Source: Bacillus sp. ISL-55 (GTDB lineage: Bacteria; Bacillota; Bacilli; Bacillales; Cytobacillaceae). Taken from it: DNA of 40,726 nucleotides. Shown in pieces: positions 1-40,726 of the stretch. The notes beneath the pieces are model-generated. The model made no database searches, was not told the DNA's origin, and worked only from the letters and a program-made list of their open reading frames with translations. Location of the stretch: NCBI RefSeq assembly GCF_018613155.1, contig NZ_JAGGQU010000023.1, positions 1 to 40,726 on the forward strand, given 5' to 3'. Position 1 is the first letter of the stretch, and the number at the start of each line of letters is the position of its first letter. Both the position numbers and the translations under genes were made by a program.

Positions 1-139
1 ACTTTAGTCTAGCAGTTACAAATATTTGGATTTTAATGAAATCTTATATTCTTTTCATCTTAAATTATTGACTCTTTAAGAATAAAAACCTATTTCACTA
101 ACAACTTTTTACAATTTTTGTGGTAACATTAAACCAAAG

Positions 140-153
140 AGTAAACGCTTTCA
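140..153 (+). promoter_or_regulatory. Candidate CcpA catabolite-response element (cre)
   Basis: AGTAAACGCTTTCA matches the Bacillus cre consensus (TGWAANCGNTNWCA) at all but the first base. It lies 38 bp upstream of the start codon of the nuclease-like gene. A cre would be odd for a defence gene but normal for a glycerophosphodiester-use gene. That fits the idea that this promoter once served the gene whose C-terminal stump lies at 1260-1439. This is a sequence match only. Confidence 0.4.
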
Positions 154-190
154 CTGCAATTATAGTAACAATATTAAGGAGGATTATAGT

Positions 191-1258
191 ATGGATAATT
201 TCATGGAACAAATTAAGACCTTGTCCAATCGGGTAGCGAAACTGCAATCAACTATTGTAACTGAAGAGGCTACTAAAACTTCAATTATCATGCCATTCTT
301 TCAAATACTAGGTTACGATATTTTTAATCCTGAAGAATTCACTCCCGAGTTTGTTGCGGATGTAGGAATAAAAAAAGGCGAAAAAGTGGATTATGCCATT
401 ATGAATGAAGGCAGTCCCGTAATTTTAATTGAAGCCAAATCAATAAATGAAAAACTACAAAAGCATGACTCTCAATTATTTAGGTATTTCGGTACTACCT
501 CTGCTAAATTTGCAATATTAACAAATGGTATCACTTATAGGTTCTATACAGATTTAGAAGAGCAGAATAAAATGGATACTTCACCTTTTTTCGAGTTTAA
601 TATTTTAGAACTAAAAGACAGCGCACTTGTTGAATTAGCAAAATTCAAGAAAAACAGTTTTAATTTAGAAAGTATATTTACAACAGCTTCAGAATTAAAA
701 TATCTAAATAAGCTTAAAAGCTACCTTAACGAACAAGTGGAGACACCAACTGAAGAGTTTGTAAGATTTATGATCAGCCAAATTTATGAAGGTGTTAAAA
801 CCAAAAACACTCTTGAAAAATTTGAACCAATTATTAAAAAGGCTTTTAAACAATTTATAAATGAACTTGTTAACGATAAACTCAATGCAGCCTTAAAAAC
901 AACTAATACAGATGAGGAAGCTCAAAAAGAAGCTGCAGCAACCTCTGAAACCATCCTTGTAAAAGACGAACCTCAAATTGCCACAACAGAAGAGGAGATA
1001 GAAGGTTTTGCAATAATTAAGATATTAATTAAAGATACACTTGCAGAAGAAAGAATATCTTATAGAGACAATCTTAGCTACTTTAACATTTTGCTGGATA
1101 ATAGTATTAGAAAATGGATATGCAGACTTGGATTTAATTCTTCTAATAAATACATTCAATTTAATGATGATGAGCGAACTACTATTAATATAGATAAAGT
1201 ATCTGACATTACAAAATACAAGGATAAACTATTAGAAGTATCTAATAAGTTCAATTAA
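191..1258 (+). CDS. Stand-alone PD-(D/E)XK nuclease-like protein (type I restriction R-subunit N-terminal family)
   Basis: The 355-residue product resembles the HsdR N-terminal nuclease-like domain found in many orphan proteins. The N-terminal 130 residues contain the expected core: VDYAIM (Asp near residue 67) followed by PVILIEAKS (Glu-x-Lys near residues 81-83), the D...ExK metal-binding pattern. The C-terminal half is Lys/Glu-rich and unassigned. No helicase motor, specificity subunit or methylase lies nearby, so this is not a complete restriction system. The start is fixed by AAGGAGG eight bases upstream. Base composition is visibly more AT-rich than the neighbours, and the stop codon abuts a gene fragment, both suggesting acquisition by transfer. 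Nuclease function is inferred from the motif. A DNA-binding or regulatory role is possible. Confidence 0.7.
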   Translation: MDNFMEQIKTLSNRVAKLQSTIVTEEATKTSIIMPFFQILGYDIFNPEEFTPEFVADVGIKKGEKVDYAIMNEGSPVILIEAKSINEKLQKHDSQLFRYFGTTSAKFAILTNGITYRFYTDLEEQNKMDTSPFFEFNILELKDSALVELAKFKKNSFNLESIFTTASELKYLNKLKSYLNEQVETPTEEFVRFMISQIYEGVKTKNTLEKFEPIIKKAFKQFINELVNDKLNAALKTTNTDEEAQKEAAATSETILVKDEPQIATTEEEIEGFAIIKILIKDTLAEERISYRDNLSYFNILLDNSIRKWICRLGFNSSNKYIQFNDDERTTINIDKVSDITKYKDKLLEVSNKFN

Positions 1259-1259
1259 A

Positions 1260-1439
1260 GAGTATCTAGAACCCAAGCTACGAACAGTATCAAAGGAACT
1301 GGTCGACAACGTCCACAGTCTTGGAATGCAGATCCAATCCTGGACTGCACGAAGCCCTGATGCATCTTATTTTCTAATTGAGATGAAGGTGGATGGCATA
1401 ATTAAAGATTCCCCTGATTATGTCGACCCGCGCAATTAA
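1260..1439 (+). pseudogene. C-terminal remnant of a glycerophosphodiester phosphodiesterase-like gene
   Basis: From the base after the nuclease stop codon, one frame stays open for about 60 codons and ends at TAA 1437-1439, but it has no usable start codon or ribosome binding site. Its translation contains SWTARSPDASYF followed by KVDGIIKDSPDYV. This matches the WT(x)n...VDGIITDxPD signature at the C-terminus of GDPD-type TIM-barrel phosphodiesterases. The catalytic N-terminal His and Glu region is absent, so the fragment cannot be active. It is followed by a good terminator, as expected for the natural 3' end of a gene. The family assignment rests on this short motif. Confidence 0.55.
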
Positions 1440-1444
1440 GTTAA

Positions 1445-1473
1445 AAACCTGTCCTGATAAGGATAGGTTTTTT
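1445..1473 (+). terminator. Intrinsic terminator after the GDPD remnant
   Basis: An 11-bp stem (AAACCTGTCCT with AGGATAGGTTT, one G-U pair) with a GATA loop runs into a T-rich tract. The following stretch to 1591 is AT-rich and holds the promoter of the next operon. Confidence 0.85.
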
Positions 1474-1533
1474 ATTTTATTTTAATAATATTAACTTCAT
1501 GATTAAAATAATTAATATTAATTTAATATTTTA

Positions 1534-1562
1534 TTTACATATTCAATTTATAATTATATTAT
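1534..1562 (+). promoter_or_regulatory. Putative sigma-A promoter of the DUF2089 operon
   Basis: TTTACA (1534-1539) and TATTAT (1557-1562) are separated by 17 bp in an AT-rich stretch just upstream of the DUF2089 gene. Other -10-like hexamers overlap, so the exact start point is uncertain. Confidence 0.4.
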
Positions 1563-1591
1563 ATATCTAAATACATCGAAAGGAGGCAGTC

Positions 1592-1957
1592 ATGGCATAT
1601 CCTGTCTTAACGAATTGTCCTGTTTGCAGCCAAACCCTTAAAATCACCAAGCTAAAATGCAATCACTGCGATACGACCATTGAAAATGAATTCGAACTCT
1701 CAAAGCTTGCATCGTTAACAAAGGAACAGCTTCAATTTGTCGAAACCTTCCTTGTATCCCGTGGAAACATTAAAGAAGTAGAAAAAGAGCTCGGGATTTC
1801 CTATCCGACTGTCCGAGGAAAGCTTAACGATATTATCACTGCGCTTGGATATGACACTCAAAAGAAAAATGAGCTGGATGAGAAGAAAATCGTTGCGATG
1901 CTGGAGAAGGGTGAGATTTCTCCAGAAGATGCGATCAAACTTTTAAAAGGTGAATAG
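1592..1957 (+). CDS. DUF2089 family protein, zinc-ribbon plus HTH-like
   Basis: The 121-residue protein has an N-terminal CPVC...CNHC zinc-ribbon (Cys near residues 9, 12, 23, 26). It is followed by a helical segment resembling a helix-turn-helix (GNIKEVEKELGISYPTVRG) and a short C-terminal helix pair ending GEISPEDAIKLL, similar to SHOCT-type tails. This architecture is typical of DUF2089 proteins, which are thought to act as small DNA-binding regulators. AAAGGAGG upstream fixes the start. It is first in an operon with a SHOCT-like gene whose start lies 12 bases downstream, so it probably controls or partners that gene. The biochemical role is unknown. Confidence 0.8.
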   Translation: MAYPVLTNCPVCSQTLKITKLKCNHCDTTIENEFELSKLASLTKEQLQFVETFLVSRGNIKEVEKELGISYPTVRGKLNDIITALGYDTQKKNELDEKKIVAMLEKGEISPEDAIKLLKGE

Positions 1958-1968
1958 GGGGAATAGTG

Positions 1969-2352
1969 ATGAGTGAAGAAATTTCAAAGATTCTAACGAT
2001 GGTACAAGAAGGTAAAATTGATTCCGAAAAAGGTGCCCAGCTGATTGCCGTACTCAAGGAAAAAGAAACGCCTGCATTGCCTAACAAACCAAATAAATAC
2101 TTAGATAAAACATTAAAAATCCGGGTAGTATCCAAGGAAAATGACAATGTGAACGTCAATGTGCCAATCAAGCTTGTAAAAGCCCTTCTCAAGACTGGAC
2201 ACAGCATCGCTGCTGGCATCCCTCAATCCCAGCAATATGTCAAGGACCTTGATATCAACATGCTGATCGATGCAATCGAGAATGAGCTGGACGGCAACAT
2301 CGTTGACATCCAATCAGCAAATGGCGATACCGTTAAAGTCGTCATTGAGTAA
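1969..2352 (+). CDS. SHOCT-like domain protein, partner of DUF2089
   Basis: The product is about 127 residues. Residues 1-30 form a short helical SHOCT-like hairpin (ISKILTMVQEGKIDSEKGAQ), followed by a linker and a beta-rich C-terminal domain with LKIRVVSKENDNVNVNVPI. Such proteins commonly sit next to DUF2089 and YvlB-type envelope-stress genes in Bacillaceae. The ATG at 1969 is preferred over the GTG at 1966 because AGGGGG ends seven bases before it. The gene is translationally close to the DUF2089 gene and is followed by a frameshifted third gene that starts like its C-terminal domain, suggesting paralogy. Function is unknown. Confidence 0.7.
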   Translation: MSEEISKILTMVQEGKIDSEKGAQLIAVLKEKETPALPNKPNKYLDKTLKIRVVSKENDNVNVNVPIKLVKALLKTGHSIAAGIPQSQQYVKDLDINMLIDAIENELDGNIVDIQSANGDTVKVVIE

Positions 2353-2357
2353 AAAGT

Positions 2358-2620
2358 ATGCTGAAAATAAAAATCAAAAAACGTAATAAGATTGCATTAC
2401 ACCTGCCAGTTCCATTCTTGCCTCTGAAAAATTCAGGAACCAGATGCACAAATGGGCGAATCAGGATCTTGAACATAATCATGTTCCCGCCGCAATTTTC
2501 GATACTATACTAAACAAGCAGCTGATGAATGAATTGATCCGTGAACTAGGCGAGCACAAAGGAACCGTGCTTGTTGATGTGAGATTGCATGATGGTACTG
2601 AGGTCATTGTGAAGCTATGA
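2358..2620 (+). pseudogene. Frameshifted third gene of the DUF2089 operon, likely SHOCT-partner paralogue
   Basis: Translation from ATG 2358 begins MLKIKIKKRNKIALHLPVP, closely resembling the LKIRV...VPI strand pattern of the upstream gene. It then runs to an early TAA near 2513. Shifting frame near 2420 continues without interruption as FRNQMHKWANQDLEHNHVP to the end, including LVDVRLHDGTEVIVKL and TGA at 2618-2620. The repaired product would be roughly 87 residues, with the same closing beta-hairpin as the neighbour. Because both halves look natural, a single indel (or a sequencing error) is the simplest explanation. Confidence 0.65.
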
Positions 2621-2625
2621 AAATA

Positions 2626-2664
2626 AGAAACCCTGACTCCTATTGCAATGAAGACAGGGTTTCT
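2626..2664. terminator. Bidirectional terminator between convergent genes
   Basis: AGAAACCCTG and CAGGGTTTCT form a perfect 10-bp stem, with A- and T-rich flanks on either side. It serves both the plus-strand operon and the minus-strand acetyltransferase gene. Confidence 0.8.
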
Positions 2665-2668
2665 CTAT

Positions 2669-3187
2669 TCAGAACAATTTTTCGAAGCAAACATATAATT
2701 CATGTCCTTCTGGCTTTCCATTCATCATTACTCTTCCGGTAATTGTATAACCCCTTTTCTCATAAAAGGAAACAGCCCCCTCATTTCCGGAGTATGTATC
2801 TAGCCGGAGCACTCCATATCCGTGATCCTTCGCAAAGTCCTCGGCAAACTGAAGCATCTTGCTGCCATACCCGCCACCCTGAGCAGATGGGTCGACACAG
2901 AACGAATGGAGAATCAGCGGCTTTCCTTCTGTAAAAGACCAATTTGCATTCTCCCACTCAGGAGCCTGCCACTCATCGAGAACCATTACACCAATGGTGT
3001 CATCGCCTTTTTTCAAGACAAACAATTCTTCACCCTGCATCGCATTTTCGAAATACTCATGGTTGGGGTACTTTTCATCCCATTGTAAAATGCCTCTCGA
3101 CTCAAGATAGTCTTTGCATTCTGCAAACATTGAGCCGATGACCGGCAAATCTTCTTCAGTTGCTCGTTCAATATGTTCTAGAGCCAT
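2669..3187 (-). CDS. GNAT family N-acetyltransferase
   Basis: The 172-residue protein has a full GNAT fold. Acetyl-CoA-binding motif A is visible as LHSFCVDPSAQGGGYGSKML (Q-x-x-G-x-G pattern, about residues 92-111). Motif B follows as LRLDTYSGNEGAVSFYEKRG. It would transfer an acetyl group from acetyl-CoA to an amine, with unknown substrate. Length is normal for the family, and AAGGAG upstream supports the start. A 42-codon small ORF lies just upstream on the same strand and may be co-transcribed. Confidence 0.85.
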   Translation of the reverse strand: MALEHIERATEEDLPVIGSMFAECKDYLESRGILQWDEKYPNHEYFENAMQGEELFVLKKGDDTIGVMVLDEWQAPEWENANWSFTEGKPLILHSFCVDPSAQGGGYGSKMLQFAEDFAKDHGYGVLRLDTYSGNEGAVSFYEKRGYTITGRVMMNGKPEGHELYVCFEKLF

Positions 3188-3208
3188 ATTTTTACTCCTT
3201 CACTGCCT

Positions 3209-3337
3209 CTATTCACTGTCAGGCGTTACGTTAAAAAAGTTTGCACTTTTGTTCTTCTTCTTTTCTTCATTTTTCTTCTCATCCATTTTCCCGTCTGATT
3301 CATAACTTAATTTGAATTGCTGCTGATCTTTTTTCAT
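3209..3337 (-). CDS. Possible small charged protein (42 aa)
   Basis: An open frame of 42 codons begins MKKDQQQFKLSYESDGKM, continues through a Lys/Glu-rich stretch and ends in NFFNVTPDSE. GGGAG lies about 13 bases upstream, somewhat far for a strong ribosome binding site. It ends 21 bases before the acetyltransferase start on the same strand. I do not recognise a family. The hydrophilic, near-repeat-free composition would fit a small cytosolic or spore protein, but a chance ORF is not excluded. Confidence 0.35.
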   Translation of the reverse strand: MKKDQQQFKLSYESDGKMDEKKNEEKKKNKSANFFNVTPDSE

Positions 3338-3581
3338 CGTAAAATCTTCTCTCCCTTACAGCTTGGTATTAGGTTTAGCTTGTCCTTTTTACGGTGTAAA
3401 ATTCGATTTCTTCATGCTTGGTGTGGATAGCAGAGAATTAAATCTTCTGGCGCAGTATCTTTTTTCATTATCTTCACGTTATTAAATTGATTAATCACAA
3501 TATTTAGCTTTACGAAGTTTCACGAATATCAGATAATTGGAGATAAGAAAAATTCATTAGAAACCGAGAGGCACAAACAGA

Positions 3582-4793
3582 ATGTGGAGAAATAAGAATG
3601 TCTGGATTTTATTGACCGGCGAGTTTATAGCCGGGTTAGGACTATGGCTTGGAATCATTGGAAACCTTGAGTTTATGCAGGAACAAATTCCTTCTGACTT
3701 TTTAAAATCGCTGCTGCTTGCTGCTGGATTACTGGCTGGTATTGCAGTTGGACCTCTTGCAGGAAGAATGACAGACCAATACAGCAAAAAGGCTGTCATG
3801 CTGATTTCTGGTTTTATACGAATTATCAGTGTCGTTTTTATGCTGATTGCCATTCAAACAAGTTCAGTATGGTGGATGCTTGTATTCCTCGTGTTATTGC
3901 AAATATCTGCCGCCTTCTACTTTCCGGCACTCCAGGCAGCAATCCCGCTTGTCGTTAGCGAGAAGGACTTGCTGCAGCTGAATGGAGTCCATATGAATGT
4001 GTCCACGTTATCTCGTATTATCGGGACTGCGGCTGCAGGAATTTTGCTTGTCGCCATTCCTTTGAATGCTGTGTATCTCCTTTCGATGGCTGCATACATT
4101 GTTCTGTTCGGACTGACCTGGTTTTTACAGTTTGATGAAAACAAAAAGGTCTCTGCAGTCAAAGATGGCCAGCAAAAACAAGGATTCAAAGACGTGTTCC
4201 CTATCATCGTCAAGCTGCCGATTGTGATGATGACTTTGATCTTGACCTTGATCCCGCTTATATTCCTGGGCGGCTTCAACTTGGTTGTCATCAATATCAG
4301 TGAGCTGCAGGACAGTACTGCCATCAAAGGCTGGATTTATACCGCCGAAGGTCTCGCCTTCATGAGCGGCGCGTTTTTGATTAAACGAATCAGCTATAAA
4401 TTTTCACCTTATAAAATTTTGTTTGCAAGCTCGATGCTGATCGGCTTCTCCCAGCTGATGCTCTATTTTGCCAATCTGCCAGTCCTGACGATCATCGCTT
4501 TTCTGCTGTTCGGATTTTCAGTAGGCTGCTTCTTCCCGACAGCAGCTACGATTTTCCAGACTAGGGTGCCTAAAGACTTTCACGGCCGTTTCTTCTCGTT
4601 TCGGAATATGATGGACCGCGTCTTCTTCCAGGTCGTCCTGTTAATGACCGGATTCCTTCTCGATGCAGTCGGACTCCAAAAGATGAGCGTCATGTTCGGT
4701 GCACTGTCCATCGTCATGACTGTGATTTTTTTCATGAGGTCGCGTAACTTAAGGGCCGCCACCTCGGAAACTGAACAAAGCGTAAGCTCGTAG
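3582..4793 (+). CDS. Major facilitator superfamily transporter
   Basis: The 403-residue membrane protein has about twelve hydrophobic segments and the MFS motif A variant AGRMTDQYSKKAVML in the loop after TM2 (about residues 61-75). It most resembles drug-efflux-type MFS proteins of Bacillaceae (the MdtH/YfmO-like group). The substrate cannot be read from the sequence. GAGAGG upstream serves as the ribosome binding site. It is monocistronic, ended by a strong hairpin at 4820. The 244 bases upstream (3338-3581) hold no recognisable gene. Confidence 0.8.
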   Translation: MWRNKNVWILLTGEFIAGLGLWLGIIGNLEFMQEQIPSDFLKSLLLAAGLLAGIAVGPLAGRMTDQYSKKAVMLISGFIRIISVVFMLIAIQTSSVWWMLVFLVLLQISAAFYFPALQAAIPLVVSEKDLLQLNGVHMNVSTLSRIIGTAAAGILLVAIPLNAVYLLSMAAYIVLFGLTWFLQFDENKKVSAVKDGQQKQGFKDVFPIIVKLPIVMMTLILTLIPLIFLGGFNLVVINISELQDSTAIKGWIYTAEGLAFMSGAFLIKRISYKFSPYKILFASSMLIGFSQLMLYFANLPVLTIIAFLLFGFSVGCFFPTAATIFQTRVPKDFHGRFFSFRNMMDRVFFQVVLLMTGFLLDAVGLQKMSVMFGALSIVMTVIFFMRSRNLRAATSETEQSVSS

Positions 4794-4819
4794 ACTAAAT
4801 GAAATACTTCTTTATTACC

Positions 4820-4854
4820 GTCCGTCATCAAGGCCATGACGGACATTTTCTTTT
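4820..4854 (+). terminator. Intrinsic terminator of the MFS gene
   Basis: A 9-bp stem (GTCCGTCAT with ATGACGGAC, 7-base loop) is followed by ATTTTCTTTT. Confidence 0.85.
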
Positions 4855-5007
4855 GAATCACGATATTTCTGTCTGTTATCAAGGTTGTAAAGATGCATTT
4901 AAAACGATAGACACCCTTATGAAACACAAAATTTTGTTGCGTCAGTGAAACTTGCTTCACAGATAATCCGTATAAGTAGGTAAGGACTCTTTTAGAGGTG
5001 ATCGTTT

Positions 5008-5730
5008 ATGACGTTATTTATTGGAATACAGCTTTTAATGATTGTTATGTTCCTGTTCTTTGGCTGGGCGATCGTGAAAAAGGAATGGTACTGGCTGATT
5101 TCTAATTTCAATGGCAAATCGAAGGATGAGCAGCAGCAATTAATCCAGAATGGCTATCCACAAAGAGTCGGGAAGCTGATGCTCGCCACTGCAGCGGGCA
5201 TGGCCATTCTTCTACCCTTAAGTTTCACATCTTTCCAATATTCCATCGAAGTCCAGTTCGGTTTTATAATGGTATTCCTTCTCGGCGGTCTCATTTATCT
5301 TTCCAAATATGAAATAAAGGAGAAGCGTAAGCGGAGCTATATCTTCAGTAGCCTTCTCGCCATTGGAACGATTGGGTTTATAGTGGGCCTTTCATTTGTA
5401 GGATATAAGGACTTTGAACTTATGGAAAATGAAGATTCTTTTGAAATCACGGGCATGTATGGCGGAGAATGGGAATACGCGGATATTCGCCATATTGAAC
5501 TTTTAGAGGAAATGCCAGAAGTGACATGGAAAGAAAACGGGTTCGGTCTTGCCACATTGGCAAAGGGTCATTTCAAAGTAACTGACTACGGCAGCAGCCT
5601 TCTTTTTATCCACAAAGGCTCTCCACCTTATTTATTCATCGAAACGGAAAATGACAAGATCTTCATCAACAGCAAGAATCGAGATGAAACCGAAGAGTGG
5701 TATGATATTCTTTCTGAAAGAACTAAGTAA
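5008..5730 (+). CDS. DUF3784 membrane protein with C-terminal PH-like domain
   Basis: The 240-residue protein has an N-terminal helix (residues 3-22), a DUF3784-like segment (WYWLISNFNGKSKDEQQQLI), two or three further membrane helices up to about residue 135, and then a cytoplasmic domain. The last 100 residues, beta-rich and ending in a helix (DETEEWYDILSERTK), resemble bacterial pleckstrin-homology-like domains. The start is secured by AGAGGTGATC, a near-perfect anti-SD match, eight bases upstream. No function is known for such proteins. Confidence 0.65.
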   Translation: MTLFIGIQLLMIVMFLFFGWAIVKKEWYWLISNFNGKSKDEQQQLIQNGYPQRVGKLMLATAAGMAILLPLSFTSFQYSIEVQFGFIMVFLLGGLIYLSKYEIKEKRKRSYIFSSLLAIGTIGFIVGLSFVGYKDFELMENEDSFEITGMYGGEWEYADIRHIELLEEMPEVTWKENGFGLATLAKGHFKVTDYGSSLLFIHKGSPPYLFIETENDKIFINSKNRDETEEWYDILSERTK

Positions 5731-5766
5731 GGGTGTCCCGTTAAAAAAACAGGCACCCTTTATTTA
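5729..5766 (+). terminator. Intrinsic terminator of the DUF3784 gene
   Basis: AAGGGTGTCC pairs with GGCACCCTT across a loop of about 13 bases and is followed by TTATTTATA. The first arm overlaps the stop codon. Confidence 0.75.
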
Positions 5767-5902
5767 TATCGGAAGCTCTTTGATGAACCCCTCGGGATTC
5801 CCTCAGCACCAAAATTAGCGGGTACCGTCATGATTCCCACGAGAAAAACCATCTGAGAATAGAAAGTCCAGTAATTGGAATGGTGAAATCAGGTTAACTT
5901 CT

Positions 5903-5931
5903 TTGACTTAAACACTTACTAATAGTAACCT
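5903..5931 (+). promoter_or_regulatory. Putative promoter of the nitroreductase gene
   Basis: TTGACT (5903-5908) and TAACCT (5926-5931) are spaced by 17 bp. The -10 region overlaps the first palindromic operator, so bound repressor would occlude RNA polymerase. Confidence 0.45.
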
Positions 5932-5953
5932 GAATAACGCTTACTAAAAGTAA
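5916..5953. promoter_or_regulatory. Two palindromic operators (TTACTAnTAGTAA type)
   Basis: TTACTAATAGTAA (5916-5928) and TTACTAAAAGTAA (5941-5953) are 13-bp palindromes with centres 25 bp apart, just before the ribosome binding site of the nitroreductase gene. They resemble the TTACTnnnnGTAA-like boxes bound by the redox-sensing DUF24/HxlR-type repressors YodB and CatR of B. subtilis, which control nitroreductases and quinone-detoxification genes. No such regulator gene lies in the window. Confidence 0.6.
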
Positions 5954-5973
5954 CAAACTTTGGAGGAATAGAT

Positions 5974-6600
5974 ATGAATACATCCGAGACAAGCCTGGCC
6001 ACGGTAATTCGTGAACGCCGTTCTGTCAGAAAATATAATCCTGACGTCAAGATTTCACAAGAAGAGATTTTAGATATTTTAAAAGAAGCAACCCTGGCAC
6101 CTTCTTCTAGCAATCTCCAGCCATGGAGGTTCCTCGTTATCCAGGACGAGGAAACGAAAAAAGAACTAAGAACGATCGCCAATAATCAAGAGCAGGTGGA
6201 AACTTCTTCAGCCGTTATTGCTGTACTGGGCGATCGGGAAATGTACCGAAATGGCGAAAAAGTATACCGCAGTTCATATGAAGCTGGGTATATGGATGAA
6301 GCAACAATGAGCAGAATGATTGAAAATACCAATAAATTATACCCTTCTGCTCACGTTGGAATAAGAGAGAACATCGCGTCCTTTGATGCCGGACTGATTA
6401 CGATGCAGCTTATGCTGATTGCCAGAGCACGAGGTTATGATACTGTGCCAATGGGCGGATTCAACAAGCAGCAATTCATCGAAAAGTTCAACATTGATGG
6501 GCGTTATATGCCTGTCCTCCTGCTGGCTCTTGGAAAGGCTGCTCAGACAGGACATCCTACAACCCGTATTCCGGTCGAGGAAATTGTAGAATTTATATAA
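5974..6600 (+). CDS. Nitroreductase family protein (FMN-dependent NAD(P)H oxidoreductase)
   Basis: The 208-residue protein shows the family pattern: IRERRSVRKYNPDVKIS at the N-terminus (FMN phosphate contacts), LAPSSSNLQPWRFLVI (about residues 42-57), and a C-terminal RYMPVLLLALGKA strand. These enzymes reduce nitro compounds, quinones or azo dyes as FMN dimers in the cytosol. TTTGGAGG upstream fixes the start. The gene stands alone between two palindromic operators and a bidirectional terminator. The operator type suggests induction by quinones, diamide or other electrophiles, as for B. subtilis yodC. The physiological substrate is unknown. Confidence 0.85.
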   Translation: MNTSETSLATVIRERRSVRKYNPDVKISQEEILDILKEATLAPSSSNLQPWRFLVIQDEETKKELRTIANNQEQVETSSAVIAVLGDREMYRNGEKVYRSSYEAGYMDEATMSRMIENTNKLYPSAHVGIRENIASFDAGLITMQLMLIARARGYDTVPMGGFNKQQFIEKFNIDGRYMPVLLLALGKAAQTGHPTTRIPVEEIVEFI

Positions 6601-6605
6601 GGACA

Positions 6606-6638
6606 TAAAAAAGAACTAGTCCGAGGACTAGTTCTTTT
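6606..6638. terminator. Bidirectional terminator between nitroreductase and FrnE-like genes
   Basis: A perfect 13-bp stem (AAAGAACTAGTCC with GGACTAGTTCTTT, loop GA) is flanked by A and T runs. The TAG stop codon of the minus-strand gene lies inside the stem. Confidence 0.9.
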
Positions 6639-7332
6639 CATTAGGAATTTCACAGCCATCATCATCACAAATCATTCCGTCATCATTGTTCAAAACAGTG
6701 ATTTGATTTTCTGCAATGACTTTTTTCAGCGACTGAACGATTACATCAGTCGGCTGTGCGCCTGTTATGGCATACTTCTTATTGATCAGGAAGAATGGCA
6801 CACCTGTGATGCCATACTGCTGGCCAGTGCTTTCATCAGCACGGACTTCATCCGCCATATCACCGCTTGCAAGCATTTCCTCTACAGCTCCACGATTCAA
6901 TCCCACTTCTACGGCCAATTCCGTCAATGTTTCATGGTCCCCAATATGTTTCGATTCAGTAAAATAGGCACGTAAAATTCTTTCGGTCATCTCTGCCATC
7001 ATTCCATGTTTTTTTGCAAACATCGTCAAACGGTGAGCATCAAATGTATTCGTTAAAATGAGCGTGTCGATATTATATTCCAGGCCGGATTCCTTCGCCA
7101 TTTGCACCATATTTTGCGTGCTTGCTTTCGCCTGGGCAATGCTCATCCCATATTTTTTTGAGAGAGCTTCATACATATTGTAATCGATGTCCCGCTTCAT
7201 GTTCGGATCAAGCTCAAAGCATCGATACGTCACTTCAATTGGGTGATCAATCTGTTTAATAGCGTCATCCAGACGCCTTTTGCCAATATAGCAGAACGGT
7301 CAAGCAAAGTCAGTCCACATTTCAATCTGCAT
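6628..7332 (-). CDS. FrnE-type DsbA family oxidoreductase with in-frame TGA at the catalytic Cys (candidate selenoprotein)
   Basis: Read from ATG 7332 (GGAGG eight bases upstream) the frame gives MQIEMWTDFA, then TGA at 7302-7300, then PFCYIGKRRLDDAIK and an uninterrupted sequence to TAG, 234 codons in all. FrnE-type thioredoxin-fold proteins have CPFC or CPWC at this point, so the TGA replaces the nucleophilic Cys and would give UPFC. The cis-Pro loop GITGVPFF (about residue 179) and a C-terminal Cys-x4-Cys (residues 222 and 227), seen in other FrnE proteins, are intact. The only alternative start is a GTG at 7233 without a ribosome binding site; it would delete the active site. A stem-loop suited to a bacterial SECIS lies at 7262-7276. 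The alternative is a pseudogene from one Cys-to-stop substitution. No selenium-pathway gene is in the window. Confidence 0.75.
7260..7278 (-). promoter_or_regulatory. Candidate bacterial SECIS stem-loop
   Basis: On the minus strand GCGTC-TGGAT-GACGC forms a 5-bp stem with a 5-base loop, extendable by a G-U pair and, past one mismatch, two A-U pairs. The loop carries GG, and 28 bases separate the TGA from the loop. Bacterial SECIS elements known from other systems have a small stem with G in the first loop positions, roughly 16-37 bases after UGA. The same bases encode RRLDDA, so coding constraint could also produce a hairpin. Confidence 0.55.
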
Positions 7333-7441
7333 TATGGATACCTCCAGTTGGTTATTTCACACTATAGTATAGGTGTTAACCTGGTAAAATACACGAAATT
7401 CGACTCGGGAGTGCAAGCTCACCAATGCAGATAGTGCTTAT

Positions 7442-7894
7442 CTATTCAATTTCATAAACCAGCCAGTCTGACTGCCTTCCCCCCATCTTATTGTAAAGAC
7501 CTTGAGCAACATAGTTATCCTTTGCAGTTTCCCATGTCATATAAGCGAAGTTATTTTCCCTGATATGTGATAGGCATTTTGCAAAAAGCTGCTCGCCTGC
7601 CTTTTGGCCTCTTGCATTGGCTGAAACGAATAAGTCATTCAAAATAGCCGCCCGTTTTACCTGGAGAGTACTGAAAGTAAAGTACAGGGTTGCGAATCCC
7701 ACAATTTCTCCTTGGTTTTCAGCCACGAACTGCAAACCCGAGTCTGGATGATCCTGTAAGTGCTTAATCAAATTTTTCAATTCTTCTTTATTTGGTTCTG
7801 GCTTCTTATAAAAATCAACAATGTATTGGTTCATTAAATGGTATAACTTTGGAATGTCTCGTTCTTCTGCAGGTCGTATAATCAGCTCTTCCAT
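7442..7894 (-). CDS. GNAT family N-acetyltransferase
   Basis: The 150-residue protein has the GNAT motif A, LNDLFVSANARGQKAGEQLF (about residues 85-104; R-G-Q-K-A-G), and a closing motif B around ETAKDNYVAQGLYNKMGG. The substrate is unknown. It overlaps the upstream P-loop gene by 13 bases and has GGAGG inside that gene's end, so the two are co-translated from one transcript. Confidence 0.85.
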   Translation of the reverse strand: MEELIIRPAEERDIPKLYHLMNQYIVDFYKKPEPNKEELKNLIKHLQDHPDSGLQFVAENQGEIVGFATLYFTFSTLQVKRAAILNDLFVSANARGQKAGEQLFAKCLSHIRENNFAYMTWETAKDNYVAQGLYNKMGGRQSDWLVYEIE

Positions 7895-8418
7895 GCCATC
7901 GCCTCCGGGAATATATGTTTCTCAAGCTCTATATCCTCTTTTATCATGCACAGTTTATTCTGATGGACGCCAAGAATAGTCAGGATTTCCTGTCTGCTTT
8001 TCTCCTCAAAATACCTGTTCCAAACAAACATCTTCCTGAATATTTTTAGAGTTGGAGCGTAATTTGCCTTTTCAACTCCAATTTTTTGCAGGATGAATCT
8101 TTTGATGATCCTGTATTTTCTTTTTCGATAGGAAGGGTCCAAGAAAATGATTATATCTGCCTTTTCGAAGCTCTCCGCAACCCACTGATAATGGACACCT
8201 TCGATTATCCACGAATCGGTATTAACGATTGACTTCAAATATTCATCTCGGTCCTTATCACTCCGCCTAATATCCCCCATATCGGTTCTTTTCCAGACAA
8301 CATTGTCAAGCTCATGGTGCGGCAAGTTGAATCTGGCTGACAGACTTCTGGCCAGGGTCGTCTTCCCGCTTCCGACAGAACCAATGATATGGATTTTGTT
8401 AGGTTTAATTTTTATCAT
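7882..8418 (-). CDS. P-loop NTPase, adenylate-kinase/topology-modulation-like
   Basis: The 178-residue protein has Walker A GSVGSGKTT near residues 14-22. This is followed by HHELDNVVWKR, SWIIEGVHYQW and ADIIIFLDPSY, the order of motifs seen in small shikimate/adenylate-kinase-like proteins annotated as topology modulation (FlaR-like) proteins. It probably phosphorylates a small molecule, with unknown acceptor. It is the first gene of a two-gene unit with the acetyltransferase, an arrangement reminiscent of kinase/acetyltransferase modifying pairs. The ribosome binding site is weak (AGTGATGATG). Confidence 0.75.
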   Translation of the reverse strand: MIKIKPNKIHIIGSVGSGKTTLARSLSARFNLPHHELDNVVWKRTDMGDIRRSDKDRDEYLKSIVNTDSWIIEGVHYQWVAESFEKADIIIFLDPSYRKRKYRIIKRFILQKIGVEKANYAPTLKIFRKMFVWNRYFEEKSRQEILTILGVHQNKLCMIKEDIELEKHIFPEAMAWKS

Positions 8419-8494
8419 AAAACATCATCACTTTTTCTATATTTAAACTTCAAATTCTCTTCCTTTTTGGTATTTCCTCTTTTTTTCGCAAAAT

Positions 8495-8520
8495 AAAAAA
8501 GCTGCCTGGGCAGCTTTTTC
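8495..8520 (-). terminator. Intrinsic terminator of rsbRD
   Basis: AAAAAAGCTGCC and GGCAGCTTTTTT-like arms form a compact stem with a 2-base loop directly after the rsbRD stop codon. A/T runs on both sides make it potentially bidirectional. Confidence 0.85.
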
Positions 8521-8524
8521 GAAT

Positions 8525-9373
8525 TTATGCATTCTGCAGAGTCTGGATCTCTTTGAATGCCTGATGAAGATTCGATTTTACCATTATACCTTCGAGGTTG
8601 AGTCCAAGCGTCACCATTGTATGGGCGACCTCTGGACGGATGCCGGTCATGATGGTCTTTACCCCAACTAGTGATAGGGCGCTGATTACCTTGAACAGCT
8701 GGTCGGCAACCATCGTATCTACGATCATGACTCCGGATACATCAAAGATAAGATGAGTAAGCTTGAGTTTTACAGCCTGGTCCAGTGTTTCTTCCATCAA
8801 CAGCTGAGCCCTTTCAGTATCGACGTTCCCAACAAGAGGCAATACTCCGACTCCAGGCATTAACGGAACGACTGGTACTGACAGTTCCAACAATGCAGTT
8901 TTTGCGTTTTCAAGGCTCTTTTGGTGCGCGTCGACAAACGTAAGGCTGAAGCTGTAGATAGCATGGTCCATCAATGGATCGATAATATCCAAAACACCAA
9001 AGATAGCAGAAGCAGGCAAATCCTTTGCTTCTTCTTTGATTGCCTTCCATATATGCTCACGGTAATAGCTTGTATCTTTAAGCGCTTCATCAAGAGAAGC
9101 GCCCAGCTTATAGATATACTCGCCAGTTTCTTTACCCCAGTTAGTTATCTTAGCAAATACCTTTTCTTGTTCTTCATGCTCAATCAATGCTTGACCGAAT
9201 ATTTCAATGAAGCCCGCCCTGATTTCGAGGATTTGCTGTTCAATTTTGCCAAGATCATACTTCTGGGCTTCTGTTAAAACTGAATCAGCATACCTGTCTT
9301 CGTGGACAGCTTTGGCGATTTCGTGCTTCCTGCTGACAATTGCTTCTCCTAAAGCTTGCAGTTCTGTGGTCAT
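8525..9373 (-). CDS. rsbRD: RsbR-type stressosome protein (STAS domain), RsbRD-like
   Basis: The 282-residue protein has an N-terminal helical non-haem globin-like sensor half (residues 1-150) and a C-terminal STAS domain (about 160-280). The STAS domain carries the RsbR signatures FDVSGVMIVDTMVADQLF and MTGIRPEVAHTMV, containing the two regions phosphorylated by RsbT in RsbR paralogues. Such proteins assemble with RsbS and RsbT into the 1.8-MDa stressosome that triggers sigma-B. Length and motifs fit RsbRD (YqhA). The gene is monocistronic with GGAGG before the start and a tight terminator. It implies a sigma-B stress pathway elsewhere in the genome. Confidence 0.85.
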   Translation of the reverse strand: MTTELQALGEAIVSRKHEIAKAVHEDRYADSVLTEAQKYDLGKIEQQILEIRAGFIEIFGQALIEHEEQEKVFAKITNWGKETGEYIYKLGASLDEALKDTSYYREHIWKAIKEEAKDLPASAIFGVLDIIDPLMDHAIYSFSLTFVDAHQKSLENAKTALLELSVPVVPLMPGVGVLPLVGNVDTERAQLLMEETLDQAVKLKLTHLIFDVSGVMIVDTMVADQLFKVISALSLVGVKTIMTGIRPEVAHTMVTLGLNLEGIMVKSNLHQAFKEIQTLQNA

Positions 9374-9584
9374 GTAGATTCCTCCATGTGTTCAATGACA
9401 ATTATATATATATATTTCTACGGATTATATTTCAAAATACACTGTTATAATCCATCATAACGCAGGTTTGGAATGCAGTACAAGTTTTTGCACTTTTGGA
9501 CGTTTACCAAATCTGATTTCCGGGACGAGTAAATCAAATTCTTTTCGCCACATCCAGCTTTCAATCGGGAAAATATGAACAAAC

Positions 9585-9634
9585 AAGGACTGCAGCCATT
9601 CAAATTAGTTAATTGATGGCAGCAGTCCTTTTTT
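9585..9634. terminator. Terminator overlapping the kinase stop codon
   Basis: AAGGACTGC pairs with GCAGTCCTT, extended by GCCAT/ATGGC after an A-A mismatch. The loop contains the TAA of the kinase gene. Minus-strand transcription ends into a short T stretch. The 230 bases up to rsbRD hold no recognisable gene. Confidence 0.65.
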
Positions 9635-10219
9635 ATAAAAGTATGCAATTAAATTCATCGCAGGCTCTGGCATTTTTTTCGGAAAGCGTTCATGTCGGTA
9701 ATATTTATAAAAAGCGCTTTTTAGGTCCTCCCACTGAGAACATTGCTTCGTCTGCCGGAATCGAGCCACATCAATAAGCTTGACCTCATCATCAGGAGTG
9801 ATGATGATATTCCGCAGATGGATATCGGACGGGTTCAAGCCTTTTTCTCTTGCAAGCTTAAGAGCATGATCGACATCCTCAATATGGTCGGCGGCAATCG
9901 GCATGCCATTTACCAGACATTGATAAAGCGTCATGCCCCGAACATAATCCATGACCAGATAATTGCTTCCCGACTCATGAAGAGAAGGGAAGAATGGATT
10001 TCCAGCAAGTTCCTTATAAATCCCCGCCTCTTCAACTGCCACCTTTTCAAATTGCGGGAAGAAAACCTTTAAAACAAGATTTGTACCGCCAATTCGGAAT
10101 GCGAACGCACTTCTTCCCTCTCCAACCAGCTTTAGTGATGTATCTTTATGAATCACAGCTGCTTTTAATCCCCGGGTTGAATAAATTACACTATCTGCCA
10201 GATGTTTATATCGATTCAT
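9605..10219 (-). CDS. RIO-like small serine/threonine protein kinase (YrzF-type)
   Basis: The product is about 204 residues from ATG 10219. This start is chosen because GAGAGGAG precedes it, whereas the GTG 66 bases upstream has no such site. Kinase motifs in order: glycine loop GEGRSAFAF, ATP-lysine in LVLKVFF, hinge YLVMDYVRG, catalytic loop NPSDIHLRNIII (Asp and Asn present), and metal Asp in VKLIDVARF. The C-lobe is very short, as in RIO and lipopolysaccharide-kinase-like proteins. It lies 69 bases downstream of a Spo0M-like gene, and no terminator separates them, so both may be read from the manganese riboswitch promoter at 11.07 kb. The target is unknown. Confidence 0.75.
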   Translation of the reverse strand: MNRYKHLADSVIYSTRGLKAAVIHKDTSLKLVGEGRSAFAFRIGGTNLVLKVFFPQFEKVAVEEAGIYKELAGNPFFPSLHESGSNYLVMDYVRGMTLYQCLVNGMPIAADHIEDVDHALKLAREKGLNPSDIHLRNIIITPDDEVKLIDVARFRQTKQCSQWEDLKSAFYKYYRHERFPKKMPEPAMNLIAYFYKKGLLPSIN

Positions 10220-10288
10220 TCTTCCGCTCCTCTCACCGTGGTCCCGAAAGGCGGAGTCTGGTTTATCCATAATCACAGATTCCACAGT

Positions 10289-10681
10289 TCAGCGCTTCAC
10301 CACCTTGATCATGTCTTCGTCCCAGCTTTCAACTCCCTGTTTAAAGACCAGCCTTGTTTTAAAATGATAAGAGATATCCTTGCTTGAAGGAGGGACATCC
10401 AGCGGCAGCAGGAAACTGAACGGCACCATATCATCTCCATCTGGCTGAATTCTCAACTGTACATCGAATGATACAGTATCCAGTACGTTTTCTGCTTCAG
10501 TCTTTAAATTTACCATGACAAGGGCACACTCAATGAGCTGGAGGTCCTGGTCAACCGTCCCGCCCTTGATCAGAAATTTCCCATTCACCGAGTCACCAGG
10601 GGTTAAAACATCCTTCTCCAATATCAGGTCGATCTGAGCAGATCCTACCCCCAGCAAAGACATATACTTTCTTAGTAACAT
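10289..10681 (-). CDS. Short Spo0M-like arrestin-fold protein
   Basis: The 130-residue protein begins MLLRKYMSLLGVGSAQIDLI and continues with LEKDVLTPGDSVNGKFLIKG, which is characteristic of the N-terminal arrestin-like beta-sandwich of Spo0M (SpoOM) proteins. B. subtilis Spo0M is about twice as long, with a second sandwich domain missing here. The closing residues (WDEDMIKVVKR) end cleanly at a stop, so this looks like a stable short version and not a broken gene. GGAGG precedes the start by six bases. It sits between an FbpB-like small ORF and a kinase gene. Spo0M family members influence sporulation and cell shape; the role here is unknown. Confidence 0.7.
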   Translation of the reverse strand: MLLRKYMSLLGVGSAQIDLILEKDVLTPGDSVNGKFLIKGGTVDQDLQLIECALVMVNLKTEAENVLDTVSFDVQLRIQPDGDDMVPFSFLLPLDVPPSSKDISYHFKTRLVFKQGVESWDEDMIKVVKR

Positions 10682-10728
10682 CCTGTTCCTCCGTCTATTT
10701 AATTTTTTGGATTGGTGTATTTGTCATC

Positions 10729-10827
10729 AAGCCGCTTCTCGATGATTTCGATCCGCTTTTGGTCTGCTAACAATTCTTCTTTGTTCTTTTTAACAAGTTC
10801 ATTAAAACTAATCTGTAATCTCTTCAT
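10729..10827 (-). CDS. FbpB family small basic protein, apparently frameshifted near its end
   Basis: ATG 10827 opens MKRLQISFNELVKKNKEELL, the signature of the Fur-regulated small basic protein FbpB family. In frame it ends after 32 codons (..IEIIEAA, TGA 10731-10729). The expected family ending is present one frame over as KRLDDKYTNPKN, with a stop at 10703-10701. A two-base loss therefore probably truncated the last dozen residues. B. subtilis FbpB acts with the sRNA FsrA in iron sparing. This copy lies directly behind a manganese riboswitch and its tandem terminators, an unusual setting. No convincing Fur box was found. Confidence 0.55.
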
Positions 10828-10888
10828 AACTTTCCCACTCCAATACTTAAATTTATGTTCATTGATAAGAAAATGTCTTTATGTCTCA

Positions 10889-10920
10889 TAAAAAAACCTT
10901 CACCCGCTCAGGTGAAGGTC
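10889..10920 (-). terminator. Second (distal) terminator of the manganese riboswitch
   Basis: ACCTTCACC and GGTGAAGGT form a perfect 9-bp stem with a 6-base loop followed by TTTTTT on the minus strand. Its 5' arm is also perfectly complementary to the 3' arm of the upstream terminator. Confidence 0.85.
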
Positions 10921-10922
10921 TT

Positions 10923-10961
10923 AAAAACAAATAAAGACCTTCACCAAATATGGCAAAGGTC
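10923..10961 (-). terminator. First (proximal) terminator of the manganese riboswitch
   Basis: GACCTTTGCC pairs with GGTGAAGGTC (two internal mismatches) and runs into TTTATTTGTTTTT. Its 5' arm includes CCTTT, the 3' strand of aptamer helix P1, so ligand-bound aptamer and terminator are mutually exclusive. Confidence 0.8.
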
Positions 10962-11042
10962 TTGCTAACAACTAACGTTGCCAACAAAGCCGGGAGTGAA
11001 CTCCGTAATGACGACTCTGTTGTGAAAGCTACTCCCCTTTAG
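10952..11042 (-). ncRNA. yybP-ykoY (manganese) riboswitch aptamer
   Basis: The minus-strand RNA begins AAAGGGGAGTAGC and ends GCAAGACCTTTGCC, with GTCATTACGGA and GGCAACGTT in between. These are hallmark conserved stretches of the yybP-ykoY aptamer family, which binds Mn2+. P1 forms between AAAGG (11040-11036) and CCTTT (10959-10955). In known members Mn2+ stabilises P1 and prevents termination, switching on Mn exporters (MntP, YkoY/TerC, P-type ATPases). No such exporter lies downstream here. Confidence 0.85.
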
Positions 11043-11068
11043 GAGAAACTATTCGAATGTATACAGTT

Positions 11069-11097
11069 ATGATACATGACAATGTGTATTCCGTCAA
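11069..11097 (-). promoter_or_regulatory. Strong sigma-A promoter of the manganese riboswitch transcript
   Basis: On the minus strand TTGACG (11097-11092), a 17-bp spacer and TATCAT (11074-11069) give a near-consensus promoter. Its predicted start lies about 20-25 bases before the aptamer. No coding sequence overlaps it. Confidence 0.75.
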
Positions 11098-11128
11098 TTA
11101 ATTGGAACTTAGCTGGAAGGTCCAGCCT

Positions 11129-11980
11129 TTATTCAGCTGCCTTGCCGAACTTCCCTTCCTGATAATCGCGATAAGCCTGGCGAATCTCTTCCATCGAATT
11201 CATCACGAACGGTCCATAGGCGACCACTTCCTCTTTAATTGACTTTCCGGAATATACCAATACTCGTGAGCGTTTGTTTGCTTTCAGCTTTAGTTCGCTT
11301 GTACCTTCGCCTCCGTCATTAAAAGTCAAAGTCGCTGCGGAAGATTTTTTGAGGTTTGTCTGGCTAGAGCCGGCATCAATTTCACCGGAAAGGATATATA
11401 AGAATGCGTTATGTGATTCAGGCAATTCATATATGAAGTTTGTTCCCTCTGCTAGCTGGATTTCTGATAAGGTAAAAGGCACTAATGGTTGTAGAGGCCC
11501 TTTCACTCCAGCAGTTTCACCTGAATACACCTTTAAAGTACCGCCATCAAACTGAACAACAGGTGCACTTTCTGAATACACGTTTTGATAAGAAGTGGTC
11601 GTGCCTTTCAACTCCTTAGGCAAGTTCAGCCAGAGCTGCAGTGTATGTGCTATATCATTGTCCACTGCCTCTTCAGCATGCCGCGCTCCGCTGCCAGCGT
11701 TCATGTACTGGATATCACCAGATTCCAGGATACTGTGACCACCATGGTTGTCAATGTGCTCCAGCCTGCCATCAATGATATATGTGATGGTCTGGAAACC
11801 GCGATGCGGGTGATCGGAAAACGTCCCGCGCTTAAACCAGTCCTCCGCCATTAAAATGAACGGATCCAACTCCCTCCAGTTTTGCGGATTAAGTACAAGT
11901 CCCGCCTGGACGTGCGGCAGCCCTCTTTCCTCATATTGAACGGTCCAATGGTTCTTGATATCTCTATTAAACATTTGCAT
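11129..11980 (-). CDS. Pirin family protein (bicupin)
   Basis: The 283-residue protein has the pirin N-terminal cupin with metal ligands in FSDHPHRGFQTITYIIDG (two His) and RLEHIDNHGGH (His and Glu), then a second, degenerate cupin and a C-terminal AYGPFVMNSMEEIRQAY segment typical of pirins. Bacterial members show quercetin dioxygenase activity or modulate metabolic enzymes; the substrate here is unknown. Start ATG has AAAGGGGTT upstream. After the stop a GCTGGA/TCCAGC hairpin (11110-11125) lacks a T tract, so termination is unclear. The next minus-strand unit starts at its own promoter within 60 bases. Confidence 0.88.
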   Translation of the reverse strand: MQMFNRDIKNHWTVQYEERGLPHVQAGLVLNPQNWRELDPFILMAEDWFKRGTFSDHPHRGFQTITYIIDGRLEHIDNHGGHSILESGDIQYMNAGSGARHAEEAVDNDIAHTLQLWLNLPKELKGTTTSYQNVYSESAPVVQFDGGTLKVYSGETAGVKGPLQPLVPFTLSEIQLAEGTNFIYELPESHNAFLYILSGEIDAGSSQTNLKKSSAATLTFNDGGEGTSELKLKANKRSRVLVYSGKSIKEEVVAYGPFVMNSMEEIRQAYRDYQEGKFGKAAE

Positions 11981-12147
11981 AACCCCTTTATCTAAAGTAG
12001 CCTAAGTTCTTATCACAAATTATAACAATCATGTGATTTATTTTAAAATAAAGATACTTTAAACTGAGAGATATAGATGTGGAGGATTTGATTTACTCTT
12101 TTCCATTTTAGGCGAATGACCGATATCTCAGAGGCAGGCGAAATTAT

Positions 12148-12900
12148 ATGAACGATTTCAATTGGGTAGGAAACGAGGAAAGTTTTGTGGATCAGCCAAG
12201 TATAGTTCAACTCGGTAGTATTGTCATTGGCCGGTATGGAGGGAATTCCAGTGCAGGTCAATACAAGAATGAGGATGGCTGCTTCATTTTGACAGATCCT
12301 GAACAGGCTTGGGAGTTTGTGATTCTTTTAGATGCCCACACTAGTGCCGAAAGTGCTGAACTGATTGTTGAAGCCTTCAGGCAACAAAAGGATAAAATAC
12401 GAGATTTCCTCTCCCTATCTATAAATCAAGCTTTTCGAAGTTTGGAACGTTTTACCCTTAACCTTTTCCAAAGTAAGGAGTTTTTAGAGGCTTGCCAGAG
12501 AATTAAAGGAGAAACTGCCTGCTTGATCGTCGCCAGAAAAGGCAAGTACTGCTGGTGGTTTTCTGTTGGCGACTGTCTATTCTACTTACACCATCCCGAA
12601 CTTGCCTCACTTGGACAATATCAAGTGAACCAGCGCCATTTTTATGAATGGATTGGTCAAGCAAACACCTTTAGTCAAGCTGTTCCTTGCTTCAGCAGCG
12701 GAACAAAGGAATTACGAAAAGGCGTGAATCATCTCGTTATGACAACGGATGGCTTGGTTGAGTGCCCAGGGGAGCCCTACATAGACCCAAAAGCCATTTT
12801 TAATGAATTCTCTCATTCGTCCAACCAAGATGGAGTACTAAAACTGCTAAAAAGAATTCAAGATAACAATGTACGTGATAGCACAACCATCGTATCCTGA
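12148..12900 (+). CDS. PP2C-family protein phosphatase, divergent
   Basis: The 250-residue protein follows the PP2C motif order: NEDGCFI (metal region, about residues 41-47), VILLDAHTSAES in place of the usual DGHG motif (about 58-69), ETACLIVARKGKYCWWFSVG followed by DCLFYL (about 121-146), MTTDGLVE (about 199-206) and a terminal RDSTTIV instead of DNxT. Key acidic residues (Asp43, Asp61, Asp in TTDG) are kept, so metal-dependent phosphatase activity is possible. It is cytosolic with no membrane segment. It stands alone, 2 kb from a small kinase gene on the other strand. Partner proteins are unknown. Confidence 0.7.
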   Translation: MNDFNWVGNEESFVDQPSIVQLGSIVIGRYGGNSSAGQYKNEDGCFILTDPEQAWEFVILLDAHTSAESAELIVEAFRQQKDKIRDFLSLSINQAFRSLERFTLNLFQSKEFLEACQRIKGETACLIVARKGKYCWWFSVGDCLFYLHHPELASLGQYQVNQRHFYEWIGQANTFSQAVPCFSSGTKELRKGVNHLVMTTDGLVECPGEPYIDPKAIFNEFSHSSNQDGVLKLLKRIQDNNVRDSTTIVS

Positions 12901-12953
12901 ATGGTGGTCAGCGACGAAGAAGCGACAGTACCAAGTGACTAAGAGCTGGAATG

Positions 12954-12990
12954 ACGCCCAGATGAATCTATTTGGGCGTATTTTGTTTTT
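12954..12990 (+). terminator. Intrinsic terminator of the PP2C gene
   Basis: ACGCCCA and TGGGCGT form a 7-bp stem with a 12-base loop, followed by ATTTTGTTTTTT. Confidence 0.75.
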
Positions 12991-13051
12991 TAAGTTTTCG
13001 CTACCCGAAATTAATAGCGTTCCTTCAACTATTATTCTAATAAAATTATAT

Positions 13052-13080
13052 TGTGAGGAGTTCTTTTATCCTATATAATA
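13052..13080 (+). promoter_or_regulatory. Sigma-A promoter of queT
   Basis: TTGTGA (13052-13057) and a consensus TATAAT (13075-13080) are separated by 17 bp, immediately upstream of the preQ1 riboswitch. Confidence 0.75.
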
Positions 13081-13099
13081 TAAAACTGGCTTTTAAATA

Positions 13100-13137
13100 A
13101 CGTGGTTCGTAACCATCCCACGTAAAAAAACTAGGAG
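13100..13137 (+). ncRNA. preQ1-I riboswitch
   Basis: ACGTGG and CCACGT form the P1 stem around GTTCGTAACCATC, followed by the A-rich tail TAAAAAAACTA that runs into GGAG, the ribosome binding site of queT. This matches the small preQ1 class I aptamer, an H-type pseudoknot. The A-rich tail pairing in the bound state would hide the ribosome binding site, so preQ1 should repress translation. Confidence 0.9.
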
Positions 13138-13146
13138 AGATCAAAA

Positions 13147-13632
13147 ATGAATACGAGAACGATTGTCCGGAACGGGATCCTGGCTGCTTTATATATAGCC
13201 GTTTCTGCCGTCATCCAGCCATTTGGCTTCACAAATGTGCAATTCCGCATATCGGAAATGTTCAACCACTTAATTGTTTTCAATAAGAAATATTTCTTTG
13301 GAATCGTATTGGGTGTATTTTTAACAAATCTGCTCTTTTCGCCAATGGTCGCATACGACCTTGTCTTTGGAGTCGGCCAGTCTGTCATTTCCTTGCTGAT
13401 CACGATTTTCACAGCAAAATATATTCAAAGCATTATCGGCCGCATGATTGTGAATACAGTGGTCTTCACCTTCACGATGTTCCTGATTGCGATTGAACTG
13501 AACCTGGCATTCCAATTTCCATTCTGGTTCACATGGCTGACAACGGCTGCAGGTGAATTCACGGTAATGGCTATAGGTATCCCTGTTATGCTAGCGATTC
13601 ACAAGCGCGTAAACCTTGAAAAATTGGTGTAG
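13147..13632 (+). CDS. queT: Queuosine precursor ECF transporter substrate-binding subunit QueT
   Basis: The 161-residue, highly hydrophobic protein has five or six membrane helices and the QueT signature NGILAALYIAVSAVIQPFGF with QFRISEMFNHLIVF. QueT is the S-component of an energy-coupling factor importer for queuine/preQ1-type 7-deazaguanines; the shared ATPase module is encoded elsewhere. The preQ1 riboswitch overlapping its ribosome binding site independently supports this substrate. It is monocistronic, ended by a hairpin at 13645. Confidence 0.92.
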   Translation: MNTRTIVRNGILAALYIAVSAVIQPFGFTNVQFRISEMFNHLIVFNKKYFFGIVLGVFLTNLLFSPMVAYDLVFGVGQSVISLLITIFTAKYIQSIIGRMIVNTVVFTFTMFLIAIELNLAFQFPFWFTWLTTAAGEFTVMAIGIPVMLAIHKRVNLEKLV

Positions 13633-13644
13633 ATAGATGAAAAC

Positions 13645-13670
13645 GCATGGAGTAATCCATGCCTTTTTTT
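13645..13670. terminator. Bidirectional terminator between queT and the NUDIX gene
   Basis: GCATGGA and TCCATGC form a 7-bp stem with a 4-base loop followed by seven T on the plus strand. On the minus strand the stem is followed by GTTTTC. Confidence 0.85.
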
Positions 13671-13675
13671 ACACC

Positions 13676-14086
13676 TTAAACCTGAAGGCTGCCTGTAAAC
13701 TTCAACAGAAACTCCCTATCTTCTTTGAAACCAAAATCAGATTCGTCCATCTCACTCACCTTTTTCCAGGCAATTTCATGGATCAGCCCGTCAGGATCCT
13801 GAATCCGCAGGTCTCCTCCTATTATTTTTATCTCGAAGTACTGAACCTTGACTTCCACTCCAAAAAAGACACCAGTTTTCACAAAAAGCTGACGGACGAT
13901 TTCCACTTCATATCCGGTCTCCTCCCACACTTCCCTGATGCAGCACTGCTCATAAGTCTCTCCGTTTTCCTTACCGCCTGCAGGCACGGCCCATAGTTTT
14001 TCTTCGTCCTCTTTCCCCTGGCGCACCATGAGGACCTCTCCCAGTTCATTTAAACAAACTCCAGCAGACCCCTTCCAAATTTCCAT
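13676..14086 (-). CDS. NUDIX hydrolase
   Basis: The 136-residue protein has a complete NUDIX box, GGKENGETYEQCCIREVWEE followed by TG (G-x5-E-x7-REVxEExG, about residues 37-58). It hydrolyses a nucleoside diphosphate linked to another moiety with Mg2+; the substrate is not deducible. It is 29 bases downstream of the GGDEF gene on the same strand, so co-transcription is likely, but no functional tie is evident. Confidence 0.9.
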   Translation of the reverse strand: MEIWKGSAGVCLNELGEVLMVRQGKEDEEKLWAVPAGGKENGETYEQCCIREVWEETGYEVEIVRQLFVKTGVFFGVEVKVQYFEIKIIGGDLRIQDPDGLIHEIAWKKVSEMDESDFGFKEDREFLLKFTGSLQV

Positions 14087-14115
14087 TCTCTTGTCCCCTT
14101 TAAGATAGCCGTGAT

Positions 14116-15072
14116 TTATAAGCTGTATGTATATTTCTTTTTACGCCTTTTAGCTCTATACATATTTGCATCTGCTATGGATAACAATTCATCCATTTTT
14201 CCAATCGAGCAATTGGAATATGCATATCCAATTGATATTTCAATTTTATAAGCTTGTTCTTCCCTGTTAAAAAGGGCAATGGCTGACTCGATAAAATTGA
14301 TAAGGTCGGACACGGATTCCTCCGTCTTATCAGCCAGGAGAATCGCAAATTCATCGCCGCCAATTCTTGAAACCGAGATAGTTTCCGATGCAAAAGATGA
14401 TAATAGCTTCGCTGTTTCAATTAACACTTTGTCCCCTTGCTTATGTCCAAATGAATCATTCATCACTTTTAAATTATCTAAATCACATAAAATGATGGCA
14501 ATAGGACTATTCTTTTTTGTATTAAACAATGCTGCTTTTTGTTCGAAATATTGACGGTTATAGATTCCCGTTAAGGCATCATGATAAATCCGATATTCCA
14601 AGTCTTTCTGAAGTTGGATTTTTTCATCAATATTTCGAATGATTCCCTGAACAGCAGCTAGTTGTCCATCCTCGTATACCGGGCTTGCATGTTCTTCAAA
14701 CCAGAGGTAGCGGCCATCTGGTCCCAGCCATCTCTGAAGGATAGGCTTTGAATAATCCAGATTTCCTGTTACTTTATTATGTAAATGGTCAACATCATCC
14801 GGATGAGAACGCTCAAAACAGTCGTATGGATTTTCCATGGCCGCTTTTACGACCCCTGGACCCAAATAAAGGTCCAAAGCAGGACTAATATACTTAAATT
14901 TAAATTCCGGCTTCACTTGATAATAGTAAATGATATCCTTTGAGTCTTCGACTAGCCTGACGATCCTCTGTTCCTGTTCATTGGATTCAGGACCATGAAA
15001 CCTATTTAGTCTTAATCGATATATCAAGATGGTTAATCCAACCCCAACAGCAATCCCACTTATTAAGTCCAT
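14116..15072 (-). CDS. Membrane-anchored PAS-GGDEF diguanylate cyclase
   Basis: The product is about 318 residues. It has one N-terminal membrane helix (SGIAVGVGLTILIYRL), a PAS domain (about residues 40-150, with HPDDVDHLHN and a PAC-like tail GQLAAVQGIIRNIDEKI), and a GGDEF domain beginning YHDALTGIYNRQYFE. The active-site signature SRIGGDEFAILL is intact, so c-di-GMP synthesis is expected. No RxxD inhibitory site precedes it, so product feedback is unlikely. ATG 15072 is preferred over the TTG at 15081 because AGGGG sits at proper spacing. The PAS ligand is unknown. About 290 bases upstream hold no recognisable feature. Confidence 0.85.
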   Translation of the reverse strand: MDLISGIAVGVGLTILIYRLRLNRFHGPESNEQEQRIVRLVEDSKDIIYYYQVKPEFKFKYISPALDLYLGPGVVKAAMENPYDCFERSHPDDVDHLHNKVTGNLDYSKPILQRWLGPDGRYLWFEEHASPVYEDGQLAAVQGIIRNIDEKIQLQKDLEYRIYHDALTGIYNRQYFEQKAALFNTKKNSPIAIILCDLDNLKVMNDSFGHKQGDKVLIETAKLLSSFASETISVSRIGGDEFAILLADKTEESVSDLINFIESAIALFNREEQAYKIEISIGYAYSNCSIGKMDELLSIADANMYRAKRRKKKYTYSL

Positions 15073-15371
15073 AGCAACCAACCCCTGTATACCAAAGATG
15101 TGAAACTTACCATATACTGGATTCTACCACAAAAGAAATAATAGAAATATATCTACGAAAAATTTTGTTCTCCTATATCTAATCTCATAAGCAGAAATTC
15201 TTCCATCTTTAATAAAGGCGCTTACGTTAACAACTTCCTATTTTAGACAACTGCCAAGAGTCCTGACAACCGAAAGGAATAAATCTTTCGATGCAAAAAC
15301 AGCCTTAATAAAAGACCTTGCATAAACATATATATCTTATCAATGCAGGATTTTTCCCGGGGAGGTTCATA

Positions 15372-16790
15372 ATGATCATTCATGTTGTCCAAAGAGGTGA
15401 ATCACTGTGGCAAATCGCAAACAGCTATAAGGTGACAATTCCACAGATTACTGATATTAACGGTCTTGAAAACCCAAACCAGCTGGTCGTTGGCCAGGCC
15501 TTGCTTATTCCATCTCATGATACTTTCCATTCAGTTCGATCCGGAGAAGCATTATGGTCCATTGCCCAGCGTTACGGGACGACCGCAGATGCCATCATCC
15601 GGGCGAATGCTATAACCAACCCTGCCCTAATCTACCCTGGGACCGTACTCCGCATCCCAGCTGCCCGCCACACGATCCAGCCCGGTGAAACTCTAGGGCA
15701 CATTTCCCAGCGTTATGGAGTAACCATACAGGCGATCATCAAGGCCAATCAAATCCAAAATCCGAATCTGCTGTATCCAGGTGCTATTCTAATCATTCCA
15801 AAACGGAAACCATCGATTGAATCAAATGCATTCACCTATCATTCTGACGAAAAGGCAATTGAGCTGGTTGGCGAAGTAGCCGATCTAATGACCTATATTG
15901 CTCCGTTCGCATATGTCATTCAGCCTGACGGTTCGCTTGTTCTTTACATGAAGGATGATACCGAAGCCATCCAGACTGGACTTGCAAAAGGCGCACTGCC
16001 AATGATGTCGATCACCAACTTTACAGCGACTGAGGCTGGGGAGAATATCGCCCATGAAGTTCTTGCTAGTGAAGCAAATCGCAGCACATTGCTCAACAAT
16101 ATCCTTACTGTTATGCGTGAAAAAGGTTACCGTGGCTTGAACATTGATTTCGAGAATGTCCTGCCAGCTGACCGTGAGCTTTATAATACATTTCTCCAGG
16201 AAGCTGTTGATGCCCTTCATAAAGAAGGCTATTTTGTTTCCACCTCTCTTGCGCCAAAAATAAGGGCCGATCAAAAAGGATTATTATATGAAGCGCATGA
16301 TTATCCTGCGCACGGCAGGATCGCAGATTTTGTTGTTTTGATGACCTACGAATGGGGCTACCGTTTCGGATCGCCACAGGCTGTTTCACCATTGAATGAG
16401 ATCCGAAGAGTGCTTGATTACGCGATTACCGCTATTCCAAGGAATAAAATCCTGATGGGCTTCCAGCTGTATGCAAGAGACTGGGTCATCCCCCATGTCC
16501 AGGGGAAGGAAGCAGAAACATACAGCCCGCAGGAAGCAGTTAATCGGGCCATCAGATATGGCGCTGCGATTCAATATGATACTGTAGCCGCATCGCCATA
16601 TTTCCGATACACCGATGAACAGGGCCGCCAGCACGAAGTATGGTTCGAAGACGCCCGCAGTGCCCAGGCAAAGTTTGATCTGATCAAGCAATATAACTTG
16701 CGTGGAGTCAGCTATTGGGTGCTTGGCTACCCATTCCCGCAAAACTGGGCACTGCTGGACGATAACTTTAATATCAAGAAGTTGAAGTAA
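15372..16790 (+). CDS. Triple-LysM glycosyl hydrolase family 18 enzyme, spore cortex-lytic type
   Basis: The product is 472 residues from ATG 15372, chosen for GGGGAGG upstream. Three LysM peptidoglycan-binding repeats come first, starting HVVQRGESLWQIA, HSVRSGEALWSIA and HTIQPGETLGHIS (each about 45 residues), followed by a GH18 TIM barrel. The catalytic strand reads YRGLNIDFENV, with Glu as the acid. It resembles YaaH/SleL, an N-acetylglucosaminidase acting on spore cortex fragments during germination; those usually have two LysM units, so a third is unusual. There is no signal peptide, as in spore-coat proteins made in the mother cell. A sporulation promoter was not identified. Confidence 0.85.
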   Translation: MIIHVVQRGESLWQIANSYKVTIPQITDINGLENPNQLVVGQALLIPSHDTFHSVRSGEALWSIAQRYGTTADAIIRANAITNPALIYPGTVLRIPAARHTIQPGETLGHISQRYGVTIQAIIKANQIQNPNLLYPGAILIIPKRKPSIESNAFTYHSDEKAIELVGEVADLMTYIAPFAYVIQPDGSLVLYMKDDTEAIQTGLAKGALPMMSITNFTATEAGENIAHEVLASEANRSTLLNNILTVMREKGYRGLNIDFENVLPADRELYNTFLQEAVDALHKEGYFVSTSLAPKIRADQKGLLYEAHDYPAHGRIADFVVLMTYEWGYRFGSPQAVSPLNEIRRVLDYAITAIPRNKILMGFQLYARDWVIPHVQGKEAETYSPQEAVNRAIRYGAAIQYDTVAASPYFRYTDEQGRQHEVWFEDARSAQAKFDLIKQYNLRGVSYWVLGYPFPQNWALLDDNFNIKKLK

Positions 16791-16810
16791 GACCTTTTAG
16801 ATTCACATAT

Positions 16811-16853
16811 AAAAATAGCCTTCTAGTGAAACATATTCTAGAAGGCTATTTGT
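16811..16853. terminator. Bidirectional terminator between the GH18 gene and comB
   Basis: AAATAGCCTTCTAG and CTAGAAGGCTATTT form a perfect 14-bp stem with an 11-base loop. Confidence 0.9.
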
Positions 16854-16855
16854 CA

Positions 16856-17656
16856 TCAATCATCTTGATCAACTAAGAAAGTGCACGGCTCACTCCTGAC
16901 AGAAATTTCATTTCCTTCTATAAATCTTCCATCCTTCATGATTGGCACAATGCCGGAAGCATTTAGCTGACTGCAATACCTTACATCTTCCTCAAAGCCT
17001 CGTTCACGTAATTCACGTCCGCTGCCGGAATCCCAAACCAATTCTTTTAATCGATTTTCTGAACTAGTAAAAGCAGCTGCGCTTACCTCTGCTTCCGGAG
17101 ATTTCCCACCACTCAGCTTTGCAAGAATAGCACCAGCACCTAAATAATCCTCAATCGACGGCCTGAGTCGATCTTCATTTTCACGAGCGTCATTCCACAT
17201 TTCCCCGCATGGCACGACTGTGATGGCTGCCCCTGAATACTGCTGTAGCTTATCCGCCAGCACTGCAACAGCTGAAGCATTAAGCAATGATCCTATCAAG
17301 AGCGCAGGGACCTTGGAAGCAATCCACGAACAATAAGCTCCATTAAGCGAAGACAATACGTAACGCTGATTGCGATGCTCCTCATTAAATGTTACCGGTG
17401 ACAAGGTGGGATTTCCCGTTCTAGCTGCTTCTGCCCTTCCAAGAATATATTTTGCTCTAATGCTAGCCGCATATTTATTTCCATCGAGCTCAGGGGGATA
17501 GGGAAAGATTATAGCCCCCGCGGTTAAAGCAGCGACGACTGTAGACGAAAAGCTTAGTACATCGACAATGATGACTATGTCTCCCCGCTCTGCCGCTTCC
17601 CTCGCCCCACGCCTTCCCCACTCCACCTTACATTCATAACAAGACTGACTGAACAT
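16856..17656 (-). CDS. comB: 2-phosphosulfolactate phosphatase family protein (ComB)
   Basis: The 266-residue protein has ComB landmarks: VIIVDVLSFSSTVVAAL near residues 28-44, LSSLNGAYCSW, TVVPCGEMW and RPSIEDYLGAGAILAKL. The enzyme hydrolyses 2-phospho-3-sulfolactate to 3-sulfolactate with Mg2+. In B. subtilis the product, sulfolactate, accumulates in spores through the yit genes. Here the gene stands alone without phosphosulfolactate synthase (ComA), so its substrate could differ. GAGGTGA precedes the start. Confidence 0.8.
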   Translation of the reverse strand: MFSQSCYECKVEWGRRGAREAAERGDIVIIVDVLSFSSTVVAALTAGAIIFPYPPELDGNKYAASIRAKYILGRAEAARTGNPTLSPVTFNEEHRNQRYVLSSLNGAYCSWIASKVPALLIGSLLNASAVAVLADKLQQYSGAAITVVPCGEMWNDARENEDRLRPSIEDYLGAGAILAKLSGGKSPEAEVSAAAFTSSENRLKELVWDSGSGRELRERGFEEDVRYCSQLNASGIVPIMKDGRFIEGNEISVRSEPCTFLVDQDD

Positions 17657-17990
17657 TTACACTCACCTCGCCCTTTTCTATGAAAATTAATTATTCTCCG
17701 TTTATCTGCCTATTCCTTCTCAGCCTTCAGACCTATGTAAAAATCTGTCTCAGGATCATTATAGATTTCTATCTTGAGGGATAAAATGGAAATATCTTAA
17801 AGAAAATAGAAGATTCTTATTTTCAAACCCAGCTATACATTACCAATATAGGTATTTTTATATAAAAATAATTATAAATTTACAAAATTATAGTTATTTT
17901 TCCCTATAAAAATGTGTATAATCTGTCTTTGGGTGAATAAAATAGAAATTTTTTACATTCTTATTTCACGATAGTATTGGGGAGGATTTT
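17657..17990 (+). other. AT-rich regulatory gap before swrC with an 18-bp palindrome
   Basis: This 334-base gap holds no ORF. A perfect 18-bp palindrome, TATTTTTATATAAAAATA (17853-17870), lies 46 bp upstream of a TATAAT (17917-17922) that could be the swrC -10 element with a weak TTATTT -35. The palindrome could be an operator or simply reflect AT-richness. GGGGAGG before ATG 17991 is the ribosome binding site. Confidence 0.4.
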
Positions 17991-20900
17991 ATGAATTTGT
18001 TGAAATTTATTGTTCAGAAAAAAATCTTAGTCAGTTTGATGGTGGTATTAGTTTTATTGATTGGCAGCTTTTCAGTTTTGAAGCTGGATAAGGAGCTCTT
18101 TCCTTCCATCAAGATGGATGGTGCTTATGTAGAAATCTATGCTGGGGAGATGCCGGCAATTGAAGTGGAAAGAACCATCACTACTCCGCTTGAAAAAAAG
18201 ATCCTCGGCATTGAAGGTGTAGAAGAAGTCCTTTCGACCAGCAACATCGGAAAAAGTTCCATGCAGCTTACGATTGAACGTGGCCGTGGAGAGGAAGTAT
18301 TCAAAGAAGTCGAGTCAGTGGTGAATTTCACGACCTCCGATATGAGCGGTGTCAAAGACGTGATGACCGGACAATTCGGCACTAGCCAGGCGTACGACTT
18401 TTTCATGGATGTCTCCGGATCTGACATGGAGAAAATGACAGCCTTCGCTAAGAATACTCTTGAACCGAGGCTGGAGGCTCTTCCTGAAGTACATGATGTC
18501 TTGCTGTCAGGCAGCGTTGAAAAAGAAGTGACAGTTGAACTAAAGCGTGACGAACTTGTTAAAAACGAGCTTGATGCAGCACTGGTGATTGGGGCAATCC
18601 AGCAGGCAAACAATGAAGCAACCCTTGGCCAGCTTAACAATGAAACAAACTCTCCTTCCCTTAGATGGAATACACAGCTGGAATCTGTTGAGAATGTTAA
18701 AAACCTTCAGATCCCGTCGGCGAACGGTTTTATTAAATTATCCGAAATTGCAAACGTAAAATTACAGCCACTGGAAAGTTCCTCATTCGTCTGGAAAAAT
18801 GGCTCGAAGGACTTCATTTTTGTCCAGGTAGGCAGAGTAGCCGATGCCACTCAAATCGAGATGGCAGAAGCTGTGCGTGAAGAAATCAAACAAATTCGCG
18901 AAGAAGGCTTGGTCAGCGGCGTCGAATTGAATGAAATGGTCGCCCAGGCGGACTATGTCAAGGACTCGATTGATGGAGTGACGAGCAATATCCTGATTGG
19001 AGCTGCTATTGCAGTTGCCATCCTGATGCTGTTCTTGAAAAATATCCGCGCTACATTGATCGTCGGATTATCTATTCCAACATCGGTACTGCTCACTTTC
19101 ACTTCAATGTGGGTTTTTGGTTACAGCTTCAATATGCTCACCCTTATTGGTCTCGGACTCGGAATCGGGATGATGGTCGATTCATCAATCGTTATTCTTG
19201 AATCCATTTACCGTAAAAAAGAGCTAGGTTTAAAGAGTCTGGATGCTGTCATTAAAGGAACCCAGGAAGTAGCCACAGCGGTTCTGGCTTCGATGCTCAC
19301 GACAATTGTCGTGTTTGTGCCGATTGGTTTGCTTGGCGGAGAGATGGGATCATTCATGATTATCCTTTCCGTTGTCGTCGCAATCACTCTCATTAGTTCT
19401 GTGATTGTTTCTTTCACTCTCATTCCTTCTCTATCCGAGAAGTTCCTGAAGCTGAAAAAGAAAGAAAAGAACAATAAGGAAGGCCGGCTTATACGCGGAT
19501 ACAGCAAAATGATTTCCTGGACAATCAAGAAAAAGCGCCACAGCTTTGCTGTCATTGGCCTGTTCTTCCTGATGCTCATCGGATCCCTTATGCTGGTGAC
19601 AAAAATTCCAATGACTATCATGCCTGACATGATGAACCGTTATGCGGAGCTCATGGTCACCGTCGAACCGGGGCTCAGCCTGGAAGAGAAGCAGGAAATC
19701 GTAACTGAAATGAACAAAGCACTAGACGAGGTTAAAGATGTTGAATCTAACTATGTAATGGATAATGGCAACATGCTGTACACCATCATCAATATGACAA
19801 AAGGTGATGAAATTACAAGAGAACAAAAAGACGTGAATGAAGAGATTCTTAAGTCATTAAGAGGTCTAGAGGAAAAGGTTCCTTTGAAGAGCGCTGCAGC
19901 AGCTATGTCTGGAGGAGGTGGCTCCCCTGTTCAAATAAATATCTCAGGTGAAAGCTTTGATGAACTCAACACAATCGCTGATGGATTTATAGAAGAGCTT
20001 AAGTCAATTGAAGGAATTGTCGCGGTCGAAAACTCGATTGAAAGGACTTCTGTTGAACAAGTCGTCCAACTGAAAGAGTCTGAAATTGAAAAAGCAGGAT
20101 TGTCACAGCCGCAGATCAAGCAATTCATCGAGCAGGCCTTTTTACAGATGCCTGTGGGTGAACTAAAAATCAATGAGGAAAACGTTCCGTTAAAAGTGAA
20201 GTGGGATGAAGAGATGAACACCAAAACCGCTTTGCTCGACCTGAAAGTCCCAACTCCTTCAGGTGAGAAAAAGCTATCTGAGTTCATCTCATTGAAGAGT
20301 GTCGAAAATCCAAACGAAATCTCGCATAAGGATGGCGAACGATATATCTCGATTTCGGCAGATATTGAAGGCAAAGACCTTGGTACCATCAACCGTGAAG
20401 TCCAAAAGCTAATGGACAAATATGATGTACCAGAAGGCTACAGCATTGCACCTGGAGGAGATCTTGAGCAGCAACAGGAAATGGTTCAGGATATGGTACT
20501 GATCCTGGCAATTTCCATCTTCCTTGTCTACCTGGTCATGGCCGTCCAGTTTAACCACCTTGGCCACCCGCTGATTGTAATGTCGGTCATTCCGATGACC
20601 ATCGTCGGCGTCATACTTGGATTATTCCTGACACAGCAGGAATTAAGCATCATGTCAGGCATGGGCATTATCATGCTGATCGGTATCGTTTTGAATAACG
20701 CAATTTTACTGATTGATCGCACAAACCAGCTGCGCAACGAAGGCTACACTGTTCAGGAAGCACTTGTTGAAGCAGGCAAAAACCGCATCCGGCCAATTCT
20801 GATGACAACATTGACAACTGTTGGCGGCATGCTTCCATTAGCAATGGCTACAGGAGGATCAGGAAACTACCAGGCGCCAATGGCAACAGCGATCATTGCC

Positions 20901-21050
20901 GGACTGAGCTTTGCGACGCTGATCACCTTGCTGCTGATCCCAGCTGTATACCGCATCTTCACAAGAAGCGCTGTAAAGCGTAGTTGGTTCAGCAGAAAAG
21001 CAAAGAAAAGCAAGAAATCCATCTCCCCTGTTCCAGAGGTATTGAGCTGA
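17991..21050 (+). CDS. swrC: RND-family efflux pump, SwrC/AcrB-like
   Basis: The 1019-residue protein has the RND layout: TM1 at about residues 12-31 (LKLDKELFPS just after), a large porter loop, TM2-6 at about 335-480 with MMVDSSIVILESIYRK in the TM4 motif, TM7 near 520, a second porter loop, and TM8-12 at about 835-990. The proton-relay TM4 has a single Asp (VDSS) where AcrB has two. This matches SwrC (YerP), which confers surfactin resistance and supports swarming in B. subtilis. It has no membrane-fusion partner next to it, as usual in Gram-positives. The C-terminal tail is basic. It is followed after 6 bases by a dispersed structured repeat. Confidence 0.88.
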   Translation: MNLLKFIVQKKILVSLMVVLVLLIGSFSVLKLDKELFPSIKMDGAYVEIYAGEMPAIEVERTITTPLEKKILGIEGVEEVLSTSNIGKSSMQLTIERGRGEEVFKEVESVVNFTTSDMSGVKDVMTGQFGTSQAYDFFMDVSGSDMEKMTAFAKNTLEPRLEALPEVHDVLLSGSVEKEVTVELKRDELVKNELDAALVIGAIQQANNEATLGQLNNETNSPSLRWNTQLESVENVKNLQIPSANGFIKLSEIANVKLQPLESSSFVWKNGSKDFIFVQVGRVADATQIEMAEAVREEIKQIREEGLVSGVELNEMVAQADYVKDSIDGVTSNILIGAAIAVAILMLFLKNIRATLIVGLSIPTSVLLTFTSMWVFGYSFNMLTLIGLGLGIGMMVDSSIVILESIYRKKELGLKSLDAVIKGTQEVATAVLASMLTTIVVFVPIGLLGGEMGSFMIILSVVVAITLISSVIVSFTLIPSLSEKFLKLKKKEKNNKEGRLIRGYSKMISWTIKKKRHSFAVIGLFFLMLIGSLMLVTKIPMTIMPDMMNRYAELMVTVEPGLSLEEKQEIVTEMNKALDEVKDVESNYVMDNGNMLYTIINMTKGDEITREQKDVNEEILKSLRGLEEKVPLKSAAAAMSGGGGSPVQINISGESFDELNTIADGFIEELKSIEGIVAVENSIERTSVEQVVQLKESEIEKAGLSQPQIKQFIEQAFLQMPVGELKINEENVPLKVKWDEEMNTKTALLDLKVPTPSGEKKLSEFISLKSVENPNEISHKDGERYISISADIEGKDLGTINREVQKLMDKYDVPEGYSIAPGGDLEQQQEMVQDMVLILAISIFLVYLVMAVQFNHLGHPLIVMSVIPMTIVGVILGLFLTQQELSIMSGMGIIMLIGIVLNNAILLIDRTNQLRNEGYTVQEALVEAGKNRIRPILMTTLTTVGGMLPLAMATGGSGNYQAPMATAIIAGLSFATLITLLLIPAVYRIFTRSAVKRSWFSRKAKKSKKSISPVPEVLS

Positions 21051-21056
21051 TCAAAA

Positions 21057-21173
21057 AGCGCAAGCGCCTCGTTCAGCCCCGACAAGCGCTGGAGAGCCGC
21101 CCAATGAAGTCGTTCTTTGACTTCAATGGGCGGATTGAAGCGACTCGAGGGGCTAGGCGCTGGAGCTGGATTA
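21057..21173 (+). repeat. Dispersed structured repeat, copy A
   Basis: A 117-bp element starts GCGCAAGCGCC, carries GACAAGCGCTGGAG and a central hairpin (CCGCCCAATGAAGTC with GACTTCAATGGGCGG, one A-A mismatch, 6-base loop), and ends GAGGGGCTAGGCGCTGGAGC. The ends are themselves complementary (CAGCCCC... with GGGGCT). It begins 6 bp after the swrC stop and matches copies B and C at the right edge. It is more GC-rich than its surroundings. Confidence 0.85.
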
Positions 21174-21233
21174 AGAAAACTACATGCAGTTATCCACACC
21201 TAAATAATTTTATAATTTCCTTAACAAAAACAT

Positions 21234-21278
21234 AAACGAGGCAAAACGATTTTCATATCGTTTTGCCTCGTTTTTTTA
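21234..21278. terminator. Strong bidirectional terminator downstream of swrC
   Basis: AACGAGGCAAAACGAT and ATCGTTTTGCCTCGTT form a perfect 16-bp stem with a 6-base loop, followed by TTTTTTT. The rest of 21174-21389 holds nothing else recognisable. Confidence 0.9.
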
Positions 21279-21389
21279 GTATGTCTAAGCGACCTTACCT
21301 TTGTCGATATCACTCTGTCTTTGGGACATGAAATAACCTAATAAAAACTAAGCGCCGGTTAGGGATGCGAAGACTTTCCTGGTTGGCCC

Positions 21390-22499
21390 TTATTTATTTC
21401 GCACTTCATTCATCCGCCACCAGGCTGACTTTGGATAATCATCAAGACTAACCGTAAAAGTCTCACCAATTCTTGGCGTGACAATATCAACTCCTGATTC
21501 TTCTGCTGCACGGACTGCCCTCTCAACCGGATCATGCCAGGCATGAAGCGACAAAGTGAACGCTCCCCAATGTACAGGAACAAGCAGCTTCCCCTTTACA
21601 TCTTGATGTGCCTGAACTGTTTCTTCAGGCAGCATATGAAGCGCTGCCCAGCGTGCATCATACTGTCCGCATTCCATCAGGGTTAAATCGAATGGGCCAT
21701 ATTTTTCTCCGATTTCTTTAAAGTGCCGCCCATATCCTCCATCGCCGCTGAAAAAGATTTTTGTCTGCTGGCCAATGATCACCCAGGAGCACCAAAGGGT
21801 AGCATTCCGGTCGGTGATACCACGGCCAGAAAAATGGCGGGCCGGCGTACAAGTGAGTTGGAGTCCATCGAATGAAAGTTCATCCCACCAGTCATACTCC
21901 TGGATCATTTCAGGGGAAATTCCCCATCGCTGTAAATGCGCCCCTACTCCAAGTGGAGCAATAAAGTTCTTCACCTTGCCCTTTAACTTCATGATCGAAC
22001 CATAATCCAGATGATCATAATGGTCATGTGAAAGTACAACCGCATCTACAACGGGAAGTTCTTCTATCTTAAAAGGCAGCTCCCTGCTGTATCGCTGGTT
22101 TCTTATCGGGAACGGAGTGGGCGCTTTTCCGAACATCGGATCGAATAAAATGGCTTTCCCCTCTATCTCAAGCAGGAAGGCTGAGTGTCCAAACCAGGTG
22201 ACCTTCGTTGCTGAATCTTTTTGTAATGGCTGTGTGAATGTTGCCATCGGAAGTGGTGCTTCCGGCCTTCTCTCAGGATTTCCTTTTAAAAAGTCCTTCA
22301 TCATCGACATCATCGAACTGAAGCTCGTATCCCATGAAGTTTCAACCTGATTGGCAAACTTTCCGTTCCGATATTGCGGAGACTTCGCGTATATGGATTT
22401 TCTTTTTTCAGTATGCTTGCCGCCAAAAGCCGGATAGTAATTCAGGATCGCATAGGTTGCAATGACAATTACAGCTATGATTACTAGTATGTTTAACAT
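21390..22499 (-). CDS. MBL-fold metallohydrolase, NAPE-PLD/UlaG-like
   Basis: The 369-residue protein has an N-terminal membrane anchor (LVIIAVIVIATYAILNYYP), then a metallo-beta-lactamase fold with the zinc motif LSHDHYDHLDY (about residues 158-168) plus further ligands in ARHFSGRG, FFSGDGGYG and VPVHWGAF. The layout matches bacterial N-acyl-phosphatidylethanolamine phospholipase D-like proteins. It may act on a membrane lipid headgroup, given the anchor, but the substrate is inferred. Its start lies 27 bases after the stop of the upstream Rossmann-protein gene, so both form a unit. Confidence 0.8.
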   Translation of the reverse strand: MLNILVIIAVIVIATYAILNYYPAFGGKHTEKRKSIYAKSPQYRNGKFANQVETSWDTSFSSMMSMMKDFLKGNPERRPEAPLPMATFTQPLQKDSATKVTWFGHSAFLLEIEGKAILFDPMFGKAPTPFPIRNQRYSRELPFKIEELPVVDAVVLSHDHYDHLDYGSIMKLKGKVKNFIAPLGVGAHLQRWGISPEMIQEYDWWDELSFDGLQLTCTPARHFSGRGITDRNATLWCSWVIIGQQTKIFFSGDGGYGRHFKEIGEKYGPFDLTLMECGQYDARWAALHMLPEETVQAHQDVKGKLLVPVHWGAFTLSLHAWHDPVERAVRAAEESGVDIVTPRIGETFTVSLDDYPKSAWWRMNEVRNK

Positions 22500-22526
22500 G
22501 ATCTCTACCTCATTAGCGCTGATTGA

Positions 22527-23189
22527 TCATCGGCCCATTTCCTGGATTTTTTCAGAAAGATATACGGTAAGTCCCGGTGCATCCTTCTGGGCTGCATGAT
22601 ACATGGCCGAAGCAACTGTTCTTCCTTCAATCGCTTTATATTTCTTAAAAGGTCCCCAAAAGAGAAAAGGCATTTTTGTAAAAATTGCTGCAGCTGCTCT
22701 TTCGCCCATTCTGAACTCATCCCGCTCCCCCAATAACAATGATGGGCGGAAGATTGCTGTAGTTTTAAATGGAATTTGCTTGATTTCTTCCTCAAGCTGC
22801 CCTTTCATTTTTGAGTAAAAGATTGGGGAGTCAGGATTCGCATTCATCGAGCTGACAAGCAAAAACTTCCTGGCTCCATTAGAACTGGCCAATTTGGCAA
22901 TTCCAACAGGATAGTCTACATCTACCTTCCACATCGCTTCCTTCGTTTCGGCCTTTTTGATCGTTGTCCCCAGTGCGCAGAAAACATCATCAACAGAAAA
23001 AACCTCTTTGTCTTGTTCCAGTTGATCAAAATTAACGATTCTTTCATCCAGCTTAGGATGCTCTATCCCAATAGGTCTTCTCACAATCGAAACAACTTTA
23101 TCGTATTCATTCGCATTTAATAAAAACTGCAAAAGTTCTTTTCCAATCAATCCAGTCGCACCGGCAATCAAAGCTGTTTTACCCGCCAA
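22527..23189 (-). CDS. NAD(P)-binding Rossmann oxidoreductase (YraR/HTATIP2-like)
   Basis: The 220-residue protein starts with the dinucleotide-binding motif ALIAGATGLIGKEL (GxxGxxG) and has FCALGTTIKKAETKE, LLVSSMNANPDS and SKMKGQLEEEI, the pattern of atypical SDR proteins such as YraR. The usual YxxxK catalytic pair appears as Y-S-K-M-K. The substrate is unknown. It is first in a two-gene minus-strand unit with the MBL hydrolase. Confidence 0.8.
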   Translation of the reverse strand: MAGKTALIAGATGLIGKELLQFLLNANEYDKVVSIVRRPIGIEHPKLDERIVNFDQLEQDKEVFSVDDVFCALGTTIKKAETKEAMWKVDVDYPVGIAKLASSNGARKFLLVSSMNANPDSPIFYSKMKGQLEEEIKQIPFKTTAIFRPSLLLGERDEFRMGERAAAAIFTKMPFLFWGPFKKYKAIEGRTVASAMYHAAQKDAPGLTVYLSEKIQEMGR

Positions 23190-23261
23190 GTGAGTAACCC
23201 CCTAATTTTTAGCATGATACTTCATTATTCCACAATTTTGCTGATTAGAAAATTTTAACCG

Positions 23262-23291
23262 TAAAACAGCCAGCCCGCAATTGGACTGGCT
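23262..23291 (-). terminator. Intrinsic terminator of yerD
   Basis: On the minus strand AGCCAGTCC and GGGCTGGCT (one G-U pair) enclose a 6-base loop and are followed by GTTTTAC. Confidence 0.65.
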
Positions 23292-23300
23292 TCTGTGATT

Positions 23301-24917
23301 CTAGTTTATTTTTCTTTCCTTTTGTAACTGAGTCCTTCTTGCAGCAATGATCAAATCTTCTACCGGTGATACACGTCCGAGTTCATCTTTATGGACAATG
23401 TGCTTCCGTTCAAATTGCGTGGGGCTGTCGATACCGGCTGCAGCTGCCAGATTGTACAGCCCTTCACGCAAGGAAATGATATAGTTGGCAGCCCGGTACA
23501 TCTTCTCATCAACGACCAGCCCGTCCTGAAGCTTTTTATCAGTGGTCGCTACACCAGCAGGGCATGTATTCGAATGGCATACCTGAGCCATGATGCAGCC
23601 GACGCTGATCATCATGCCGCGGGCGATATTCACAAGGTCCGCCCCCATAGCCAGGGCGATGGCGATTTTATCAGGAGTGATCAGTTTTCCCGATGCAATC
23701 AGCTTCACTCTATCTCTGATTCCGTACTGGCGAAGCATTTCATCCACTACCGGAAGCGCTGAATTAATTGGAAGACCAACCGTGTCCGCCAGCTCCTGGT
23801 AGGTTGCCCCCGTACCGCCTTCGCCTCCATCTACTGTTATGAAATCGGGGCCTTTCCCGCTTTCTTTCATATAATAAATCATGTTTTCAAGGGCATCCAT
23901 ATCACCGACGACAATCTTGATACCAACCGGCTTCCCACCAACTGATCGCAGCTCCTCAATCCAATCAAACAAGGAAGGGACATCGCTGAACTCATAGAAT
24001 CTGTTCGGACTGTTAATTGTCTTTCCGACTTCAACAAGACGAATCTTAGCGATTTCTTCGGTTACCTTTTCACCTTCAACATGGCCTCCACGCGTTTTCG
24101 CCCCCTGAGCTAGCTTGATTTCAAAAGCTTTTACCTGGGGCATCTCACTCTTCTTCTTGAACTCTTCCCAGGAGAATTCACCGTTTGGCTTACGGACACC
24201 AAACATATCCGGTCCAATTTGCATCATGATATCCGGATTGCCAGCGAGATGATGTTCAGACAGCCCGCCTTCACCTGAATTCATCCACGCTCCACCCGCC
24301 AGCCCCAGACCTTTCGACATCGCCTGAATAGCTTTTTCACCAAGTGCGCCATAGCTCATTGCCGACTGGCCTACCTGCCCTTTCACACGAAAAGGATAGC
24401 GGCAGGTATGCTCGCCAAGCACGACGGCATCGTCATCCTGTAAATAATATGGATCTGCCAGTTTTTCCTCGTTATGCTCTTTCCTTGTAAAAAGACCCTC
24501 GCCATCAATTTTGTATACTCTTGTTTTTATTTTTTCTGCGTTATCGACTTTCATTTCATCAGTCAATTTAGGAAAAAGTGTATTTCTGATATAAAAGCCT
24601 TCAGCCTCAAAATCCTTTAATGACCCAAAACCTATTAATCTTTCCTTATATTTACCCGCCTTGACGACATCCTGGTATTCCTTGCGTGAAAAAGGCTTCC
24701 CTTCATTGTCAGCGTTAAACAAATATTGTCTTAGCTCCGGTCCGATATGCTCTGTAAAATAACGAACCTTTCCAAGCACGGGAAAATTCCTTAAAATTGA
24801 ATGCTGCTGCTGGTTATCATCTTTAATATATAAATAGATAAGTAATAGGACCGGCACCATGATAATCAAAGCAATGAAGATAAACAGGCCGACCACTAGA
24901 TAATCCGTCAATCCCAT
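23301..24917 (-). CDS. yerD: FMN-binding glutamate synthase family protein (YerD-like)
   Basis: The 538-residue protein has an N-terminal membrane helix (VVGLFIFIALIIMVPVLLLI) and then the FMN/2-oxoglutarate barrel of glutamate synthase: QSAMSYGALGEKAIQAMSKG, LAQGAKTRGGHVEGEKVTEE, TVDGGEGGTGATYQELADT, and the Fe-S type cluster Cys in SVGCIMAQVCHSNTCPAGVA. The amidotransferase domain of full GltB is absent, as in YerD and archaeal stand-alone forms. It probably catalyses a membrane-linked glutamate synthase-like redox reaction, but the nitrogen donor is unknown. AAAGGAGG precedes the start. The upstream SDR gene ends 15 bases before it... on the same strand 24933-25562, so they are co-transcribed. 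Confidence 0.88.
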   Translation of the reverse strand: MGLTDYLVVGLFIFIALIIMVPVLLLIYLYIKDDNQQQHSILRNFPVLGKVRYFTEHIGPELRQYLFNADNEGKPFSRKEYQDVVKAGKYKERLIGFGSLKDFEAEGFYIRNTLFPKLTDEMKVDNAEKIKTRVYKIDGEGLFTRKEHNEEKLADPYYLQDDDAVVLGEHTCRYPFRVKGQVGQSAMSYGALGEKAIQAMSKGLGLAGGAWMNSGEGGLSEHHLAGNPDIMMQIGPDMFGVRKPNGEFSWEEFKKKSEMPQVKAFEIKLAQGAKTRGGHVEGEKVTEEIAKIRLVEVGKTINSPNRFYEFSDVPSLFDWIEELRSVGGKPVGIKIVVGDMDALENMIYYMKESGKGPDFITVDGGEGGTGATYQELADTVGLPINSALPVVDEMLRQYGIRDRVKLIASGKLITPDKIAIALAMGADLVNIARGMMISVGCIMAQVCHSNTCPAGVATTDKKLQDGLVVDEKMYRAANYIISLREGLYNLAAAAGIDSPTQFERKHIVHKDELGRVSPVEDLIIAARRTQLQKERKIN

Positions 24918-24932
24918 TAAAATCCTCCTTTC

Positions 24933-25562
24933 CTATAATGAAGATAAAGCTTTTGTTATAACTGTATCTCCTTCTGCCACTTCGAAAGTCTTGTTAAAAG
25001 CTGCCTCGTTTTCGAGCAACATGACCAGCACCTCCGCCAGGTCCTCGTGCGAAATTTCAAGCTCATTCGAATCCAGCGTTTCACTTGCAGATATTTTTCC
25101 ATTACCAGGTTTGTCTGTGAATGCTCCTGGCTGCACGATGGTATAGGTTAAATTTGATTGCCGCAGTAACTCATCGGGCATCTCTTTTGCGCCAATATTC
25201 CTGCTGTCATCGCCTGCCTCTTCATTCGCCATAACCGCGCTCAACATCACAAAACGCTTGACGCCCTGTCTTTCTGCTTCCTTCACTGTCTCGATCACTG
25301 ATTGATGATCAACCATTACTGTCCTGCCAGTTTTGGCCTTTGGATTAATGCCAGTTAAATAAATCGCGGCATTATATCCATGGAATAAAGTCGGCAGGAT
25401 GCTCTCTTCATATAGAACTACTTCTGTAGCTCCTCTCTTTTTCAGCAGATCGATCTGATTCTCATCACTGACGACTGCACAGGATGTATATCCATTTTCC
25501 ATCAGCTTGCTGACAACAAACTCCCCGACGCTGCTCTGAGCCCCAATTACAATTACCTTCAT
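24933..25562 (-). CDS. NAD(P)H-binding SDR-like protein (YhfK-type)
   Basis: The product is 209 residues from ATG 25562, chosen because AAAGGAGGG ends six bases before it. An upstream in-frame extension has no such site. The Rossmann motif is VIVIGAQSSVGEFVVSKL. Further landmarks are AAIYLTGINPKAKTGRTV and RFVMLSAVMANEEAGDD, as in the NmrA/YhfK-type reductase-like group. The canonical YxxxK is not evident, so it may be a redox sensor or non-catalytic. It is followed closely by yerD. Confidence 0.78.
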   Translation of the reverse strand: MKVIVIGAQSSVGEFVVSKLMENGYTSCAVVSDENQIDLLKKRGATEVVLYEESILPTLFHGYNAAIYLTGINPKAKTGRTVMVDHQSVIETVKEAERQGVKRFVMLSAVMANEEAGDDSRNIGAKEMPDELLRQSNLTYTIVQPGAFTDKPGNGKISASETLDSNELEISHEDLAEVLVMLLENEAAFNKTFEVAEGDTVITKALSSL

Positions 25563-25579
25563 TACATTCCCTCCTTTGT

Positions 25580-25618
25580 AAAAAAGAGAAACAGATTCAC
25601 TCCGTTTCTCTTTTTTTA
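25580..25618. terminator. Bidirectional terminator downstream of katE
   Basis: GAGAAAC and GTTTCTC form the stem with an 11-base loop, and T/A runs on both sides. It separates katE from the following minus-strand unit. Confidence 0.85.
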
Positions 25619-25629
25619 TCATTCTATAA

Positions 25630-27705
25630 TTAAACCATCCGATTCCAGTGGCGGTGTTCGGCGATTGCCTTGATGAATTTCTGGCTGTCGCCAGTCACTT
25701 CTTTGCTGTTTTCAAACACAACAACACCTGGCACATCCTCTGGCGTTATGCCTGCTGCAGCCAATAATTCTGCTGCTTCTTTTCCCGCACCAACTGCTTT
25801 CAAATGGCTGAATGCCTCGTCGACAAAGTAGACTGCTTCTTTTTTCTGCTTCAGGCTTTCCACGCTTTGCTGTCCGCCGGCAATATATAATGCGTCAAAC
25901 AAGACAGAGCTGCCGGTCAGCAAGGTATGCTGTACTTCAAGCTCAGTTCCATCATCACCCTTGATCAATCCTAGCTGCTTGCTGACGATTTCAGCGGTGA
26001 TGCCGCTCTTTTTCAGCATGTCCATCAAACCGGAAACTTCCGCTCCATTGAAGCCATTGTCAGCAAGGATGGCGACCTTTCTTGTATTCGGCAGCTTCGC
26101 TGTATTCATCTGGCTCAATGCTGGCGAAGTCATGGTCACTTCTGCCGGTTTAGTTGTCGGCTTTTTAGCGCCTAAGCTTTCGGCTACTTGCTCAGCAAGG
26201 AAGATATCAATATTACCAAGCATCTCAACAACCTGCTGCTGCACATCCTTACTCTTCACTTTACCAAGCTCAAAACTGAAGGCCTGAATCATATGCTGCT
26301 TTTCCACATCGGACATGCTGTTCCAGAAAAGGATAGCCTGGGAATAATGGTCATTGAAGCTGTCACTGCGTGCTTGTACCTTTCTGCCTTCGACTTTTTC
26401 CTGATGGTGCTCATACCCGCCTTCGCTAGCAGAAGCAGGTTTTGGATCATTATTTTGCATAGAGTTCTGGTGATAAGCAACCTGCCCACGGTCAATCGTC
26501 ATCCGATGCATCCCATCTCGCTGGTTATTATGGAACGGGCATACGGGTCTGTTGATTGGAATCTCATGAAAGTTCGGTCCGCCCAAACGTGACAGTTGGG
26601 TATCGGTATAAGAGAACAAACGCCCTTGTAGGAGCGGATCATTTGAAAAATCGATTCCCGGCACAACGTGTCCAGGATGGAATGCTACCTGTTCTGTCTC
26701 CGCAAAGTAATTAGTTACATTCTGGTTCAGCGTCATTTTACCAATGATTTTGACTGGTACCAATTCCTCCGGCCAGACTTTTGTAGGGTCCAAAACATCG
26801 AAATCGAATTTGAATTCATCTTCCTCGTCAATCATCTGTACGCCGAGTTCATATTCAGGAAAGTTCCCCATTTCAATCGCATCAAAAAGGTCTCGGCGAT
26901 GGAAATCCGGATCCTTCCCGGCAAGCTTTTGCGCCTCATCCCAAACTAACGAATGTACCCCAAGTACTGGTTTCCAGTGGAATTTTATAAATCGGGCCTT
27001 GCCCTGTTCATTGACAAACCTGAATGTGTGCACGCCAAAGCCTTCCATCATCCTGAAGCTGCGCGGAATAGCCCGGTCTGAGATATGCCACATGATCATG
27101 TGGGCAGACTCCGTATTATTCGCAATAAAATCCCAGAATGTATCGTGTGCTGACTGTGCCTGCGGGATTTCATTATGCGGCTCAGGCTTGACTGCATGGA
27201 TCAAATCAGGGAATTTGATCGCGTCCTGGATGAAGAAAACGGGGATGTTGTTACCGACCAGATCGTAATTCCCCTCTTCTGTATAAAATTTAGTCGAAAA
27301 ACCGCGGACATCACGAACAGTATCACCCGAACCACGGGAACCCGCTACCGTTGAAAAACGTACAAAGACCGGCGTCTTTTTGCCTGGGTCCTGCAGGAAT
27401 CCTGCTTTCGTATATTCCGCCATTGGCTCGTATACCTGGAAATGACCATGCGCCGCAAAACCCCTAGCATGCACAACACGCTCTGGAATTCGCTCATGAT
27501 CAAAGTGGGTCATCTTTTCACGAAAATGGAAATCCTCCATCAAGGTAGGACCACGGACTCCGGCTTTCAAGGAATGCTCATCATCTGTTACGCGCAGCCC
27601 CTGGTTCGTTGTCAGCGCCTCCCCATCATGTCCAGACCTGAATTGTTCAAGCTGTTGATCCTTGGAATTCTCGTTCACAGATCGATTCTTCTCGTCTTTA
27701 TTCAT
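25630..27705 (-). CDS. katE: Large-subunit (clade 2) haem catalase with C-terminal DJ-1-like domain
   Basis: The 691-residue protein carries the catalytic His79 in [15 protein letters not shown], the partner Asn152 in [12 protein letters not shown] and the haem-ligand Tyr in [15 protein letters not shown] (about residue 368). Residues after about 535 form the flavodoxin/DJ-1-like domain unique to large catalases ([20 protein letters not shown]). It converts hydrogen peroxide to water and oxygen in the cytosol. GGGAGG precedes the start. In B. subtilis katE is sigma-B-dependent. No clear sigma-B promoter was seen in the short upstream gap here, so regulation is open. Confidence 0.95.
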
Positions 27706-27822
27706 CGGTTATTCCTCCCGTTCTGGATGTGGGAACATGTGGACTTCTATGTAATCGCTCTCAAGCTGCCCTTTAATCTGCCAACACACACCATGCCCCT
27801 ATATGGTCGTATACCACAAGCG

Positions 27823-27854
27823 AAAGCCCGCTAAACGAATAGTTAGCGGGCTTT
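27823..27854. terminator. Hairpin terminator between katE and the lipoprotein gene
   Basis: AAAGCCCGCTAA and TTAGCGGGCTTT form a perfect 12-bp stem with an 8-base loop. The T run is better on the plus strand, but the hairpin sits directly after the minus-strand lipoprotein stop codon. Confidence 0.75.
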
Positions 27855-27858
27855 CTTT

Positions 27859-28242
27859 TTATAAATTTTCATTCAAGTATTCCTTCGCTTCCTCTGGTGA
27901 GACGAAGGGTTTTACCAGAGTGATCTGTGTGCTGTCATTCGCGACCGCAAGGAATCCATCAGCCACCTGGATAATATCGGCAGACGCATTTTCTTGTCCG
28001 TCAATTTTGACAGTATCAGCAATTGTCGCCTGTCCTTTATCAACCCATGACTGGACCTCAACTGCATATGCCTCATAATCCATTCCTTCATAGAACCTTT
28101 CCTGCAAGTAATCCGTTGTCACCGGATCCTCCTCTGTCTTCACTTCCGTATCCGGCGGGCCCTCCTGGCCGACGTTACTATCATCAGCACTGCATCCGGC
28201 AAGAATCCCAGCCGCCGCTAAAGATATCAGTAGTTTTTTCAT
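27859..28242 (-). CDS. Small lipoprotein of unknown function
   Basis: The 127-residue protein has a lipoprotein signal peptide MKKLLISLAAAGILAGC with the lipobox LAGC, so Cys17 would be lipidated and the protein anchored outside the membrane. The mature part starts with an acidic linker (DPPDTEVKTEEDPVTT-like region) and a small alpha/beta domain ending in FVSPEEAKEYLNENL. I do not recognise the family. AGGAGG-like bases precede the start. It is monocistronic. Confidence 0.8.
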   Translation of the reverse strand: MKKLLISLAAAGILAGCSADDSNVGQEGPPDTEVKTEEDPVTTDYLQERFYEGMDYEAYAVEVQSWVDKGQATIADTVKIDGQENASADIIQVADGFLAVANDSTQITLVKPFVSPEEAKEYLNENL

Positions 28243-28354
28243 AAGATCCTCCTTGTCTTAAGATTCTCTTACAATACTCATACCCCATTAAGCTAGCGGA
28301 AAAAGTTATTCAAGGTATTTGGATGGAATTGGCAAACTTGCAGTTGTCACCTCT

Positions 28355-28550
28355 AACGGGTATTAAAGCACTTCCAACCAGGAATCACTCACCCCAACTG
28401 TAGATAAAACTCCTGCAACTGGTAATAAATCCATCCCAACTGGAGATATATTCGCTCTAATCGGAGATATATTTATTCCGACTGGAGATATATTAGCTGC
28501 AACCGGGATTTTAATCCCCGCTGCCAGGAATACACTCTCTGGCGACTTTA
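28355..28550. repeat. Degenerate 21-bp tandem repeat array (about nine units)
   Basis: A core AACTGGAGATATATT-like motif recurs with starts at 28355, 28376, 28396, 28417, 28438, 28459, 28480, 28501 and 28522, spacing 21 bp (one of 20). The middle units (28438-28500) are most alike, the outer ones decayed. Open frames cross the array on both strands because 21 is a multiple of three, but none has a start codon with a ribosome binding site. The rest of the 28243-28659 gap shows no gene. Confidence 0.75.
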
Positions 28551-28599
28551 ATATATTCCAAAAAGATGATGCCCTCGGTTATTTTCTTATAAAAAACCT

Positions 28600-28643
28600 G
28601 TTTTTAAAAAAATAAAAAACAGGATTCCTCCCTGGGAATCCTG
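28600..28643 (-). terminator. Intrinsic terminator of the ferritin gene
   Basis: On the minus strand CAGGATTCC and GGAATCCTG form a 9-bp stem followed by TTTTTTATTTTTTT. Confidence 0.9.
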
Positions 28644-28659
28644 CTGTACAGTTCTATTA

Positions 28660-29163
28660 TCACACTGGTGCAGTGAATGAACGCTGTGAGAGTTCGTTTT
28701 CGAGCATGAAGAATGCGTTGCTGTCCTTGTCAATGCGGCGCAGTTTTTGGATCAGGCTGTCAAACAGGGCTTCTTCTTCAACCTGTTCTTCAATGAACCA
28801 TTTCAGGAATGTCATCGTTGCGTGTTCTCGCTCATCAAGTGCGATATCCGCAAGATTATAGATGCGGCGCGTCACTTCCTTCTCATGTCCAAGTCCTTTT
28901 TCAAAAACATCCAGAACAGACTCGAAGTCGTTTGATGGAGCGTGGAATCCATCGAATGTCACGCGCTCACCCATATCATTAATGAAATTGTAAAATTTCA
29001 TCGCATGGAAGCGTTCTTCCTCAGCTTGTACCAAAAAGAAATTCGCAAACCCATCTAGATTTTCCGCAGAGCAATACGCAGCCATCGCCATGTACGCATG
29101 TGCAGAATAAAACTCATAATTCATTTGTTCGACCAAACCATTTACCAACTTATCGCTGATCAT
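28660..29163 (-). CDS. ftnA: Ferritin (non-haem iron storage)
   Basis: The 167-residue protein has the ferritin di-iron ligands in NYEFYSAHAYMAM, QAEEERFHAMKFYNFI (E-x-x-H) and a further Glu pair in LKWFIEEQVEEEALFDSLI. It forms a 24-mer shell that oxidises and stores iron. The start is ATG 29163 with GAGGAGG just upstream; the longer upstream frame only translates that ribosome binding site. A possible sigma-B promoter lies about 75 bases upstream. Monocistronic. Confidence 0.93.
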   Translation of the reverse strand: MISDKLVNGLVEQMNYEFYSAHAYMAMAAYCSAENLDGFANFFLVQAEEERFHAMKFYNFINDMGERVTFDGFHAPSNDFESVLDVFEKGLGHEKEVTRRIYNLADIALDEREHATMTFLKWFIEEQVEEEALFDSLIQKLRRIDKDSNAFFMLENELSQRSFTAPV

Positions 29164-29236
29164 TGTATTCCTCCTCAATCCATGCAGCTTTTGTCTTTTT
29201 ACGCTAACATATTTATTTTGCCTTCCTTATCGAATT

Positions 29237-29260
29237 TTACCCTTTTACACTCTTTAAAAC
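29237..29260 (-). promoter_or_regulatory. Possible sigma-B promoter upstream of ferritin
   Basis: On the minus strand GTTTTA, a 12-bp spacer and GGGTAA resemble the sigma-B consensus (GTTTAA, 12-15 bp, GGGTAT) with one mismatch per box. An rsbRD gene in the window shows the pathway is likely present. Similar short matches occur by chance. Confidence 0.35.
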
Positions 29261-29345
29261 CATTGTTTCACGATAATCCTTTTTTAAAAATAAAAATGAC
29301 AGTCCTGAAGCCCATCGTTAGGTCTCCTGAACTGTCCCTATCTCG

Positions 29346-31133
29346 TTAAAATAGCTCTAATAGAAGATCCCAAAAGCCTTTCTTTTTCTCAGGCTTTGCT
29401 TTCTTTGTCTCATGCTCTTCTTTTTCAATTGCTTCTGTTTTGATCACGAATTGTACGGAGGTCACTTTCTCGTTTTTAGCTGAAACAAAGGAAACAGGTT
29501 CAAAGTCTGATTTGTCGTACTCCTTGATCATCTCATTGATTTCCTGCTGCATTTGCTCAGGCAGATTCTTCGTTTCCTGATGCAATTCACTTGTTCCGTT
29601 GTAGAGTTCACCGACTCCTTTATTTAAGTCGCTCGTTCCGCCTGCCAATCCGGAAAGTCCTGAATGCAGCTGCGAATAGGAAGAAGCTAACTCACTTACT
29701 CCTTTTGTATAGCTTACCAATCCGGAATGGAACTGTCCGTAATTGGAAGACAATGACGTGAGACCTTTCTGCAGTTCGCCAAGTGCACCCATATCCATAT
29801 TATCGAGGGAAGCGGATAGTTCATTGGCGATTGCTGTTAGATTCCCACTCATTTCTTTTACAGAACCGCTGACCTGATTCAAAGTTGGCTCCACAGCCGC
29901 AAATGCTTCCTGTACATTGGCATATGTCACTTTCACTTCTTGAGCAGCACCGTAGGTCTCCAACAGTTTATTGACTACAGTATCATTCGCTCCGCTGCTT
30001 TTCAATTCAGCAATCTCTTCGTTTGAAAGCTGATGAGCGGGGATCTTCTTGATCGCTCCATCCAAAGCTCCATATGCCATCGCGTAATTATCACGCAAGG
30101 TGGTCAGCCCATCTGCTGCCTGATTCAATCCATTTGCCAGCTGTGTCAACCCGCCAGGCAGTTCACTGAGGCTCGTCATATCCATCTGGGCCGAATCCCC
30201 GGATAATGATACGCTTATTTTTTTCAATGCATCGCCAATAGATTGGGATGCCCCTGTTAATTCAGCCGAGGAACCGGAAAGCTGGCTGATACCGTTCTTA
30301 TATTGTCCAGAACCATCACGAAGGCTTGCTGCTCCATTGTTCAATTGGGACACACCTTTTTTCAAGTCAGCCACACCACTATTCAATTCACTGATTGCAT
30401 CTGACAATGCCGACATGTCATCCGTCATGTTCTCCATTTCCGAAGTATCGATCGGAAGAGTGGAAGGAACCGCTGCTATGTCGATGCCGCTGAATTCAAA
30501 ATCCTCCACGTCGGCTTCAACACTAAAACCTTCCTCCTGCCCAGGCATGACGGTAAAAGTAATCTGCTTGTTTTTCCCGGCATTTGCAACCATGCCGCCA
30601 TCAGCTTCTATATTTTGATAGCTATTTGAGAGTTGCAAGGAGATTTGCAGCAGGTAGTTCTCAAAATAAACGCTTTCTGCCTTTTCATTGGCAGCAGTAT
30701 TGAACTTAATTTCTACATGTCCTTCTTTTCCCGCAAGCTCAGACGCATCAACCTCACGTCCATCAAGCAAGTAGGAAATCTCAATATCCCATGGCAATTC
30801 TGTATTGTCCTCCATATTTCCCTGATAATAAAACTTTCCTTCCGGAGCATGTATTTGGACAGCCTGACTGTTCTGATCAAGTTCGGATAGATCGGTCAGG
30901 TTCTTGACGCTGCTGTAATTCCCATAATCGACTATTTCTCCTGCCTTCGCTACCTCCAAAGTATTGACAACAAATATGTCCTCGAGTTCTCCATTAGATT
31001 TTAATGTAGCGTATACGACTTCATCCTTAGAGGTGATTTTCCCTTCAGCTTCTGCAGCAGCACCATAACTAAGAAATGAAGGCAAGAAGATCATCAATCC
31101 GAGCGCAGCAAACAATATACTTTTTGTTCTCAT
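29346..31133 (-). CDS. Secreted heptad-repeat (YhgE/Pip-like) partner of the MMPL exporter
   Basis: The product is about 595 residues with an N-terminal signal peptide (SILFAALGLMIFLPSFLSYG). The middle third is rich in L-x-x-G heptads such as LNSGVADLKKGVSQLNNGAA and LSGLAGGTSDLNKGVGELYN. These predict long coiled coils, as in YhgE/Pip-type proteins and MmpL accessory proteins. The C-terminus is Lys-rich (KKAKPEKKKGFWDLLLELF), without an obvious second membrane helix. Three ATG codons are stacked at the start; the third fits the spacing to GAGGAG best. The MMPL stop codon overlaps them, so translation is coupled. It probably forms the extracytoplasmic part of the exporter complex. Confidence 0.75.
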   Translation of the reverse strand: MRTKSILFAALGLMIFLPSFLSYGAAAEAEGKITSKDEVVYATLKSNGELEDIFVVNTLEVAKAGEIVDYGNYSSVKNLTDLSELDQNSQAVQIHAPEGKFYYQGNMEDNTELPWDIEISYLLDGREVDASELAGKEGHVEIKFNTAANEKAESVYFENYLLQISLQLSNSYQNIEADGGMVANAGKNKQITFTVMPGQEEGFSVEADVEDFEFSGIDIAAVPSTLPIDTSEMENMTDDMSALSDAISELNSGVADLKKGVSQLNNGAASLRDGSGQYKNGISQLSGSSAELTGASQSIGDALKKISVSLSGDSAQMDMTSLSELPGGLTQLANGLNQAADGLTTLRDNYAMAYGALDGAIKKIPAHQLSNEEIAELKSSGANDTVVNKLLETYGAAQEVKVTYANVQEAFAAVEPTLNQVSGSVKEMSGNLTAIANELSASLDNMDMGALGELQKGLTSLSSNYGQFHSGLVSYTKGVSELASSYSQLHSGLSGLAGGTSDLNKGVGELYNGTSELHQETKNLPEQMQQEINEMIKEYDKSDFEPVSFVSAKNEKVTSVQFVIKTEAIEKEEHETKKAKPEKKKGFWDLLLELF

Positions 31134-31135
31134 CA

Positions 31136-33193
31136 TCATTTCTCCTCGTAAAAATTTGCTTTATAGGTCGTCTTTTTAATGAATTTATCGAATACAAGCA
31201 GCATAGCCGGCAATAAGAACACAACCATCACAAAGGCAAGCAATGCACCCCTGCCTAATAATAAGCCGATGGATCCAACAATTGGGTTGGAAGACGTCAT
31301 CCATAGAATAAATCCGACACTCGATAATATCGCTGCAGATATCGAGATGGAGAACGTTTTTTCATCCAATGTTTTTATGATTGCCTTTTTAGCGGACATT
31401 TCCTGGCGGTTGTGCTGATAAGCTTCGGTCAGCAAAATCGCATAGTCCACGGTTGCTGCCAGCTGTACGGTACTGATGATTAAGTATCCGACAAATACAA
31501 GCGATGAACTTGTAAAATACGGAATCGACAGATTGATCCAGACCGCTGATTGAATCGTAATCAGTAGTACCAGCGGAATCGAAATCGATTTAAAGGTTGC
31601 AAGCAGGACAATCGCAATCGTTACGACCGTCAACACATTCACGACGAGATTATCCTTGTTGACGACATTCTTGATATCATACAGTGTTACACTCTCTCCC
31701 AAGCTCATTGCCTGATCACCGTAATATTCTGCCGCCGCAGATTCTACCTTTTGGACAATCGAAAAAGGAATATCCCCTTCAGTGCCCTGATTTGTATTAA
31801 TGATAATCCGGCTGTAATTTTCGGAATAAAACTCGTTAGTAAGTGATTCATCCAGATACTCAGGAGGGATGACCGAGCCAACCATATTCACATAGGCAAT
31901 CACGCTTGTGACGTAATCAAGGTTCTCAAGCTCCTCGACAAGCTCCGTTTCTTTTGCCCGATCTCCTTTCGGGACCAATAGGACAATCGGAGTCGTTTCC
32001 CCAAACTCTTTCTTAATCTCTGTAAAATCACTGCCGGCTCGCGTTGTTTCCGGTTGTTCTCCAAGCCCATACGTAAATGCTGTATTGCTTTGGGCCAAAA
32101 AGCTGGGAACAAGAATGGCAAAAACAAGCAGCAGGCTTGGGATTTTCAATTTGACGACAAAGCTGCCGATTCCCGTAAAACTCGGTACGAAGCTTTTATG
32201 CTGCGTTTTGTCCATCCATTTATAGAAGAGTAAAGTAAGAGCCGGTAAAAACACCATGACACTAATGAAGCTCAAAACGATACCTTTTACCAGGTTGATG
32301 CCAAGGTCTGAGCCGATTTCGAATTTCATGAATGTCAATGCAATGAATCCGAAAAAGGTTGTTGCCGCACTGGCGGTAATCGCCGGGAATGACTTTTTCA
32401 TCGCAAGCTGCATTGCTTCTTCTGGTTTATTCGTTTTCTTTCGATAATCAGAGAAACTGTGCAGCAGGAATACGGCATAATCAAGCGAAACCGCCAGCTG
32501 CAGAATCGGGGCTACTGACTGGGTGACGAAGGAAACTTCACCGATAAAAATATTCGTTCCGAGATTGATCAGGACCGAAACGCCGATCGCCGTCAGGAAA
32601 AATAACGGTTCCACCCATGAAGTCGTGGAGACGACTAGAATGAATATAATAATTGGTACGAGCAAAATGGCGGCATACATAGATTCAGTTCCAGCCATTT
32701 TTTGCGAAGAGGCAGTATTGATGGCTTCTCCAGCAATCGCTCCTTCTTCACCAATCAATTCGTAAATAGCATCGGTAATACCAACCTCATCACCTGAGCG
32801 GACACTTATTGAGAACAAGGCGTTCCCATCTTTGTAGTAATTTTCTACCGTCTCTTTATCTGCCATTTCGAGAGGGGTTTTCAAATCCACCACATCATCG
32901 AGCCAAATGACCTCTCCAACACCGTCAATGGCTGACAATTTCTCTTTTAAGCTGAGGGCTTCCTGCAAGCTTATGTCCTTTACCATTACCCTTGTATCTG
33001 GTACCTCTGCAGTGAACTCCTTCTCCATGATTTCCATTGCCCTTGTAGACTGGGCATCCTCTGGCAGATAATCCACCATATTATAATTGACCGACACAAA
33101 AAATTGCGCTACCGTCGAGATGAGCGTAAATAATACAAACGCAATCACAACAGCTCTCTTATGTTTTATGACTTTTTCAGCAATGCTTTTCAT
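31136..33193 (-). CDS. MMPL-family RND transporter
   Basis: The 685-residue protein has twelve predicted membrane helices with two extracytoplasmic loops after TM1 and TM7. The TM4 signature is LQLAVSLDYAVFLLHSF and the second-half copy is VQLAATVDYAILLTEAY, both with the proton-relay Asp-Tyr of MMPL proteins. It exports lipids or amphiphilic drugs using the proton gradient; the substrate is unknown. It heads a two-gene unit with the heptad-repeat partner and is divergent from a TetR-type gene. A near-consensus promoter lies at 33235-33263. Confidence 0.88.
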   Translation of the reverse strand: MKSIAEKVIKHKRAVVIAFVLFTLISTVAQFFVSVNYNMVDYLPEDAQSTRAMEIMEKEFTAEVPDTRVMVKDISLQEALSLKEKLSAIDGVGEVIWLDDVVDLKTPLEMADKETVENYYKDGNALFSISVRSGDEVGITDAIYELIGEEGAIAGEAINTASSQKMAGTESMYAAILLVPIIIFILVVSTTSWVEPLFFLTAIGVSVLINLGTNIFIGEVSFVTQSVAPILQLAVSLDYAVFLLHSFSDYRKKTNKPEEAMQLAMKKSFPAITASAATTFFGFIALTFMKFEIGSDLGINLVKGIVLSFISVMVFLPALTLLFYKWMDKTQHKSFVPSFTGIGSFVVKLKIPSLLLVFAILVPSFLAQSNTAFTYGLGEQPETTRAGSDFTEIKKEFGETTPIVLLVPKGDRAKETELVEELENLDYVTSVIAYVNMVGSVIPPEYLDESLTNEFYSENYSRIIINTNQGTEGDIPFSIVQKVESAAAEYYGDQAMSLGESVTLYDIKNVVNKDNLVVNVLTVVTIAIVLLATFKSISIPLVLLITIQSAVWINLSIPYFTSSSLVFVGYLIISTVQLAATVDYAILLTEAYQHNRQEMSAKKAIIKTLDEKTFSISISAAILSSVGFILWMTSSNPIVGSIGLLLGRGALLAFVMVVFLLPAMLLVFDKFIKKTTYKANFYEEK

Positions 33194-33234
33194 CCTTCAA
33201 CCTCACTTGAGTCTTTTGCCATTTCACTTTATCA

Positions 33235-33263
33235 TTATATAAACACGGTGTTGTCTATTCAAC
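33235..33263 (-). promoter_or_regulatory. Promoter of the MMPL operon with embedded palindrome
   Basis: On the minus strand TTGAAT (33263-33258), a 17-bp spacer and TATAAT (33240-33235) form a strong promoter. The spacer contains AACACGGTGTT (33243-33253), a perfect inverted repeat that could be the operator of the divergent TetR-type regulator. Confidence 0.65.
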
Positions 33264-33356
33264 AAACAGTTGTGTACATAACGTTTGATTCACAACAGAA
33301 AACTATTATATGTTGGTTAACTCACTATTTTACAGATAAAGGAAGTGTGTTGAGCA

Positions 33357-33911
33357 ATGGATCGGCGAAAAAAGTATACAAAGATGGTTTTAAAGGAAAG
33401 TCTGATGGAATTATTGAAAAATAAGCCCATTTCAAACATTACGATATAAGAAGTTTGTGAGTTGGCAGACATTAATCGTTCCACATTTTACTCTCATTAT
33501 TCCAGTCAATATGACCTGCTGAATGCAATTGAGGAAGAATTCATTGAAGACATGGTTTCAACACTTAACCAGTACAATTTTTCAAAAGAAGAAGAAGCTT
33601 TATTGATGACAGAGAAGATTCTTGAGTATATTGCAAAGAAACCCGACGTATGCCAAACTCTTCTAAGCGAAAATAGCGATGTCCACTTTCAGAAGAAAGG
33701 GATGATGATCACCCAGGAATACATTTTTAAAAACTGGCTTTCTGAAAAACAGTTCGATACTGAAACGTTTGATTATATAAATATTTTTGTTGTCAGCGGC
33801 AGTATTTATGTCATTAAAAATTGGGTGGAAAACGGGATGGATAAAACACCTAAGGAAATGGCTCAAATTATTAACAACTTCATTAATAAAGGTTTATCGA
33901 ATATACGTTAA
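33357..33911 (+). pseudogene. TetR/AcrR family regulator interrupted by an ochre codon in the HTH
   Basis: From ATG 33357 the frame gives MDRRKKYTKMVLKESLMELL and NKPISNITI, then TAA at 33447-33449, then EVCELADINRSTFYSHYSSQ and an intact ligand-binding domain to TAA near 33911. Together this is a normal TetR protein of about 184 residues; the stop falls where Lys (AAA) is usual in the helix-turn-helix. The downstream part has no good restart. It is divergent from the MMPL exporter operon, its probable target, so the pump may be derepressed. The interruption is TAA, so selenocysteine recoding does not apply. A sequencing error is possible. Confidence 0.75.
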
Positions 33912-33941
33912 AGCGCCAGCCCCAATCAGGGCCGGCGCTTT
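33910..33941. terminator. Bidirectional terminator between tetR and rlmCD
   Basis: AAAGCGCC-A-GCCC pairs with GGGC-C-GGCGCTTT around a short loop, in the 32-base gap between convergent genes. Confidence 0.8.
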
Positions 33942-33943
33942 CA

Positions 33944-35458
33944 TTATTTGAGTACCAGTCTCGTGACACTCTCAATCTGTGAAGTGTGCGGGAACATGTC
34001 CACAGGCTGGATATATTCAACTTTGTATTGGGAGCCCAGTGTCGTGATATCCTTAGCAAGCGTTGACGGGTTGCAGGATACATACACAAAGGTTCTCGGC
34101 TTGATTTTCAACACTGTATTCAGGAATTCCTGGTCACAGCCGGTACGAGGCGGATCTACCACAATCACATCCGGGCGCCAGCCTTCCTTCAGCCATTTCG
34201 GAAGCAGTTCTTCGGCTTTACCCATATAGAACCTGGCATGATTGACTTCGTGTTTTAGGGCATTTTTCTTTGCATCCTCGATCGATTCCGGAATGACATC
34301 CATTCCGCGAACCTCGCCAGCCTTGTCGGCCATCCACAGTCCGATTGTCCCAACACCGCAATACGCATCAACAAGCTTTTCCTTGCCTGTCAGCATAGCG
34401 GCTGATTTCGCTTCGTTGTACAGTTTTACAGTCTGTTCAGGGTTCAGCTGGAAGAACGTCCGCGCCGATAATTCGAACTGCAGATCGCCAAGTGTTTCCT
34501 GGATAAAATCGCTGCCCTCTAACGTAGCGGTTTCGCTGCCAAAAATGACCGATGTTTTTTCTCCGTTTACGTTTTGGACGATCGAATTAACCTCAGGCAG
34601 ACGCTTCTTAATTTCCTGGATGACGATGTCCTTTTTCGGAAGCTCCTTCTTGGTCGTAATCAGGACAATTTGCAGCTCGCCAGTCTGGACCCCAGTCCTC
34701 GCCACGATTGTCCGCACGAGTCCTTTGTGCTTTTTCTCATTGTAAATCGGAATCTTCAAATCCTGAAGAATGCCTTTTACCACTTCGGTCGCTTTCGTCG
34801 TAGCCGGATGCTGGACCGCGCACTGCTCGATATTGATCAAGTTGTGGGAATTCAAGCCGTATAGGCCGGCCAGAACTTTTCCATCCTTCTCGCCAACCTG
34901 GAATTGGCTCTTGTTCCGGTAGCCCCATGGATTTTCCATCCCAATCGTCGGCCTGATCTCTAGGGCATCGATCTTCAGCTTTGTATGACGCTCCAATGCC
35001 TGGATGACAATGTCGCGTTTCTCATTGAGCTGCTGATCGTAGTGCAAATGCTGGAGCTGGCAGCCGCCGCACTGGTCGTATACAGGACATAGCGGCTTGA
35101 TCCGATGCTCTGATTGTTTACGGATTTTCTTGATTTTCGCCTCAGCAAACTTAGGATGGACCTTTGTTGCCTCCGCGACGATTTCCTCACCCGGCAGGGC
35201 ACCCGGCACAAACACGACCTGTCGCTTGAAATAGCCGACACCTTCACCATTGATGCCAAGCCGCTTGATTGTCAGCGGGAAGGTCTGCTTCAGCTCCAGC
35301 TTCGCAGTTTGCTGGTCTCTGTTCGATTGCTGGCTTTTTTTATTATACTGACCCTTGCTTACATGCTGTCCAGTTTTCTTATGCTGATCCTTACTTACCT
35401 GCTGGCCTTTATCCTGATTGAATTTCTGATTTCTTTGGGTTTGCTGCTCTTTTTTCAT
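33944..35458 (-). CDS. rlmCD: 23S rRNA (uracil-5-)-methyltransferase RlmCD
   Basis: The 504-residue protein has a TRAM domain ([20 protein letters not shown], about residues 55-115), an Fe-S cluster motif ([14 protein letters not shown] plus a later Cys in IEQCAVQH), the SAM-binding [12 protein letters not shown] and the catalytic [11 protein letters not shown]. It forms m5U in 23S rRNA (U747 and U1939 in B. subtilis) using SAM. The first 50 residues are an unusual Gln/Lys-rich, low-complexity tail with a repeated QxVSKxQxxK pattern, not part of the conserved fold. The AlkA-type glycosylase gene ends 16 bases upstream, so the two are co-transcribed. Confidence 0.92.
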
Positions 35459-35473
35459 AAAACTTCACTCCAA

Positions 35474-36334
35474 TTATTCAATGCTTCTCCATAAATAGAG
35501 CGAAGCATAGCTTAAATAAGGATTCCATGGTTCTTTATACTTTTCCATCTGTGCTGGAGTCGGTTTTTCATCCAGGTTAAAGTATTTCTTCAGCGCATTT
35601 TGGATGCCAATATCCCCCATCGGGAACAGATTCGGCCTTCCAAGTGCGAACATCAGGAAGTTTTCAACCGTCCACGGACCAACTCCCCGGATTTTGATCA
35701 ATTCCTGGGCAACTTCTGCATCAGGCTTTGATTTCATTTTTTCAAAATCAAGGTGTTTCGATGCTGCCAGTTCCGCGATTCCAATCACATACTCTGCCTT
35801 CCGTCCGCTGAATTGCAATTCACGCAGTTCTTCAACCGAAAGCTGCGCCACTTTTTCAGGCGACGGATAAAACCAAACGCCATCCAGCTCCTCGCCATAT
35901 GTTTTTACAAAGCGTTCTGTTAAAGTAAAAGCGAATTTAAGATTGACCTGTTGATGGATAATGCTCTTGAGCAAACTCGAGAACGGATCAAATTCCAGGA
36001 CGAGCGGAGTACCGTAATGTTCATTGAACAAGTTTTTTAACTCAGTCGTCTGGAAATGCTCATGGATATGGATCAACTTCACATTCCATTGAAAGATCTC
36101 AGTTAAACGCTTTAACGTCACTTCTTTATCGGCTTCAGCACGGATAAGGAATTCTGGGTTTTCCAGAGAACCGGTCCCGATGACCTCAGCGACGATTTTT
36201 TTATTTTTTAATACAAGCGGCACCCTCACCAGACGTTTTTCGATATCAACTGAATGCAAAGGATCAAGCGCAAGCCTGCTTAAAGCAAGTTCAAAATCAT
36301 ATGGCCCGGAAACAGCCACCTTTTCTTCCCACAT
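35474..36334 (-). CDS. DNA-3-methyladenine glycosylase (AlkA-type HhH-GPD)
   Basis: The protein is about 286 residues with an N-terminal AlkA-like domain and the helix-hairpin-helix IRGVGPWTVENFLMFALG, followed by PNLFPMGDIGIQNAL, in which the Asp of MGD is the catalytic residue. The upstream lysine of bifunctional enzymes is absent, so it is a monofunctional base-excision glycosylase for alkylated purines, similar to B. subtilis YfjP. ATG 36334 is preferred over the TTG two codons upstream, with AAGGGCGG before it. It is co-transcribed with rlmCD. Confidence 0.85.
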   Translation of the reverse strand: MWEEKVAVSGPYDFELALSRLALDPLHSVDIEKRLVRVPLVLKNKKIVAEVIGTGSLENPEFLIRAEADKEVTLKRLTEIFQWNVKLIHIHEHFQTTELKNLFNEHYGTPLVLEFDPFSSLLKSIIHQQVNLKFAFTLTERFVKTYGEELDGVWFYPSPEKVAQLSVEELRELQFSGRKAEYVIGIAELAASKHLDFEKMKSKPDAEVAQELIKIRGVGPWTVENFLMFALGRPNLFPMGDIGIQNALKKYFNLDEKPTPAQMEKYKEPWNPYLSYASLYLWRSIE

Positions 36335-36470
36335 ACACAAACCGCCCTTAAGTATTTTCCCCGTATTATAGCATTTCCGAGGATTTTATACGAAATATTG
36401 TGGCTGTACCAAAGAAAAGGTGTATTTATCTAGTTTAATTTTTTCAAAAATGGGGGGGGGAGTCATTTTT

Positions 36471-36590
36471 ATAGCGAAAATATCTTTTTTATAGCGAAAA
36501 ATAAAATATTATAGCGATAATTTCATTTTTATAGCGAAAATTAAATTTTTATAGCGAAATATTCATTTTTATAGCGAATTGGAAATTATC
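36471..36590. repeat. Six-unit 20-bp tandem repeat (ATAGCGA array)
   Basis: ATAGCGA starts at 36471, 36491, 36511, 36531, 36551 and 36571, exactly 20 bp apart, with T/A-rich spacers of loosely conserved sequence (consensus ATAGCGAAAATTNATTTTT). A run of nine G (36452-36460) precedes it. The 36335-36683 gap has no other gene-like feature apart from the pdaA terminator. Confidence 0.9.
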
Positions 36591-36642
36591 GTGGTTTTTT
36601 TCCAATTCAGACTGAGACCCCACGCGTGGATCATCCAATAAA

Positions 36643-36677
36643 GACAAGGTCCCGGCACAAGTATGAGTACCGGGACC
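36643..36677 (-). terminator. Terminator of pdaA
   Basis: GGTCCCGG and CCGGGACC form an 8-bp stem; on the minus strand it is followed by TTGTCTTT. Confidence 0.65.
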
Positions 36678-36683
36678 CCCCTA

Positions 36684-37493
36684 TCAATACAACATCGGGT
36701 CTTTCATTCCGCTCTTGCTAAGCATCAAATCATCAAGGCTTTTAAAATTGTAGCCTTGTTCTTTCAAATCCCTGATTACTTTTCCCAGTGCGTCTGCGTT
36801 GTCCTTTGATACGGTGTGAAGCAGCAGGACTGCACCCGGGTGGATTTGCGACGTAATTTTATCATATGAATATTGCGCGCCTTTTTGCTGGTCAGTATTC
36901 CAGTCTACAAACGCGAGTGACCAGAATACATGGGTATATCCGGCTTCCTTCGCCGCTGCCATCGTTCTTTCGCTGAAAATCCCGCGCGGCGGCCGCAAAT
37001 ACGTCATATGCTTTTTCCCGGTGATTCTTTCTGTTTCAGCTCTGACCATTTCCAGTTCCTTTTTGATTTTCTCATCGCTAATTTTCGTCATGTCTGGGTG
37101 GTGCCATGAATGATTGCCGATGATATGGCCTTCGTTTGCCATCCTGGCGACCAGCTCCGGAGCGCTTTCGAGATAATGTCCTGTCACAAAAAAAGCCGCG
37201 GGAACTTTTTCTTCTTTTAAAATATCCAGGATTTTCTCGGTATAACCATTTTCGTAACCATTATCGAACGTTAAGTAGATATCCTTCGAATTCTTGTCAC
37301 CTTTATAAACTGCTTCATGGTCCTCAAGGATGACCTCAAACATCCTGCCTGCATCTGCCTGCCTGCCGTTGCGGCCCTTCTTGAACCCCCAGTGCATTGG
37401 TGAGTTTGAGTTCTCCTCCGCACCCGTTGTCACCGGCAAGGTAATCAAGAGCAGCAGCGCAGACGTAAGCAATACTTTAACAATCGTCTTCAT
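36684..37493 (-). CDS. pdaA: Peptidoglycan N-acetylmuramic acid deacetylase PdaA (spore muramic-delta-lactam)
   Basis: The 269-residue product from ATG 37493 (GGAGG upstream; an in-frame extension to 37565 lacks one) has a signal peptide (VKVLLTSALLLLITLPVT) and a NodB deacetylase domain. Motifs: LTFDNGYENG (metal Asp pair, with Asn in place of Asp as in PdaA), HSWHHPD, RPPRG, WSLAFVDWNT and LLLHTVS. PdaA deacetylates muramic acid so that muramic-delta-lactam can form in the spore cortex, which is needed for germination. It is expressed in the forespore in B. subtilis. No forespore promoter was identified. Confidence 0.92.
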   Translation of the reverse strand: MKTIVKVLLTSALLLLITLPVTTGAEENSNSPMHWGFKKGRNGRQADAGRMFEVILEDHEAVYKGDKNSKDIYLTFDNGYENGYTEKILDILKEEKVPAAFFVTGHYLESAPELVARMANEGHIIGNHSWHHPDMTKISDEKIKKELEMVRAETERITGKKHMTYLRPPRGIFSERTMAAAKEAGYTHVFWSLAFVDWNTDQQKGAQYSYDKITSQIHPGAVLLLHTVSKDNADALGKVIRDLKEQGYNFKSLDDLMLSKSGMKDPMLY

Positions 37494-37610
37494 GATGTGC
37501 CTCCATTGATGTTTTTCCTTATTGTTTGTCAGTCGGTAAAAAAAATTCTTATAAGTATATTTCATTTTGAGAAGCTAATAGTAAAAATACCAAACACTAA
37601 GGAGAACATT

Positions 37611-38624
37611 ATGTCGGAAGAACAAAAAATCGATTGGACGTCCGGGGAAATCGGCAACCTGTGGAATATATACATGGCTAACTCGATGGCTGTATGTATG
37701 TTCAAACATTTTCTATTGAACGTGGATGATGCGGAGATAAAAGACTGTCTAGTAACTGCGGACCAATTGAGCAGGGATATTCTCACAAAATTGAAGGAGC
37801 TCTTTCAAGATGAAGGAATGGCTGTCCCTTTGGGATTTTCATTGGAGATGGATGTGAATGCGGATGCGCCCAGGTTCTTTTCGGACAGCTTTTACCTGAA
37901 CTATCTTGATATGATGGCAAAATACGGTGCTCTTTATTATAGTGTAGCTTTGCCTGGTTTCTCGAAGATGGACCTGCGCCATTCCATCACAGATTTCCAT
38001 ATTTCCAGCCTAAACCTTTCCAATAAGGTAACAGAAATGATGCTGGAAAAAGGGTTGCATGTAAGGGCTCCGTCCATCCCCACAATGAAAGAGGCTTCCT
38101 TTGTTGAAAAGCAAAGCTTTTTTAATGGCTACTTTGGCGATAAAAGACCGCTATCTGCTATGGAAATCACTCATTTGTTCCTGAATATCCAGGTGAATGC
38201 AATCAAGACCATTCTGGTCATGGGGTTCAGCCAGGTTGCAAAGAATGAAGATGTAAGGAATTATTTCTTGCGCGGAAAAAAAATCAATATCAAACAGCAC
38301 AACACACTTTCCCAGATCATGTACAAAGAAGACCTGCCTGTTTCAATCCCAAGCCAGTTCATGATTACCGAATCGACTGAAGCTCCGTACTCAGATAAGC
38401 TAATGCTCTTCCATATTTCAAACCTGTCCTCAGCAAAGGTGCGAAACTTCGGTGATTCTATGGCAGTAAGTCCAAGGCATGATCTAGGGGCAACATATGC
38501 AAGATTCTTATTGGAGACAGCAAATTTCGCGGAAGATGGCGGGAATATCCAAATCGAAAATGAATGGATGGAAAGGCAGCCAAGCAATGTAGATCGTAAC
38601 CAACTGGCCAAAGAGAAGAAATAG
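37611..38624 (+). CDS. DUF3231 family protein (two ferritin-like repeats)
   Basis: The 337-residue product from ATG 37611 (AAGGAG upstream, chosen over the longer frame) consists of two similar halves of about 165 residues. Each begins like SGEIGNLWNIYMANSMAVCM or SAMEITHLFLNIQVNAIKTI, the hallmark of DUF3231. Helical prediction suggests four-helix bundles resembling ferritin-like folds, but no di-iron ligand set is clear. The family is common in spore-forming Bacillaceae, and no function is established. It is divergent from pdaA. Confidence 0.85.
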   Translation: MSEEQKIDWTSGEIGNLWNIYMANSMAVCMFKHFLLNVDDAEIKDCLVTADQLSRDILTKLKELFQDEGMAVPLGFSLEMDVNADAPRFFSDSFYLNYLDMMAKYGALYYSVALPGFSKMDLRHSITDFHISSLNLSNKVTEMMLEKGLHVRAPSIPTMKEASFVEKQSFFNGYFGDKRPLSAMEITHLFLNIQVNAIKTILVMGFSQVAKNEDVRNYFLRGKKINIKQHNTLSQIMYKEDLPVSIPSQFMITESTEAPYSDKLMLFHISNLSSAKVRNFGDSMAVSPRHDLGATYARFLLETANFAEDGGNIQIENEWMERQPSNVDRNQLAKEKK

Positions 38625-38727
38625 AAATGCTGAGGCGCTTTTGCCCTGACCGATGACGATGTCGGTGCCGGAGTCCAGTCAGCCGGGATGACACTAAACA
38701 AACATCTTACACAAGCTAGGCAATGTA

Positions 38728-38765
38728 AAAGGAGACTCTCTTAAAAAGCGAGTCTCCTTTCATTC
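38728..38765. terminator. Bidirectional terminator between the DUF3231 gene and fumA
   Basis: AAAGGAGACTC and GAGTCTCCTTT form an 11-bp stem with an 11-base loop, directly upstream of the fumA stop codon on the opposite strand. Confidence 0.9.
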
Positions 38766-38768
38766 GTT

Positions 38769-40322
38769 TTATTTATATACTCGATCAGCGAACTGTGACA
38801 ATTTTTCAAGGGATGATTTTTCAACATCCTCGTGCAGGCTGTTTCCGTGTGAGTCCATCGTTACAACGGCTGTAAAGCCTTCTACGTTTAAGTGCCACAT
38901 TGCTTCCGGGATACCGAAATTCATAAGGTCAACGCCCTCTACGGATTTGATGCAGTCAGCATAGTACTGAGCAGCTCCGCCAATTGCGTTCAGGTAAACA
39001 CCGCCATGTTCTTTCAAAGCAGCAAGCGTCTTTGCTCCCATTCCGCCTTTGCCGATGACCGCGCGGATGCCGAACTTCTTCATAATATCTCCCTGGTAAG
39101 GTTCTTCACGAATACTTGTTGTCGGTCCTGCCGCCTTCACATGCCAGTTGCCTTCCTCATCCTTGAGCATAACTGGACCGCAATGGTAGATGACCTGGCC
39201 ATTCAGGTCAACAGGCGAATCATGGTCTGACAGATACTTATGGATTGCGTCTCGGCCGGTATACATCATTCCGTCGATTTTTACGACATCCCCCACCTTA
39301 AGCTGGCGGATTTGCTCTTCTGTAATTGGGGCAGTCAATGTAACAACATTTTGTTCTTCCGGTGCTTCAACTGCTGCGGCGATTTCCTGGACTGCAGGCT
39401 GTGCGAAGTCGATTTTCTCGCCCTCCTGGTACATCCATTCCTGGATTTCTCCACTTTCGGGATCCACCGCTACACCTAGACGGCGATATGCCCAGCAATT
39501 GTATGCTACAGATACGTAGAAGCTAGCAGGAATACGATTCATGACACCAACTTTGCAGCCAAGAAGGGTTGTTTCGCCGCCAAAGCCCATCGTTCCGATT
39601 CCAAGCTTGTTGGCATTTTCCATTACATATTCTTCAAGGTCGCGAAGGTCTTCATGCGGATTGACATCGTCAACCGTACGGAACAACTGCTCTTTCGCAA
39701 GGTCGTAACCGGAAGAACGGTCGCCGCCAATACCAACACCGATGAAACCGGCACTGCAGCCTTGTCCCTGTGCCTGGTAGACCGAGTGCATGATGCATTT
39801 ACGGATGCCATCCAGGTCACGGCCAGCGCGTCCTAGTCCTTCTAGCTCAGCTGGAAGGCTATACTGGATATTTTTATTTTCACAGCCGCCGCCCTTTAAA
39901 ATCAAGCGTGCGTCGATATAATCTTTTTCCCATTGCTCGAATTTTATGACAGGAGTTCCACCGCCAAGATTGTCGCCGCTATTTTCCCCTGTCAGTGAAT
40001 CAACGGAGTTTGGACGCAATTTCCCATCCTTCGTAGCCAGCGCAATAGCATTGTAAATCGCTTTTTTCATTTCAATCTGATTGGCACCAACTGGAGTTTT
40101 GATTTTGAAGGTTGGCAGGCCCGTATCCTGGCAGATTGGTGATACATTGTCATCAGCCATTTTAATATTATTCGTGATCGTATCAAGGCTCATCGCCGAA
40201 CGGGTTCCCGCGTTCTCGCGCTCAGCCGCCGCTTTAATTGCCCTTCGTACATCCTTCGGCAGGTTCGTGGATGTTTCAACAATCAGCTGGTACATGCTTT
40301 CCTGAAACTTTTCGATATTCAT
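38769..40322 (-). CDS. fumA: Class I (iron-sulphur) fumarate hydratase
   Basis: The 517-residue protein belongs to the class I fumarases: an N-terminal alpha domain with SPICQDTGLP (Cys64), GGGCENKN (Cys147), QGQGCSAGF (Cys189) and AYNCWAYRRLG (Cys276), and a C-terminal beta domain with KIDGMMYTGRDAIHKYL and GPTTSIRE. Cys64, Cys189 and Cys276 are likely ligands of the [4Fe-4S] cluster. It hydrates fumarate to malate in the TCA cycle. The enzyme is oxygen-sensitive, so catalase and ferritin may help protect it. GGGGAGAGGGG precedes the start. A TATAAT lies near 40400 with a poor -35 box. Confidence 0.93.
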   Translation of the reverse strand: MNIEKFQESMYQLIVETSTNLPKDVRRAIKAAAERENAGTRSAMSLDTITNNIKMADDNVSPICQDTGLPTFKIKTPVGANQIEMKKAIYNAIALATKDGKLRPNSVDSLTGENSGDNLGGGTPVIKFEQWEKDYIDARLILKGGGCENKNIQYSLPAELEGLGRAGRDLDGIRKCIMHSVYQAQGQGCSAGFIGVGIGGDRSSGYDLAKEQLFRTVDDVNPHEDLRDLEEYVMENANKLGIGTMGFGGETTLLGCKVGVMNRIPASFYVSVAYNCWAYRRLGVAVDPESGEIQEWMYQEGEKIDFAQPAVQEIAAAVEAPEEQNVVTLTAPITEEQIRQLKVGDVVKIDGMMYTGRDAIHKYLSDHDSPVDLNGQVIYHCGPVMLKDEEGNWHVKAAGPTTSIREEPYQGDIMKKFGIRAVIGKGGMGAKTLAALKEHGGVYLNAIGGAAQYYADCIKSVEGVDLMNFGIPEAMWHLNVEGFTAVVTMDSHGNSLHEDVEKSSLEKLSQFADRVYK

Positions 40323-40455
40323 CTGACTACCCCTCTCCCCTTGTCTTTCTAGCTCTTTATATGTGAAAATTTTATAACAATTTCTCCGATATCATTATAC
40401 TCCTATCATCTTTCGATTTAAAGACAGAAAGTGGAATCGTTTACAAATCTGAAAT

Positions 40456-40570
40456 GCGCAAGCGCCTTGTCCAGCCCCGACAAGCGTTGGAGGGCCGACC
40501 ATTGAAGTCGTTCTTTGACTTCATTGGGCGGACCGAAACGATCGAGGGGCTAGGCGCTGGAGCTGGACAA
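40456..40570 (+). repeat. Dispersed structured repeat, copy B
   Basis: About 115 bp, close to copy A at 21057-21173: GCGCAAGCGCC start, GACAAGCGTTGGAGGGCCG, the central GAAGTCGTTCTTTGACTTC hairpin and GAGGGGCTAGGCGCTGGAGC end. It starts about 130 bp upstream of fumA. Confidence 0.85.
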
Positions 40571-40726
40571 AGAAAAGCGGAGGCGATTGCCCAACTCCGA
40601 CAAGCGTTGCCCGCCTAAAAACGCCACGTCCTGTGGCTGGCGGGTCTAGCACATCGTGTGCCTCGGAGGGCCTGGCAGTGAAGTCGTTCTTTGACTTCAT
40701 TGACAGGACCGAAATCGAAAAGTATA
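40571..40726 (+). repeat. Dispersed structured repeat, copy C (divergent, cut by the window edge)
   Basis: Adjacent to copy B, this copy keeps GACAAGCGTTG and GAAGTCGTTCTTTGACTTC but carries about 50 bp of extra sequence in between, itself foldable (CCCGCC with GGCGGG). It runs to the end of the window. Confidence 0.7.

Follow-up and report, generated by a model that had tools for sequence, protein, structure and literature searches.

The window analysed here is a 40,726-nucleotide stretch of Bacillus sp. ISL-55 (contig NZ_JAGGQU010000023.1). On its reverse strand, a frame of 234 codons runs from an ATG at 7332-7330 to a TAG at 6630-6628, with a single internal stop, a TGA at codon 11 (Table 1). 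The initial annotation had placed this one TGA (7302-7300) exactly on the first Cys of a CPFC motif and had held the remaining landmarks of the gene to be intact. Both statements were borne out, and GGAGG, Cys14, TGVP at codons 176-179 (which we take to be the cis-Pro loop) and C222-x4-C227 could all be located.

Table 1. Features of the codon-11 TGA gene and its immediate surroundings, in window coordinates
Feature	Position	Strand	Basis or remark
FrnE/DsbA-type gene, predicted selenoprotein	6628..7332	-	234 codons + TAG; Pfam and PDB matches
In-frame TGA, codon 11, predicted selenocysteine, in place of the first Cys of CPFC	7300..7302	-	Alignment to FrnE and relatives
TGC, Cys14, second residue of the UPFC redox pair	7291..7293	-	Read from frame
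SECIS-like hairpin, 6-pair stem, UGGAU loop	7261..7277	-	22 nt after UGA; conserved in relatives
TGVP, presumed cis-Pro loop of the thioredoxin fold, codons 176-179	6796..6807	-	Read from frame
C222-x4-C227, C-terminal Cys pair as in FrnE	6652..6669	-	Frame and FrnE alignment
GGAGG ribosome binding site, 5' of ATG	7341..7345	-	By eye
Terminator-like inverted repeat AAAGAACTAGTCC-TC-GGACTAGTTCTTT, then more T	6610..6637	-	By eye

The product matches the Pfam DSBA family (PF01323) with a score of 158 bits (cut-off 25.6), and its best PDB matches are FrnE structures, with D. radiodurans FrnE (5cnw) aligning over residues 2-233 (E 1.2e-55) and its first catalytic Cys falling on codon 11. Both features of FrnE are present, namely the CxxC site, with a predicted Sec for the first Cys, and the C-terminal Cx4C. 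The DSBA match begins at residue 2, so there is no room for a signal peptide, and the protein is probably cytoplasmic. NCBIfam release 20.0 gave three weak matches to the protein and none over cut-off. At the 3' end of the gene, a terminator scan that required a loop of 3-8 returned no terminator-like sites. A promoter scan returned 4 sites against 2.4 in shuffles, from which we claim no promoter.

The gene neighbourhood was considered as a clue to function and rejected, since no partner is conserved across the window and 75 further loci of at least 6000 bases: the most frequent neighbour cluster appears in 11 of these 76 loci. A search of the whole window against Rfam at the gathering threshold returned only a PreQ1 riboswitch (RF00522, 51.4 bits) at 13096-13140 (+) and a Bacillaceae-1 RNA (RF01690, 39.7 bits) at 40599-40662 (+). 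The riboswitch lies directly 5' of an ORF at 13147-13632, presumably a QueT-type transporter gene.

For alignments and counts among relatives, we took the best 80 of the 113 loci found. TGA stands at codon 11 in 79 of these 80, and the other, L095, carries TGT. Within the genus, a match that spans the whole gene and contains a single TGA occurs in 19 of 21 genomes; in G001 the copy is split, with the TGA still at codon 11 of the first piece, and G012 has only a Cys form (47% identical). Among the matches listed (to about E 3e-66), a match with TGA occurs in 98 of 193 family genomes, with an additional TAA inside the matched stretch in 2 of the 98. A class-wide sample of 398 genomes yielded 13 matches at E<=1e-80, a threshold that favours close relatives and omits more distant Cys forms, and all 13 have the TGA (3 from the same genus and 10 from five other families). 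The initial annotation would have fallen had relatives carried Cys codons and the TGA been private to this strain, and these counts show the opposite. In the aligned FrnE homologues both the TGA and the hairpin described below are kept, a recurrence that is more than chance.

We considered whether a Cys codon had simply become a stop in this strain or a recent ancestor, through pseudogene formation or a sequencing error. The stop does lie early in the frame, standard ORF calling begins after it, and the genus does include a split copy (G001). However, this reading sits poorly with the TGA in 79 of the best 80 of 113 loci and, among the matches listed, in 98 genomes of the 193 in the family, and its presence in many separate assemblies makes a sequencing error very unlikely. 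For the part of the gene 3' of the UGA, pairing the window with each of ten relatives gave dN/dS values of 0.034-0.113 in nine of the ten pairs (the tenth has saturated dS), a sign of purifying selection, and both the retained hairpin and the synonymous constraint reported below likewise argue against a decayed gene. We consider this explanation highly improbable.

As the initial annotation had foreseen for standard gene calling, the mechanical table-11 ORF opens at GTG 7233 and lacks the active site. Taken at face value, this ORF would mean that translation starts at GTG 7233 or nearby, leaving the TGA in an untranslated leader. Two observations stand against such an internal start. A Shine-Dalgarno-like word precedes codon 1 in 70 of the 80 loci (best 80 of 113) and precedes codon 34 in none; 9 of the 10 loci lacking the word contain five or six consecutive G, a stretch outside the pattern used. 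In addition, protein identity between the window and 79 relatives is higher at codons 2-10 (91.6%) and 12-27 (88.1%) than at codons 28-205 (77.6%), so the stretch 5' of the UGA is also under selection. There is thus scarcely any chance that the internal start is the true one.

Downstream of the UGA lies a hairpin with the sequence GGCGUC-UGGAU-GACGCU (7277-7261 on the reverse strand). The GCGTC/GACGC stem and UGGAU loop that had been proposed here were recovered, but the proposed spacing required correction: the 28 nt run from the UGA to the loop, and the stem itself begins 22 nt away if six pairs are counted and 23 nt away for the five-pair core. A hairpin just 3' of the UGA with a G in a small apical loop is a described feature of bacterial SECIS elements (excerpt of PMC1088965), and both are present.

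We compared this region in 112 sequences, comprising the window, 80 loci (best 80 of 113) and 31 others, of which 96 have TGA and 16 have Cys; some sequences recur almost unchanged in more than one collection, and the same contig underlies L095 and L170. Counted with the pair that closes it, the loop reads CTGGANG (C-UGGAN-G as RNA) in all 96 TGA sequences and in none of the 16 with Cys. The stem is complete, with six pairs, in 86 of the 96 TGA sequences, against 0 of 16 with Cys; the incomplete stems in the TGA set have five pairs (8 sequences) or four (2 sequences), and two Cys sequences form five.

For covariation we used 48 sequences hand-picked as less alike (47 distinct), with L095 left out, and 97.5% of their stem cells pair. 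Cells changed on both sides numbered 14 (3.4 in shuffles) and the covariation score was 0.217 (0.145 in shuffles), values reached in 0 of 500 shuffles each, although kinship can inflate both. The number of stem pairs with a double change (2; 155 of 500 shuffles as high) and the number of pair types (419 of 500) did not exceed shuffles, and covariation of the hairpin is therefore limited. One double change replaces CGT (Arg) with CAT (His) at codon 20 and is matched by GAC to GAT at codon 23, which keeps the helix and alters the protein. RNAalifold also proposed a helix closer to the UGA (columns 10-13 with 19-22), which showed no covariation and was dropped as evidence. Synonymous diversity in 12-codon windows was lowest in the window starting at codon 10, at -0.37 relative to expectation in 80 sequences and -0.36 in 56 less alike ones. 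The mean over all windows was about -0.03, the standard deviation for windows starting beyond codon 27 was 0.024, and the drop spans about codons 10-25.

The machinery for selenocysteine, on which the initial annotation depended, is complete in the host genome (a 4.52 Mb draft of 69 contigs). We found tRNA-Sec (58.3 bits, over cut-off, anticodon TCA), selA (563.2 bits), selB (364.5 bits) and selD (394.9 bits), the last with its own in-frame TGA followed by a predicted hairpin. An in-frame TGA is present as well in each of two formate-dehydrogenase-like genes, one over and one under the family cut-off, and in both cases a hairpin with a GGUCU loop is predicted after it; these genes and selD occupy the host loci L041, L138 and L142. 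Directly after the tRNA-Sec gene, an Rfam match to STnc490 (60.6 bits, cut-off 56) covers positions 1653-1764 of locus L024, which is odd for a Gram-positive genome and perhaps reflects only terminator-like hairpins. None of selA, selB and selD was detected near the codon-11 TGA gene by tblastn in the 80 loci with flanks (best 80 of 113).

Across the family, selA is present in 172 of 193 genomes and in 97 of the 98 with the TGA form; the one TGA genome without a selA match (G179) is 81% complete and has selB over cut-off. The association between selA and the TGA form gave a Fisher p of 3e-6, and of 0.024 once a single genus accounting for 13 of the 21 selA-less genomes was removed, both values ignoring descent. 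Of the TGA genomes belonging to other families, 10 of 10 had selB over cut-off. None of five selA-less controls (G060, G061, G108, G165 and G177) showed a selB match at E<=1e-65. Together, selA or selB is present in 108 of the 108 TGA genomes examined. Another 75 family genomes have selA and no TGA form among the matches listed, which indicates that the Sec machinery serves other genes too.

If the UGA were decoded as a standard amino acid such as Trp by a normal tRNA, or simply leaked, the result would be a full-length protein without selenium. UGA followed by C is a leaky stop context, as occurs here, and partial readthrough is compatible with the sequence. However, the TGA stands precisely on the catalytic Cys, selA or selB accompanies it in all 108 genomes examined, and the Cys form found inside the Sec clade has no hairpin of this kind. 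Readthrough without selenium accordingly has very little to recommend it.

We conclude, with a probability of about 0.97, that the gene is intact and encodes a selenoprotein from the FrnE branch of DsbA proteins, probably located in the cytoplasm, in which UGA codon 11 would be read as selenocysteine. The conserved TGA, the machinery, the hairpin, the dip in synonymous diversity, the low dN/dS and the loss of the hairpin in the nested Cys form L095 jointly make a pseudogene, a sequencing error or an internal start very unlikely. An in-frame UGA at a redox-active position with known Cys homologues is itself a feature of bacterial selenoproteins. The initial annotation's reading, a Sec-encoding TGA in an FrnE-type DsbA oxidoreductase, is supported, and none of the computable outcomes that it had named as refuting was observed.

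In the mechanism we propose, SelB carrying Sec-tRNA(Sec) would decode codon 11 with the hairpin 22 nt downstream as its guide, giving an active site of Sec11-Pro-Phe-Cys14. In excerpts of PMC8945050, D. radiodurans FrnE is described as a disulfide reductase of the cytoplasm, in which the C-terminal Cx4C contributes to regenerating the active site. By analogy, the Sec selenolate may attack its substrate, a disulfide or a small thiol in oxidised form, Cys14 may resolve the Se-S intermediate, and C222-x4-C227, where present, may relay electrons and help to regenerate the site. The Cx4C tail is out of frame in 11 of the 80 loci (best 80 of 113), so the relay would not be needed everywhere. In these loci (L110, L114 and L116-L124) the ORF ends around codons 211-215, and in L110 the Cx4C can be read in another frame. 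According to the same excerpts, disrupting D. radiodurans FrnE sensitises cells to cadmium and diamide (PMC8945050), and a DsbA-family protein of Listeria with CPFC reduces GSSG (excerpt of PMC10715225). A role in oxidative or metal stress may be expected for the protein described here.

To follow the Sec and Cys forms, we built a quick tree from 60 of 107 distinct proteins with codon 11 excluded. The tree calls for at least three changes between Sec and Cys, three being forced by well supported branches. L095, with its TGT codon, is nested in the Sec clade and has lost the hairpin, and reads as a Sec-to-Cys reversion. The genome that holds L095 and L170 (G026) is 88% complete and has selA, with no selB match at E<=1e-65; this may be an assembly gap. 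L155 and L156, from two other families, have a TGA and a CUGGAUG loop on a different stem and adjoin Cys forms in the tree, a placement which suggests that Sec was gained a second time or that they represent an old Sec form. The Cys form L159 joins the Sec side basally through a long branch, and we are unsure of its placement.

Among the matches listed, a second one at E<=1e-60 accompanies the TGA form in 9 of the 98 family TGA genomes. Of the 93 other family genomes, with G001 and G026 set aside, 81 have a listed match, which we take as the Cys paralogue. The two forms therefore tend to replace each other (Fisher p 5e-30, ignoring descent). A wider history can be sketched tentatively, although we would put it at well below even odds: Sec-FrnE could be an old and common form in Bacilli that largely replaces Cys-FrnE genome by genome and helps to keep Sec decoding in use. 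Two lineages that share one apical loop could each have gained or retained it, with reversion to Cys when Sec decoding decays, and Sec might allow the Cx4C relay to be lost in some lineages.

That thioredoxin-fold proteins with Sec at this position are known as a class, as the initial annotation stated, agrees with published DsbA-like UxxC and FrnE selenoproteins (PMC1088965, PMC3965025), represented here, like the other accounts below, by excerpts. A study of the Sargasso Sea described nine DsbA-like selenoproteins of COG2761 with UXXC (PMC1088965), a 2006 survey placed members in Deltaproteobacteria and Clostridia (PMC1794560), an ocean survey counted 63 'DsbA 1' UxxC proteins (PMC2398784), a 2016 survey reported 45 DsbA-like selenoproteins in 41 organisms (PMC5029168), and reviews of 2022 and 2026 list DsbA-like UxxC proteins (PMC9312934, PMC13188914). 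SelenoDB 2.0 names FrnE (DsbA) (PMC3965025), and Sec-FrnE is present in some green algae (PMC6627142). In the main-text excerpts covered from the literature on selenium in Bacilli and on DsbA/FrnE selenoproteins, no Bacilli branch of Sec-FrnE is named.

The gene occurs in many Bacilli genomes, where ordinary ORF calling drops the active site, and a single correction would mend many annotations. The branch combines naturally occurring Sec forms with one natural revertant to Cys and with Cys paralogues, and is a good setting in which to ask what selenium gives a thiol oxidoreductase.

The gene shares with the DsbA-like selenoproteins (COG2761/PF01323, UxxC; excerpts of PMC1088965, PMC1794560, PMC2398784, PMC5029168 and PMC13188914) the Pfam domain, Sec as the first residue of the redox motif and a SECIS-like hairpin with a loop G, whereas the members described there come from marine metagenomes, Deltaproteobacteria and Clostridia, although Bacilli may be among the 41 organisms of PMC5029168. 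The Sec-FrnE proteins of SelenoDB 2.0 and green algae resemble it as FrnE proteins with selenocysteine, and differ in being eukaryotic in the excerpts cited (PMC3965025, PMC6627142). D. radiodurans FrnE (5cnw and others; excerpt of PMC8945050) matches residues 2-233 with its CPWC and C-terminal Cx4C aligned, but has Cys at the first position, where the gene here has a predicted Sec. The Cys-FrnE paralogues of related bacilli (L022 and L157-L169) are about 47-55% identical with a CPFC active site, but have TGT or TGC at codon 11, lack the CTGGANG loop and lie mostly in genomes without the TGA form. The gene belongs to a published selenoprotein class and is a new branch rather than a new kind. 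To that class our comparison adds a large Bacilli branch without an NCBIfam model over cut-off, one probable Sec-to-Cys reversion and a putative second Sec lineage.
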